Under the pieces are notes generated by a model. It searched no databases. It saw only the letters and a program-made list of their open reading frames with translations, and had not been told where the DNA came from. 64,000 nucleotides of DNA from assembly GCA_003569245.1 (NCBI GenBank), contig BGOM01000021.1:1-64000 (forward strand). Reading direction: 5' to 3'. Positions within the stretch are counted from its first letter, which is position 1; each line of letters begins with the position of its first letter. Both the position numbers and the translations under genes were made by a program. Below are positions 1 through 64,000 of this stretch, piece by piece. The DNA is from Opitutia bacterium (GTDB lineage Bacteria; Verrucomicrobiota; Verrucomicrobiia; Opitutales; UBA953).

Positions 1-437
1 CACGGGCCGGCCTGCGACCGTGCGCCCGGTCCGTTCGCGCAACGCCTCGAGGAAACCTTGTCCATCGGTGGTGTGGCCGGTCCAGCCCGTCGGGGTGGCG
101 AGGAGCGTGTTCACCGACGCGGCGCGCCGGGCCTCGGCCGACAGCGACTCGACGAGTCCGAGGGCCTGCACCTTATGCGGCCGGTCAGATTGAGGCCGAC
201 GAAGCCTTTCGCATGCAGCGTGCGCAGCGCCGCGGGCAGTTCGGCCGCGGTGACGTGGAGGCGATGGTAGCGCCAGCCGGCCAGCTCGGGGTGGGTCGGG
301 CCGAGCGCCGCGAGCGCGGCGCCGTGCATCGCCGGGCTGAGCGAATGGGCGATAGGATCGCCGAGGACGCCCAGCTGCGGTCCGACGAAGCTCGCCGCGG
401 CCAGCGTCGCCGGCGTGAAGGTCTCAGGCGCGCTCAT
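1..437 (-). CDS. aroE: Shikimate dehydrogenase, N-terminal part (cut by window edge, frameshifted near 185)
   Basis: MSAPETF..LGVLGDPIAHSLSPAMHGAALAALG..FVGLNLT matches the AroE N-terminus. Conserved VPHK continues only in another frame (..ccg cat aag gtg cag gcc..). Confidence 0.8.
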
Positions 438-1267
438 CGAGTTGTTCCAGGGCGCGGACGAAACCCAGGTAGAGCCGGCTCGATCGGTCGTCGCCTTGGG
501 CTTCGTATTGGGAGACCAGGTTGCGACAGCAGCGCGCCAAGGTCTGTTCGGCGGAGACCGGTCCGAGGAAGGCCTCGTCGGCGGTAGGTGGTTGTCCAGC
601 AGCATGAGCTGGACGTCCGCGCGGGTGCGGAAGGCGCCGCCCTCATAGCAGTCGATGTAGAGCGGTTCCCGGCCGCGGAAGATCCCGACCATGAAGCGCC
701 CTGGCAGGCCGACCGGCTGCAGCGGGAGGCCGAGGCGCCGGCCGACGAGCAGGAAGATCAGGCAGAGCGAGATGGGGATGCCGCGCCGGGTCGAGATGAC
801 CTTGGACAGCAGGGAGGAGGCGGGCGCGGAGAACTTTCCTGAGCCCCGCGGTAGCCTTCCTCCCCGAACAGCACGCGGCAGAGGAGCCGGCATTTCGCCC
901 GCAGCTCCAGCGGTTCGGCGATCAGTTCCCGCGTGCGGTCCGCGAGCCGGTCGAGCTCGGCCGTATACGCGGACGGGGGCAGGGAAGGGGTGGCCACCCG
1001 TTCCAGGAGCAGGCAGGCTTCCTCCAGATCGATCGGCCCCGCGCGTAGGTAGGTCAGGAATGTCTGGGCCGCCGCCTCGACCGTCCGGAGGTCGGCCAGC
1101 AAGGAGTGCGCATGCGGGGCCAGCTCGGCCTTCGCGGCCAACTTCTCGAGCCAGAGGATGCCGGCGGTGCCGGCCGCCTTCACGTGGGCGGCCACGGCCT
1201 GCCGGACGACCGGGGAGGGGTCGTCGAGGAGGCGCTCCAGGGCGGCCAGCTGCGCATCGGAAGTCAT
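422..1267 (-). CDS. SirB1/transglutaminase-like family protein, broken by two apparent frameshifts (near 840 and 590)
   Basis: Pieces in three frames join to LFGEEGYRG..SSLLSKVISTRRGIPISLCLIFLLVGRRLGLPLQPVGLPGRFMVGIF..YIDCYEGG..ADEAFLGPVSAEQTLARCC..LYLGFVRALEQLDERA. The 3' end overlaps the aroE start. Confidence 0.7.
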
Positions 1268-1493
1268 GCGTGAGGCAGTTTAGGCCAAGGCCCGTCGCGG
1301 GCAACACGGGACTGCTCCCCGGATCGGCCGCGCAGGGCGACAACCTCGTCTCGCTGGCGACGCGCTGTCCCTCCGCCTGTCCCTCTGAAAAGGGCCGGAA
1401 TCGCGGGTTTGGCCTTCGTCTTTGATCGCGCCGGAGGAAAACCAGGCCAGAATGCCTTTCGCCGCTTGGAACGGTTCGTGCAACCTCTCTCCC

Positions 1494-4093
<2,600 letters not shown>

Positions 4094-4125
4094 AGAAGCC
4101 CCGCGCCCGCTGAATCCTGTCGGCC

Positions 4126-5070
4126 ATGACCGCTACGCGCATCCGCTGCGGGGTGGCCGGCACGGGTTCGCTCGGCCAGCACCACGCCCGCATCTACTCG
4201 ACCCTGCCCGGCGCCGAACTCGCCGGCATCTTCGAGCCGAACGACGCCCGTGCGGCCGAGATCTGCGCCAAGCACGGTTGCCGGCGCTTCGCCACCCTCG
4301 ATGAGATGGCGGCCGCCTGCGACGCCGTCAGCGTCGTCGTCCCGACCAATCATCATGCCGCCGTCGCGCTACCCTTGCTGGCCAAGGGCGTCCACCTCCT
4401 GATCGAGAAGCCGATCTGCGTCACCCTCGCGGAGGCCGCCCAGATCCTCGAGGCCGCCGCCAAGGCCGACCGCATCGTCCAGGTCGGGCACATCGAGCAC
4501 TACAACCCGGTGATGTCCTACCTGGAGCAGGCCGTCGTCGACGCCCGTTACATCACCGCGGAGCGCCTGGCCCCCTTCACGCCTCGCGGCACCGAGGTCG
4601 GCGTCGTGCTGGATCTGATGATCCATGACATCGGTATCGTCCTCCAGCTGGCGAACTCGCCCGTCGAGCGCATCGACGCCGTCGGCGTGTCCGTCGTCAC
4701 GAAGACCGAGGACATCGCCAACGCCCGGATCGCCTTCAAGAACGGCTGCGTCGCCAACCTCAGCGCCAGCCGCGTCTCGCTGAAGAAGAACCGCGAGATC
4801 CGCGTCTTCCAGACCGGCGGCTACCTCTCCATCGACTTCATGGGCCAGAAGGGCCACACCGTGCGCGTCGATCCGACCGCGGAGGGCGGCTTCGCCAAGG
4901 AGGAGATCCCGATCGAGAAGGGCGAGCCCCTCGCCATCGAGCTCGCCTCGTTCACCGCGTGCGTCCGCGACCGCAGCCGCCCGAAGGTCAGCGGGGAGCT
5001 CGGCCGCACCGCCCTCGAGGTCGCCATCCAGATCACCGAGCAGATCCGCGCCGGCATGGCGCGCCGATGA
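4126..5070 (+). CDS. Gfo/Idh/MocA family oxidoreductase
   Basis: N-terminal Rossmann motif GVAGTGSLGQHHARIY, then EKPICVTLAEA and HIEHYNP; ATGA overlap with lpxB. Confidence 0.9.
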   Translation: MTATRIRCGVAGTGSLGQHHARIYSTLPGAELAGIFEPNDARAAEICAKHGCRRFATLDEMAAACDAVSVVVPTNHHAAVALPLLAKGVHLLIEKPICVTLAEAAQILEAAAKADRIVQVGHIEHYNPVMSYLEQAVVDARYITAERLAPFTPRGTEVGVVLDLMIHDIGIVLQLANSPVERIDAVGVSVVTKTEDIANARIAFKNGCVANLSASRVSLKKNREIRVFQTGGYLSIDFMGQKGHTVRVDPTAEGGFAKEEIPIEKGEPLAIELASFTACVRDRSRPKVSGELGRTALEVAIQITEQIRAGMARR

Positions 5071-6254
5071 GCGCGTTCCCGGCCATCCCCGGCGCCTTCG
5101 ACCGTCCCCGCTCCGGCGAGGTCGACGTGCTGGTCGTGGCCGGCGAGCACTCCGGGGACCAGCACGCGGCCAAGCTGGTGGCCGACTTGCGCGCCGCGCA
5201 CCCTCGGCTGCGCGTCGCGGCCTTCGGCGGCCCCTGCCTGCGTGAGGCCGGCGCCCAGCTGTTGTTCGACATGACGGGTTTCTCGGCCGTCGGCATCGTC
5301 GAGATCCTGGCCGCCTACCCGTTCTACCGGAAACTCTTCGACCGCATGGTCGCCTGGACCCTGCGCTGGAAGCCCCGGCTCGTCATCCTGGTCGATTACC
5401 CCGGACTCAACCTCCGGCTGGCCGAACGCCTGCGTCGCGCGGGCCTGTCCCGCGCCGGCGGCGGCGAGACGGCGGTGATCCAATACGTCAGCCCGCAGCT
5501 CTGGGCGTGGAAGCCCAAGCGTCGTTTCACCATGGCGCGCGACCTCGATGGCGTCGGCACGATTTTCCCGTTCGAGCCGGAGGTCTATGCCGACACGGGT
5601 CTGGACGCCCGTTTCGTCGGGCACCCGTTCGTCGAGGCCGGCCATGAATCGCCGTTGCGTTACGAGGCGGAGGGTCCGGTCCTCCTGCTCCCGGGCAGCC
5701 GCCCCAAGCCGGTACGGAAGATCTTCCCCGCGCTGGTCGAGGCCTTCGCCCGTTTCCGGCGCACGCACCCCGGACGACGCGCCTTGGTCCTGCACACCGG
5801 GGGCGAGGTCCATGCCGAGCTTTACCGCTTCTGCGCCGAGTATGGCGATGCCGCGAAGGGGATCGACCTGCGTCCGGTGTCCGAGGGGCCCGTCGGCGCC
5901 AGCGCCGCGCTCGTCAGTTCCGGCACGATGTCGCTCACGGTCGCCCTCGCGGGTATTCCCGGGGCGGTCGTGTATCGCGCGAACCCGTTGACCTGGGTCG
6001 TCGGCCGTCGCCTGATCGCCGGACGGGTCGACCACCTCGGCATCGCCAACATCCTCCTCAAGCGCCCGGCGTGGCCGGAGTACCTGCAGTCGGCTTGCGA
6101 GCCGCGGGCGCTGGCCGCGCGCCTCTCGGCCTGCGTCGACGACCCCGCCCTCCGGGCTACCGCGGCCGCGGACGCCGCGGAGCTTCGCGCCGGCCTCTCG
6201 GCGCGCGCGGGCTCCACGCCGGCCGAATGGGCGGCGACCTTCCTGCGTCCATGA
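5067..6254 (+). CDS. lpxB: Lipid-A-disaccharide synthase
   Basis: VVAGEHSGDQHAAKLV, VDYPGLNLRLAERL, YVSPQLWAWKPKR, PFEPEVY, LLPGSR, SSGTMSLTVAL are LpxB motifs. Confidence 0.95.
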   Translation: MSAFPAIPGAFDRPRSGEVDVLVVAGEHSGDQHAAKLVADLRAAHPRLRVAAFGGPCLREAGAQLLFDMTGFSAVGIVEILAAYPFYRKLFDRMVAWTLRWKPRLVILVDYPGLNLRLAERLRRAGLSRAGGGETAVIQYVSPQLWAWKPKRRFTMARDLDGVGTIFPFEPEVYADTGLDARFVGHPFVEAGHESPLRYEAEGPVLLLPGSRPKPVRKIFPALVEAFARFRRTHPGRRALVLHTGGEVHAELYRFCAEYGDAAKGIDLRPVSEGPVGASAALVSSGTMSLTVALAGIPGAVVYRANPLTWVVGRRLIAGRVDHLGIANILLKRPAWPEYLQSACEPRALAARLSACVDDPALRATAAADAAELRAGLSARAGSTPAEWAATFLRP

Positions 6255-7129
6255 GCACTTGCCTGCGCATCGCCGTGCTCGGCTGCGGCTACGTCGGTGC
6301 CGCCTTCGCCCGGCAGGCCAAGGCGGCCGGCCATGAGGTGCTGGGCGTGGTGCGTAGCATCGACTCGCGCGACCGGCTCCGGGCGGAGGGCCTCGCGGCC
6401 GAGGCCTGCGATCTCTTCGCGGGTGATTGGTCCGCCTTGCCCGCCGCGTTCGACGTCGTCGTCTACGCCGCGAGCACGGGCGGCGGCGGCCCCGAGGCCT
6501 ACGCCCTCGCCTACGACATCGGCGTCCGCCGGGCGCTCGCCTGGGCGCAGGCCGTGGGCGCGACGCGCTTTCTCTTCACCAGCTCGACCGGTGTCTACCG
6601 CCAGGACGATGGTTCCGTGGTCGACGAGGACTCGCCGGTCGGCGGCGCGCCCACCGCGGACGCGATCCTCGCGGGGGAACGGGCGGTGCTCGAGTCCGGC
6701 CTGCCCTACGCGCGGGTGCTGCGTTTCGGCGGACTGTACGGTCCCGGTCGGCATCACCTGCTCGACCAGCTGCGCCGCGGTGAGCGTGTGATCGGCGGAC
6801 GCGTCGATCACCGCATCAACTACCTGCATCGCGATGACGCGGCCTCGGCGCTGCTGCAGGCCGCCACGGTCGGTCGGACGGGTCCGCGCGTGTACAACGT
6901 CGTCGACGGCCGACCCGTCACGAAGCAGGCCTTGGCGCTTTGGCTCGCCGATTGCCTGGGCCACGATGCGCCCACCTTCGACCCGGCCGCGCCCGCGGGC
7001 CCGCGGATGGCCAAAGGGGGTCGGACGCAGCCTGACCGGATCGTCGCCGCGGAGCGGATCGGCCGCGAACTAGGCTGGATTCCTCGCTATCCCGACGTTT
7101 TTGCGGGAATGCAGGCGTTGCTGGCCTGA
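6251..7129 (+). CDS. NAD-dependent epimerase/SDR family protein
   Basis: VLGCGYVGAAFARQAKAAGHEVLGVVRS, TSSTGVYRQDDG, INYLHRDDAASAL; 4-nt ATGA overlap with lpxB. Confidence 0.85.
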   Translation: MSTCLRIAVLGCGYVGAAFARQAKAAGHEVLGVVRSIDSRDRLRAEGLAAEACDLFAGDWSALPAAFDVVVYAASTGGGGPEAYALAYDIGVRRALAWAQAVGATRFLFTSSTGVYRQDDGSVVDEDSPVGGAPTADAILAGERAVLESGLPYARVLRFGGLYGPGRHHLLDQLRRGERVIGGRVDHRINYLHRDDAASALLQAATVGRTGPRVYNVVDGRPVTKQALALWLADCLGHDAPTFDPAAPAGPRMAKGGRTQPDRIVAAERIGRELGWIPRYPDVFAGMQALLA

Positions 7130-7223
7130 GCCAGGGGGAGGGTGGTGTTGCGGTGTGTTACCCCGTTCGCCATGCGTTCGTAACAATCGCCTGTCATGAT
7201 GCCCGGGTCTTCTCCAACCCAAC

Positions 7224-8546
7224 ATGACCCACCGCATCAAACAGTTCCTCGTCGCCGCCGCCGTGCTTGGTGGCGCTCACACCGCGCTCGCCGTCGAGCG
7301 TAACCCCGCCTTGGACATCCTCGTCAAGAAGGGCCTTATCACCGCCGAGGAACGCGCGCAGGCCCTCGAGTCCGCGGCCGTGGCCAAGCTCGCCGCCGGC
7401 CCCCGCGAGATCCCCTGGTACGAAACCCTCAAGATCGACGGCTACACCCAGTTCCGCTTCACCGAGTCGATGGATGATGCGGCCAAGCGCCTCGGCGCCC
7501 TCCCGGCCGACCGCTCCGTCAGCACCACGGAAGGCCTGCTGCTCCGCCGAGGCCGCTTCAAGATCACCGGTGACGTCAGCCCGCGCGTCTCGCTCTACAC
7601 CCAGCTCGACTTCGCCGCCAGCACCGGGGCCACGACCCTCTCGCTGCAGGCCCGCGATATCTACGCCGATATCGCCCTCGACGATGCCAAGGAGCACCGC
7701 GTCCGCGCCGGTCTTTCCAAGGTCCCCTACGGCTGGGTCAACCTCCAGTCCTCCCAGAACCGTCTGACGATGGAGCGTCCGGAAGCCCTCAATACCGCGG
7801 TCGAAGGCGAGCGCGACCTGGGCATCTACTACATGTACGCCTCGAAGGAGTGCCGGGAGCTCTTCAAATCCCTGACCAAGGACGGTCTCAAAGGGTCGGG
7901 CGACTACGGCGTCTTCACCGTCGGCGGTTTCAACGGCCAAGGTCTCAACCGCGGCGACCAGAACGGCGAGCCCCACCTCCTCGCCCGCCTGAGCTACCCC
8001 TGGAAGACCAAGAGCGGCCAGATCTACGAAGCCGGCATCGGCGGTTACACCGGCAAGTACGTCGTCACGAAGAGCACCGGCACCGGCGGCACCCACCCCA
8101 CCGGCGGACCCGAGTTCGATGATCGCCGCGCCTTCGCGACCTTCGTGATGTACCCCCAGCCCTTCGGTATCGAGGCCGAGTGGACCGTCGGTCAGGGCCC
8201 CCAGCTCAATGACGCCCGCACGGCGATCTCCCTGAACGACCTGCACGGCGGGTACGTGATGATCAACTACCGCATCCTCAGCGGCGAAAACGAGTTCTTC
8301 CCGTTCGTCCGCTGGAACTACTTCGACGGCGCCCGCAAGTTCAACACCAACGCCCACAAGCTGGTGGTGAACGAGATCGACGTCGGCTGCGAGTGGCAGC
8401 TCAACAAGGCGCTCGAACTGCAGCTCCAGTACACCCTGTGCGCCGAGCGTAACGCCTACACGGCGCCCACCACCAGCGGCAGCGGTAGCTACACCAACAT
8501 CAAGGACTCCCGCCGCCTCGCCATCCAGCTCCAGTTCAACTACTGA
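7224..8546 (+). CDS. Phosphate-selective porin O/P-type outer membrane protein
   Basis: Signal peptide (..VAAAVLGGAHTALA), LKIDGYTQFRFTES, beta-barrel-like alternation, terminal aromatic-type LQFNY end. Confidence 0.75.
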   Translation: MTHRIKQFLVAAAVLGGAHTALAVERNPALDILVKKGLITAEERAQALESAAVAKLAAGPREIPWYETLKIDGYTQFRFTESMDDAAKRLGALPADRSVSTTEGLLLRRGRFKITGDVSPRVSLYTQLDFAASTGATTLSLQARDIYADIALDDAKEHRVRAGLSKVPYGWVNLQSSQNRLTMERPEALNTAVEGERDLGIYYMYASKECRELFKSLTKDGLKGSGDYGVFTVGGFNGQGLNRGDQNGEPHLLARLSYPWKTKSGQIYEAGIGGYTGKYVVTKSTGTGGTHPTGGPEFDDRRAFATFVMYPQPFGIEAEWTVGQGPQLNDARTAISLNDLHGGYVMINYRILSGENEFFPFVRWNYFDGARKFNTNAHKLVVNEIDVGCEWQLNKALELQLQYTLCAERNAYTAPTTSGSGSYTNIKDSRRLAIQLQFNY

Positions 8547-8570
8547 GCCCGGTAGGTCGGGATGTGCTTC

Positions 8571-8600
8571 GAGGGCCGGCAGCGATGCCGGCCCTCTTTC
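8571..8600 (+). terminator. Rho-independent terminator after porin
   Basis: GAGGGCCGGC-AGCGAT-GCCGGCCCTC then TTT. Confidence 0.75.
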
Positions 8601-8664
8601 GTGTCCGGGTCGGACGCCTGACCCGGGCCTTGCGGCCGGGCCGCCGCCCGTCCAGGCTGCGGGC

Positions 8665-9165
8665 GTGGCCGACATCTATACCCGCGCCGAGCGTAGCGCC
8701 CTGATGGCCAAGGTGCGGGGGCGGGGGAACGCGTCCACCGAACTGACCTTGGCCCGGCTCTTCCGCGCGGAAGGTATCTCCGGGTGGCGGCGGCAACGAC
8801 GATTGACGGGCGGACGTGGTGCTGCCGCCTGGAAGGTGAGACCCGACTTCGTCTTCCCGCTTCGCCGCTGGGCGATCTTCGTGGATGGCTGCTTCTGGCA
8901 TGGCTGTCCCCGGCATGGTACGCGTCCCGCGGGCAACGCGGCGTTCTGGCGACGCAAGTTCGCGGCCAACCGGGCCCGCGACCGGCGGAACACCCGGCAA
9001 CTCCGGGGTGCTGGCTGGCGCGTGCTGCGGTTGTGGGAGCATGAGCTGCGCCCGTCGGCTCGCCCCGGGCTTCTGCGCAAACTCCGCCGCTTCACGTCCG
9101 CTCGCGCCAACAAAAAACCCGGCCAGTCGGCCGGGTCTGCGGGGCGAAACCGCCGGGCGGCTTAG
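8665..9165 (+). CDS. vsr: Very short patch repair (Vsr) endonuclease
   Basis: YTRAERSALMAKVRGRGNASTELTLARLFR..VRPDFVFPLRRWAIFVDGCFWHGCPRHGTRP..NRARDRRNTRQLRGAGWRVLRLWEHEL, the canonical Vsr layout. Confidence 0.92.
   Translation: MADIYTRAERSALMAKVRGRGNASTELTLARLFRAEGISGWRRQRRLTGGRGAAAWKVRPDFVFPLRRWAIFVDGCFWHGCPRHGTRPAGNAAFWRRKFAANRARDRRNTRQLRGAGWRVLRLWEHELRPSARPGLLRKLRRFTSARANKKPGQSAGSAGRNRRAA
9112..9135 (-). terminator. Rho-independent terminator (minus strand) lying inside the 3' end of vsr
   Basis: Minus strand CCCGGCC-GACT-GGCCGGG-TTTTTT. Confidence 0.85.
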
Positions 9166-9761
9166 CGCGCGCGGTAGTTCGGCGAAGGGTTGTCGAACCC
9201 CTTCATGTCGGCCTTGAGGCGGGCGAGTTCCTCTTCGAGGGTCGCGAGCTTGGTGTTCGCCTCGGTCAGCTTGCCGTTGGCTTCGCGCAGGGCGATGGAG
9301 GCCTGTTCGAGGTCGCCTTCGGCTTTCTTGGCCTTGGCCACGGCTTCGCGAAGGTCGGAGCCGTCGCGGAGCTTGGCGATCTCGGCGTTCACCTCGTTGA
9401 GGCGGGCGGCGGCTTCGGAGCGGGCCTTCTCGAGCTCGGCGATCTTGGTGGCACCGGTCTTCAGGTCGGCGAGGGCTTGGGCCAGGTCATCGGCCGTCTT
9501 CTTGGTGCTGTCGACGGTGGCCTTGGCGGCGTCCTTGGCGGCGGCTTCGCCGGCGAGGGCGGCCTTGGCGCGGACTTCGGCCTCGAAGGTCTTGCGCTCG
9601 GCGGCGGCGACCTTGGCGCCGGAGGCGCGGATGGCGACGAGGGATTCCTCCTTGGCCTTGATGACTTCCTGCTTGGCCAGGTCGGCGTCGTTGAAGGTCA
9701 CGATCGTGACGCCGGCGAGGGCGGCGGCCACGAGGCTCAGGATGGTGGTGGTCGGATTCAT
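9162..9761 (-). CDS. Membrane-anchored Ala-rich coiled-coil protein, unknown function
   Basis: N-terminal hydrophobic segment (ILSLVAAALAGVTIVTF) followed by long heptad-like Ala/Glu/Lys helices; own terminator. Confidence 0.75.
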   Translation of the reverse strand: MNPTTTILSLVAAALAGVTIVTFNDADLAKQEVIKAKEESLVAIRASGAKVAAAERKTFEAEVRAKAALAGEAAAKDAAKATVDSTKKTADDLAQALADLKTGATKIAELEKARSEAAARLNEVNAEIAKLRDGSDLREAVAKAKKAEGDLEQASIALREANGKLTEANTKLATLEEELARLKADMKGFDNPSPNYRAR

Positions 9762-9814
9762 GATTTTCGCCCGACTTTGGCCGAAAATCCCCGGGGGTCA
9801 AGCGCCTACGGGCT

Positions 9815-10990
9815 TCAGGAAAGGCGGTTCTTGTAGTCCGCGTAGCCGAAGCGGCGGATCACTTCCGTCCGTCCGGTCGCCGGGTCGAAGCTGGCGATGG
9901 CGGGCAGGGGAACGCCGTTGAAGGTCGTGTTCTTGACGAACGTATAATGCGACATGTCGAGGAAGACCAGCCGCTGCCCGACCCGCAGGGGGGTGGCGAA
10001 CGAGTAGTCCCCGATGACATCACCGGCCAGGCAGGTGGCGCTCCCGAGACGGTAGGTATGGGGTAGCTTGCCGGGCAGGTCCGCCCCGACGATATCGGCC
10101 CGGTAGGGCATCTCCAAGGTGTCCGGCATGTGACAGGTCGCGGAGAGGTCGAGGATGGCGATGTCCACCCCGTTATGGACCAGGTCGAGCACCGTGCCGA
10201 CGAGCACGCCGGTGCCGATGCCGATGGCCTCGCCGGGTTCGAGGTAGACCTGCAGGTGCTCGCCCCAGCGGGCGCGGAAACCGGTGATGATGCGCACGAG
10301 GCGGTCGAGGTCGTAGCCCGGGCGGGTGATGTGGTGGCCGCCGCCGAAGTTGACCCACTTCATCCGCGGGAGGAACTCGCCGAACTTCGTCTCGAAGGCC
10401 GCGACCGTCCGTTCGAGGACGTCCGAGCCCTGCTGGCACATCGTGTGGAAGTGCAGGCCCTCGAGGCCGTCGAGATCGGCCGGATCCTTGATCTCGGAGC
10501 GGAGCGTGCCGAGGCGCGAGCCGGCCGCGCAGGGATTGTAGAGCTCGACGTCGACCTCGGCGTGCTCGGGGTTGACGCGCAGGCCGAAGGAGATTTTGCG
10601 GCCGGCGGCGAGGGCCGCGGCCCGGTGGCGCTTCCACTGGGAAGGCGAGTTGAACGAGATGTGGTCGGCGATGCGGAGCAGGTGCGCGAACTCCTCGTCC
10701 TTGAAGGCCGGCGAATAGGCGTGCACCTCGCCGCCGAACTCCTCGCGGCCGAGCAGGGCCTCGTGCAGGCCCGAGGACGTGGTGCCCGCGAGGTACTTCG
10801 ACACGAGCTTCGCCTCGCTGAACTGGGCGAAGCCCTTGAGCGCCAGGAGGACCTTGGCGCCCGAGCGGTCCATCACCGAGCGCAGGATGCGGAGGTTCTG
10901 TTCCAGCAGGCCGCGGTGCAGCACGTGGCAGGGGCTCGGGACCTGGGAGAGGTCGACCTTCGCGAAGGCATCGGTGAGGGCGTCGGACAC
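9815..10990 (-). CDS. nspC: Carboxynorspermidine decarboxylase
   Basis: PSPCHVLHRGLLEQNLRIL..KVLLALKGFAQFS..GLRVNPEHAEVDVELYNPCAAGSRLG..GLHFHTMCQQ..NFGGGHHITRPGYD; fold III PLP decarboxylase with NspC signatures. Confidence 0.93.
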   Translation of the reverse strand: MSDALTDAFAKVDLSQVPSPCHVLHRGLLEQNLRILRSVMDRSGAKVLLALKGFAQFSEAKLVSKYLAGTTSSGLHEALLGREEFGGEVHAYSPAFKDEEFAHLLRIADHISFNSPSQWKRHRAAALAAGRKISFGLRVNPEHAEVDVELYNPCAAGSRLGTLRSEIKDPADLDGLEGLHFHTMCQQGSDVLERTVAAFETKFGEFLPRMKWVNFGGGHHITRPGYDLDRLVRIITGFRARWGEHLQVYLEPGEAIGIGTGVLVGTVLDLVHNGVDIAILDLSATCHMPDTLEMPYRADIVGADLPGKLPHTYRLGSATCLAGDVIGDYSFATPLRVGQRLVFLDMSHYTFVKNTTFNGVPLPAIASFDPATGRTEVIRRFGYADYKNRLS

Positions 10991-11031
10991 GGGGGAAAAG
11001 TTGGCGGGCGCGGTCCGGGGCGCAAATGAAA

Positions 11032-11053
11032 AGCCCGCCGGGTGGCGGGCTTC
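11032..11053 (-). terminator. Terminator between carboxynorspermidine dehydrogenase gene and nspC
   Basis: AAGCCCGCC-ACCC-GGCGGGCTT followed by TTCATTT on the minus strand. Confidence 0.6.
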
Positions 11054-11066
11054 GTCGGGCGGCCGG

Positions 11067-12263
<1,197 letters not shown>

Positions 12264-12402
12264 AGGGTTGGCTTGTTTTCTGTCCACATGGGGGGAGGGG
12301 GGAAGCAAAAAGGATGCACAGGTCGGCCCCGCCCGGGTGACGTTCCGGCGACAGGGCTTCTCCGGCCGCCGGAGCGGCCTTCAAAGGCGTCCTTTTGGCT
12401 GG

Positions 12403-12476
12403 CGGGATGGACGGGACTCGAACCCGCGACCTCCTACGTGACAGGCAGGCGCTCTAACCAACTGAGCTACCACCCC
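12403..12476 (-). tRNA. tRNA-Asp (GTC)
   Basis: Acceptor GGGGTGG/CCATCCC, D-arm GCTC..GAGC, anticodon loop CTGTCAC, T-arm GCGGG TTCGAGT CCCGT, G73, encoded CCA. Confidence 0.95.
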
Positions 12477-12542
12477 GGACAGCCAAAAGGAAGGTGAACA
12501 AAGGTCCTCGCCCCCCCGCCTGTCAAACGGAAAACCCGCGAA

Positions 12543-13802
12543 TCAGGAGCGGACCTGGCCTTGGCCCGTGATTTCGAACTTCCAGGTGGTCAATTCGCGG
12601 ATTCCCATGGGGCCGCGGGCGTGCAGCCGGTCGGTCGAGATACCCACCTCGGCCCCGAAGCCGAACTCCCCTCCGTCGGTGAACCGGGTGCTGGCGTTCC
12701 AATAGACGCAAGCGCTGTCTACCTGGGCCAGGAAGGACCGGGCGGCCGCCTCGTCCTCGGTCAGGATGGCGTCGGAGTGGTGCGAACCGCAGGTCTCGAT
12801 GTGCTCCACGGCCTCGGCGAGGTCGGCCACCACCTTCACGTTGAGGATCAGGGCGAGGTGCTCCGTCCGGAAGTCGGCCTCGGTGGCGGCGCGGGCGCCG
12901 GGCATGAGGGCGAGGGCGCGGGCATCCGCGCGGACCTCGGTCCGCTGCGCCGCGAGGGCGGCGGCCAGGCCGGGCAGGAAGGTCGGCGCGATCGCGGCGT
13001 CGATGAGCACCGTCTCGGCCGCGTTGCAGGCGCTGGGGCGCTGGCACTTGGCGTTGACGATGATCGGCAGCGCCTTGGCCAGGTCGGCGCGCGCGTGCAC
13101 GTAGACGTGGCAGATGCCCGCGTCGTGCTTGATGACGGGGACCTTGGCGGAGTTGACGACGGCCTCGATGAGACCGGGGCCGCCGCGCGGCACGATGATG
13201 TCGACGATGCCCCGGAGCGAGCCGAGGGCCGGCACGGCCTCGCGGTCGGTGAAGGGCAGGAGCGTCACGCCCTCGGCGGGCAGGCCGGCGGCGCGCAGGC
13301 CGGCGCCGAAGGCGCGCGCGAGGGCGAGGTTGGTGCGGAGCGCCTCGCTGCCGCCGCGGAGCACGCAGCCGTTGCCGGACTTGAGGCAGAGCGCGGCGGC
13401 GTCGACCGTGACGTTGGGGCGCGACTCGAAGATGATGGCGACGAGCCCGATGGGCACGCGGCGACGGACGATCCGCAGGCCGTTCGGGCGCGTCCAGTCC
13501 TCGGTGACCTCGCCGACCGGATCGGGGAGCTTGGCCACGTCCTCGCAGGCGACGGCGATGGCCTCGAGGCGGGCGTGGTCGAGGCGTAACCGGTCGACCA
13601 TGGCCTCGCCCAGGCCTTTGGCACGGGCCAGGGCGAGGTCCTCGGCGTTAGCCGCGAGGATCGCGGCCTCGTCGGCCCGCAAGGCGGCGGCGGCGGCGCG
13701 GAGGGCCTGGTCGCGGACCGCGGCGGGGGCGAGCGCCAGGGCGCGGGAGGCCTGCTTCGCCGCCCGGGCGAGGGCGGTCACGCGCGCGAACAGGTCGCTC
13801 AT
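12543..13802 (-). CDS. proA: Glutamate-5-semialdehyde dehydrogenase (gamma-glutamyl phosphate reductase)
   Basis: PIGLVAIIFESRPNVTVDAAALCLKSGNGCVLRGGSEA, CHVYVHARADLAKA, AKCQRPSACNAAETVLI, GPMGIRELTTWKF. Confidence 0.96.
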   Translation of the reverse strand: MSDLFARVTALARAAKQASRALALAPAAVRDQALRAAAAALRADEAAILAANAEDLALARAKGLGEAMVDRLRLDHARLEAIAVACEDVAKLPDPVGEVTEDWTRPNGLRIVRRRVPIGLVAIIFESRPNVTVDAAALCLKSGNGCVLRGGSEALRTNLALARAFGAGLRAAGLPAEGVTLLPFTDREAVPALGSLRGIVDIIVPRGGPGLIEAVVNSAKVPVIKHDAGICHVYVHARADLAKALPIIVNAKCQRPSACNAAETVLIDAAIAPTFLPGLAAALAAQRTEVRADARALALMPGARAATEADFRTEHLALILNVKVVADLAEAVEHIETCGSHHSDAILTEDEAAARSFLAQVDSACVYWNASTRFTDGGEFGFGAEVGISTDRLHARGPMGIRELTTWKFEITGQGQVRS

Positions 13803-14563
13803 CGCAGGGAGAAGCGGGTGCCGAGCTTCTTGCCGGCGGCGAGCTCGAGCAGCACCTGCGGCCGGCGGCCGTGGGCGATGACCGTGTCGACGCCGCCCTC
13901 GGCGGCGATCTCCGCCGCCTGCAGCTTGGTCACCATGCCGCCGACGTTACGCTCGGAGCCGGCGCCGCCCGCGAGGCCGCGGATGGCGTCGTCGAGCTTG
14001 GTCACCTTCGGGATGCGGTCACCCGTGCCGTCGGACTTGGTCATGAGGCCGTCGACGCCGGACAGGATCACCAGCAGGTCCGCGCCCACCAGCGCCGCGA
14101 CGTGCGCGGAGAGCCGGTCGTTGTCGCCCACGCGGATCTCCTCGTCGGCGATGGCGTCGTTCTCGTTGATGATCGGGACGAAGCGCTTCCGCTTGAGCAG
14201 GAGGTCGAGGGTCGCGCGGGCGTTGCGCGTGCAGGCGCGGCTGTCGAGATCCCAGTAGGTGAGGAGCATCTGCGAGCCCAGGAGACCGTGGCGGGCGAAG
14301 TGGCGGCCGTAGACCGACATCAGCTCGGGCTGGCCGACGGTGGCGCAGGCCTGCAGCTCGCGGGCGTCCTTCGGGCGCTTCTCCAGGCCCATGGCGGTCA
14401 TGCCGGCGGCGACGGCCCCGGAGGAGACGATGACCACCTCGATGCCGCGCTTCATGAGGCCGGCGACCTGGTCGGCGATGCGGCCGATCTGGACGCGGTC
14501 GACCTTGCCGTCCTGGCGCGTGAGGAGACCGGAACCCAGTTTGATGACCCAGCGTTTCGACAT
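13799..14563 (-). CDS. proB: Glutamate 5-kinase (short form, no PUA domain)
   Basis: VIKLGSGLLT, VSSGAVAAGMTAMGL, ACATVGQPELM, PIINENDAIADEEIRVGDNDRLSAHVAALVGADLLVILSGVDGL; 4-nt overlap with proA. Confidence 0.95.
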   Translation of the reverse strand: MSKRWVIKLGSGLLTRQDGKVDRVQIGRIADQVAGLMKRGIEVVIVSSGAVAAGMTAMGLEKRPKDARELQACATVGQPELMSVYGRHFARHGLLGSQMLLTYWDLDSRACTRNARATLDLLLKRKRFVPIINENDAIADEEIRVGDNDRLSAHVAALVGADLLVILSGVDGLMTKSDGTGDRIPKVTKLDDAIRGLAGGAGSERNVGGMVTKLQAAEIAAEGGVDTVIAHGRRPQVLLELAAGKKLGTRFSLR

Positions 14564-14616
14564 GAGTGGAAAGGGGAAACCTAGCGGAGGGAGTCCGCCG
14601 TTGTCCAGCGTCAGAG

Positions 14617-15657
14617 TTAGGCCGGGCTTCCGGGCGGGCGCAGGCCGACGGCCAGCCAGCCTTTCTCGGTCAGGACGCGTCCCTGCGGGGTGCGGGTCAC
14701 GTAACCCTCCTGCACGAGGAACGGCTCATGGACCTCCTCGAGCGTATGGGCGTCTTCGCCGATGGCGGCGCCGATGCTGCCCAGTCCGACGGGTCCGCCC
14801 GCGTGCTTCTCGGCCATCGCCCGGAGGAAGCGGTGGTCCATGTCGTCGAGACCGTGCCGGTCGATCTCGAGGAGCTCGAGGGCGGCGGCGACGACGGCGC
14901 GGTCCGCCTTCCCGTCGGCGCGCTCGAGCGCGTAGTCGCGGGTGAAGCGCAGCAGGTTGTTGACGATGCGGGGCGTGCCGCGGGCGCGGTGGGCGACCTC
15001 CGCGGCGCCGCCCGCGTCGAGGTCCAGGCCGAGGAGCCCGGCGTTGCGGCCGACGATGCTCAGCAGCTGTTCGCGCGTGTAGTAGTCGAGGCGCGTCTGG
15101 AGGGTGAAGCGGCTGCGCAGCGGCGCGGTGAGCAGGCCGGTGCGCGTGGTCGCGCCGACCAGCGTGAACTTCGGCAGGTCGAGCCGGACGGAACGCGCGT
15201 TCGGCCCCTGGTCGATCATGATGTCGATGCGGAAGTCCTCCATCGCGGAGTACAGGAACTCCTCGACCGTCTTCGGGATGCGGTGGATCTCGTCGATGAA
15301 GAGCAGTTCGCCTTCCTGCAGGCTGGTGAGCAGGCCGGCGAGGTCGGAGGCCTTCTCGACGACCGGACCCGAGGTGACGCGGATGGGCCGGCCCATCTCC
15401 TCGGCGAGGATCATGGCCAGCGTCGTCTTGCCGAGGCCGGGCGGGCCGTGGAGCAGGATGTGGTCGAGCGTGCGGCCTTCGCGGCGGGCCGCGCCGATCA
15501 TCACGCGCAGGCGTTCGACCGTGCGCGGCTGGCCCACGAAGTCGGCGAGCCGCGGCGGCCGCAGGCCGGCGTCGAGCGCCCGGTCAGGCCGGGCCACGCC
15601 GTCCTTGCCTCCGCTCGGCGGAGTCGGTTCATCGGCGGGTCGCTGGGCTCGGGCCAT
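14617..15657 (-). CDS. ruvB: Holliday junction branch migration helicase RuvB
   Basis: RPPRLADFVGQ..ILLHGPPGLGKTTLAMILAEEM..LLFIDEIHRIPKTVEEFLYSAMEDF..GATTRTGLLTAPLRSRF. Confidence 0.97.
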   Translation of the reverse strand: MARAQRPADEPTPPSGGKDGVARPDRALDAGLRPPRLADFVGQPRTVERLRVMIGAARREGRTLDHILLHGPPGLGKTTLAMILAEEMGRPIRVTSGPVVEKASDLAGLLTSLQEGELLFIDEIHRIPKTVEEFLYSAMEDFRIDIMIDQGPNARSVRLDLPKFTLVGATTRTGLLTAPLRSRFTLQTRLDYYTREQLLSIVGRNAGLLGLDLDAGGAAEVAHRARGTPRIVNNLLRFTRDYALERADGKADRAVVAAALELLEIDRHGLDDMDHRFLRAMAEKHAGGPVGLGSIGAAIGEDAHTLEEVHEPFLVQEGYVTRTPQGRVLTEKGWLAVGLRPPGSPA

Positions 15658-15694
15658 ACGCCCACCGTGCGGAGTCGGCGGGTCTTGGCAACAT

Positions 15695-16987
15695 TCAGTC
15701 CTCGGCGAACCCCTTCGGCAGGTCGGCGGCCGGGCGGCGCGCGACGTCGGCGCCGAGGGCCCGCAGGCGCTCCTCGAAGCGTTCGTACCCGCGGTCGAGG
15801 TGGTAGAGCCGTTGGACCCAGGTCTCTCCCTGGGCGGCGAGCGCGGCGAGGATCAGGGCGGCCGAGGCTCGCAGGTCGGAGGCCATCACGGGCGCGCCGG
15901 AGAGCGGTTTGCCGCCGTGCACGCTGGCGACCGCGCCTTCGACGGCGATATCGGCGCCCATGCGCTGGAGTTCCGCGGCGTGCATGAAGCGGGCCGGGTA
16001 GACCTTCTCGGTGAAGGTGCTGCGGGCCGGCACGAGCAGCTGCAGGGCCATGAACTGCGCCTGCAGGTCCGTCGGGAAACCGGGATGGGGCGCGGTCACG
16101 ATGTCGACCGGCCGGGTCGGCCGGCCATGGGCGCGGATGAAGCCCGGGCCGGTCTCGACGGACACGCCCGCCTCGCGGAGCTTGCCGAGGAAGGCCTCGA
16201 GGTGCGCGGGCTCGGCGCCCTGGACGGTGACGTCGCCGCCGGTGATGGCGCCGGCGACGAGGTAGGTGCCGACCTCGATACGGTCCGGGATGATGGTGTG
16301 GTCGCAGCCGCGGAGCCGCGCGACGCCTTCCACGACGATCGTGGAGGTGCCTTGGCCCGAGATGCGGGCGCCCATCTTGGTGAGCAACGCGCAGAGGTCG
16401 ACGACCTCGGGTTCGCGGGCGGCGGTGAGGATGCGGGTGACGCCGGGCGTGAGCGTCGCGGCCATCACGAGGTTGGCGGTGCCGAGCACGGTGCTGCCCA
16501 TCGGGCCGCCCATGTCGACGTCGGTGCCGCCGGCGGCCGCGGCGTCGACGCGCACCAGGCCGCCTTCGGAGGTCACCGCGCAGCCGAGCGTCTCGAGCCC
16601 GCGCAGGTGGAGGTCGATCGGGCGCGGCCCGATGACGCAGCCGCCGGGGATCGCCATCTCGGCCCGCCGCAGCCGGCCGACGAGCGCGCCGAGCAGGCAG
16701 ACGGAGGCCCGCATCTTGCGGACGAGGTCGTAGGGCGTCCGGTGGGTGAGCGCGGCCGCGCGGATCACCCAGGTGCCCGGCGCGGGCTGCGCGACCTCGG
16801 CGCCTTGGTGGCGGAGGATCTCCGCCATGAAGCGGACGTCGCTGAGGTCGGGCACGCCGCGCAGCGTGACGACCTCCTCCGTGAGCAGCGCGGCGGCGAG
16901 GATCGGCAGCGCGGCGTTCTTCGCGCCCGCGGCGCGGACGACGCCCCGCAGGACCGGGCCGCCGTGGATGTGCGCGACTTCCAGCAT
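15695..16987 (-). CDS. murA: UDP-N-acetylglucosamine 1-carboxyvinyltransferase
   Basis: GAKNAALPILAAALLTEEV, RKMRASVCLLGALVGRLRRAEMAIPGGCVIGPRPIDLHL, GFPTDLQAQFMAL; active-site Cys loop region. Confidence 0.96.
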   Translation of the reverse strand: MLEVAHIHGGPVLRGVVRAAGAKNAALPILAAALLTEEVVTLRGVPDLSDVRFMAEILRHQGAEVAQPAPGTWVIRAAALTHRTPYDLVRKMRASVCLLGALVGRLRRAEMAIPGGCVIGPRPIDLHLRGLETLGCAVTSEGGLVRVDAAAAGGTDVDMGGPMGSTVLGTANLVMAATLTPGVTRILTAAREPEVVDLCALLTKMGARISGQGTSTIVVEGVARLRGCDHTIIPDRIEVGTYLVAGAITGGDVTVQGAEPAHLEAFLGKLREAGVSVETGPGFIRAHGRPTRPVDIVTAPHPGFPTDLQAQFMALQLLVPARSTFTEKVYPARFMHAAELQRMGADIAVEGAVASVHGGKPLSGAPVMASDLRASAALILAALAAQGETWVQRLYHLDRGYERFEERLRALGADVARRPAADLPKGFAED

Positions 16988-17001
16988 GTCCGGAAAAGAA
17001 G

Positions 17002-17025
17002 CGGGGGCGCCGGTCGGCGCCCCCG
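17002..17025 (-). terminator. Hairpin terminator downstream of the Arg/Gly-rich protein gene
   Basis: CGGGGGCGCC-GACC-GGCGCCCCCG followed by CTTCTTTT on the minus strand. Confidence 0.55.
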
Positions 17026-17031
17026 TCTGGT

Positions 17032-17952
17032 TCAGCCTTCGCGCGGGCCGTTGCGATCGCCGCGGGGGCCGCGGGAGTCGCCGCGTCCGCCACGGTGGCC
17101 ACCCCGGTCGCCGCCGCGTCCGCCGCGGAAGTCGCCGCGGCCACGGCCGCCGCGCTGACCACGGTCGCCGCGGTCATGGCGTTCGCCGCGGTGTTCGCCG
17201 CGGGGCGGGTGGGCGGGACGTTCCGCCGGCACGAAGACGGCCTTGTCGGGGATGCCGAACAGGGAGGCGAGCTTGCGCTTCACCGTCGCCCAGAAGCCGA
17301 TGGGGGCCTGGACGGGGATCACGACGGGCTCGATCTGGATGCGCGGGCGTTCCTCGCGGCGCGGGCGATCCTCGCGACGAGGGCGGTCGCCGTGCGGCGC
17401 GCCTTCCTGGCGGGGTTCACGGGGCTCGCGCGGTTCGCGGCGTTCGCGGGGCTCGCGACGCGGGCGACCTTCGAAGGCGCTGCCGTCCGACGGGATGCCG
17501 GGCTGGCGGCCTTCGGTCGCCGGGGCGCCTTCGGCCTGCTCCGCACGCGGCTCGCGCGGTTCGCGGCGTTCGCGGGGCTCCCGACGTTCGCGCGGTTCGC
17601 GGTGCGAGGCGCTCGGCTGCTTGGCGCGGTCGCCGGACAGCGACTCGGTGAGCTCGGCCGGATTTTCCACGACGCCGATGGTCGGGCGGGAGGCCTGGCC
17701 GGGAGCGGTCGGGGCGCCGCCACGGGGCGTGCCACGGCGACCGAACTGCTTCGGCGGCAGGATCGTGCCGGGGGCGGCGGCGGGTTCGTTGGTGGCACCG
17801 ATGACGGACAGGGGAGGAAGTTCCGCATGGGCGGACTCCAGCTTGGCTTCACGGATGCTCGGGGTGGGGGTGCGGACTTCGTTGGTGACCGCGTCCGCGG
17901 CGGTCTGGTGGGAGGAGACTGGCTCCTGGCCCGGGTTTTCTTCTTGGCTCAT
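17032..17952 (-). CDS. Low-complexity Arg/Glu/Pro- and Arg/Gly-rich (RGG-like) protein, putative nucleic-acid-binding
   Basis: REPRERREPRERREPREPR repeats, a central IGFWATVKRKLASLFGIPDKAVFVPAERP segment, and an RGG/RGD tail (RGGRGRGDFRGGRGGDRGGHRGGRGD). Start MSQEENPG chosen; the frame is open further upstream. Confidence 0.7.
   Translation of the reverse strand: MSQEENPGQEPVSSHQTAADAVTNEVRTPTPSIREAKLESAHAELPPLSVIGATNEPAAAPGTILPPKQFGRRGTPRGGAPTAPGQASRPTIGVVENPAELTESLSGDRAKQPSASHREPRERREPRERREPREPRAEQAEGAPATEGRQPGIPSDGSAFEGRPRREPRERREPREPREPRQEGAPHGDRPRREDRPRREERPRIQIEPVVIPVQAPIGFWATVKRKLASLFGIPDKAVFVPAERPAHPPRGEHRGERHDRGDRGQRGGRGRGDFRGGRGGDRGGHRGGRGDSRGPRGDRNGPREG
17423..17580. repeat. Exact 32-bp direct repeat inside the Arg-rich CDS (copies 17423-17454 and 17549-17580)
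   Basis: ggctcgcgcggttcgcggcgttcgcggggctc occurs at both places. Confidence 0.9.
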
Positions 17953-18147
17953 GTTTCTGTGGTTGGGGCGGCCTTCGTTTGGGCCGACCGGTGGATGCGG
18001 CGCCTCCGGAGTGGGGGCGTGCCGCGGTGGTTCGGGCTCTTTAGGAATGGAGGACGATCCTCCAAGGGCACCGAGGGACCCCGGGTCGGGGACCCGGGGA
18101 GAGTTGTGAATAAGTTGATACGAACCGCTTAACAACAAGAAACCACC

Positions 18148-19617
18148 TCACCGGGCCTCTTCGGTGAACCTTTGTTCACGAATGAGCAGGATTTTCACCG
18201 TTCCCGGGTAGGAAAGCTTCTCCTCGACGCTCTGGCGGATCCGGCGGGTCAGCTCGGCGGCGGCGGTCTCGTCCACCTTGCCCGGGTCGACGATGACGCG
18301 GAGCTCGCGGCCGGACTGGAAGGCGAACGCCTCCTGCACGCCGTCGAAGGAGCGGGCGATCTCCTCCAGCCCGCGGGCGCGCTGCACGAAGCTTTCGAGG
18401 GTCGAGGCGCGGGCGCCGGGGCGGGAGCCCGAGGCGCCGTCCGCGATGATGACCAGCGGCGCGTAGAGGCTCTCGGCTTCCACCTCGCGGTGGTGGGCGG
18501 CGACGGCGTTCACGACGCGCGGGTCCTCGCCCAGCCGCCGGAGGAGCGCGGCGCCCGCGAGCGCGTGGCTGCCGCCGGCCTCGGCTTCGATGGCCTTGCC
18601 GAGGTCGTGCAGCAGGCCGGCCCGTTTGGCCGGGATCGGGTCGATGCCGATCTCCGCGGCGAGCATCGCGCACAGCTGCGCGACCTCGACGGAGTGGGCG
18701 AGGGTGTTCTGGTTGGCGGAAAGGCGGAAATGCAGGCGGCCGAGCAATTCCTCGACGGCCTCGTCCATCGGCGGCAGCCCGAGCCCGCGCACCGCGTCGC
18801 GGCCCAGCCGGCGGGCCTGCTTCACCACCTCGTCGGCGGCGGTGCGGACATTGTCCTCGATGAGCGTCGGGGTGATCCGGCCGTCCTTCACGATGCGTTC
18901 CAGCGCGATGCGCGCGACCTCGCGCCGCACCGGGTCGAAGCACGAGACCAGCACCTGGCCGGGCGTGTCGTCGATCAGCAGCGTGGCGCCGGTCGTCTGT
19001 TCGAACGTGCGGATGTTACGGCCCTCGCGGCCCACGATGCGTCCCTTCATCTCCTCGTTCGGGAGGAAAACCAGCACGGAGGTGGCGTCCTGCGTCGTCT
19101 GCGTGGTCAGCCGCTGCATCGCGGAGAGCAGCTTGCGCCTGGCCTCGTCGGCGACCTCCTGCTCGGTCTGGTCCAGCAGCTCGTGGCGCAGCCGACGGAC
19201 CTCCTCGCCCAATTCCCGCCGCAGGGTCTCGATCGTCAACGCGCGCGCCTGCTCGGCCGTCAGTCCCGCCAGGCGTTGGAGTTCGGAGGTCAGTCGCTCG
19301 CGCTCGCGGGCGGCTTCCGCGTGCAGGGCCTCCGTCGCCTTGGTCCGGTCCGCGGCCTCGCTCGCCAGGCGGTCGGCCAGGCGCTTCTCGTCCTCGGCCT
19401 CGGCCCGGAGCTCCGCGGCCTCCAGCGCGGCCTCGCGCCGGGCCAGTTCGACCTCCGCCCGGAGCTTGGCCTCGCGCAGCGCCCCGCGGCTGTTCTCGTG
19501 CCATTTGGCGATGGCGTAGGCCGCGATCGCCCCGCAGGAGAACGTCACGGCGGCGATGAAGCTTTGGTCGGCGGCGGCCGGCATGGTGCGGGCGGGCCCG
19601 GGAGGCCCGGGCGTCAC
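18148..19617 (-). CDS. rny: Ribonuclease Y
   Basis: N-terminal TM, coiled coil, KH-like EEMKGRIVGREGRNIRTFEQTTGATLLIDDTP, HD domain LLHDLGKA, C-terminal RVIVDPGKVDE. Confidence 0.95.
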   Translation of the reverse strand: MTPGPPGPARTMPAAADQSFIAAVTFSCGAIAAYAIAKWHENSRGALREAKLRAEVELARREAALEAAELRAEAEDEKRLADRLASEAADRTKATEALHAEAARERERLTSELQRLAGLTAEQARALTIETLRRELGEEVRRLRHELLDQTEQEVADEARRKLLSAMQRLTTQTTQDATSVLVFLPNEEMKGRIVGREGRNIRTFEQTTGATLLIDDTPGQVLVSCFDPVRREVARIALERIVKDGRITPTLIEDNVRTAADEVVKQARRLGRDAVRGLGLPPMDEAVEELLGRLHFRLSANQNTLAHSVEVAQLCAMLAAEIGIDPIPAKRAGLLHDLGKAIEAEAGGSHALAGAALLRRLGEDPRVVNAVAAHHREVEAESLYAPLVIIADGASGSRPGARASTLESFVQRARGLEEIARSFDGVQEAFAFQSGRELRVIVDPGKVDETAAAELTRRIRQSVEEKLSYPGTVKILLIREQRFTEEAR

Positions 19618-19699
19618 GCTTGCCCGAACCGCCTTGGTCGCAAGCCCTTTCGGGAGGTTCGCCTTGCTTCAGCGGGGCTTTCCGTGGTTGTCTGGCGGC

Positions 19700-21034
19700 A
19701 TGTCCACCCGCTTCGACGATGAGCCGCCCGCGGCCGCGCTGTGGTGGGATAAGTTCGTCAACTTCGCCTGGCGCACGGACTGGACCCAGGTCGTGCTGAT
19801 CCTCGGCCTCAGCGCCTTGGGCGTCCTCGCCATCTGGTCGGCCGGTGAGTTCCGGCAGAGCGGCTTCTGGCGCTCCCAGATCGTCTTCATCGCCATCGGT
19901 TGGGTCGCCTATTGGGTCGTCGCCTCCATCGACTACCGGGAGTTCCTCCGCCACGCCCGGCGCATCTACCTGGCCGGCGTGCTCCTGCTCCTGCCTGTCT
20001 CGGCCTGCGCCTTCCTCAAGACGGACCTGGGCGGCTTCATCCGGAGCATCAACGGCGCGCGGCGCTGGATGGATTTCGGGCCCTTTTCGATCCAGCCGTC
20101 GGAATTCGCGAAGGTCTCGGCGCTCGTCTTCATCGCCGCTTTGCTCGCCCGTTCCCCGATCGGGCCCTTCCGGGCCAGCTGGCGCACCGTCCTCAAGGTC
20201 GGGCTGGCCGCCGCGGCGCCGTTTGTCTTGATTTTTGTGCAGCCCGACCTAGGTTCTGCCCTCATCTACCTGCCGCTGTCATTTCTCCTCCTCTATGTCG
20301 CCGGCCTGACCTACAGGTTCTTCTTGGTGGCGGGGGTGGTTTCCCTCCTGTTGGGGGCTTTGGTGACGGTCGACCTCGTCGAGTATTCCTCGAAAGTCGT
20401 GGCCTACTCCCAGGAGCACAAGGAGGACAAGGATCCGGCCCGGGCCATCCGCGGCAAACACGAGGCGGAGGCCTGGTTCTTCCTGCTCAAGGATTACCAG
20501 CGCGAACGGATCATGTCCTTCGTCGCCCCGCAGGTCATCGACCCCAAGGGCCTCGGCGTCACCTGGAACGTGCGCCAGGCCAACATCGCGGTCGGCCGCG
20601 GCGGCCTGACCGGTCAGGGCGTCGGCAACGGCACCCAGGCCCGCTTCGGCTACCTCCCCGAGGCCGCCGCCCACAACGACTTCCTCTTTTCCGGGATGGC
20701 CGAGGAGATCGGCTTCACCGGTGCCCTCTCGGTGATCGTCGGTTTCGCCCTCCTGTTCTGGCGCGTCGTCCGCACCGCGGCCCGCGCCGCCGATCGTTTC
20801 GGTTCCCTCCTCGCCCTCGGCGCGGCCGCCATCCTCGGCACGCACGTCGTGGTCAACGTGGGGATGAACATCGACCTGATGCCCGTCACCGGGGTCCCCC
20901 TTCCTTTCCTCAGCTACGGAGGGTCTTTCGTGCTCAGCTGCTTCCTGCTCCTTGGATTAGTCCAGAGCGTCCACCGGCATTCGGCCGGCGGCGGCGAAGG
21001 CGGAGGTCCTCCGGCAACCGGCTTAACCGCCTGA
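19700..21034 (+). CDS. rodA: SEDS family peptidoglycan polymerase RodA/FtsW
   Basis: SINGARRWMDFGPFSIQPSEFAKVS, FVQPDLGSALIY, QANIAVGRGGLTGQGVGNGTQ, AHNDFLFSGMAEEIGF, GVPLPFLSYGGSF. Confidence 0.93.
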   Translation: MSTRFDDEPPAAALWWDKFVNFAWRTDWTQVVLILGLSALGVLAIWSAGEFRQSGFWRSQIVFIAIGWVAYWVVASIDYREFLRHARRIYLAGVLLLLPVSACAFLKTDLGGFIRSINGARRWMDFGPFSIQPSEFAKVSALVFIAALLARSPIGPFRASWRTVLKVGLAAAAPFVLIFVQPDLGSALIYLPLSFLLLYVAGLTYRFFLVAGVVSLLLGALVTVDLVEYSSKVVAYSQEHKEDKDPARAIRGKHEAEAWFFLLKDYQRERIMSFVAPQVIDPKGLGVTWNVRQANIAVGRGGLTGQGVGNGTQARFGYLPEAAAHNDFLFSGMAEEIGFTGALSVIVGFALLFWRVVRTAARAADRFGSLLALGAAAILGTHVVVNVGMNIDLMPVTGVPLPFLSYGGSFVLSCFLLLGLVQSVHRHSAGGGEGGGPPATGLTA

Positions 21035-21038
21035 CCCG

Positions 21039-22760
21039 ATGCCCGACCACACCGAACCCGAAGACATCCACGAAGACATCCCGGAGGGCGGCGACGCCCC
21101 GAACGCCCTCATCGACCAGCGCAAGCTGGCGGAGGAGGCCGCGCGCCGGCGCAAGGAGCTCCCGCTGCTCCAGCGGATCGTCAAGCACTTCTCCAAGGAC
21201 CGCGCCGTGTACCGCGAGCTCGTCATCAACGCCGAGACGCTCGAGAAGCGCGTCGCGCTCCTGACCAACGGCGTCCTCGACAAGTTCGAGATCGAGCACC
21301 GCGGCGAGAACCGCATGGTCGGCGCGATCTTCAAGGGCCGCGTCCAGAACCTCGAGTCCGGCCTCAAGGCCGCCTTCGTCGACATCGGCCAGCCGAAGAA
21401 CGCCTTCCTGCACTACTGGGACATGTTGCCCGCGGCCAACGACTCGCAGGTCGAGTTCATCCGCGACAACGAGTCCGCCGAGCAGAAGCAGCGCAAGGCC
21501 CGCTACCAGGCCAAGGACATCCCGCAGCTCTTCCCCGCCGGTTCCGACATCGTCATCCAGGTCGTCAAGGACCAGATCGGCACCAAGGGCCCCCGCTCCA
21601 CCACCAACATCGCGCTGCCGGGCCGCTACCTCGTCCTGATGCCGTTCAGCGGCGCGTGCGGCGTCTCCCGCAAGATCGAGGCCGACGCCGAGCGCGACCG
21701 GCTCAAGGACATCCTCCGTTCCCTGACCATCCCCGAGGGCATGGGCGTCATCATCCGCACCGCCGGCGAGGGCAAGCAGGCCCGCTGGTTCGTCCGCGAC
21801 CTGCACATGCTGCTGAAGCGCTGGCAGGCCATCGTCGAGAAGATCAACGCCCCGGACCGCAAGCCCGTCCTCCTCTACCAGGAGCCCGGGCTCATCGAGC
21901 GCACCGTGCGCGACTTCCTCACCGAGGAGGTCGATCGCATCCTCGTCGACAACCCCGAGGACTTCAAGCTGGTGCAGGACCTCGTCGGCGAGGTCTCGCC
22001 CCGCTCCCGTTCCCGCGTCGAGCTCTACCAGGACCCGATCCCGGTCTTCGAGCGCTACAACATCGAGCGCCAGATCGAGCAGCTCTTCCAGCGCCGCGTC
22101 CCGCTCCCGAGCGGCGGCGAGATCGTCATCGACGAGACCGAGGCCCTCACGGCCATCGACGTCAACACCGGCTCCCACCGCGGCAAGGAGGGCAAGGACG
22201 GCAGCTTCATCACCCAGGCCAACCTCGAGGCCGTGGTCGAGGCGGCCCGCCAGATCCAGCTCCGCAACCTCGGCGGCCTCATCATGATCGACACGATCGA
22301 CATGAAGAACCCGAAGGACCGCAAGAAGGTCTACGACGCCCTCCGCGAGGCGATGGAAGGAGACCGGGCCAAGCACCAGATCCTGCCCATCTCCCAGCTC
22401 GGCGTCCTGCAGATGACGCGCCAGCGCCACACCGAGTCCAACACGACCTCGATGTACACCGCCTGCCCGCATTGCCAGGGCCGCGGCATCGTCAAGAATC
22501 CCCGGACCGTCTCGGTCGAGATCCAGCGCAAGCTCCTCAGCGTCATCCGCCGCCTCCGCGAGCAGCATGGCCCCGATAAGGAGCTCGAGATCAACATCCT
22601 CCTGCACCCGATCAACCTCGAGCGCATCGTCACCGAGGACCGCGAGTACTTCCGGGACCTCATGAAGTCCTGCAAGGTCCGCATCGGCACCAAGCCGGAC
22701 CCGACCTACAGCATCGAGGCGTTCAAGCTCTTCGACGGCGCCGGTCGCGAGCTGCGCTGA
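21039..22760 (+). CDS. Ribonuclease E/G
   Basis: IFKGRVQNLESGLKAAFVDIG..AFLH, GMGVIIRTAG, ALTAIDVNTGS, GGLIMIDTIDM, TACPHCQGRG. Confidence 0.95.
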   Translation: MPDHTEPEDIHEDIPEGGDAPNALIDQRKLAEEAARRRKELPLLQRIVKHFSKDRAVYRELVINAETLEKRVALLTNGVLDKFEIEHRGENRMVGAIFKGRVQNLESGLKAAFVDIGQPKNAFLHYWDMLPAANDSQVEFIRDNESAEQKQRKARYQAKDIPQLFPAGSDIVIQVVKDQIGTKGPRSTTNIALPGRYLVLMPFSGACGVSRKIEADAERDRLKDILRSLTIPEGMGVIIRTAGEGKQARWFVRDLHMLLKRWQAIVEKINAPDRKPVLLYQEPGLIERTVRDFLTEEVDRILVDNPEDFKLVQDLVGEVSPRSRSRVELYQDPIPVFERYNIERQIEQLFQRRVPLPSGGEIVIDETEALTAIDVNTGSHRGKEGKDGSFITQANLEAVVEAARQIQLRNLGGLIMIDTIDMKNPKDRKKVYDALREAMEGDRAKHQILPISQLGVLQMTRQRHTESNTTSMYTACPHCQGRGIVKNPRTVSVEIQRKLLSVIRRLREQHGPDKELEINILLHPINLERIVTEDREYFRDLMKSCKVRIGTKPDPTYSIEAFKLFDGAGRELR

Positions 22761-22784
22761 GCGTCCGTCCGTCGGTCGGAACCG

Positions 22785-22817
22785 GGCCTCCCGCCGTCGC
22801 CGGCGGGAGGCCTTTTT
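22785..22817. terminator. Rho-independent terminator between RNase E/G and the convergent ATPase gene
   Basis: GGCCTCCCGCC-GTCGCC-GGCGGGAGGCC-TTTTT. Confidence 0.85.
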
Positions 22818-22824
22818 GCCGCCG

Positions 22825-24750
22825 TCAGGCGGCGCGGCGCGGGCGATGGGCCAGCAGGCGGAGGCCGTTGAGGCAGACGAGGACGGTGCTGCCCTCGTGG
22901 ACGCCCACGCCCAGCGAAAGCGGCACGCCGGGGCGGAAGACCACGTAGGCGGCCATGCCGAGGGCGGCGCCGATCGAGATCAGGATGTTGACGCGGATCG
23001 CCCGGCGGGCGGCCCGGCTGAGTTCGATCGCGTCGACCAGCCGTTCGATGCGGTCGTCGGCGAGGACCACGTCGCTGGATTCGAGCGCCGCGTCGCTCCC
23101 GCGTCCGCCCATGCCGATGGCGACGTCGGCCGCGGCGAGTCCCGGGGCGTCGTTGACCCCGTCGCCGACCATCGCCACGACCCGGCCCTCGGCCGAGAGG
23201 CGCCGGATCGCGGCCATCTTGGCGTCGGGCGTGAGGGCGGCGCCGTAAGACTGGACGCCGACCTGCCGGGCGGCCACCGCGGCGGCCTCCTCGCGGTCCC
23301 CCGTCAGCATCACCGTGCGGATCTGGCGGGCGTGCAGGGCGGCGAGGGTGGGGGCGCTGCCCGGGCGGATCTCGTCCACCAAGGTCGCGCGCACGGTGAC
23401 GGCTCCGTCGGAGGCCCAGACTTCGCTGACGATGGCGCCGGCCGGCACCGCGGCGCCGGGGATCTCCCGCGCGCCGGTGAATTCGCGCGTACCGACGCTC
23501 CAGCGGGCGCCGTCGAGGGAGCCGGATACCCCCTGGCCGGGGGAGTTGGACAAGCCTTGGACCTCCTGCTGGAGCGCGCCTTCGGCCCGGCAGGCCGCGA
23601 CGACGCCCGCGGCGAACGGGTGCGTGGTGCCGGCTTCGAGCGAAAGTAACGCGGAGAGCGCCCGCCGCCGGTCGGCCGAGGCCGGGAGGACTTCCAGGGC
23701 GGCGACCACGGGAGTGCCGGCCGTCAGCGTGCCCGTCTTGTCGAAGCAGACGCAATCGACGTCGGCCAGCCGTTCCACAGCGGCGCCGCCGCGGAAGAGG
23801 ATGCCTTGCCGGGCGCCGGCGGCGATGGCCGCCAGCACCGCCGAAGGCACGGAGAGCACCAAGGCGCAGGGACTCAGGACGACCAACAGCGTCATCGCCC
23901 GATAAAGCGCCGAGTTCGCGGGGTCGCCGGCATCGCGGAAGGGGTGTCCGGTGAGCAGGAGGGTGACGAGGAAGAGGGCGGAGGCCGAGAGCGTGAAGAT
24001 CGCGTAGGCGTCGCCCCAGCGGTCGATCGCCCGTTGGGCGGGGGCTTTGCTCTCCTGCGCCTCGCGGATGAGCTTCACGATGCGGCGCAGGGCGCTGTCC
24101 TGTTCGGCCCGGGTCACCTGTACCACCAGGCGGCCCCAATCGTTGAGGGTGCCGCCCGCCACCGGGTCGCCGCGGCGTTTGGCGGCCGGCTTGGCCTCCC
24201 CGGTGAGGGTGGATTCATCGACCGCGCTCTCGCCTTCGCGCACCACACCGTCGGCGGGCACCAGCTCACCCGGCAGGATCGCGATGAGGTCGCCGGGGAC
24301 GAGCGCAGCCACCGCCACCTCCGTCTCCGTGCCGTCCGGGCCGAGCCGGCGGGCCTGCTTCGGGGAGCGGTCGAGCAGGGCGTCGATGGCGCCGCGGGTC
24401 CGGTCCATCGCGTAGTGCTCGATCGCCCCCGCGGTCGAGAACAGGAAGAGGAGGAGCACGCCCTCGAGCGGCTGCCCCACGATCCACGCCCCCGCGGCGG
24501 CCAGGAGCATGAGCAGGTGGACGTCGATCCGCCGGTGCCAGCGCAGCGCGTGCCAGCCTTCGCCGGCGGCCTCCCAGGCGCCCGCGCCGCTGGCGGCCGC
24601 GGCCAGCGCCCAGCGCAGCCAGGCGGGCCCGGCCGACAGCTCGGTCGCGAGCGCGCCGAGCCCGAGCAGGCCGCACGCGCCCGCGAGCGCGGCGAGCGTC
24701 CGCCATTCCCCCGCGTGGTCGTGGCCATGGTGGTGAGGGTGTCCGCTCAT
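22825..24750 (-). CDS. P1B-type (P1B-4 / CoaT-CtpD-like, SPC motif) metal-transporting ATPase
   Basis: His-rich N-terminus MSGHPHHHGHDH, TGEAKPAAKRRGDPVAGGT, SPCALVLSVPSAVLAAIA, CFDKTGTLTAGTP, MVGDGVNDAPGLAAADV, HEGSTVLVCLNGLRLL. Confidence 0.93.
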   Translation of the reverse strand: MSGHPHHHGHDHAGEWRTLAALAGACGLLGLGALATELSAGPAWLRWALAAAASGAGAWEAAGEGWHALRWHRRIDVHLLMLLAAAGAWIVGQPLEGVLLLFLFSTAGAIEHYAMDRTRGAIDALLDRSPKQARRLGPDGTETEVAVAALVPGDLIAILPGELVPADGVVREGESAVDESTLTGEAKPAAKRRGDPVAGGTLNDWGRLVVQVTRAEQDSALRRIVKLIREAQESKAPAQRAIDRWGDAYAIFTLSASALFLVTLLLTGHPFRDAGDPANSALYRAMTLLVVLSPCALVLSVPSAVLAAIAAGARQGILFRGGAAVERLADVDCVCFDKTGTLTAGTPVVAALEVLPASADRRRALSALLSLEAGTTHPFAAGVVAACRAEGALQQEVQGLSNSPGQGVSGSLDGARWSVGTREFTGAREIPGAAVPAGAIVSEVWASDGAVTVRATLVDEIRPGSAPTLAALHARQIRTVMLTGDREEAAAVAARQVGVQSYGAALTPDAKMAAIRRLSAEGRVVAMVGDGVNDAPGLAAADVAIGMGGRGSDAALESSDVVLADDRIERLVDAIELSRAARRAIRVNILISIGAALGMAAYVVFRPGVPLSLGVGVHEGSTVLVCLNGLRLLAHRPRRAA

Positions 24751-24762
24751 GCGACGCAGGCT

Positions 24763-24853
24763 GTCGTCGCGTCGACGGACGGTCAATCTCGCGGTCGCGT
24801 CGCGCGCGTCGTCGCGTATCGAATTCATGTTTACGAAAAGCGCGTCGCGACGC
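24763..24853. promoter_or_regulatory. Candidate operator array (four CGTCGCG motifs) in divergent promoter region
   Basis: CGTCGCG at 24765, 24798, 24810, 24843; the last lies in the perfect palindrome GCGTCGCGACGC (24842-24853). Confidence 0.4.
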
Positions 24854-24939
24854 CGAAAAAACTTTCGCGCGTTAACTGAAAATTCCTCTTGCGCAAGCGA
24901 GAGTTATACTTATCAATCTCACCAAGAGTTAACCGCAAC

Positions 24940-25335
24940 GTGACGAACCGAACCGAAACCCCGAGCGAAAGTCTCATCACCGTGTCGCTTCCCCCGAAGC
25001 TTCACGCCGAGGCGGTCGCCTTTCAGCATCGGTCCGGTTTCGCCACGCTGAGCGAAGTCATCCGGCACGCGCTGGATCGCTTCGCCGACTCCCGCCCGGC
25101 GCTCGAGCCTTCTCGTTCCCGCCAAGTTTCTTTCCGCGTACCGTCGGAGCTCCGCACTCGCATCACCCGTCAGGCGCGTCAGGCGCAGGTGAGCGTGGGG
25201 CGCATCGTCAGGGTGGCGCTTCAGGCGCTGCCCTCTAACCCAACAACGATCCAAAAAAAGGAAAAAACTATGGCTAAAAAGAAGGCCGCCGCTAAGAAGG
25301 CGACCAAGAAGGCCACCAAGTCCAAGAAGAAGTAA
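24940..25335 (+). CDS. Tandem ribbon-helix-helix (RHH) DNA-binding protein with C-terminal histone-like lysine tail
   Basis: Two RHH-like units: SLITVSLPPKLHAEAVAFQHRSGFATLSEVIRHALDRF and RQVSFRVPSELRTRITRQARQAQVSVGRIVRVALQAL. Tail MAKKKAAAKKATKKATKSKKK. GTG start preferred over the TTG start of the ORF track because a TATACT -10-like box overlaps the upstream part. Confidence 0.7.
   Translation: MTNRTETPSESLITVSLPPKLHAEAVAFQHRSGFATLSEVIRHALDRFADSRPALEPSRSRQVSFRVPSELRTRITRQARQAQVSVGRIVRVALQALPSNPTTIQKKEKTMAKKKAAAKKATKKATKSKKK
25270..25335 (+). CDS. Possible separately translated 21-aa lysine-rich histone-like peptide (nested in frame)
   Basis: AAAAAGGAAAAAACT-ATG gives an SD-like AGGA at good spacing; product MAKKKAAAKKATKKATKSKKK. 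Confidence 0.35.
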   Translation: MAKKKAAAKKATKKATKSKKK

Positions 25336-25393
25336 TTCTTCTGAGACTGTTCCGTCCTTCGGGATGGATGGCGCCGGTATCCCCGGTTTACAC

Positions 25394-25425
25394 AAGGACC
25401 CTCGCAAGGGGGTCCTTTTCTTTTT
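25394..25425 (+). terminator. Rho-independent terminator after RHH gene
   Basis: AAGGACCC-TCGCAAGG-GGGTCCTT-TTCTTTTT. Confidence 0.85.
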
Positions 25426-25493
25426 CCGGGCGGCCCGACCCGATATAGGCTTGAAAGGGTGGGGCGGGGCGGGGTTTGTTATCGGCCTCGACC

Positions 25494-26756
25494 ATGAGCA
25501 CCCCCATCCCCGCCGGCGCCGGCAAAATCACCATTTCCAACGGCAAGCTGACCGTCCCCGACCGCCCCATCATCCCCTTCATCGAGGGTGACGGCACCGG
25601 TCCGGACATCTGGCGCGCCTCGGTGCGCGTCCTGGACGCCGCCGTGGCCAAGGCCTACGCCGGCAAGCGCCAGATCCAGTGGCTCGAGGTCCTGGCCGGC
25701 GAGAAGGCCTTCAACCGGACGCAGAACTGGCTGCCCGAGGAGACCCTCACCGCCTTCCGTGACTACCTCGTCGGCATCAAAGGTCCGCTGACCACCCCGA
25801 CCGGCGGCGGTATCCGCTCCCTCAACGTCGCCCTGCGCCAGCAGCTCGACCTCTACGTCTGCCTCCGCCCCGTGCAGTGGTTCACCGGCGTGCCTTCCCC
25901 GGTCAAGAACCCGGGCAAGGTCGACATGGTGATCTTCCGCGAGAACACCGAGGACATCTACGCCGGCATCGATTTCGAGGCCGGTTCGGAGGTCGCCCTC
26001 AAGACCCTGGAGTTCATCAAGACGAATTTCCCGAAGGAGTTTAAGAAGATCCGTTTCGGCGCCGAGCAGCCCGCCACGGTCGGCATCGGCATCAAGCCGG
26101 TCTCCCGCCCCGGCTCCGAGCGGCTCATCCGCTCGGCGATCCAGTACGCCATCACCAACAAGCGCAAGTCGCTGACCCTCGTCCATAAGGGCAATATCAT
26201 GAAGTACACCGAAGGCGCCTTCATGAAGTGGGGCTACGACCTCGCCAAGAGCGAGTTCGGCGCGGTCGAGATCGACGGCGGCCCCTGGTGCAAGATCCCC
26301 GAAGGCAAGCCCGGCGCCGGCCTCGTCATCAAGGACGCCATCGCCGACATCACCCTCCAGCAGGTGCTCACGCGCCCGACCGACTTCGACGTCATCGCCA
26401 CGCTGAACCTGAACGGCGACTACCTCTCCGACGCCCTCGCGGCGCAGGTCGGCGGCATCGGCATCGCCCCGGGCGGCAACATCAACTACCTGACCGGCCA
26501 CGCGATCTTCGAGGCCACCCACGGCACCGCGCCGAAGTACGCCAACAAGGACGTCGTCAACCCGGGTTCCGTCGTTCTTTCCGGCGAGATGATGCTCCGC
26601 TACCTGGGCTGGACCGAAGCGGCCGACCTCGTGCTCAAGGGCCTGAACGGCGCCATCGGCGGCGGCCGCGTCACCTACGACTTCGCCCGCCAGATGCAGG
26701 GCGCCACGGAGATCAAGTGCTCCGAGTTCGGCGACGCGATCATCGCGTCGATGTAA
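25494..26756 (+). CDS. icd: Isocitrate dehydrogenase (NADP)
   Basis: [92 protein letters not shown]. Confidence 0.96.
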
Positions 26757-26849
26757 GCCTGCCCCGGGTTTTTCCGGCCGATGGCGGGTCCGCTTGGGAC
26801 TTGCCATCGGCTCTTTTTTTGGCAGAAATCGCCACCTACCCAATCCACC

Positions 26850-27626
26850 ATGAAGCACACCCTGTCCGCCCTCGCCCTCGCCAGCCTTACCGCCGGCGCC
26901 TTCGCCCAGTCCGCCCCGGCTCCCGTCGCGGCCACCGCCTCCGACCTCGCGGTCCGCGGCGGTATCTCCTGGTCCGGCAAGAACGTCTTCCGCGGCAAGG
27001 CCCGCTCCAGCACGGACGGCCTGATCCAGTCCGACATCACCGCCGAGTACAACATCCCGGGTTTCTCCGGCGTCTCCGCCTACCTCAGCTTCTTCAACGC
27101 CGATAACTTCGAGCGCGTCTACGTGCTCGGTGCGCGCACCGACGACGCCCTGGGTCGCCTCGACGTCGGCATCCAGCGCTCCGCCGGTGTCGGCGCCGCC
27201 CGCACGACCCTCGCCGCCAGCGGTTACAGCCTTCTCGCCTCCAACCGTGAGTTCTACGTCGGTCAGTCCTTCAAGTCCCTGCCGTTCGCCCCGGTCGCGA
27301 CTATCTACTACAGCGCCGACCTCGAGGAGCTGACCGTCGATCTCGCCGCCGCCAAGACCTTCAAGGGCGCCGAACTCGGCCTCCCGGGCTTCGACGTGGT
27401 GATCAAGGCCAATCTCGGCCTCTCTGACGCCAACGATGCCAACGGCAACGGTGGTAACGCCAAGAACGCCTACACCTACCTCGGCGCCTCCGTCGACGTC
27501 ACCCGCGCCGTCGGCCAGGGTGCCGTGGTCGGGGCCGGCCTGAACTACGCCTACAACACGGACGGCCAGGCCGCCGTGAAGGGCTCGGCGGCCTTCCTCA
27601 AGGTCTTCGCCAACTTCAAGTTCTAA
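26850..27626 (+). CDS. Outer-membrane beta-barrel protein (putative porin-like)
   Basis: Signal peptide MKHTLSALALASLTAGAFAQ, VRGGISWSGKNVFRGKARS, alternating strands, terminal FLKVFANFKF. Confidence 0.65.
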   Translation: MKHTLSALALASLTAGAFAQSAPAPVAATASDLAVRGGISWSGKNVFRGKARSSTDGLIQSDITAEYNIPGFSGVSAYLSFFNADNFERVYVLGARTDDALGRLDVGIQRSAGVGAARTTLAASGYSLLASNREFYVGQSFKSLPFAPVATIYYSADLEELTVDLAAAKTFKGAELGLPGFDVVIKANLGLSDANDANGNGGNAKNAYTYLGASVDVTRAVGQGAVVGAGLNYAYNTDGQAAVKGSAAFLKVFANFKF

Positions 27627-27650
27627 GCCCCCGCCCCCAAGGCGACTCCC

Positions 27651-27686
27651 GGGAGGCGCGGTTTCGGCCGCGCCTCCCTTGTTTTT
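27651..27686 (+). terminator. Rho-independent terminator
   Basis: GGGAGGCGCGG-TTTCGG-CCGCGCCTCCC-TTGTTTTT. Confidence 0.85.
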
Positions 27687-27771
27687 GGGTATTTTTGACC
27701 TTCCCCTGCCGGGGGAGCATTCGGGTATTGACGGAGGGGGGTGCTTTCTCATGTTCCCGCTTTCCCTCTTT

Positions 27772-28203
27772 ATGAAGACCACGCTAGCCAAGAACGTGCA
27801 GCTCAAGGACAAGACCTGGTACGTCGTCGACGCCAAGGACCAGGTCCTGGGCCGTCTCGCTGTCAAGATCGCCAACATCCTCCGCGGTCGCCACAAGCCC
27901 ACCTACACCCCCCACGTCGACACCGGTGACTACGTCATCGTGATCAACGCCGACAAGGTCCGCCTCACCGGCGCCAAGGAGCAGGACAAGACCTACATGT
28001 TCTACACCGGCTGGGTGGGCACCGCCTACCGCCGCACGGCCGCCGCGATGCGCGCCAAGCGCCCCGAGTTCCTCGTGACCCATGCCGTCAAGGGCATGCT
28101 CCCGAAGAACCGCCTCGCCAACGACATGCTCACCAAGCTCCGCGTCTACGCCGGCGAGCAGCATGAGCACGCCGCCGCCAACCCGGTTCCTTTCAAGGGC
28201 TAA
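27772..28203 (+). CDS. rplM: 50S ribosomal protein L13
   Basis: KTWYVVDAKDQVLGRLAVKIANILRGRHKPTYTPHVDTGDYVIVINADKVRLTG, AVKGMLPKNRL. Confidence 0.97.
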   Translation: MKTTLAKNVQLKDKTWYVVDAKDQVLGRLAVKIANILRGRHKPTYTPHVDTGDYVIVINADKVRLTGAKEQDKTYMFYTGWVGTAYRRTAAAMRAKRPEFLVTHAVKGMLPKNRLANDMLTKLRVYAGEQHEHAAANPVPFKG

Positions 28204-28221
28204 TCCCCGACCTTACTGTCA

Positions 28222-28620
28222 ATGAGCGCCAAGTCCCCCGCCATCACCGCCGTCGGCCGTCGCAAGACCGCCTCGGCCCGCGTCCGCCTTTCCCGCGGCA
28301 CCGGCTCCATCTCCATCAACGGCAAGCCCGCCGAGGAATACCTCTACACCGAGGCCCTCGTGAAGTCCGCCACCCTCCCGATCCGCACCGCGGGTCTCGA
28401 AGGCCAGGTCGATGTCACCGTGAACGTCATCGGCGGCGGCCCCAACGGCCAGGCCGGCGCGATCTCCCATGGCCTCGCCCGCGCCATCCAGAAGCTCGAC
28501 GCCACCCTGCGCGCCCCGCTCAAGAAGGAAGGCCTGCTGACCCGCGATGGTCGCATGCGCGAGCGTAAGAAGCCCGGCCGCCCCGGCGCCCGCAAGCGCT
28601 TCCAGTTCTCGAAGCGCTAA
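28222..28620 (+). CDS. rpsI: 30S ribosomal protein S9
   Basis: AVGRRKTASARVRLSRGTGSISINGK, GGPNGQAGAISHGLARAI, MRERKKPGRPGARKRFQFSKR. Confidence 0.97.
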   Translation: MSAKSPAITAVGRRKTASARVRLSRGTGSISINGKPAEEYLYTEALVKSATLPIRTAGLEGQVDVTVNVIGGGPNGQAGAISHGLARAIQKLDATLRAPLKKEGLLTRDGRMRERKKPGRPGARKRFQFSKR

Positions 28621-28644
28621 ACCGCCCCGAGACAGGAACGACGA

Positions 28645-28671
28645 AGGCCCCGGCACCCCGGGGCCTTTTTG
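28645..28671 (+). terminator. Rho-independent terminator after rpsI
   Basis: AGGCCCCGG-CACC-CCGGGGCCT-TTTT. Confidence 0.85.
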
Positions 28672-28730
28672 TTGCCCAGTTTCCCTCCTCCGCCCATCAA
28701 TTCGTCACGTCCCACCGCCATCCTCCCGCC

Positions 28731-29780
28731 ATGACCTCCCCCTTGACCAAAGTCGGCATCGTCGGCGCCTCCGGCTACACCGGGGAGGAGCTCGTCCGCG
28801 TGCTCGCCCGCCACCCGCGCGTCACCCTCGCCGCGGTCTGCTCCCGGACCTTGGCGGGCAAGGCCGTCGCCGACGAGATCCCGCGCCTCCGGGGCGTGGT
28901 CGACCCGGCGCTCGTCTTCGCCGCGTCCTCGCCCGAGGAGTGCGCGAAGTCCGACGTGGAGGTCTGGTTCCTCGCGCTGCCGCACGGGGTCGCCGCCGAA
29001 TACGCCGCGCCGCTCGTCGCCGCCGGCAAGCGCGTGCTCGACCTCTCCGCCGACTTCCGCCTCCGCGACCTCGCGCTCTACAAAAAATATTACGGTCATG
29101 ACCACCCGGCCCCGGCGCTCGCCGCGCAGGCCCGCTACGTGATCCCGGAGCTGCAGACGGACGAGTCGTGGAAGGCCGCGCGGCTGATCGCCTGCCCGGG
29201 CTGCTACCCGACCAGCATCCAGGTCCCGCTCGTCCCGCTCCTGCGCGCCGGGCTGCTCAAGCCCGCGCCGGGCCAGCTGGTCATCAACGCCTACAGCGGC
29301 GTCTCCGGGGCCGGCAAGAAGGCCGACGTGGCCTTCCTGTTCTCCGAGCGCGACAGCTCGATCAAGGCCTACGGGATCCCCGGGCACCGGCATCTCGCCG
29401 AGATCGAGGAGCAGTTCGGCGCGGCCGCCGGCCAGCCGGTCGTGGTGCAGTTCAACCCGCACCTCGCCCCGATGCACCGCGGCATCGCCACGACCATCGT
29501 CGTCCCCGCGCCCGGCGTCACCGCCGCGCAGGTCGAGGCCGTGTGGCGGGAAGCCTACGCCGGCCGGCCTTTCGTCACCTTGCTCAGGTCGGGCGACTTC
29601 CCCGACACCGCCCACGTGGCCGGCACCAACCGGGTCGCCTGCTCCGTCGTCGCCGACGCGCGCACGGGCAACCTCATCATCACGTCCGTCATCGACAACC
29701 TCCTCAAGGGCGCGGGCGGCCAGGCCGTCCAGAACCTGAACCTGATGATGGGCTGGCCCGAGGCCGAAGGCCTGCGCTGA
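28731..29780 (+). CDS. argC: N-acetyl-gamma-glutamyl-phosphate reductase
   Basis: VGIVGASGYTGEELVRVLARHP, DLSADFRLRD, IACPGCYPTSIQVPLVPL, YSGVSGAGKKA, HRHLAEIE, NLLKGAGGQAVQNLNLM. Confidence 0.96.
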   Translation: MTSPLTKVGIVGASGYTGEELVRVLARHPRVTLAAVCSRTLAGKAVADEIPRLRGVVDPALVFAASSPEECAKSDVEVWFLALPHGVAAEYAAPLVAAGKRVLDLSADFRLRDLALYKKYYGHDHPAPALAAQARYVIPELQTDESWKAARLIACPGCYPTSIQVPLVPLLRAGLLKPAPGQLVINAYSGVSGAGKKADVAFLFSERDSSIKAYGIPGHRHLAEIEEQFGAAAGQPVVVQFNPHLAPMHRGIATTIVVPAPGVTAAQVEAVWREAYAGRPFVTLLRSGDFPDTAHVAGTNRVACSVVADARTGNLIITSVIDNLLKGAGGQAVQNLNLMMGWPEAEGLR

Positions 29781-29790
29781 GACCTTTCCC

Positions 29791-31020
29791 ATGTCCCTCG
29801 AGTTCACCAACGATTCCCCGGGGCTGACCGACGTCCCCGGCTTCCGCGTCGGCGCCGCCGGCTGCGATATCCGCAACAAGTCGACCGACCGTCTCGACCT
29901 CGCGCTCGTCGTCGCCGACCGCCCGTGCGCGGCCGCCGGCGTCTTCACGACCAACGACGTGAAGGCCGCCCCGGTGCGCTTCTGCCAGCAGGTGCTCGCC
30001 GTCTCCGCGGACCGGATCCGCGGCATCGTCGGGAACAGCGGCAACGCCAACGCCTGCACGGCCGCCCAGGGCGACGCCGACGCCGCCGCGATGGCGCGGC
30101 TGTCCGCCGAGGCCGTCGGGGCCCCGGCCGACGCCTTCCTCGTCTGCTCCACCGGCCGGATCGGCGAGCTCCTCCCGATGGCCAAGGTCGCCGCCGGCAT
30201 CAAGGAGTCGGCCGCCCGCCTCTCCCGCGACGCGGCCGAGGGTGTGCGCTCGGCCAACGCCATCCTGACCTCCGATACCCGCCCGAAGAGCTGCACCGCG
30301 CGGTTCACCTGGGAAGGGAAGACCGTCACCGTCGCCGGTATCGCCAAGGGCGCCGGCATGATCGAGCCCAACATGGCCACCATGCTCGCCTTCGTCTGCA
30401 CCGACGCCGCCGCCGCGCCCGCCGAGCTCAAGGCCGCGTTGAAGGCCTCCGCCGACCAGTCCTTCAACTGCGTCAGCGTCGACGGCGACATGTCCACCAA
30501 CGACACCGTCCTGCTCCTTGCGTCCGGAGCGTCCGGCGTGTCCGTGGGCGCGTCCGCCCCGGCCGCGCTCCGCGCGCTCTTCCAGGAAGCCCTCGATAAG
30601 GTCTGCTTCGCGCTGGCCGAGAAGATCGTGGGCGACGGCGAGAAGATCACCAAGGTCGTGGCCGTGGAGATCGCGGGCGCGCGCTCCCGGGCCGACGCCG
30701 AGAAGATCGCCCGCGCGATCGGGAACTCCCTCCTCGTGAAATCCTCCTGGTTCGGCGAGGACCCGAACTGGGGCCGCCTGGCCGACGCCGCCGGCTATGC
30801 CCGCACCGGCCTCGACGAGTCGAAGCTGGATATCTTCTACGACGATATCCCGGCCGTCCTCGGCGGCCGGCCGCTGCCGGAGAACAAGCCCGCGTGGAAG
30901 CAGGTCGTGAAGGCCGCCCGCTTCGCCGTCCGCCTCGACCTGCACCTCGGCGACGCGAAGTTCCGCCTCCTCGCGGCCGACCTCACCGACGGCTACGTGA
31001 ACTATAACAAGAGCGAGTGA
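29791..31020 (+). CDS. argJ: Glutamate N-acetyltransferase / amino-acid N-acetyltransferase
   Basis: [73 protein letters not shown]. Confidence 0.96.
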
Positions 31021-31078
31021 GCCCGGGTTTTCCCCCTTGTCTCGCCCGCCGACCCTGTCGACACTCCCGCTCCGACCG

Positions 31079-31959
31079 ATGAGCACTCCCGCCGCGCAGA
31101 AAGCCGAGGTCCTCCTCGAGGCGCTTCCCTACATCCATAAGTTCCGCGGTTCCACCTTCGTGGTGAAGTACGGCGGCAGCTTCATGGACGACCCGAACCC
31201 CGAGGGCCGCGACCGCGTGGCCACGGACATCGCCTTCCTCGCCGCCGTCGGCATCCAGGTCGTCGTCGTCCACGGCGGCGGCAAGGCCATCACCCGCGCC
31301 ATGGACAAGGCCGGCCTCAAGTCCGAGTTCCGCGGCGGCATGCGCGTGACCGACGCCGCCACCGTCAAGATCGTCGAGGAGACCCTCAACGGCGAGATCA
31401 ACGGCCAGATCTGCGACTCCCTGCGCGCCCGCGGCGCCAACCCCCTCGGCATGCCCGGTAACCACGTCAACCTCTGCGAGAAGCACTACGGCGCCGACGA
31501 GCAGGGCGCGCCCGTGGACCTCGGGTTCGTGGGCGACATCAAGTTCGTGAAGACCAAGCTGATCAAGAAGGCGCTCGCCGACGGCCACCTGCCGGTGGTC
31601 TCGCCCATCGCGCTCGACGCCGACGACCAGGCCTACAACACGAACGCCGACGTGGCCGCCGCCGCGGTGGCGCATTCCCTCCGGGCCCGCCGCCTGATCT
31701 TCATGAGCGACGTTCCCGGCCTGCTGGCCGACCCGAAGGACCCGGCCTCGCTCATCGCGACGCTCAAGGTCGGCGAGGTCGACGAGCTCAAGCGCAAGGG
31801 CGTCATCGCCGGCGGGATGATCCCGAAGGTCGACAGCGCCGTGAAGGCCCTGAAGGAAGGCGTCCGCCGCGTGCACTTCATCGACGGCCGCGTCCCGCAC
31901 GCGCTCCTGCTCGAGGTCTTCACCGACAAGGGCATCGGCACCGAGATCGTCCACGGTTG

Positions 31960-31960
<1 letters not shown>
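31079..31960 (+). CDS. argB: Acetylglutamate kinase
   Basis: [60 protein letters not shown]. Confidence 0.96.
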
Positions 31961-33180
<1,220 letters not shown>

Positions 33181-33248
33181 GCCTTGGCCGCCCCTTATTT
33201 TCCTCTGTCCAAAGAGGGCCGGAGGGCTATGTTCCAACGCTTTCCGCG

Positions 33249-34196
33249 ATGCGTCATTTCCTCAAGGAGACCGACCTGAGCCCGGCCGAGACGGCCCAGG
33301 TCTTCGCCGCCGCCGCGGCCCTCAAGGCCGGTCGCGGCCGCGCCGCCGGCGCCGCCCTCGCGCATCAGTCCTGGGGCCTGATGTTCTTCAAGAAGAGCAC
33401 CCGCACCCGCGTCTCCTTCCAGGTCGGCGTCCATGAGCTCGGCGGCCTGCCGGTGATGCTCAACGCCGACGACCTGCAGATCTCGCGCGGCGAGACCGTC
33501 GCCGACACCGCGCGCGTCCTTTCCCGCTACCTCCACGGCATGGTCATCCGCTGCCACGAGCACAGCCTGCTCGAGGAGTTCGCCCGCTGCGGCACGATGC
33601 CCGTCGTCAACGCGCTGTCCGATTTCCTGCACCCCTGCCAGTTCCTGACGGACATGTTCACCCTCGCCGAGCGCTACGCGCCCGGCCGCCCGGAGCAGTA
33701 CGCCGCCTCGCTGAAGGGCAAGAAGGTCGCCTTCCTCGGCGACACCGCCTGCAACATGGCCAACTCGTTCGTGCTCGGCGGCGCCGCCCTCGGCGTCGAG
33801 ATCGCGCTCGCCGGTCCGGCCGGTTACGAGCCCGGCGCCGGGATCCGCGCCCAGCTCAAGCGGGACGGCCTGGCCGAGACCTTCACGTTCTCGACCGACC
33901 CCGCCGCCGCCGTGAAGGGGGCCGACATGGTCTACACCGACGTCTGGGTGAGCATGGGCATGGAGGCCGAGAAGGCCGAACGCCTGAAGCTCATGCAGCC
34001 TTACCAGGTCAACGCGAAGCTGCTGTCCCTGGCCAAGCCCGCCGCCTATTTCATGCACTGCCTCCCGGCCCACCCCGGCGAGGAAGTCTCGGCCGAGGTG
34101 CTGGAGAGCAAGCAGAGCATCATCTTCGACCAGGCCGAGAATCGTCTGCACGTGCAGAAGGCCATCCTCGCCCACCTCGCCGCCCACCGCGGCTGA
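33249..34196 (+). CDS. argF: Ornithine carbamoyltransferase (family member)
   Basis: FFKKSTRTRVSFQVGVHELGG, HPCQFLTDMFTL, DTACNMANSFVLG, VYTDVWVSMGME, MHCLPAHPGEEVS. Confidence 0.95.
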   Translation: MRHFLKETDLSPAETAQVFAAAAALKAGRGRAAGAALAHQSWGLMFFKKSTRTRVSFQVGVHELGGLPVMLNADDLQISRGETVADTARVLSRYLHGMVIRCHEHSLLEEFARCGTMPVVNALSDFLHPCQFLTDMFTLAERYAPGRPEQYAASLKGKKVAFLGDTACNMANSFVLGGAALGVEIALAGPAGYEPGAGIRAQLKRDGLAETFTFSTDPAAAVKGADMVYTDVWVSMGMEAEKAERLKLMQPYQVNAKLLSLAKPAAYFMHCLPAHPGEEVSAEVLESKQSIIFDQAENRLHVQKAILAHLAAHRG

Positions 34197-34214
34197 TCTT
34201 CCCATCCCACTACC

Positions 34215-35471
34215 ATGAGCAAGCAGAAGAAAATCGTCCTGGCCTACTCCGGCGGCCTCGACACCTCCGTCCTCCTTTCCTGGATCAAGGACAAGCACCA
34301 CGCCGAGATGATCGCGTTCTGCGCCGATATCGGCCAGGAAGACGAGCTCAAGGGCCTCAAGCAGAAGGCCCTGAAGACGGGGGCCTCCAAGCTCTACGTC
34401 GACGACCTCCAGGCCGAGTTCGCCCGCGACTTCATCTTTCCGATGATGCAGGCCGGCGCCATCTACGAGGGTCAGTACTACCTCGGCACCTCCATCGCGC
34501 GTCCGCTCATCGCCAAGCGCATGGTCGAGATCGCCCGCAAGGAAGGCGCCACCGCCATCGCCCACGGCGCCACCGGCAAGGGTAACGACCAGGTCCGCTT
34601 CGAGCTGACCTGCGCCGCCCTCGCCCCGGACCTGGAGATCATCGCCCCCTGGCGCAACGAGGCTTTCCGCAAGGATTTCCCGGGCCGCGCCGAGATGATC
34701 GCCTATTGCGCCGACAACAAGATCCCGGTCGAGGCCAGCGCCAAGAAGCCTTACTCCTCCGACCGCAACCTCCTGCACATCTCCTACGAGGCCGGTATCC
34801 TCGAGGACCCTTGGATGGACGCCTTCGCCCCGGCGAACAAGGCCATGTTCAAGCTCTCCGTCTCCCCGGAGGACGCCCCGGACAAGCCGGAGTACGTCGA
34901 GCTCGAGTTCCGCCAGGGCGACTGCGTCGCCGTCAACGGCAAGAAGCTCGATCCCCTCGGCGTCATGCGCACGCTGAACAAGCTCGGCGGCCGTCATGGC
35001 GTCGGCCGAGTCGACATGGTCGAGAACCGCTTCGTCGGCATGAAGAGCCGCGGCGTCTACGAGACCCCGGGAGGCACCATCCTGCACTTCGCCCACCGCC
35101 AGATCGAGTCCCTGACCATGGACCGTGAGGTCATGCACCTGCGCGACTCGCTCGTCCCGCGCTACGCCACGCTCGTCTACAACGGCTTCTGGTACGCCCC
35201 GGAGCGCCTCGCCCTCCAGGCCCTCATCACCGAGTCGCAGCGCAACGTCACCGGCACCGTCCGCGTGAAGCTCTACAAGGGCGGCACGTACGTCGCCGGT
35301 CGCAAGAGCCCGCGTTCGCTGTATAACCCGCACATCGCCACGATGGAGGCGGACCCGACCAAGGCCTACAACCAGGACGACGCCACCGGCTTCATCCGCC
35401 TCAACGGCCTGCGCCTGCGCGTGAACTCGAAGGTCAACGGCGTCGCCAACCTCAGCAAGACCGTCCGCTAA
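34215..35471 (+). CDS. argG: Argininosuccinate synthase
   Basis: [66 protein letters not shown]. Confidence 0.97.
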
Positions 35472-35493
35472 GGACGGCCCGGTCGGCCAAGAA

Positions 35494-35530
35494 GAAGGGC
35501 GTCCCCGGTCTCGGGGACGCCCTTCCTGTT
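35494..35530. terminator. Strong hairpin between argG and tRNA-Cys (likely terminator)
   Basis: 13-bp stem GAAGGGCGTCCCC / GGGGACGCCCTTC. Confidence 0.7.
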
Positions 35531-35538
35531 TAAACTGG

Positions 35539-35610
35539 AGGCGCGGGTCGGAATTGAACCGACGCATGGGGCTTTTGCAGAGCCCGGCCTTACCACTTGG
35601 CTACCGCGCC
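35539..35610 (-). tRNA. tRNA-Cys (GCA)
   Basis: GGCGCGG..CCGCGCC acceptor, anticodon loop CTGCAAA, T-arm GTCGG TTCAATT CCGAC, encoded CCA. Confidence 0.95.
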
Positions 35611-35710
35611 TGAAGACTGACCGGCCTCCAAAATGCCCGCGACCGAATGCCTTTCAAGGGTTTTATGCGCGGGCTTCCCTTTCGGGGCGGAACCCCCTAT
35701 AAAAGCAACC

Positions 35711-36202
35711 ATGTCCGCCACGCCGCCTTTCCGTATCGGTCTCGGTTACGACATCCACCCCCTGGTGGCGGGGCGCCCTTGCATCCTCGGCGGCGTACGC
35801 ATCCCCTCGGAGGTCGGCCCCGACGGACATTCCGACGCGGACGTCCTGCTGCACGCCGCCGCCGACGCGGTCCTCGGCGCCGCCGGCCTGCGGGATATCG
35901 GGCACTATTTCCCGAACACGGACCCCTCTCTCAAGGGCATGGATTCGGCCGTGATCCTCGCCCGGGCGGTCCAGGAAGCGGGTCGGGCGGGCTGGAAAAT
36001 CGGTAACCTTGACCTGGTCCTGATCGGGGAGCGCCCGAAGGTCATGGCCCATGTCGAGGCCATGAGGGCTTCGGTGGCCAAAATCGCCGGAATCCAGCCG
36101 AACCAGGTGGGGATCAAGGCGACGACCAACGAGGGGATGGACTCGATCGGGCAGGGCAAGGCCTTGGCGGTCCAGGCCGTCTGCCTCGTTTTCGCCCTAT
36201 AA
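35711..36202 (+). CDS. ispF: 2-C-methyl-D-erythritol 2,4-cyclodiphosphate synthase
   Basis: RIGLGYDIHPLVAGRPCILGGVRIP, GHSDADVLLHAAADAVLGAAGLRDIGHYFPNTDPSLKG, ATTNEGMDSIGQGKALAVQAV. Confidence 0.96.
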   Translation: MSATPPFRIGLGYDIHPLVAGRPCILGGVRIPSEVGPDGHSDADVLLHAAADAVLGAAGLRDIGHYFPNTDPSLKGMDSAVILARAVQEAGRAGWKIGNLDLVLIGERPKVMAHVEAMRASVAKIAGIQPNQVGIKATTNEGMDSIGQGKALAVQAVCLVFAL

Positions 36203-36309
36203 TCCCCCTAAAATCGGTTTTCCGGGACGGTTTTAGGAGGGTTTCGGGCTTGTCAAAGGTGCGTAAAAGCCCAAGAGTGGCTGACCGCCTTCTCTCCCGA
36301 AGGTTCCTT

Positions 36310-36744
36310 ATGGAAAAGACTCTCATCATCCTGAAGCCAGACTGCATGGAGCGCCGTCTCTGCGGCACCGTCCTCGCTCGTTTCGAGGCCGCCGGTTTCG
36401 AGATCCAGGCCAGCAAGATGACCCGTCTGACCGCCGCCCAGCTGCGTGAGCATTACGCCCACGTGGCCGACAAGCCTTTCTACCCCGAGATCGAGGCCTT
36501 CATGTCCTCCCGCCCCGTGATCGTGGCGGTCCTCACCGGCGAGAACGTGATCGCCAAGGTGCGCGAGCTGCTCGGGCCGACGAATTCCAAAGTGGCTCCG
36601 AAGGGCACCATCCGTGGCGATTACGGCACCGAGATGATGCGCAACGTCTGCCACGCCTCGGACAGCCCCGCCGCCGCGGACGCCGAGGTGCGCCGTTTCT
36701 TCCGTCCGGACGAGGTCTTCACCCCTGAGGTGAACCGAGTCTAA
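36310..36744 (+). CDS. ndk: Nucleoside diphosphate kinase
   Basis: EKTLIILKPDCMERRLCGTVLARFEAAGF, GTIRGDYG, NVCHASDSPAAADAEVRRFF. Confidence 0.95.
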   Translation: MEKTLIILKPDCMERRLCGTVLARFEAAGFEIQASKMTRLTAAQLREHYAHVADKPFYPEIEAFMSSRPVIVAVLTGENVIAKVRELLGPTNSKVAPKGTIRGDYGTEMMRNVCHASDSPAAADAEVRRFFRPDEVFTPEVNRV

Positions 36745-36879
36745 GGCGCGAAGCATAGCACCAAAGCAAGTCCCGCTGTTCGCGCAGCGGGGCTTGTCCT
36801 GGCCTGCGTCCACCGCGCGGCCGCCGCGGCCGATAATTCCCCGTTGCCCTCCGGCGGGGGAATTGGGCAATGTCGCCCC

Positions 36880-38148
36880 ATGCTGGACCCCAAGTTCCTC
36901 CGCGAAAACATCGAGCTCGTCCGCCGGGGCGTCGCCCGGAAGAAGTTCCAGGTCGACCTCGATGCCGTGCTCGCCGCCGACGAGGCCCGCCGCCATGCGG
37001 TGGCCGAGTTCGAGGTCGCCCGGTCCGCCCAGAACGCCGCCAACAAGGAGATGGCCGCGCTGCCGAAGGGCTCGCCGGAGTTCCAGGCCAAGGTCGTCGA
37101 GATGAAGGCCGCCTCCGCGCAGGTCAAGGAGCTGGAGAAGAAGGTCGCCGAGGCCGAGGAACGCATGAAGGCCGTCGCGCTCTCCGTCCCGAACATCCCG
37201 CACGATTCCGTGCCCGCGGGCCGCACCGAGGCCGACAACCAGGTCGTCCTCGAGTGGGGCGACCATTCCAAGCTGATCTCGCCGGCGGCCAAGCCGCACT
37301 GGGACATCGCCTGGTTCAGCAAGGCGATCGACTTCGAGCGCGGCGTGAAGGTCACCGGTGCCGGCTTCCCGTTCTACGTGGGCGACATGGCCCGCCTGGT
37401 CCGGGCGCTCATCCAGTACTTCCTCGAGGAGGCCGGCGCGAGCGGCTACACCGAGGTCCATGCGCCGCTGCTCGTCAACGCCGCCAGCGCCACGGCCACC
37501 GGCCAGCTGCCCGACAAGGAAGGGCAGATGTACCACGCGCAGACCGACGATTTCTACCTGATCCCGACGGCCGAGGTGCCGGTCACGAACTTCTTCCGCG
37601 ACGAGATCCTCGACGAGGCCGCGCTGCCGGTGAAGCGCGCCGGCTATACCCCGTGCTTCCGGCGCGAGGCCGGCAGCTGGGGCGCGCATGTCCGCGGCCT
37701 CAACCGCCTCCACCAGTTCGACAAGGTCGAGCTCGTGAAGTGGGTCCACCCGGACAAGTCCTTCGACGAACTCGAGTCGCTGCGCGGCGACGCCGAGCGC
37801 CTCCTCCAGAAGCTCGAGCTTCCGTACCGCGTGCTCCTGATCTGCGCGGGCGACATCGGTTTCTCGCACAGCAAGCAGTATGACCTCGAGGTCTGGGCCG
37901 GCGGTCAGAAGCGCTGGCTCGAGGTGTCGAGCTGCTCGAACTTCACCGACTTCCAGGCCCGCCGCGCGGGCATCCGTTTCCGCCCGAAGGATGGCAAGCC
38001 GGAGTTCGTCCACACGCTCAACGGCTCCGGGCTCGGCCTGCCGCGCGTGCTGGCCGCGATCCTCGAGAACAACCTGCAGCCCGACGGCACGGTCCGCGTG
38101 CCCGCCGCCCTGCGGCGCTGGTACGGCAAGGATACGTTGTCGTTCTGA
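36880..38148 (+). CDS. serS: Serine--tRNA ligase
   Basis: MLDPKFLRENIELVRRGV, GFPFYVGDMARLVRALIQYFLEEA, GQLPDKEGQMYHA..YLIPTAEVPVTNFFRDEIL, HTLNGSGLGLPRVLAAILENNLQPDG. Confidence 0.97.
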   Translation: MLDPKFLRENIELVRRGVARKKFQVDLDAVLAADEARRHAVAEFEVARSAQNAANKEMAALPKGSPEFQAKVVEMKAASAQVKELEKKVAEAEERMKAVALSVPNIPHDSVPAGRTEADNQVVLEWGDHSKLISPAAKPHWDIAWFSKAIDFERGVKVTGAGFPFYVGDMARLVRALIQYFLEEAGASGYTEVHAPLLVNAASATATGQLPDKEGQMYHAQTDDFYLIPTAEVPVTNFFRDEILDEAALPVKRAGYTPCFRREAGSWGAHVRGLNRLHQFDKVELVKWVHPDKSFDELESLRGDAERLLQKLELPYRVLLICAGDIGFSHSKQYDLEVWAGGQKRWLEVSSCSNFTDFQARRAGIRFRPKDGKPEFVHTLNGSGLGLPRVLAAILENNLQPDGTVRVPAALRRWYGKDTLSF

Positions 38149-38195
38149 GCACGGCTTTGGATTGGCAGCGCCGGTCCGCGGCCTAGGCTGGCCGC

Positions 38196-39601
38196 GTGCC
38201 CGACCGCCTGCCCAGTCCCGCCGCCCTGCGCGCGGCCGCCGCGCGGTTACCGCGGTTGCCCGCGCCGCCGACGGAGCCGATCGGACCGATCGCGGTCGGC
38301 CTCTCCGGCGGGGCGGATTCGGTCTTCGCGCTGGCCGCGCTCTGGGGTGATGAGGCCGTGCGCCCGCGGTTGCGCGCCTGGCACTTCGACCATCGGGTGC
38401 GCGGGGAGGCCTCGGCCGGCGACGCCGCGTTCTGCGCCGCGCTGTGCGCCGGGCTCGGCATCCCCTTCACCGGTGGGGCGCGTGCCGCGACCGGCCCGGC
38501 CTCCGAGGCGGAACTCCGCGCGGAACGCGACGACTTTTTCCGCGCCCAGCGCGCCGCCCAGGCCGTCCGCCTGCTGGTGACCGCCCATCACGTCGATGAC
38601 CAGGTCGAGACGATGCTGATGCGGCTGGCGCACGGGGCCGGTCCGGTCGGCCTCGCCGCGCCCCGCGTCCGCCAGACCTTCCGCGACGGCCACGTGCGTT
38701 GGCGGCCTTTGCTGGCCGCCGGGCTGCGCAAGGCGGACCTGGTCGCGGCGCTCGGTACGGCGGGTCTGCCGTGGCGCGAGGACGAGACCAACGCCACGGA
38801 CGTCGCGCGGCGCAACCGTGTCCGGGCGTGGCTCGCCGCCGGCGCCGATACGGCCTTGGGCGAAGGGTACGCCCGGGGTTTCGCGCGCGCCGCGCGGATC
38901 CAGGACGAGCTGGCGGAAGCGTTGTTCGCCTGGGGCGCGCAGCTCGGGGCGCAGGTCGACGCCGAGGGTCGTCTGTCGGTCGCGGGTTTGCGCGGCGCGC
39001 CCGCGGCCTTGCGTCGTTTCCTGTTGGACGACTACCTGCGCGGTCAGGGGATCCGCGAGGCCTCCTCCGAATCGCTCACGCCTTTGCTGGAGGCGATCGC
39101 CGGCGGCACCGCCGCCCGGGCCAGCGTCGCCGGCGAAGTGGTGCAGGTTCGCGATGGCCGCCTGTCGGTCGAGCGCCCCGAGCCGTCGTTGGGTCCGGAA
39201 CTCCGCCCGCTGCGGCCCGGCGCCGCCGCCGGCGGCTTGACCGTCGAACGGTCGACGTCGATGAAGCCCTCTGGACGAGATTGGCCCGCGGGGAAGTCGC
39301 GCCGGAGCGCGAGACGTACCTCCGCGGGCCCGCCGGCGAACTGCATTGGCGCGGGCGGGTCGCCGGCGATCGCTACCAGCCGCTGGGTGCGCCTGGCTCG
39401 GCCAAGGTCTCCGACCTGCTCATCAACCGCAAAATCCCCGCGGGGCTGAGGGAGGCGCTGCCGGTCGTCCTGACCGGCGAGACGATCCTCTGGGTCCCGG
39501 GCCTGCCACCCGCTGATTCCCACCGTCTGACCGGTCCGGCGAAGGGGGCTGTCCGGTTGACATGGGACGCCTCGCGGGTAGGTTCAATCCTCCCTTCATG
39601 A
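38196..39601 (+). CDS. tilS: tRNA(Ile)-lysidine synthase, with apparent frameshift near 39249
   Basis: VGLSGGADSVFALAALWG, HFDHRVRGEAS, TAHHVDDQVETMLMRLAHGAG. The C-terminal TilS part (RYQPLGAPGSAKVSDLLINRKIP) continues in another frame and its stop overlaps the ftsH ATG. Confidence 0.88.
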
Positions 39602-41571
39602 GTCAAAACGACAACGATGATGACCGCGGCGGAAAGCGCGTGAACACCAAGCCGGTGATCGTCTGGCTGCTCCTGATGCTGGCCATCTTCCTGCTCGTCA
39701 ACTACTCGGCCGGCCCGGCCAAGGCCCCCGACGCCCTGACCGTGCCGAAGCTGCTGGTCATGGCCCAGGAGAAGAAGATCAAGTCGATCACGATCAAATC
39801 CGACCCGACCGGCGGCTCTCCGAGCTGGTACCAGCTCAGCGGCGAACTCGAGGTCAAGGGCGCGGACGCCCAGGAGAAGTCCCGGTTCGTCGCCCAGGGC
39901 AAGCTGACCGACAAGGATTACGAGGCCCTCCGCGCCAGCGTCCCCAAGTTCGAGGAGGCGCCGGCCCAGACCGGCCTGACCATGTTCCTCTACAACGTCC
40001 TGCCCACGTTGCTCATCTCGGGCCTGCTGCTGTACATGATGTACCGCTTCCTGAAGAACGCGAACAAGGGCGCCATGCAGTTCGCCAAGAGCCGCGCCCG
40101 CCTCAACTCCACCGACAAGGAGACCACCACCTTCAAGGACGTCGCGGGTTGCGACGAGGCCAAGGAGGAGGTCAAGGAGATCGTCGACTTCCTCAAGGAC
40201 CCGAAGCGCTTCACCAAGATCGGCGCCTCGATCCCGAAGGGCGTCCTGATGGTCGGTCCTCCCGGCACCGGCAAGACCCTCCTGGCCCGCGCGGTCGCCG
40301 GCGAGGCCGGCGTGCCGTTCCTCAGCATCAGCGGCTCCGACTTCGTCGAGATGTTCGTGGGCGTGGGCGCCGCCCGCGTGCGCGACACCTTCGAACAGGC
40401 CCGCAAGCTCGCCCCCTGCATCATCTTCATCGACGAGATCGACGCGGTCGGTCGCCAGCGCGGGGCCGGCCTCGGCGGCGGCAACGACGAGCGCGAACAG
40501 ACGCTCAACTCGCTGCTCGTGGAGATGGACGGTTTCGACGGCCAGTCGGGCGTGATCGTCATCGCCGCGACCAACCGTTCCGACGTGCTCGACGCGGCGC
40601 TGCTCCGCCCGGGTCGTTTCGACCGCCAGGTGTTCGTCGACCTGCCCGACCTGCGCGGCCGCGAGGCCGTCCTGGCGGTGCACGCCAAGCGTTTCCAGCT
40701 CGCCCCGTCCGTCGACCTCGCCCGCATCGCCCGCATGACGACCGGCATGTCCGGCGCCGACCTGGCCAACCTGCTCAACGAGTCCGCGCTGCACGCCGGC
40801 CGTCGCCAGCGCGACAAGGTCGAGATGGTCGACGTCGAGGAAGCCCGCGACAAGATCGCCTACGGCCGCGAGCGCAAGAAGGGGATGGACGAGGAGGATC
40901 GCCGCAGCACCGCCTACCACGAGGCCGGCCACGCGGTCGTCCAGGCGCTCATCGACGACGGCGCATTGCCGCTCCATAAGGTGACGATCATCCCGCGCGG
41001 GCGTGCCCTCGGCATGGCGATGCTCATGCCGACGAAGGACCTGCTGGGCTACTCGAAGCAGCGCCTCCTGAACTACATCTGCATGGCGATGGCCGGCCGC
41101 ATCGGCGAGCGCGTCACCACCGGCGACGTCTCCAACGGCGCCTCCTCCGACATCAAGCAGGCGACCCGCATGGCCCGGCAGATGGTCTGCGACTGGGGCA
41201 TGAGCGACCTCGGACCGATCGCGTTCGGCGAGAATTCCGACACCGTCTTCCTCGGCCGCGAGATCTCCCGCACCCAGTCCCACGGCGATGAGACCGCCCG
41301 CCGCATCGACGAGGCCGTGGCCCGCATCGTCAACGAGCAGTTCGCCCGCGCCGAGAAGCTCATCGCCGAGCACGCCGAGGCCCATCGCAAGATCGCCGAG
41401 GCCCTCCTCGAACATGAGACCCTGGACGGGGTCCATGTCATGGAGATCCTCAAGACCGGCGCCCTCCAGACCCCGATCGTCGGCCAGCCGGTCCTGCCGC
41501 CCGTCCGCGAGGTGCCCCCGCCCCTGACGTCGCCCGAGACCGGCACGCAGTCGGCCCCGAGCCCTGCTTGA
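39598..41571 (+). CDS. ftsH: ATP-dependent zinc metalloprotease FtsH
   Basis: [49 protein letters not shown] region [18 protein letters not shown]. Confidence 0.97.
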
Positions 41572-41609
41572 GGTTTGCCCCCGGTGCCCCCGGGGGTATT
41601 TTTTGTCCC

Positions 41610-42188
41610 ATGGTCATCGGACTCACCGGCGGCATCGGTTGCGGCAAGACCGCCGCGGCCGCCTGTTTCGCCCGCAGGGGCTTCCAGATCGTCGATGCCG
41701 ACGCCCTGGCCCGGGAGGTCCTGACCTCGCCGGCTTGCGTCGCCCAGCTGGTCGGGCGCTGGGGGCAGGCTTGCCTGGCAGGGGAGGGGACCCCCGACCG
41801 GGCTTGGATCGCCGCCAAAGTCTTTGCCGACCCGGCGGAGCGGGCGTTCCTGGAGTCGATCACCCACCCTGAGGTCGCCCGGCGACGCACCCAAGCCGTG
41901 GCCGATCGTTCGCGGCATCACGTGGTCGAGATCCCCTTGCTTTTTGAGAAGGACTTGGCGGCGGAGTTCGATGCGGTGGTGTGCGTCAGCAGCTCCGACC
42001 CGGTGAGGTTCCTCCGTTTGGAGCATCGTGGGCTCAGTCCGGAGGCGGCCAAGGCGAGGATGAATTCGCAAGCACCTTTGGCAGAGAAGGTTAAGAAAGC
42101 GGACTACGTTCTCTTCAACGATGGCGACCTGGCATTCCTCGATGCGCAGGTCGCGGACTTGGTCGATCGATTACGGACCGAGGTTTAG
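41610..42188 (+). CDS. coaE: Dephospho-CoA kinase
   Basis: MVIGLTGGIGCGKTAAAACF, DADALAREV, ITHPEVARR, VEIPLLFEK. Confidence 0.95.
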   Translation: MVIGLTGGIGCGKTAAAACFARRGFQIVDADALAREVLTSPACVAQLVGRWGQACLAGEGTPDRAWIAAKVFADPAERAFLESITHPEVARRRTQAVADRSRHHVVEIPLLFEKDLAAEFDAVVCVSSSDPVRFLRLEHRGLSPEAAKARMNSQAPLAEKVKKADYVLFNDGDLAFLDAQVADLVDRLRTEV

Positions 42189-42310
42189 AACCGCTTTTGC
42201 CCGACTTTGCGGTTGCGGCAAGGGTCGTCGGATTTAGGTTTTCCTTTCCCGTCATTCCGCGCCCTCGGCTTGACCCTCCTCACCCCACCTTCCGACTGGA
42301 TTTCCCTACC

Positions 42311-44029
42311 GTGACGACCGCCGACGATTTCGTCATCCAATTCATCCAAGACAAGGGTCTCGTGACCTCGGCCCAGGTCGCCGAAGCGAGAGCCGAGCTA
42401 GGCCAGGTCCCGGAGGGGCAGCACCCCGACACCGCCGCCTTGGCGAAGTTGGTCGAAGGGGGGAAGGTCACCTGGGCCGCCATCACCCAGGCGCTGGGCC
42501 TCGAGTTCGACATGGAGGTCGTCGATGTCGCCCAGGTCACCCCGGCCGAGGATCTCCTGAAGCTCGTGAGCCGGGAGCAGGCCGAGCGCCAGAACCTCCT
42601 GCCGCTCCAGATGGACGGGGTCGAACTGCTGGTCGCGATCGCGGACCCGCTCGACACCGAGACCCTCGACTCCCTTTCCCGGGTGCTCAAGCTCCCGATC
42701 AACCCCAAGCTCGCGACGCCCGACTCCCTGAAGGCCGCGATCGCGCGTTGCTACGGCGGGGGCCAGATGAACGTCTCCTACTCCGACGTCTTCGGCAAGG
42801 CCGAGGGCGACGGGCTCTCCGTCGAGCTGCCGCAGGGCGGGGACGTCAAGGAGGACGACGCCCCGATCATCCGCTACGTCAACTCGCTGATCGTCGACGC
42901 CATCCGCCGCAAGGCGTCCGACATCCACCTCGAGCCCCTCGAGAAGCGTTTCCGCGTGCGTTTCCGCATCGACGGCGTGCTGCAGGAGATGAAGGGCCCG
43001 CCCAAGCGCCTGCAGGCCTCGATCATCTCCCGCCTCAAGCTCATGGCCGAGGTCTCCCTCGCCGAGAAACGCATCCCGCAGGACGGCCGCATCCAGGCCC
43101 GTACCGGCGGCCGTGACATCGACTTGCGCGTGTCCGTCCTCCCGACCGTCTACGGCGAGTCGATCGTCATGCGCATCCTCGACAAGGAAGGCCTCAAGCT
43201 CGGCCTCCCCGAGCTCGGCTTCTTCGCCGACGACCAGGCCAAGTTCCAGGGCCTCATCTCGGGCTCCGACGGCGTCTTCCTCGTCACCGGCCCGACCGGT
43301 TCCGGCAAGTCGACCACGCTCTATTCGGCGCTGAACTACATCAACAAGCCCGACCGCAAGATCATCACCGTCGAGGACCCGGTCGAGTACCAGATGGCCG
43401 GCATCAACCAGGTGCAGGTCAAGCGCGACGTCGGCATGACCTTCGCCGCCGCGCTCCGCGCGATGCTCCGCCAGGCGCCGAACATCGTGATGATCGGGGA
43501 AATCCGCGACCTGGAGACCGCCGAGATCGCGATCAACGCGGCCCTCACCGGCCACATGGTGTTCTCGACCCTCCACACCAACGACTCCGTCAGCGCCGTC
43601 ACCCGTCTCGTCGACATCGGCGTCAAGCCCTTCCTCGTCTCCGCCGCGCTCCGCGGCGCCCTCGCCCAGCGCCTCGTGCGCCGGGTCTGCCAGTCCTGCG
43701 CCAAGCCCTACAAGCCCACCGCCAAGGAGCTCTACTCCATCGGGATGACCGAGCAGGACATCGCCGGCGCGACGCCGATGAAGGGCGCCGGTTGCGCGAA
43801 GTGCGGCGAACGCGGCTACAAGGGCCGCCGCGGCGTCTTCGAGCTCTTCGTCATCACCGAGGAGATCCAGGAGATGATCTACTCCGGCGCCACCCTCGTC
43901 GACCTCCGCCGCAAGGCCCGCGAGGCCGGCATGCGCACGATGCGCGAGGACGGCCAGCGCAAGGTCGCCTCCGGCATGACCACGATCGAAGAGGTCATGG
44001 GCGCCACCGTCGCCGACGACGTACTCTGA
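42311..44029 (+). CDS. GspE/PilB family ATPase (first copy), GTG start
   Basis: N-terminal MshEN-like region, [60 protein letters not shown], tetra-Cys [22 protein letters not shown]. Confidence 0.93.
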
Positions 44030-44031
44030 CC

Positions 44032-45102
44032 ATGGCTTACGATATCCACCAGCTCCTCGAGGCGATGATCGAGAACGGCGCCTCCGACCTGCACCTGCAC
44101 GTGGGCCGCGCCCCCAGCCTCCGCGTCTCCGGCAGCGTCGTCTCCATCGAGGGCGCCGCCCTTTCCCCCGCGGACACCGAGGCCCTCGTCCAGTCCATCA
44201 CCCCGCCCGAGCAGCTCGAGCGGCTCAAGCGCGACGGCGGTTGCGATTACGGCTTCTCCTTCCACAAGAAGGCCCGCTTCCGCGTCAACGTCTACCGCGG
44301 CAAGGGCGTCCTGGGCATGGTGCTCCGCCTGATCCCGGCCAAGATGTTCACCCTCGAGCAGCTCCGGCTCCCCCCGATGATCAAGGACCTGCTGCGCCGC
44401 CCGCGCGGCCTGATCCTCGTCACCGGCCCGACCGGCTCCGGCAAGTCGACCACGCTCGCCTCGATGATCGACTGGGTGAACCAGAACGAGGACGGCCACA
44501 TCGTCACCATCGAGGACCCGATCGAGTATTACCACGCGCACAAGAACTGCGTGGTGACCCAGCGCGAGGTGCATAACGACGTGCCCAGCTTCGCCGACGG
44601 CATCCGCTCGGCCCTCCGCCAGGACCCCGACGTCATCCTCATCGGCGAGATGCGCGACCTCGAGACCATCGAGGCCGCCGTCTCCGCCGCCGAGACGGGC
44701 CACCTCGTCTTCGGCACCCTCCACACGACCGGCGCCGCCCGCACCGTCGACCGCATCCTGGACGCGTTCCCCGCCGGGGCCCGCGACCAGATCCGCGTCC
44801 AGCTCGCCTCCTCCGTCGTCGCCGTCATCTCCCAGTGCCTTCTGCGGACCACCGACGACAAGCGTGTCGCCGCCTACGAGATCATGATCCGGACCGACGG
44901 CATCGCGGCCAAGATCCGCGAGAACAAGACGTTCCAGATCACCTCCGACATCGAGACCGGGGCCGCCCGCGGCATGCGCACCCTGGACGCCGACCTGCTG
45001 GCCCTCTTCAACCAGGGCATCATCGCCGAGGAGGAGGTCTTCAACTACGCCCAGGACGCCGAGATGATGCGCCAGCGCATCAAGGGCGGCGCCGCCCGCT
45101 GA
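44032..45102 (+). CDS. pilT: Twitching motility retraction ATPase PilT
   Basis: [92 protein letters not shown], no tetra-Cys region. Confidence 0.93.
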
Positions 45103-45115
45103 CCCCGCCTTTCCC

Positions 45116-46801
45116 ATGTTTGACGACCATAGCGACCTTCTCCGCGAAATCGCCCTCGAGGCGGGCCTCGTGGACCAGACCCAAGCCGACGAGATCTGGG
45201 AGTCCCACGCCACGACGGGCAAGTCCTTCGCGGCCGGCCTGATCGACGCCGGCCTCGCGGACCGTCCCGCGATCCTGCAGGCCGTCGCGGACCATCTCCA
45301 CGTCCAGTATTACTCGGTCGTGCCCGCGGAGCCCGACGCCGAGGTCATCCGGCTGCTCAAGCCCGCCCAGGCCCACAAGTACATGGTGGTGCCCGTGGCC
45401 GACGAGGCCGGCAAGCTCACCCTGCTCGCCAAGGACCCCTTCAACTACGGCGCCGTCAACGAGCTCACCTTCATCCTCAAGCGCGACATCGAGCTGGCGG
45501 TCGGCGATCCGGAGCAGGTCGAGGCCGGCGTGATCCGCAGCTACGGCGAGGCCTCGGCCACGTCGATGGACGACCTCCTCGGCGAGTTCGAGCAGGTCGA
45601 GGGCGGCGCCGCCGTCACCGACGAGGACGTGACCAAGCAGGCCAGCCAGGCCCCGATCATCCGCTTCGTCGACCTGGTGCTCCAGGAGGCCGTCAAGGCC
45701 AAGGCGTCCGACATCCATTTCGAGCCGTTCGAGGACCAGTTCCGCATCCGCTACCGCATCGACGGTTCGCTGTACGAGATGGCCCCGCCGCCCAAGAACC
45801 TGGCGTCGGCCGTCATCGCGCGCGTCAAGGTCCTCTCCGCCCTCAACATCGCCGAGCGCCGCGTCCCGCAGGACGGCCGCATCAAGACCACCATCGGCGG
45901 GCGCGCCATCGACCTCCGCGTGTCGACCCTCCCGACGCAGTTCGGCGAGTCCGTCGTGCTCCGCATCCTGGACAAGACCGTCGTCAACCTGAGCCTCGAC
46001 GCGCTGTCGATGCAGGACGACATCAAGGAGGGCATCCGCGCGATGGTCGGCCGCCCCAACGGCATCTTCATCGTCACGGGCCCGACCGGCTCCGGCAAGA
46101 CCACCACCCTGTACTCCGCGCTCCGCGAGGTGAACACCGAGGACGTCAAGATCCTCACCGCCGAGGACCCCGTCGAGTACGAGGTCGAAGGCATCATGCA
46201 GGTCCCGATCAACCACCAGGTCGGCCTGACCTTCGCCGCGGCGCTCCGCTCCTTCCTGCGTCAGGACCCCGACACGATCATGGTCGGCGAGATCCGCGAC
46301 CTCGAGACCGCCCAGATCGCCGTGCAGGCGTCCCTGACCGGCCACGTCGTGCTCTCCACGCTCCACACCAACGACGCTCCGGGCGCCGTCACCCGTCTCA
46401 TCGACATGGGGCTGGAGCCGTTCCTCATCTCCGCCTCGCTCGAAGGCGTGCTCGCCCAGCGCCTCCTGCGCCGCATCTGCAAGGGCTGCCGCACCGCCTA
46501 CGAGCCCGACAAGGAGGTCATCAACATGCTCGACGTGGACGCGCTCGAGATCGCCAACCGCAAGTTCTACTTCGGCAAGGGCTGCCCCGAGTGCAACCGC
46601 TCGGGCTACCGCGGCCGCCAGGGCCTCTTCGAGCTGATGACCATCAGCGACCCGATCCGCACCCTCATCACCCAGAAGGCCCCGACCCTGGTGCTCAAGC
46701 AGAAGGCGATCGAGGTGGGCATGCGCCCGCTCCGCGAGGACGGCCTGCGCTGCATCTTCGACGGCCACACCACCATCGAGGAAGTCCTCAAGTACACCTG
46801 A
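45116..46801 (+). CDS. GspE/PilB family ATPase (second copy)
   Basis: [105 protein letters not shown]. Confidence 0.95.
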
Positions 46802-46823
46802 ATCCCTTACCCATCCCCATCCC

Positions 46824-48065
46824 ATGCCCGACTACAAGTACAACGCGATCGACCGCAACGGCGCCCAGACCTCCGGCAAGATCGACGCGGCCAGCGAGGA
46901 GCAGGCCCGCCAGAAGCTCATGGCCCGCGGCCTCATGGTCACGACCCTGACCGGGGACGGCGGCGCGGCCAAGCCCCTCGTCGGCGGCGCCCCCGCCAAG
47001 AAGCCCGGCTTCAGCTTCGGCGCCAAGGTCACCCAGGACGACGTCACCGTGATGACCCGCCAGCTGGCGACCCTCATCACCGCCGGCCTGCCGCTGCTCC
47101 GCGCGCTCGAGCTGATCCACCGGCAGGAACGCAACCCCGTGTTCAAGGGCATCCTCGGCAACATCGCCGAGAGCGTCTCGCAGGGTAACAACCTCTCCGA
47201 GGCCCTGCAGGCCCACCCCAAGGTCTTCGACCGCCTGTTCGTGAACATGATCCGCGCGGGCGAGGCCGGCGGCGTGCTCGACAAGGTCCTGGACCGCCTC
47301 GCCAAGTTCCGCGAGAAGGCTTCCCGCATCCAGAAGAAGGTGAAGTCCGCGATGGTCTACCCGGCCGTCGTCGTGACCGTGGCCGTGGTCATCGTCTTCA
47401 TCCTGATGGTGAAGGTCGTCCCCTCCTTCCAGAACCTGCTCAGCGGCCAGAAGACGCAGATGCCGGCGCTCACCGCGTTCGTCGTCGGCATCTCCGACGC
47501 CCTCGTCACCTACTGGTACGTCACCCCGATCGCGCTGGTGGGCATCGTCGTCGGCTTCAAGGCGTGGCTGGCCTCCCCCAAGGGCAAGGAGATCTTCGAC
47601 CGCATCATCTTCAAGCTCCCGAAGGTGGGCGGCTTCGTGCAGATCGTCTCGGTCTCGCGGTTCGCGCGCACCTTCGGCACCCTGATGGCCTCCGGCGTGC
47701 CGATCCTGCAGGCGATCAACATCACCCGCGACACCCTGGACAACGTCGTCATCGCCAAGTCGCTCGAGCGCGTCCATGACCGCGTGCGCGACGGCGAGCC
47801 GCTCTCCGTCCCGCTCGAGCAGACGGGCGTCTTCCCGCAGATGGTCACCTCGATGATCCAGGTCGGCGAGGAGACGGGCCAGCTGCCCGAGATGCTCAAC
47901 CGCGTGGCCGACATCTACGACGAGGAGGTCGACAACGCCGTCGGCGCGCTGACTTCCATCATCGAGCCCGTGCTCATCGTGGGTCTGGCGGTGGTCGTCG
48001 GCACGATCGTCCTCGCGATGTTCCTCCCGCTCATCGCGCTGATCACCAAGATGTCCGGCGGCTGA
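46824..48065 (+). CDS. pilC: Type II secretion/type IV pilus inner membrane protein (GspF/PilC)
   Basis: YKYNAIDRNGAQTSGKIDAASEEQARQKLMARGL, TRQLATLITAGLPLLRALELI, RFARTFGTLMASGVPILQAINI, MIQVGEETGQLPEML. Confidence 0.94.
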   Translation: MPDYKYNAIDRNGAQTSGKIDAASEEQARQKLMARGLMVTTLTGDGGAAKPLVGGAPAKKPGFSFGAKVTQDDVTVMTRQLATLITAGLPLLRALELIHRQERNPVFKGILGNIAESVSQGNNLSEALQAHPKVFDRLFVNMIRAGEAGGVLDKVLDRLAKFREKASRIQKKVKSAMVYPAVVVTVAVVIVFILMVKVVPSFQNLLSGQKTQMPALTAFVVGISDALVTYWYVTPIALVGIVVGFKAWLASPKGKEIFDRIIFKLPKVGGFVQIVSVSRFARTFGTLMASGVPILQAINITRDTLDNVVIAKSLERVHDRVRDGEPLSVPLEQTGVFPQMVTSMIQVGEETGQLPEMLNRVADIYDEEVDNAVGALTSIIEPVLIVGLAVVVGTIVLAMFLPLIALITKMSGG

Positions 48066-48090
48066 GGCCGCCCGGATTCCCGGTACGACG

Positions 48091-48123
48091 AAGCCCGGCC
48101 CGCAAGGTGCCGGGCTTTTGTTT
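48091..48123 (+). terminator. Rho-independent terminator after pilC
   Basis: AAGCCCGGC-CCGCAAGGT-GCCGGGCTT-TTG. Confidence 0.75.
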
Positions 48124-48154
48124 GGCGGGGCGGGGGAGCGACCCCCGAAAAAGG

Positions 48155-48193
48155 AGGCGGCTTGCATACCCCTATGCAAGCCGCCTGTTTTTT
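48155..48193. terminator. Strong bidirectional hairpin terminator
   Basis: 14-bp perfect stem AGGCGGCTTGCATA-CCCC-TATGCAAGCCGCCT, followed by GTTTTTT and preceded by GAAAAAGG. Confidence 0.88.
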
Positions 48194-48337
48194 ACTGCTT
48201 TATCTTACTTACCCCATTGTCCCGTAGGACAAAGTTAACAGGAGATATCGTTCAAATACTCCAGGGACTGACAAGTTCAAAGTGATGGGTATTTTTACTC
48301 ACCCGCAAGCCTTTGAATAAGAACGATTTGAAATTGG

Positions 48338-48412
48338 GTGCAGGGGTAGGATTTGAACCTACGACCTTCAGGTTATGAGCCTGACGAGCTAACCGGGCTG
48401 CTCCACCCTGCA
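48338..48412 (-). tRNA. tRNA-Met (CAT), initiator-like D arm
   Basis: TGCAGGG TG GAGC AGCCCGGTTA GCTC G TCAGG CTCATAA CCTGA AGGTC GTAGG TTCAAAT CCTAC CCCTGCA C CCA; A11:U24 initiator hallmark. Confidence 0.9.
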
Positions 48413-48555
48413 ATCAGTGGAAGGTGGAATAGAGGGCGGACCGGCCAGCGGTGCAAGCCCATTTTTAGGGACCGGAGGCTCCCCTGCCAGGGGCGGAGAA
48501 AGGGGTTGAAGGAAAAAATCCCTCATCAACAATCTTCGCTACCCCGAGTCGTCCG

Positions 48556-49881
48556 ATGAGCGAAGAAACTCCCCCTCCTCCCCCTGCGGACGACCTTTCC
48601 CCGGTCGACCCGTCCGGGTCGTCCTCCGAGGGCCTGCCGGAGCCGGAATTGAAGACCGCGCGTCAGCGCCGCTCCTTCTGGCAGAAGCTTGGCGGCGAAG
48701 GCCTGACCATCTCGCTGATCATCCACGGGGTGCTCATCCTGATCGCCGCGATCTGGGTGATCTCCACCGTCACGGATTCGGTCAAGAAGGACCCGGACAG
48801 CTTCGCCACCGGCGCGGGCGGCGGCAATGCGGGCGACCGCGCCAAGGTCCAGCCGCACAAGATCCAGCCCAAGAACGCCAAGACCCTGGCGAAGAACGCG
48901 GCGCGTATCACCTCGAAGAGCACCACGGCCACCATCTCCCTGCCGGACCTACCGGTCTCCTCCAGCGCCTCGATGATGTCGGGCATGACCGCGGGCGGCG
49001 GCTCCAAAGGCTTCGGCGGCGGTTCCGGCGGCGGCATCGGCTCCGGGATGGGCGTCGGCGTCGGCAACGGCCGCAACTTCGTCGGCAAGTCGGTCATGGG
49101 CGCGAAGATCTTCGCCGCCAAGATCGCCGTCTTCATGGACGCCTCCGGCTCGATGTCGAACTACCTCGACCGCGTCGAGGCCGAGATCCGCAAGCAGTTC
49201 CCGGACGCCGATGTCTTCTGTTACAACGGGCTCTTCATCACCGTCCAGGATGGCATGGTCATCGGGGGTGATAACTTCCGCGGCCAGCCGGTCCGCTCCT
49301 CCGGCCTGGGGGTGCGCGAGACCGACCAGAAGAAGCTCACGGGCGCGGGCAAGAACATCTACAAGAAGTTCGACGACAACTTCAAGATGGGCTCCGCCGG
49401 CGCCTGGATCGACATCATGCGCCAGCAACGCTCCTACGACGCGCTGGTGCTCTTCTCCGACTTCCAGGACGGCGTGACGCAGTTCCGCATCAAGGGCGAG
49501 AAGGCCGAGACCAACGTCCAGGGCGGCGGCTACCCGATCGTGTATTACGACGGCATCCGCGCCGACGTGGCCCGCGGCAACGACACCCGCAAGCCGACGG
49601 AGAAGCGCTGGGAGGACGAGTGGCTCAAGTCTTTCTCCGACGCCAAGGACGGCAAGGGACCGCGCCTTTACTGTTTCTCCACCCAGGTCGAGCCGCAGCA
49701 GCTGCTCTCCAAGTGTGTCGTCGCCTCCGGCGGCCAGATCAAGATGGTCGAGTGGCTCCGCACCGGCGGTCAGCCGCCCGCGGACCCGACCGCCGCCAGC
49801 GGTGCTCCCGCCGCGGCCGGCGCGGCGCCCGCCGCCGGCGTGCCGTTGCCCGCCGCCAAAGGTTACAAGCCCCCGCGCTGA
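48556..49881 (+). CDS. Membrane-anchored von Willebrand factor A-like protein (paralog 1)
   Basis: TM GLTISLIIHGVLILIAAIWVIS, Gly-rich linker, MIDAS-like VFMDASGSMSNYL, YDALVLFSDFQDGV, GPRLYCFSTQVEPQQLLSKCVVASGG. Confidence 0.8.
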   Translation: MSEETPPPPPADDLSPVDPSGSSSEGLPEPELKTARQRRSFWQKLGGEGLTISLIIHGVLILIAAIWVISTVTDSVKKDPDSFATGAGGGNAGDRAKVQPHKIQPKNAKTLAKNAARITSKSTTATISLPDLPVSSSASMMSGMTAGGGSKGFGGGSGGGIGSGMGVGVGNGRNFVGKSVMGAKIFAAKIAVFMDASGSMSNYLDRVEAEIRKQFPDADVFCYNGLFITVQDGMVIGGDNFRGQPVRSSGLGVRETDQKKLTGAGKNIYKKFDDNFKMGSAGAWIDIMRQQRSYDALVLFSDFQDGVTQFRIKGEKAETNVQGGGYPIVYYDGIRADVARGNDTRKPTEKRWEDEWLKSFSDAKDGKGPRLYCFSTQVEPQQLLSKCVVASGGQIKMVEWLRTGGQPPADPTAASGAPAAAGAAPAAGVPLPAAKGYKPPR

Positions 49882-49953
49882 GGTCGCTCCCTCAGGTGAT
49901 GGACTCCAAGGCCCGGCGCTTGCCGGGCCTTCGTTTTGCCTAGGCTGGGAGGG

Positions 49954-51036
49954 ATGCCGTCCGACGTCCCTTTGCTCGCCGTCCGCCGAGCCCCGCGCTC
50001 GTGGCGGGGCTTCCTCGCCTCCCTGCTGGTCCACGTCGGTCTGGTAGCCCTGGCCACCTGGTTCGTCGTCTCCCGGACCACCTCGGAGCCGCCGCGTCCC
50101 GATCCCACGGTCCATGCCGTCGCCGGCGGCCGGGAAGCCGGGGGCGCGATCCCCGTCCGTCGGCCGTCGCCGGCCCGACCGGCGGCGCCGCTGCGCCGCA
50201 TCGTGGTGGCCGGAGCCGGCGGCGTGACTCTTCCCGACTTGCCGGCGATGAGCGCGCTCGGCGGCCCTGCGGAGTCGTCGGGGCTTGCCGGTCAGGCGGG
50301 GCTTGGCGGGGGCCGTGGCTTCGCCGGCGGCTCCGGCGCGGGTCTCGGCGTCGGCCAAGGCCTCGCCGCGGGCTTCGTCGGCAAGCCCGTGCTCGGCGCG
50401 ACCATCCGGGCCCTGAAGGTCGCGGTCTACCTGGATTGCTCGGGCTCGATGAAGCCGTACCTCGAGCGCGTGGAGGCCGAGATCCGGAAACAGTTCCCGG
50501 ACGCGGATGTGTTCCGTTTCGATGGCGCCCGCGTGGTGGCCTTGGACGACGCTATCGTCCATGGGCGGCATTTCCGCGGCGAACCGCCGAGGCTGCGCGA
50601 GGGGCCCACCGAGACCGTGGTGGCGACACTCACGTCGGCGGGGCAGCGCCTGCAGGCGAAGATCCGCGAAGCGTGCGAGAAGGGCTCGCTCGGCGCGTGG
50701 CTCGACCGGCTCCTCACCGAGCCCTACGACGCCCTCGTCGTATTCTCGGACTTCCAAGATGGGGTCCGCATCTACGAGGAGGGGGCCAAGGGCGCCCCGC
50801 ACCTGATCTACTCCGACAGCGCCTACCACCGGGTGAACCAACGCAAGGCTCCGAGCTACCGGTGGGAGCGCGCGTGGCTCGAGGCCTTCGGCCGGGCCGA
50901 CCGCCACCAAGGTCCCCGGCTCTACCTCTACAGCATCCAGACCACGCCGCAGGCTTTCCTCCTGCGATGTGTCGAGGCCTCGGGCGGGGCCGCCGTCGAC
51001 GTCGGGTGGCTGCGCTCGGGTCGCCGGGGGCGCTGA
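49954..51036 (+). CDS. Membrane-anchored von Willebrand factor A-like protein (paralog 2)
   Basis: TM FLASLLVHVGLVALATWFVV, Gly-rich linker, VYLDCSGSMKPYL, RVEAEIRKQFPDADVF identical to paralog 1, YDALVVFSDFQDGV. Confidence 0.8.
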   Translation: MPSDVPLLAVRRAPRSWRGFLASLLVHVGLVALATWFVVSRTTSEPPRPDPTVHAVAGGREAGGAIPVRRPSPARPAAPLRRIVVAGAGGVTLPDLPAMSALGGPAESSGLAGQAGLGGGRGFAGGSGAGLGVGQGLAAGFVGKPVLGATIRALKVAVYLDCSGSMKPYLERVEAEIRKQFPDADVFRFDGARVVALDDAIVHGRHFRGEPPRLREGPTETVVATLTSAGQRLQAKIREACEKGSLGAWLDRLLTEPYDALVVFSDFQDGVRIYEEGAKGAPHLIYSDSAYHRVNQRKAPSYRWERAWLEAFGRADRHQGPRLYLYSIQTTPQAFLLRCVEASGGAAVDVGWLRSGRRGR

Positions 51037-51081
51037 TGCCTTGGCGGTTGCACCGGGCAGGTAGCCCGCTTGGATGGAGCC

Positions 51082-51504
51082 ATGGCCCCTTTCACCGTCG
51101 AGCACCGCGCCCAATTCGCCGACACGGACGCCGCGGGCATCGTGCACTTCACGACGATCCTCTTCTGGGTCGAGGCCACGGAGGAGGCGCTCTTCCGCGA
51201 GCTCGGCCTGCCGTTCCTGAAGGCCGACGGCGCCAAGCTCAGCGGCTTCCCGCGCGTGCGCGTGGAGTGCGACTACCTTTCGCCGGTGCACCGTGGCGAG
51301 GTCGTGGCGGTGACGCTCACGCCGGTCGAGATCGGCGACAAGAAGCTGGTCTGGGGCTTCGCCGCGCAGGTCGGTGACCGCCCGGTCGCGAAGGGCGCCC
51401 TGACCACCGTCTACGCCTGGCGGGAAGGGCAGGGCCCCATGTCGGCCGCGCTCGTGCCGCTCGACGTCAAGACGGCCCTGCAGAAGCGCTTCGGCCTGGG
51501 CTGA
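51082..51504 (+). CDS. Acyl-CoA thioesterase (4HBT/hotdog fold)
   Basis: FADTDAAGIVHFTTILFWVEATEEALFRELGLP, RVECDYLSPVHRGEVVAV. Confidence 0.88.
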   Translation: MAPFTVEHRAQFADTDAAGIVHFTTILFWVEATEEALFRELGLPFLKADGAKLSGFPRVRVECDYLSPVHRGEVVAVTLTPVEIGDKKLVWGFAAQVGDRPVAKGALTTVYAWREGQGPMSAALVPLDVKTALQKRFGLG

Positions 51505-51507
51505 GCC

Positions 51508-52911
51508 ATGGCGCGCTTCGGCAAAATCCTACTCTTCTTGCTGGGGGTCGTCTTCCTGTTGGACCTGCAGGTCCGTTTTCCCGAGCGCTCGGACCGCAAG
51601 CATCCGCCGAGGCTCCATGCCGACGAGGCGGTGCAGTGGTCGCTCGCCAAGGACGCCGCCGGCGGCGTACCTTACAGCGTCAACGAGGACAAGTTCCATG
51701 GCCCCGCCCTGGCCGTGGCCACCCGCGGGGTCTTCGCCGCGCGCGGCCTCGCGTTCGACGACGCCACGGTCGCCGACCTCCGGCGGATCCCCTTTTACTT
51801 CTTCGTCCTGCTCTGCGCGGTGCCGCTCTGCCTGACGGGCGTCGCCTGGCCGATGCGCCTGCTGGCTGCATTGCTGCTTTGGCGAGGCGCGGCCGGTTGC
51901 TACTTCGGGGAATACTTTATCCAGGAAACCCTCTTGGTTGCCGGCTTCGTCTGGGGGGTGCTGCTCTGGCTCCGGTCGGCCGGTGAAGCCCGTCCGGCCT
52001 GGTGGGCGGGCTTCGCGGGCGCGGCCTTCGGGCTGGCCTTGGCATGCAAGGTCACGACTGCGGCCTACCTCGGCCTCTTCGCCTTGGCGCTCGTCTGGTG
52101 CGCCCGGGACACGCTGACCTGGCGGCGGAGCGCCTGGGCCGCCGCGGGCGCGCTGGGCGTCGGGGTCGCCCTGCAGACGTCGCTCTTCACGGACGGGCAT
52201 GGTCTGGTCGCGTGGGGCCACCAGTTCGTGCGCTCTTTCGCCGTCGCCTCCGGCCACGCGGACACGCTCCCGCTCACCAACCCCGGCTACTGGGTCGCAG
52301 TCGGCGTCTGGTTGGCGCTCCTGGTCGTGGCACGCTTGCTCCGGCGTGGTCCGCGCTCCTCTGCGGATGCGCCCTTGGTGACGGCCGTCGGTTGTTTCCT
52401 CTTCCATCTGGCCTTGCCCTACAAGACACCCTGGCTGCTCTTCCTGCCGGTCTGTCTCAGCCTGACGATGGTCTGGCCGCTCCTCGCGGAAGGGGCTTGG
52501 TGGTCCCGGGCCGTCGGTTTCGCGGGCGCCACTGCCTTCTCGCTGGTCTCGGTCGCGAACCTCGATGAGCACACTGCGACGGACGCGCACATCTGGAATT
52601 TGCCGGAGCAACTTTCGTCCTATCGGGCGGATTGGCAGGCGGCGCACCCGGGGCGGCCCTTCTACGTGGCCATCGACGGGGGGCATTACTGGCCGCTGCC
52701 TTATTACCTGCGGGCTTTCCAGGTCGGCTACGGGGACTTCCCGGCCGCCGCGCAGGCCCCGGTGCGTTTCCTGGTCCGGACGGATGCGAGCGCCCCCGCG
52801 CTCCCCGGCTATCGCACCTACTCCCTCGACCTGCGCAAGGGGGAGCGTTACTGGGTCTTGCTGGATGCTTCCGTGAAAGTTAATAGACTCCCCTGCGGTC
52901 CTTTCAACTAG
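51508..52911 (+). CDS. Polytopic membrane protein, TIGR03663-like glycosyltransferase-39-related family
   Basis: LHADEAVQW..VNEDKFHGPAL..RIPFYFFVL..YFGEYFIQETLLV..ACKVTTAAYL..LALPYKTPWLLFLP. Confidence 0.7.
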   Translation: MARFGKILLFLLGVVFLLDLQVRFPERSDRKHPPRLHADEAVQWSLAKDAAGGVPYSVNEDKFHGPALAVATRGVFAARGLAFDDATVADLRRIPFYFFVLLCAVPLCLTGVAWPMRLLAALLLWRGAAGCYFGEYFIQETLLVAGFVWGVLLWLRSAGEARPAWWAGFAGAAFGLALACKVTTAAYLGLFALALVWCARDTLTWRRSAWAAAGALGVGVALQTSLFTDGHGLVAWGHQFVRSFAVASGHADTLPLTNPGYWVAVGVWLALLVVARLLRRGPRSSADAPLVTAVGCFLFHLALPYKTPWLLFLPVCLSLTMVWPLLAEGAWWSRAVGFAGATAFSLVSVANLDEHTATDAHIWNLPEQLSSYRADWQAAHPGRPFYVAIDGGHYWPLPYYLRAFQVGYGDFPAAAQAPVRFLVRTDASAPALPGYRTYSLDLRKGERYWVLLDASVKVNRLPCGPFN

Positions 52912-52921
52912 ACCATTTCCC

Positions 52922-53833
52922 ATGAGCAGCCAGCCGACCATCCATAATTTCTCGCACGATGCGATGCGCACCCGCTTCTGGCTGCGCATCGCCGACGAGG
53001 ACGCGGGTTACGCCAAGAGCGCGTCCGAGGGGCTCTTCCATTTCCTCGACGACCTGGACTTCCAGGTCGAGGCCGGGCACGACAGCGGCCCGATCACGTC
53101 GATCAACGGCATGCCCGAGGGCGCCCTCGTCACGGCGTCCGACCATGTGCGCGCCCTCTGGGATTTCTCCCAGAACCTGCGCGAGGAGACGGGCAAGGCC
53201 TTCGACGTCTCCGCCGGCAAACTCTTCAAGTATTGGGAAGCCCGCGGCGACACGGTGCCTAATCCCGATGACGCCGAGTGGACCCGCCTGTGGGCGGACT
53301 ACCAGGAAGGCTCGTTCGTCCTCGATGGCGCGCAGTTCACCTGCGTGAAGGCCGGGGCGGCGATCGATTTCGGGGCGATCACCCGCGGCTACGCCCTCGA
53401 CCGCATGGCCGAGCTGCTCGAGAACAACTGGGGCATCCACCGCGCCCTGCTCATGGCCGGCGGCAGCGCCGTGCTCGCGCTCGACCCGCCCGGCGACGCC
53501 AACGGCTGGCGCGTCGGCGTCGGCGACCGCTCGGAGATCAAGCTCTGCCGCTTCGCGCTGGCCAGCAAGTCGAACGCCAAGCGCCCCGCCCACCTGCTCG
53601 ACCTCCGGCAGGGCACGCCCGTGACCTTGCCCGCCCCGGTCCGCGCCATCTGCACCAGCGCGATGGAGGCCGAAGGCGTCGCGATGGCCGCCGCGGTCCT
53701 CTCCCCGGCCGAGGTCGGCGAACTCGTCAACCGCGGCTGCAGCCGCGGCGCGTGGTTGCCGGATGGTTCCCGCCACGGTTCGGTGGCCTACTTCGAGGTG
53801 ACCGACCGGCCGGCCCCGGAAGCGGCTACCTGA
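52922..53833 (+). CDS. apbE: ApbE-like FAD:protein FMN transferase
   Basis: ETGKAFDVSAGKLFKYW, IDFGAITRGYALDRMAELLENNWGIHRALLMAGGSAVLALDPP, ICTSAMEAEGVAMAAAVL. Confidence 0.8.
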   Translation: MSSQPTIHNFSHDAMRTRFWLRIADEDAGYAKSASEGLFHFLDDLDFQVEAGHDSGPITSINGMPEGALVTASDHVRALWDFSQNLREETGKAFDVSAGKLFKYWEARGDTVPNPDDAEWTRLWADYQEGSFVLDGAQFTCVKAGAAIDFGAITRGYALDRMAELLENNWGIHRALLMAGGSAVLALDPPGDANGWRVGVGDRSEIKLCRFALASKSNAKRPAHLLDLRQGTPVTLPAPVRAICTSAMEAEGVAMAAAVLSPAEVGELVNRGCSRGAWLPDGSRHGSVAYFEVTDRPAPEAAT

Positions 53834-55598
53834 GCAGGCGGTCGATGTCGTCGAGTAGCCGCTCGCGGTCGCCCGAGAAGAGGTAGGTGTCCGAGCCGAG
53901 GCGGCGGGCGGCCAGTTCGAGGATCTCCTTCGGCGGGCGGCGCGTGGCCATCAGCCGGCGGAGGTAGACCTCGAGGTCGGCGGAGATCCGCTCGTGTTCC
54001 AGTTTGAGCCGGACGATCTGCATCAGGATGGCCTGGTTCTGCTCGTTCTGGATATGGGTCTGGATGAGCATCGCGTCGGCCTCGTCGAAGCGTTGCGCGG
54101 CGATCAGCTTGCGGGCCGCGTTGAGCAACAGCTGGGGCGGCACGTTGCGGTTCTGCATCAGTTTGCGCAGGTTGATCGACCCGATGTCCGCCTGGCCGTC
54201 GGCGAAGTAGGCCAGCATCCGCAGCGCCTCGAAAGCCAGCGTCGTCTCCGCGGTCCAATGCACGCGGCCGGGCTGGCGGTACAGCTCGTCGACCAGGGCG
54301 ATGGCCTCCCGCGGCCGGCCGGCGGCGATGAGCGCCTCGGTGAACGTAAGCACGAAATTAAGCTGGTTGGGGAACCGGCGCTCCTCGGCCAAACGGCGCA
54401 GACGCTCCGCGAGCGGGACGTCCGCCGCGGCCGCCGCATGGCGCGCCAGTTCCATCATCGGCTGGTCCAGGCTGCCGAAATCGCCGATCACCTGCTCGAT
54501 GAGCCGCCGCCGCTCCTCCGCTTTCGCGGGGCCGGGCAGCAGGTTGAGCAGCTGGATCCGGACGCTGGCCAGGGCGCGGCGGTCCAGCGGCGGCGGGGCC
54601 GAGACGAGGTTGTTCTGGATCAGGTCCAGGCAGTCGCGGGCGGCGTCCAGCCGGCCTTCCTCCTTGAGCCAGCCCGCCTTGATCTCGAGCAGCCGGTTCA
54701 CGGTCGGGTAGCGGCCGAGGGCGGCGGAGATCAGCTCGAGGGCGCCCGCGCGCTCGCCGCTTTCCCAGAGCAGCTGGCACTTCAGCAGAAAACCCTCGGG
54801 GGTCGCCTCGAGGCCATGGCGGGCGATGCTGTCCGCGCAACCGGCGAAGTCACCGCGCAGCAGCTGGGTCTGGGCCTGGGCGATCTGCAGGTCGCCGCGG
54901 ACGGCGGGGGCGAGGTCGGGGCGGGGCAGGTATTTCTCGGCCGCCGCGAGGATGCGCCGATCCTGGTCGAGCATCGAGCAACGGCGGAGGTAGAAGCGGA
55001 AATGCTCCTGGTCCTCCGCGGCGAACTCCAGCGACTCCTCCAGCAGCTGGTAGGCGTCGTCGGGTCGGCCGAACGCGAAGAACAGGTTCGCGCACAGCCG
55101 CTGCGCCTCGAGGTTGGCGGGGGCCAGGCTCGCCCCGGTGCCGATGTACTTGGAGAACTCCGCGTAGTCCTGACGGTCGTAGGCGGCCTTGGCGATGCCG
55201 ACGTAGTATTCACCCTTGCGCTGAAGGTGCGCGATCCGGCCGTAGGTCTCCTGTTTGGCCAGGATCCGGGCCCGGTCGCGCAGTCGGGCCTCCTCCGGGC
55301 TGCGGAACCAGCCCATGAACCCGTTGATGAGGCTATCCGGCAGGTACAGGTACATGTCGGCCCGGCGGGTTGTCGGGATCCCGTTCATGTACTTCTGATT
55401 AAAGTGATAGGCCTCCGCCGAGAGCACCCAGGTCAAGGCGAGCGTCGCTCCCGCCACCAGGGTCACCCGCGGCCAGACCAGCCGGTAGCGGGTCTCGCGG
55501 TAGCCGACCGCGCTGACCTCGACCATGCCGAGCCACGTCCGCCGGGAGGAAACCTCGGCGGGTCCTTTTCCGTAGGCATAGCCGGAATCTTCGGGCAT
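53826..55598 (-). CDS. Membrane-anchored TPR-like repeat protein
   Basis: One TM (LVWPRVTLVAGATLALTWVL) followed by about 450 aa of helical TPR-like repeats; convergent, overlaps apbE by 8 nt. Confidence 0.75.
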   Translation of the reverse strand: MPEDSGYAYGKGPAEVSSRRTWLGMVEVSAVGYRETRYRLVWPRVTLVAGATLALTWVLSAEAYHFNQKYMNGIPTTRRADMYLYLPDSLINGFMGWFRSPEEARLRDRARILAKQETYGRIAHLQRKGEYYVGIAKAAYDRQDYAEFSKYIGTGASLAPANLEAQRLCANLFFAFGRPDDAYQLLEESLEFAAEDQEHFRFYLRRCSMLDQDRRILAAAEKYLPRPDLAPAVRGDLQIAQAQTQLLRGDFAGCADSIARHGLEATPEGFLLKCQLLWESGERAGALELISAALGRYPTVNRLLEIKAGWLKEEGRLDAARDCLDLIQNNLVSAPPPLDRRALASVRIQLLNLLPGPAKAEERRRLIEQVIGDFGSLDQPMMELARHAAAAADVPLAERLRRLAEERRFPNQLNFVLTFTEALIAAGRPREAIALVDELYRQPGRVHWTAETTLAFEALRMLAYFADGQADIGSINLRKLMQNRNVPPQLLLNAARKLIAAQRFDEADAMLIQTHIQNEQNQAILMQIVRLKLEHERISADLEVYLRRLMATRRPPKEILELAARRLGSDTYLFSGDRERLLDDIDRLLR

Positions 55599-55650
55599 CG
55601 GTGATCATCCTCCCCGCCGGGGGAGGACGGGCAAGAGCGGATTCCCCGCC

Positions 55651-57672
55651 TCAGAGGTGTTCGGCGACCTCCGCGGGCGTGCTCAAGGGCGGCAGGCAGG
55701 TCGTCCCGACGCACAGCTGGTAGCGCGGCGAAGCTCCGGCCGGGCGGAGGAAGACCGGGCGGAAAGGACGCGCGTGGGGTGCGGTGTGTTCGTCCCCGCA
55801 AAGGGCGACGCGCAGGGCTTCCAGGTCGGCCCCGCTCGGCGGCGCGAGCGTGGCGATTCCGATGGCATGCCGGGTGAGCGCGGTCAGGGCGTGCGCGGCC
55901 CCGTGCGGCACGTTGCGGCTCACCCCGCCGTAGGCGCGTGCCAGTTCGGCCAGTTCCTCCGTCCAGTCCGGCTCGCCCGTGAGCGCGAGCAGGCCCGCGA
56001 ACCCGTGGAGCAGCGACGAGTTCCCGGCCGGCACCGCGTTGTCGAACCAGTCCTTCTGGCGGACCGCCAGGTCGGCGCGGTCGCCCGCGACCAGGAAGTA
56101 GCCGACCTCATGCGGATCGCCGAAGCGGCGGCGTGCGGCGCGGAGCAGGGCCTCGGCGCGCGCGGCGTGGCGCGTGGGTTCGCCCCCGGCCCAGCCCGCG
56201 GTCGCGGCGAGCGCGAGTTCCGCCTCGGCCAGCCAGGCGTGGTCGGTGAGGGTGGCCGGGAGCGCCGCCGTCTCCCCGTGGACCACGGCGCGCAGCCCCA
56301 GCTCCGGGTCCGTCTCGTCGGCGCACCGGCGCCAAAGCCCCGCCTCGATCCGCGCGGCCAAGGCGTGCCAATCGCGGCGTCCGAAGATCCAGGCGGCCTG
56401 GGCCAGGCCGCGGACCGCCAAGGCGTTCCAGCCCAGCAAGGCCTTGTCATCGCGACCCGGCTGCGGTCGCTGATTCCGGCGGGCGAGCAGTTTGGCGCGG
56501 GCGCCGGCCAGGCGGTCCCGGTCCGCGATCTTGCCCTTCAGTTTCGGGATGTTGGCGCCCTCGAAGTTGCCGCGGTCCGACAGCCCGTAGACCTGCGCGA
56601 AGTCGAACGCTTCCGCGCCCAGGACCTCCGCCACCTCCGGGGCTTTCCACACGTAGGTGAGTCCCTCGTGGTGATCCGTGTCCGCGTCGAGCGAGGCGGC
56701 CAGGAGGCCGTTGGCCAGCCCCATCTCGCGCTCCAGCCACGCCACCGTCTCCGCCACCACCCGCGCGTAGAGCGGGTCGCGGTAGCGGGCCCAGGCCTCG
56801 GCGTAGGTGCCGATGAGCTGGGCGTTGTCGTAGAGCATCTTCTCGAAGTGCGGCACCGTCCAATCGCGGTCCACGCAGTAGCGGTGGAAGCCGCCGCCGA
56901 TCTGATCGTACAGACCTCCGCGGGCCATCGCGCCCAGCGTCATCGTGAGGACGGCGTCGATCCGGGTCGCGAAGGGCCGGTCGGCCGCGACCGCCGCCGT
57001 GCCGCGCAACGCGAGCAGGAGGTCGAGCGACGACGGGGACGGGAACTTCGGCGCCCCGCCGAGGCCGCCGTGCTGATCGTCATGCTGTTCGCACAGCCGG
57101 CGCCCCGCGCCCAGGAGGTCCGCCGGGCCCGGCGCCGTGCCGTCGGCGTCCGGAGCGCGCGTCAGGTGGGTCAGGTTATGCGCGATGGCGTCGGCATTGG
57201 CCGCGAGCTCCGACTTGTTGCGATGGAAGAAATCGGCCACCCGCATCAGCAGCTGCGGCCAGGGGACCTGCCCTTGGCCGCGGTCCTCGGGCGGGAAATA
57301 AGTCCCGCCGAAGAACGGCCGCCCGTCCGGCAGGCAGAAGCAGTTGAGCGGCCAGCCGCCGTGGCCTTGGACCATCTGCACCGCGTCCATCATCAGCTTG
57401 TCGACCTCGGGACGTTCCTCGCGGTCGACCTTGATGCAGATGAAATGCCGGTTCATCAGGTCGGCGATCCAGGGTTGCTCGAAGGATTCGCGGGCCATCA
57501 CGTGGCACCAGTGGCACGAGGAGTAGCCGACGGAGACCAGCACCGGCTTGCCTTCCGCCTGGGCCGCCGCGAAGGCCTCCGGGCCCCACGCCCACCAGTC
57601 CACGGGGTTGTCCCGGTGCTGGCGGAGGTAGAGGGAGGGCTCCTGGGCGAGGCGGTTGGGCACGGCAGGCAC
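55651..57672 (-). CDS. Thioredoxin domain-containing protein (DUF255, YyaL/SPATA20 family)
   Basis: [86 protein letters not shown]. Confidence 0.96.
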
Positions 57673-57761
57673 CTTTGGGGTTCGGCGGAAGGGTGCAACC
57701 CAGACCGTTTGTGAACCCCTTCGACTTGCAGGGGCGGGGGGAACGGGCCAAGGCTGACCCC

Positions 57762-58406
57762 ATGAACCCCCTCGTGCTCGCCGGACTCCTCTGGGTCGCC
57801 CAGGCTGTCGCCCTCGAGGTGAAGGTCGTCCTGCCGGAGCAGGGGGTCGACGAGAAGTTGAAGGTATTCGCCGCCAAGTCCGAGGCCCTGCTCAAGGAGT
57901 GGGAGCCCAAGGTCGCCGAGGCGCTGGGCTTCGGCGCGCACCCGGGCGAGGTCCACCCCGTGGCCATCACGATCATCTTCCGCGAGATGAAGGGCGTCGC
58001 CTATTGGGACGGCAAGGCGATCCACGTCGCCACCCAGTGGGTCGCGTCCCATCCCGAGGACTCCGGCTTGGTCGTGCACGAGCTCGTCCACGTCCTGCAG
58101 GCCTACCGCAAGGTCCCCGGCTGGTTCACCGAAGGTGTCGCGGACTACATCCGCTTCCAGCTCCTGGAAAAGGGGAGATTCGGCATCCGCCTCGACCTCG
58201 CCAAGATGAAGCCGCGCGACTCCTACCGCGTGACCGGCTGGTTCCTCGCCCAGGCCGAGGCCAAGTACCCCGGCCTCATCCGCCGGCTGCACGCCGCCGC
58301 CAAGCAGGGCCGCGATATCGAGCAGGCCTTCGCCGAACATTGCCAGGGCCGCGCCATCGACCCGTTCTGGGCCGACCTCGCCGCGGCGGCCCCCGTCAAG
58401 AAGTGA
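57762..58406 (+). CDS. Basic secretory protein (BSP) family peptidase
   Basis: Signal peptide; [29 protein letters not shown] metallopeptidase-like motif. Confidence 0.82.
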
Positions 58407-60148
58407 GCGACGCTTCGATCCGCATCCTCGACCCCACGGTCGCCAACCAGATCGCCGCCGGCGAGGTGGTCGAACGTCCGGCCGCGGTCATCAAGGAACT
58501 GCTCGAGAACTCCCTCGATGCCGGCGCCACCCGCGTGACCATCGATTTCTCCCGCGGCGGCAAGGCGCTCATGGTCGTCGAGGACGACGGCAAGGGCATG
58601 GCGCCGGACGAAGCCCTGCTGAGCCTCGAGCGCCACGCCACGAGCAAGATCCGGCTCGCCGCCGACCTCGATCGCATCGCCACCTTCGGTTTCCGCGGCG
58701 AAGCCCTCCCGTCGATCGCCAGCGTCGCCCGTTTCACGCTGCAGACCCGTCCCGCCGCCGCGGCCAACGGCGTCGAGATCCTCGTCAACGGCGGCAAGGT
58801 CATCCATCGCCGCGACCACGGGATGGCGCCGGGCACGCGCATCGAGGTCGCCAACCTCTTCCACCCGGTCCCCGCCCGTCTCAAGTTCCTGAAGTCCGAC
58901 GAGACCGAGGCGGCGCATATCATCCGCCTCGTGCGGCTCTACGCCGTCGCCCATGCCGAGGTCGGCTTCCTGCTCCGCGAGGATGGTCGCGAGCTGTTCC
59001 GCTCGCCCGGCAAGGCTCCCTTGCTCGAACGCGTGCGCGAGATCTGGGGCAAGCAGGTGGCTTCCGAGCTTGCCCTGATGCCGGTGGCCGAACGCCCCGG
59101 CCTCCGGCTCAGCGGCCTCCTCGGCCGGCCCGGCGTCTCGCGCGCGACCCGCCAGGACCTCGTCACGGTCGTCAACGGCCGTCCGGTCGACAGCCGCACG
59201 ATGGCCTTCGCGCTGACCGAGAGCTACCACACGCTGATCCCGAAGGGTCGCTACCCGCTCGCCTTCATCTTCCTCGAGATGGATCCGGCCTGGGTCGACG
59301 TGAACGTCCATCCCGCCAAGCGGGAAGTGCGCTTCCGCGACGAGGCCAAGGTACGCGGCTTCATCATTGAATCCGTGCTCGGCGCGTTGCGCGCCGCCCC
59401 GGGCGGTGGCGCGGATCCCGAGCGCGTCCCGTTGGAGCCGCCCAGTTTCTCCACCGCGGTCGTTCCTCCCGCCCCGGCGGCGATGCCGCCGCCCGCCGCC
59501 GAGCCGGGCGCCCCATCTGCACCCTCGGCTCCGCTCCCCGCGACGCCGGCACCGGTGGCCTCATCGGCGCCCCTGCGCCTAGGCTGGCGCCTCCTGGCTC
59601 GGCTCCGCGAAGAGCGCGCCGTCTTCGAGACCCCGACGGGTCTGGCGGTGCTCGACCTGGGGGCCGCCCACCAGCGCGTCCTCTACGAGGAGATCCTGGC
59701 CCGCTTCACCGCCGGCCGGCCCGTCTCGCAGCCTTTGCTGGTGCCGCTCACGCTCGAGCTCGATCCCTTGCCGGCCGCGGTGCTCAAGGAGCGCCAGGAA
59801 CTGCTGACCGCCGCCGGTTTCGAGTTCGAGGAATACGGCCGCAACTTCTGGCGGCTCGCGGCCCTGCCGACGTGGCTCGAGCCGGCCGACGCGCTCGTCT
59901 TCGTACGCGACCTGCTGGCGGAGATGGCCCGGCGCGAGGGCGATTTCGGCCGCCCCGCGCTGGCCTACGACGCCTTGGCGAAGCTCGCCGTCGCGCGCGC
60001 GCGTCGCAAGGGTGACGCCCTGGCCGACGGGGAGCTGCTCGCCTTGGCGGAGGCGCTGTTCCGCACGGCGCAGCCCGGGACGTGCCCGAAAGGCCGGCGG
60101 ACCTACGTCGAGTGGTCGGACGCCGACCTCGGGCGCCGGTTCGGCTGA
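58403..60148 (+). CDS. mutL: DNA mismatch repair endonuclease MutL
   Basis: IRILDPTVANQIAAGEVVERPAAVIKELLENSLDAGATRV, DDGKGM, RHATSKI, TFGFRGEALPSIASV, NGRPVDSR, VDVNVHPAKREVRF; GTG start overlapping the upstream stop. Confidence 0.96.
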   Translation: MSDASIRILDPTVANQIAAGEVVERPAAVIKELLENSLDAGATRVTIDFSRGGKALMVVEDDGKGMAPDEALLSLERHATSKIRLAADLDRIATFGFRGEALPSIASVARFTLQTRPAAAANGVEILVNGGKVIHRRDHGMAPGTRIEVANLFHPVPARLKFLKSDETEAAHIIRLVRLYAVAHAEVGFLLREDGRELFRSPGKAPLLERVREIWGKQVASELALMPVAERPGLRLSGLLGRPGVSRATRQDLVTVVNGRPVDSRTMAFALTESYHTLIPKGRYPLAFIFLEMDPAWVDVNVHPAKREVRFRDEAKVRGFIIESVLGALRAAPGGGADPERVPLEPPSFSTAVVPPAPAAMPPPAAEPGAPSAPSAPLPATPAPVASSAPLRLGWRLLARLREERAVFETPTGLAVLDLGAAHQRVLYEEILARFTAGRPVSQPLLVPLTLELDPLPAAVLKERQELLTAAGFEFEEYGRNFWRLAALPTWLEPADALVFVRDLLAEMARREGDFGRPALAYDALAKLAVARARRKGDALADGELLALAEALFRTAQPGTCPKGRRTYVEWSDADLGRRFG

Positions 60149-62134
60149 TCAGCGGCGTCCTTTGCCGCGTCGGGGCGTGGCCGGCTTGCCGGTGCGGAGC
60201 GCCTCGATCTGGTCGCGGAGCGTCGCCGCCTTCTCGAACTGCAGCTCGTCGGCGGCCGCCAGCATCTCGGACTCCAGGTCGGCCAGCACCCGCGCGATGT
60301 CGCGGTCATCGGTGCCCTCGGCCACCGCGAGGGTCTCCTCGGCCGTGAGGTCGACCAGGCTTTCCTCGATCTTGCGGTGCGTGCTCTTCGGGGTGATCCC
60401 GTGCTTCGCGTTGAAGGTTTCCTGGCGCTTGCGCCGGTCGCGGCAGATCGTCAGCGCGCGGGTCAGCGATTTCGTCATGACGTCGGCGTACAGCAGCACC
60501 TTGCCCTCCTCGTGGCGCGCCGCGCGGCCCGAGGTCTGGATGAGGCTCGTCTCGCTGCGCAGGAAGCCTTCCTTGTCGGCATCGAGGATGCCCACGAGCG
60601 CGACCTCGGGCAGGTCGAGGCCTTCGCGCAGCAGGTTGACGCCCACGAGGACGTCGAAGTGGCCGGCGCGCAGGCGACGGAGGATCTCGACGCGTTCGAT
60701 CGCATCGATGTCGGAGTGCAGGTATTCGACCTTCAGGCCGCTCTCCCGCATGAAGTGGGCGAGGTCCTCGGACATCCGCTTCGTGAGGGTGGTGACCAGG
60801 GTGCGGTAACCGCGGGCGGCGACGGCCTTGGCCTCGCCGATGATGTCCTCCACCTGGCCGGCGATGGGGCGGACCTCCATGACCGGGTCGAGGAGGCCCG
60901 TCGGGCGGATGACCTGCTCGGCGATGACGGCCGAGACCTTGTATTCGTGGGGCGCCGGGGTGGCGGAGACGTAGACCGCCTGTTCGACCAGCTGGTCGAA
61001 CTCCTCGGGGCGCAGGGGGCGGTTCTCGAGCGCGGAGGGCAGGCGGAAGCCGAACTCGACCAGACGCTCCTTGCGGGCGCGGTCGCCGTGGTACATCCCG
61101 CCGATCTGCGAGACCGAGACGTGGCTCTCGTCGATGAAGACCAGCTTGTCGTCGGGGAAGAAGTCCAGCAGGCAATGGGGGCGTTCCCCGGGTCGCCGGC
61201 CGGACATGTGCATCGAGTAGTTCTCGATGCCCGGGCAGAAGCCTGTCTCGCGCAGCATCTCGAGGTCGTGCTCGACGCGCATCCGGAGGCGCTGCGCCTC
61301 CACGAGGCGGTTCGCCCGCTCGAAGTGGTCGACGCGCTCCTCGAGCTCCGCGCGGATGGCGGCGGTGGCGGCCTTCACCCGGCCCGGCGCCATCACGTAT
61401 TGGTTGGCCGGGTAGAGGTCGAACTTGGCGAGGGCCTTGCCCGGCTTCACGCTGACGGGATCCAGCTCGCGGATGGCCTCCAGCGTGTCGCCCCAGAATT
61501 CCAGGCGCACGGCGGCTTCCATGTAGGCCGGCCAGACGTCGATGGTCTCGCCCCGGGCGCGGAAGTTGCAGCGTTCGAGGATGGCGTCGTTGCGGACGTA
61601 CTGGTTGGCCACCAGCTTGGCCAGCAGCTCGTCGCGGCGCAGCGTCATGCCCGCCCGGAGGGCGATCATCGCGGCCAGGAAGTCCTCGGGGGAGCCGAGG
61701 CCGTAGATGCAGGAGACCGAGGCGATCACGATGACGTCGCGGCGGGAGAGCAGGGCGCTGCTGGCGCTGATGCGCAGGCGCTCGATGTCCTCGTTGATGG
61801 CGGAATCCTTCTCGATGAAGGTGTCGGTCGCCGGCACGTAGGCCTCGGGCTGGTAGTAGTCGTAGTAGCTGACGAAGTACTCGACGGCGTTCTCGGGGAA
61901 GAAGTTCCTGAACTCCGAGTACAGCTGCGCGGCCAGCGTCTTGTTGTGCGAGATGATCAGGGCCGGGCGCTGCTGCTGCGCGATCAGGTTCGCCATCGTG
62001 AACGTCTTGCCCGACCCCGTGACCCCGAGGAGCGTCTGGCGGCCGTGGCCGGCCCGCAGGGAGGCGTCGAGCGCGGCGATCGCGGCCGGCTGGTCGCCCA
62101 TCGGGCGGTAGTCCGATTTCAGCCGGAATTCCAT
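60149..62134 (-). CDS. uvrB: Excinuclease ABC subunit UvrB
   Basis: [77 protein letters not shown]-terminal UVR motif. Confidence 0.97.
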
Positions 62135-62135
62135 C

Positions 62136-62801
62136 TCAGCTCAGCCGCCCGCGGGCGAGCCACCCCGGGTCGACTTCGGAGAGATCCGCCACGATGCGGT
62201 GGGCGCCGACCGGCGCCAGTTGCGCGCGGGTGTTCGTCGTCGCGAGCGCGATGGTGACGAACCCCCCGGCCAGGCCGGCCTGCAGCCCCGAGAAGGAGTC
62301 CTCGAAGACGAAGGAGGTCGCCGGCTCCCCGCCGCCGAGGGCGCAGGCCTTCAGGAAGACTTCCGGGTCGGGCTTGCCCCGCGTGACGTCCTCGCTGGCG
62401 ACCGCGCCGGCGAAGAAATGGCCGATGCCGAAGAGTTCGAACGAGAGGGCGAGGTTCTCCTTGTGCGTGGAGGTCCCGATGACGCAGGGGATGCCGAGGT
62501 CCCGGAGCGCCCCGCAGAGCTCGCGGACGCCCGGCAGGAGGCGGACGTGCCCGGTGCGGGCGATGTCGCGGTACAGGGCTTCCTTCCGGTTCGACAGGCG
62601 CTTCACCTCGGTCGGCTCGCGCGCCCAGCCGAGGATGTCGGGGATGATCAGCTCGTTGCGTTTGCCGAAGCCGCGCTTGAAGTGGTCGGCCGGCAGGGGG
62701 AGGCCCTCCTCCTTGGCCAGGGCTTCCCAGGAGCGTTCATGGGCCACGGAGGAGTCGATGACGACCCCGTCCCAATCGAACACGGCGACGGTACGGCCCA
62801 T
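62136..62801 (-). CDS. HAD family phosphatase (beta-phosphoglucomutase-like)
   Basis: VAVFDWDGVVIDSSVAHERSWEALAKEEGLPLP, VIGTSTHKENLAL, GKPDPEVFLKACALGG, VFEDSFSGLQAGLAGG. Confidence 0.9.
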   Translation of the reverse strand: MGRTVAVFDWDGVVIDSSVAHERSWEALAKEEGLPLPADHFKRGFGKRNELIIPDILGWAREPTEVKRLSNRKEALYRDIARTGHVRLLPGVRELCGALRDLGIPCVIGTSTHKENLALSFELFGIGHFFAGAVASEDVTRGKPDPEVFLKACALGGGEPATSFVFEDSFSGLQAGLAGGFVTIALATTNTRAQLAPVGAHRIVADLSEVDPGWLARGRLS

Positions 62802-62802
62802 C

Positions 62803-64000
62803 TCAGTGCTTGTCCCAGGCAAGGGTGACCTTGACCGGGCGATGCTCCCACACGTTGAGCGGCTCGAACATCTGGCCCGGGGCCAGGATCCCGTTCGGGT
62901 CGAGGGCCCGCTTCACCGCCAGCATCGCGCCGATCTCGGCCGGGGTGTGCTGGAGGGAGAGGAAGGGGGACTTCGCGATGCCGATACCGTGCTCCCCGGT
63001 GATGGCGCCGCCCAGCTCGACGACCTTGGTCATCACCTCGTGGATGGCTTTCTCGGCCTTGCGGCAGTGCTCGGGGTTGTCCCGGTCGTACATGATGTGC
63101 ACGTGGAAGTTGCCGTCGGCCGCGTGCCCGAAGGTCGGCGTGGCCAGGCCCACGCGGTCGCGGACCTCGCGGGTGTAGCGGATGAGCGCCACGTAGCTGC
63201 GGAAGGGGACGACGATATCCTCGTTGAGCTTGGCGTTGCCGAGCGCGTACATCGCCTGCGAGCAGGTGCGGCGGATGTCCCAGAGCGCCTCGGCCTCGGC
63301 CTCGACGTCGGTCTCGCGGAAGGCCGCGGCGTGGCGGCCGATCCAGGCGCGCACCTTGACGGCGTCCTCCGCCAGCGCGGCGGGGTGGCCGTCGATCTCG
63401 ACCAGCAGGAGGGCGTGCGTGGCGTCGACGCCCTGCAGCTCGGCCGTGGAGAACACGCGGCTGCCGCGACGCTTCTCGGCGGCCTCGACCGTCTGCGTGT
63501 CGAGGAACTCGAACACGGCGGGGTTGACGCGCAGGCCCATCAGCTCGGCGGCGGCCTCGAGCGCGCCTTCGTCGGTGCGGCAGGCGAGCAGGAAGGTGCG
63601 GCGCGCGGCGGGCTTGTTGACCAGCTTGAGGGTGGCCTGGGTGATGACGCCGAGGGTGCCTTCGGAGCCGATCCAGAGGTCGCGGAGGTTCAGGCCGCTG
63701 ACGAACTTGCGGAGCGGGGCGGCCCAGCGGACCTTCTCGCCGGTGGGCAGGAAGCCCTCGAGGGCGTAGACGTGGTCGCGGACCACGCCGTATTTCGCGG
63801 CGCGCAGGCCGCCGGCGTTCGTCGCGATGTTGCCGCCGATGCTGCAGTACTTCAGCGAGGAGGGGTCGGGCGGGAAGAACAGGCCGTGCGGGGCCGCGAG
63901 CTCGTTGATGCGCGCGGTGATGGCGCCCGGCTGGACCGTCGCCATGGCCGAGACCGGGTCGATCTCGATCCGGTCCCAGTGGTCGAGGTGGAGGACCCAG
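62803..64000 (-). CDS. glcD: FAD-linked oxidase, glycolate oxidase subunit GlcD-like (5' end beyond window)
   Basis: ATVQPGAITARINELAAPHGLFFPPDPSSLKYCSIGGNIATNAGGLRAAKYGVVRDHV..GSEGTLGVITQATLKL..FGHAADGNFHVHIMYD..GEHGIGIAKSPFL. Confidence 0.93.
   Translation of the reverse strand, partial: WVLHLDHWDRIEIDPVSAMATVQPGAITARINELAAPHGLFFPPDPSSLKYCSIGGNIATNAGGLRAAKYGVVRDHVYALEGFLPTGEKVRWAAPLRKFVSGLNLRDLWIGSEGTLGVITQATLKLVNKPAARRTFLLACRTDEGALEAAAELMGLRVNPAVFEFLDTQTVEAAEKRRGSRVFSTAELQGVDATHALLLVEIDGHPAALAEDAVKVRAWIGRHAAAFRETDVEAEAEALWDIRRTCSQAMYALGNAKLNEDIVVPFRSYVALIRYTREVRDRVGLATPTFGHAADGNFHVHIMYDRDNPEHCRKAEKAIHEVMTKVVELGGAITGEHGIGIAKSPFLSLQHTPAEIGAMLAVKRALDPNGILAPGQMFEPLNVWEHRPVKVTLAWDKH

Follow-up and report, generated by a model that had tools for sequence, protein, structure and literature searches.

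Within the window (the whole 64,000-nucleotide stretch of Opitutales DNA that was analyzed), a single gene very probably encodes two products in the same frame: a tandem RHH protein fused to a histone H1-like tail, and the H1-like tail alone as a free peptide begun at an internal ATG. The frame, the ATG, the leader and Shine-Dalgarno (SD) sequence before it, and a hairpin farther upstream are all conserved, and the tail exists elsewhere as a free gene. The parts of the gene are as follows.

24940 to 25335, plus strand: full-length open reading frame of 131 amino acids, with a GTG start, two RHH motifs, a linker, a lysine-rich tail and a TAA end
24973 to 25086, plus strand: first RHH motif (approximate limits), from the alignment and predicted helices 19-32 and 37-47
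25123 to 25233, plus strand: second RHH motif, from a PF01402 match at residues 63-96 and predicted helices 69-82 and 86-95
25270 to 25335, plus strand: internal ATG and 21-residue H1-like tail (MAKKK...), from conservation of the junction Met and the free tail genes of loci L260 and L259

Both marks of the RHH family, the strand-helix-helix motif and a family match, were found in the long product. In a Pfam search the second RHH half passes the PF01402 cut-off, and in the PDB both halves match CopG, NikR, and ParD with weak E-values. The predicted fold, modeled as a monomer without assigned strands, contains two helix pairs (mean pLDDT of 83, pTM of 0.43); among its best PDB fold matches RHH proteins predominate, again with weak E-values. 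In its evolution the RHH part behaves as a protein, with invariant residues whose codons have undergone up to 12 synonymous changes. The 21-residue tail, MAKKKAAAKKATKKATKSKKK, has no Pfam match, and PF07382 (histone H1-like HC2) is without a match in the window's genome, the similarity being one of composition only. In the tail-bearing related loci the RHH-to-tail junction is free of stops, and a fused RHH-tail product is to be expected throughout them. The GTG start of the long form is kept in all 47 congeners (distinct sequences of the same genus). Since this GTG has no clear SD in the window, initiation may be stronger at the internal ATG.

The start signals for the second product lie within the linker codons.

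25235 to 25269, plus strand: A/C-rich leader before the internal start, marked by synonymous constraint and A content
25258 to 25262, plus strand: SD sequence AAGGA, 7 nt 5' of the ATG, present in 45 of 47 congeners

An internal ATG at 25270, preceded by AAGGA at 25258-25262 with 7 nt between, had been put forward in the original prediction as the start of a free peptide; these elements were confirmed, and comparison with orthologs shows that they are retained. Among tail-bearing members gathered from 31 genera and 11 families, a Met at the junction of linker and tail is present in 108 of 132 genomes, in at least half of the sequences of 21 of the 31 genera, and in 9 of the 11 families, so that an in-frame start codon is conserved inside a conserved reading frame. 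The linkers around this Met vary in sequence and in length (7-17 aa). Elsewhere in the tails, where Lys makes up 46% of residues, Met occurs 3 times in 9823 residues, and the junction Met is almost always followed by Ala, Pro, or Val. These three are common second residues of bacterial proteins. Within the window's genus, the length of the free peptide would range only from 16 to 22 aa. The remaining 10 of the 31 genera fall short of a junction Met in half of their sequences, and the free product is therefore not universal.

In genus g4, SD-type sites are AAGGA, GAGGA, or AAGGAG and fall in codons for different amino acids (Lys-Asp, Glu-Asp, or Lys-Glu). In genus g52 of family f21, AAGGA at the 7-nt spacing is found in 3 of 3 sequences with the junction Met. 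No SD sequence was seen before the junction Met outside families f1, f21, and f24; in such families initiation would depend on A-rich context, known to be sufficient without an SD sequence in E. coli (PMC7043885). In 19 of 21 genera the linker is richer in A than the RHH region. (A short UCC/GGA pairing, extending up to AUCC/GGAU, was observed in the leader at 25249-25263 of the window and at the equivalent positions of L144, L145, and L151; it could partly mask the SD site.)

In the window's genus the leader has an A content of 55%, versus 16% for the RHH region. Using the simplifications of parsimony and independent codons on a tree of the 47 distinct congeners, 4.29 synonymous and 1.55 amino-acid changes per codon were counted in the RHH region (codons 13-88), versus 0.33 and 1.42, respectively, in codons 101-112 directly before the ATG; in total counts this is 326 versus 118 for the RHH region and 4 versus 17 for the leader codons (Fisher P = 7e-7). 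Of all 12-codon windows in the gene, that of codons 102-113 varies least at synonymous positions. For comparison within the gene, codons 1-12, at the start of the long form, have 0.70 synonymous and 0.60 amino-acid changes per codon, and the values for codons 89-100, the hairpin stretch, are 1.08 and 0.17. Because the linker peptide changes freely while its silent positions are frozen, selection must act on the nucleotides and not on the linker peptide, as would be expected of a ribosome-loading region rather than a protein linker. Features of a ribosome-binding site and constraint on nucleotides are found together in the genus, while most other families lack the SD sequence. The conservation of the ATG and its leader strongly suggests something more than chance.

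These data bear on a simpler view, in which the fusion is the only product, the Met is left over from an earlier joining of two genes, and some other cause accounts for the constraint on the leader. A fusion event is plausible, given that a free tail gene exists in some genomes. However, the Met persists in 9 families whose linkers have diverged and is nearly absent elsewhere in the tails, the SD spacing is kept through different amino acids, and the synonymous sites directly before the ATG are frozen; this view is judged improbable.

The same A-rich leader contains the sequence on which a different claim was based.

25254 to 25260, plus strand: A_AAA_AAG heptamer, which arises from the A richness of the leader and is not a conserved frameshift site

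It had been proposed that a programmed, dnaX-like -1 frameshift at this heptamer yields an untailed RHH protein, making three products from one locus. In the window the heptamer does lie in X_XXY_YYZ phase (codons CAA AAA AAG GAA AAA ACT ATG GCT, in the frame of the GTG at 24940), and the sequence confirms that a -1 slip would read GGA AAA AAC TAT GGC TAA, with its stop close by. It is also present at its site in 28 of 47 congeners (a count of 34 of 47 is reached only by including GCA AAA AAG in the tail). In the other 19, however, AAT, ACT, or a deletion replaces AAA at the site, and the codons at this position in g4, g5, and other families are unrelated. Since the heptamer is not conserved in orthologs, being lost in other genera and families, the frameshift is rejected. 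The surroundings also differ from those of dnaX, where a stem-loop downstream and an SD sequence upstream would be expected: here the strong hairpin (25210-25234) is 5' of the heptamer and not 3', and AAGGA overlaps the heptamer, leaving no dnaX-like SD spacing. Furthermore, the untailed RHH proteins of family f14 arise through a plain stop at the tail junction. Programmed frameshifting is consequently considered extremely improbable; on its distribution the heptamer is no more than chance, following from the A-rich leader. The ortholog data thus correct the frameshift idea, and of the additional products foreseen, the free peptide is upheld and the frameshifted RHH protein is not.

The hairpin itself falls within the final RHH codons.

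25210 to 25234, plus strand: RNA hairpin, AGGGTGGCGC-TTCAG-GCGCTGCCCT

Its stem of 10 to 11 pairs recurs in g1, g4, and g5 of the window's family, the genera that carry the leader and the ATG, with compensatory changes such as those from A-U to C-G, from G-C to A-U, and from C-G to A-U or G-C. The covariation score is 0.330, versus 0.232 for shuffled data, and is reached in 0 of 500 shuffles; 90% of the hairpin cells are paired, versus at most 60% in slid controls. The number of pairs changed on both sides is not above that in shuffles (114 of 500), and so the covariation support comes from the score and the paired cells. When compared with a null of random synonymous codons encoding the same peptide, all 13 lineages with the leader (three genera) fold better (P at most 0.033), and 0 of 26 lineages without this leader do so at the stem. 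The stem is absent from g3, the one f1 genus with a tail and without the junction Met. Widening the test as far as the ATG costs about half of the g4 lineages their significance, which argues that the signal belongs to the stem itself. An Rfam search for a known RNA family gave nothing near the gathering score. (Stems at shifted positions between the RHH region and the junction Met were seen in other families, at L062 of f24, L064 of f22, and L207 of f21, the last in one genus; none of those tested was above the synonymous-codon null.)

The near-palindromic arms of the hairpin, together with the fact that RHH proteins bind repeats, could be taken to mean that the element is a DNA inverted repeat, an intragenic operator bound by the RHH protein, and not an RNA structure. 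Yet several of the pairs are G-U wobbles, which would be mismatches in DNA, the pairs change by compensation rather than keeping one sequence, and a genome search allowing up to 3 mismatches finds the sequence a single time. An operator of this kind is disfavored, in particular by the wobble pairs and the single genomic copy, and has little probability.

Two features follow the gene on its downstream side.

25394 to 25427, plus strand: terminator-like hairpin and T run 3' of the gene
25494 to 26756, plus strand: isocitrate dehydrogenase gene (icd), the downstream neighbor, conserved in order and strand

The icd gene keeps the same order and strand in those g1 and g5 loci that extend to it, in two g4 loci, and in several of f21. 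In genome G070 (locus L260), the flanks common to its congeners G207 and G151 are present but the RHH part between them is missing; the tail remains, starting from the same ATG and preceded by a remnant of the leader (CTAACCCC...ATGCCTAAGAAAAAA), and no RHH match is present in this 99% complete genome. In G074 (L259), which belongs to another family, a free tail gene lies upstream of icd, as the tail does in the window, and an RHH match is absent from the genome, the assembly being only 82% complete. From these two arrangements it is clear that the tail can stand alone as a gene. Together with the start codon, the SD sequence, the synonymous sites, and the hairpin, the free tail genes give strong support to the predicted free peptide.

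A free tail could also be made from its own transcript, through an internal promoter or through processing of the mRNA at the hairpin, instead of through initiation on the full-length mRNA. The hairpin is positioned directly 5' of the leader, as would suit a processed 5' end, and the aerR gene has two offset promoters plus an internal start (PMC6199135). On the other hand, the conserved block shows nothing resembling a promoter, and a scan of 24700-25520 found no σ70-like promoter, a scan that also missed the gene's own promoter. This route is thought rather unlikely; in any case it would leave the outcome unchanged, with the tail separately translated from the same ATG. For the gene itself, a candidate lies upstream.

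24889 to 24917, plus strand: promoter-like pair TTGCGC-N16-TATCAAT 5' of the RHH start, read by eye from 16 aligned upstream regions of the genus

The TCCTCTTGCGC of this region is conserved through the genus. The consensus promoter scan made no call at the pair, which is only a putative promoter. (The stretch at 24884-24917, TTCCTCTTGCGC, followed by TATCAAT-like bases, is nearly invariant in the genus 5' of the RHH start and may serve as an unusual type of promoter or as an autoregulatory operator.)

In the mechanism favored here, that of one gene with two same-frame products, ribosomes starting at the GTG at 24940 would produce a DNA-binding protein that has its tandem RHH in a single chain and ends in a lysine-rich, histone H1-like tail, and ribosomes starting at the internal ATG at 25270 would make the free H1-like peptide. 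AAGGA and the 35-nt A/C-rich leader, which has low predicted structure, would guide internal initiation. In the window's family, the hairpin formed by the last RHH codons would close off the leader on its 5' side, and may keep it accessible or mark a processed 5' end. We infer that both products are made, as we do their ratio and binding targets: fusion would carry the basic tail to the sites recognized by the RHH part, whereas the free tail, acting as a small nucleoid-associated protein, would attach to DNA (or some other polyanion) in general. A further step, that the hairpin and the frozen leader form a regulated switch setting the ratio of targeted (RHH-fused) to free H1-like protein, perhaps through a product that binds its own mRNA, is speculative and on balance unlikely.

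The gene organization is of a known kind, and the protein family is undescribed. In SpaO/SpaO-short and related type III secretion genes, an internal in-frame start gives a C-terminal isoform (PMC13059759). As in that system, one gene in one frame would give a full-length and a C-terminal product, with conservation across several genera; unlike SpaO, the protein is unrelated, the free product would be a low-complexity basic tail instead of a folded domain, and in the window's family the internal start has a conserved hairpin before it. AerR has long and short isoforms through an internal CTG start, shown not to result from proteolysis (PMC6199135). Like the gene described here, aerR encodes a regulatory protein whose second isoform begins at an internal start, the isoform being a predicted one here; however, the AerR start is at codon 41 and its short form keeps most of the protein, whereas the short form here would be without the DNA-targeting domain.

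The two parts of the protein have separate precedents. Histone H1-like proteins include chlamydial Hc2 and Pseudomonas AlgP (PMC2848022, PMC9239181), which share with the tail low-complexity, lysine-rich repeats, of variable length in Hc2 and here, but which are free-standing genes, whereas the tail is mostly fused to the tandem RHH. F-plasmid TraY is a single-chain RHH protein (PMC12117103) and, as here, has a full RHH dimer fold in one polypeptide; unlike the present protein, it is a conjugation protein without such a tail, and no significant sequence match to it was found. CdbA of Myxococcus xanthus is an RHH nucleoid-associated protein (PMC7156744). It resembles the present family in its RHH fold, with a weak match, and serves as a precedent for an RHH nucleoid protein. 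We know of no tandem RHH or lysine tail in CdbA. A literature search found no paper that describes this family of Opitutales proteins, the RHH-tail fusion, or the internal start.

If both products are made, a gene family spanning the order encodes, in one frame, one histone-like protein that is targeted to DNA and another that is free. This would be a way of setting the dosage of a chromatin protein that is undescribed in the literature found, and its free peptide, hidden within a longer reading frame, would be easily missed by gene callers. It would also offer a testable case of a covarying RNA structure that overlaps a coding region beside an internal start and, were the regulated switch to operate, one gene would tune how the chromosome is coated.

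As to the distribution of the family, a tandem-RHH profile search matched 252 of 376 Opitutales genomes, nearly always in one copy, and elsewhere in the class gave weak and partial matches only. A single-protein scan returned 41 named MAG loci, mostly from Opitutae/Verrucomicrobia; the closest named relatives of the window genome, itself a metagenome-assembled genome of the Verrucomicrobiota, are mostly uncultured Opitutae MAGs, many of them lake-derived judging by isolate names. Many members of f14 (e.g., L233, L240, and L244) consist of a tandem RHH and a short basic stub with no tail. In three other Opitutales loci (L262, L263, and L265), a Lys-rich, H1-like N-terminal part is joined to a conserved domain, VDIGWGNNLYIRGEGGGLSW-like; these proteins are a different fusion with the same kind of tail.
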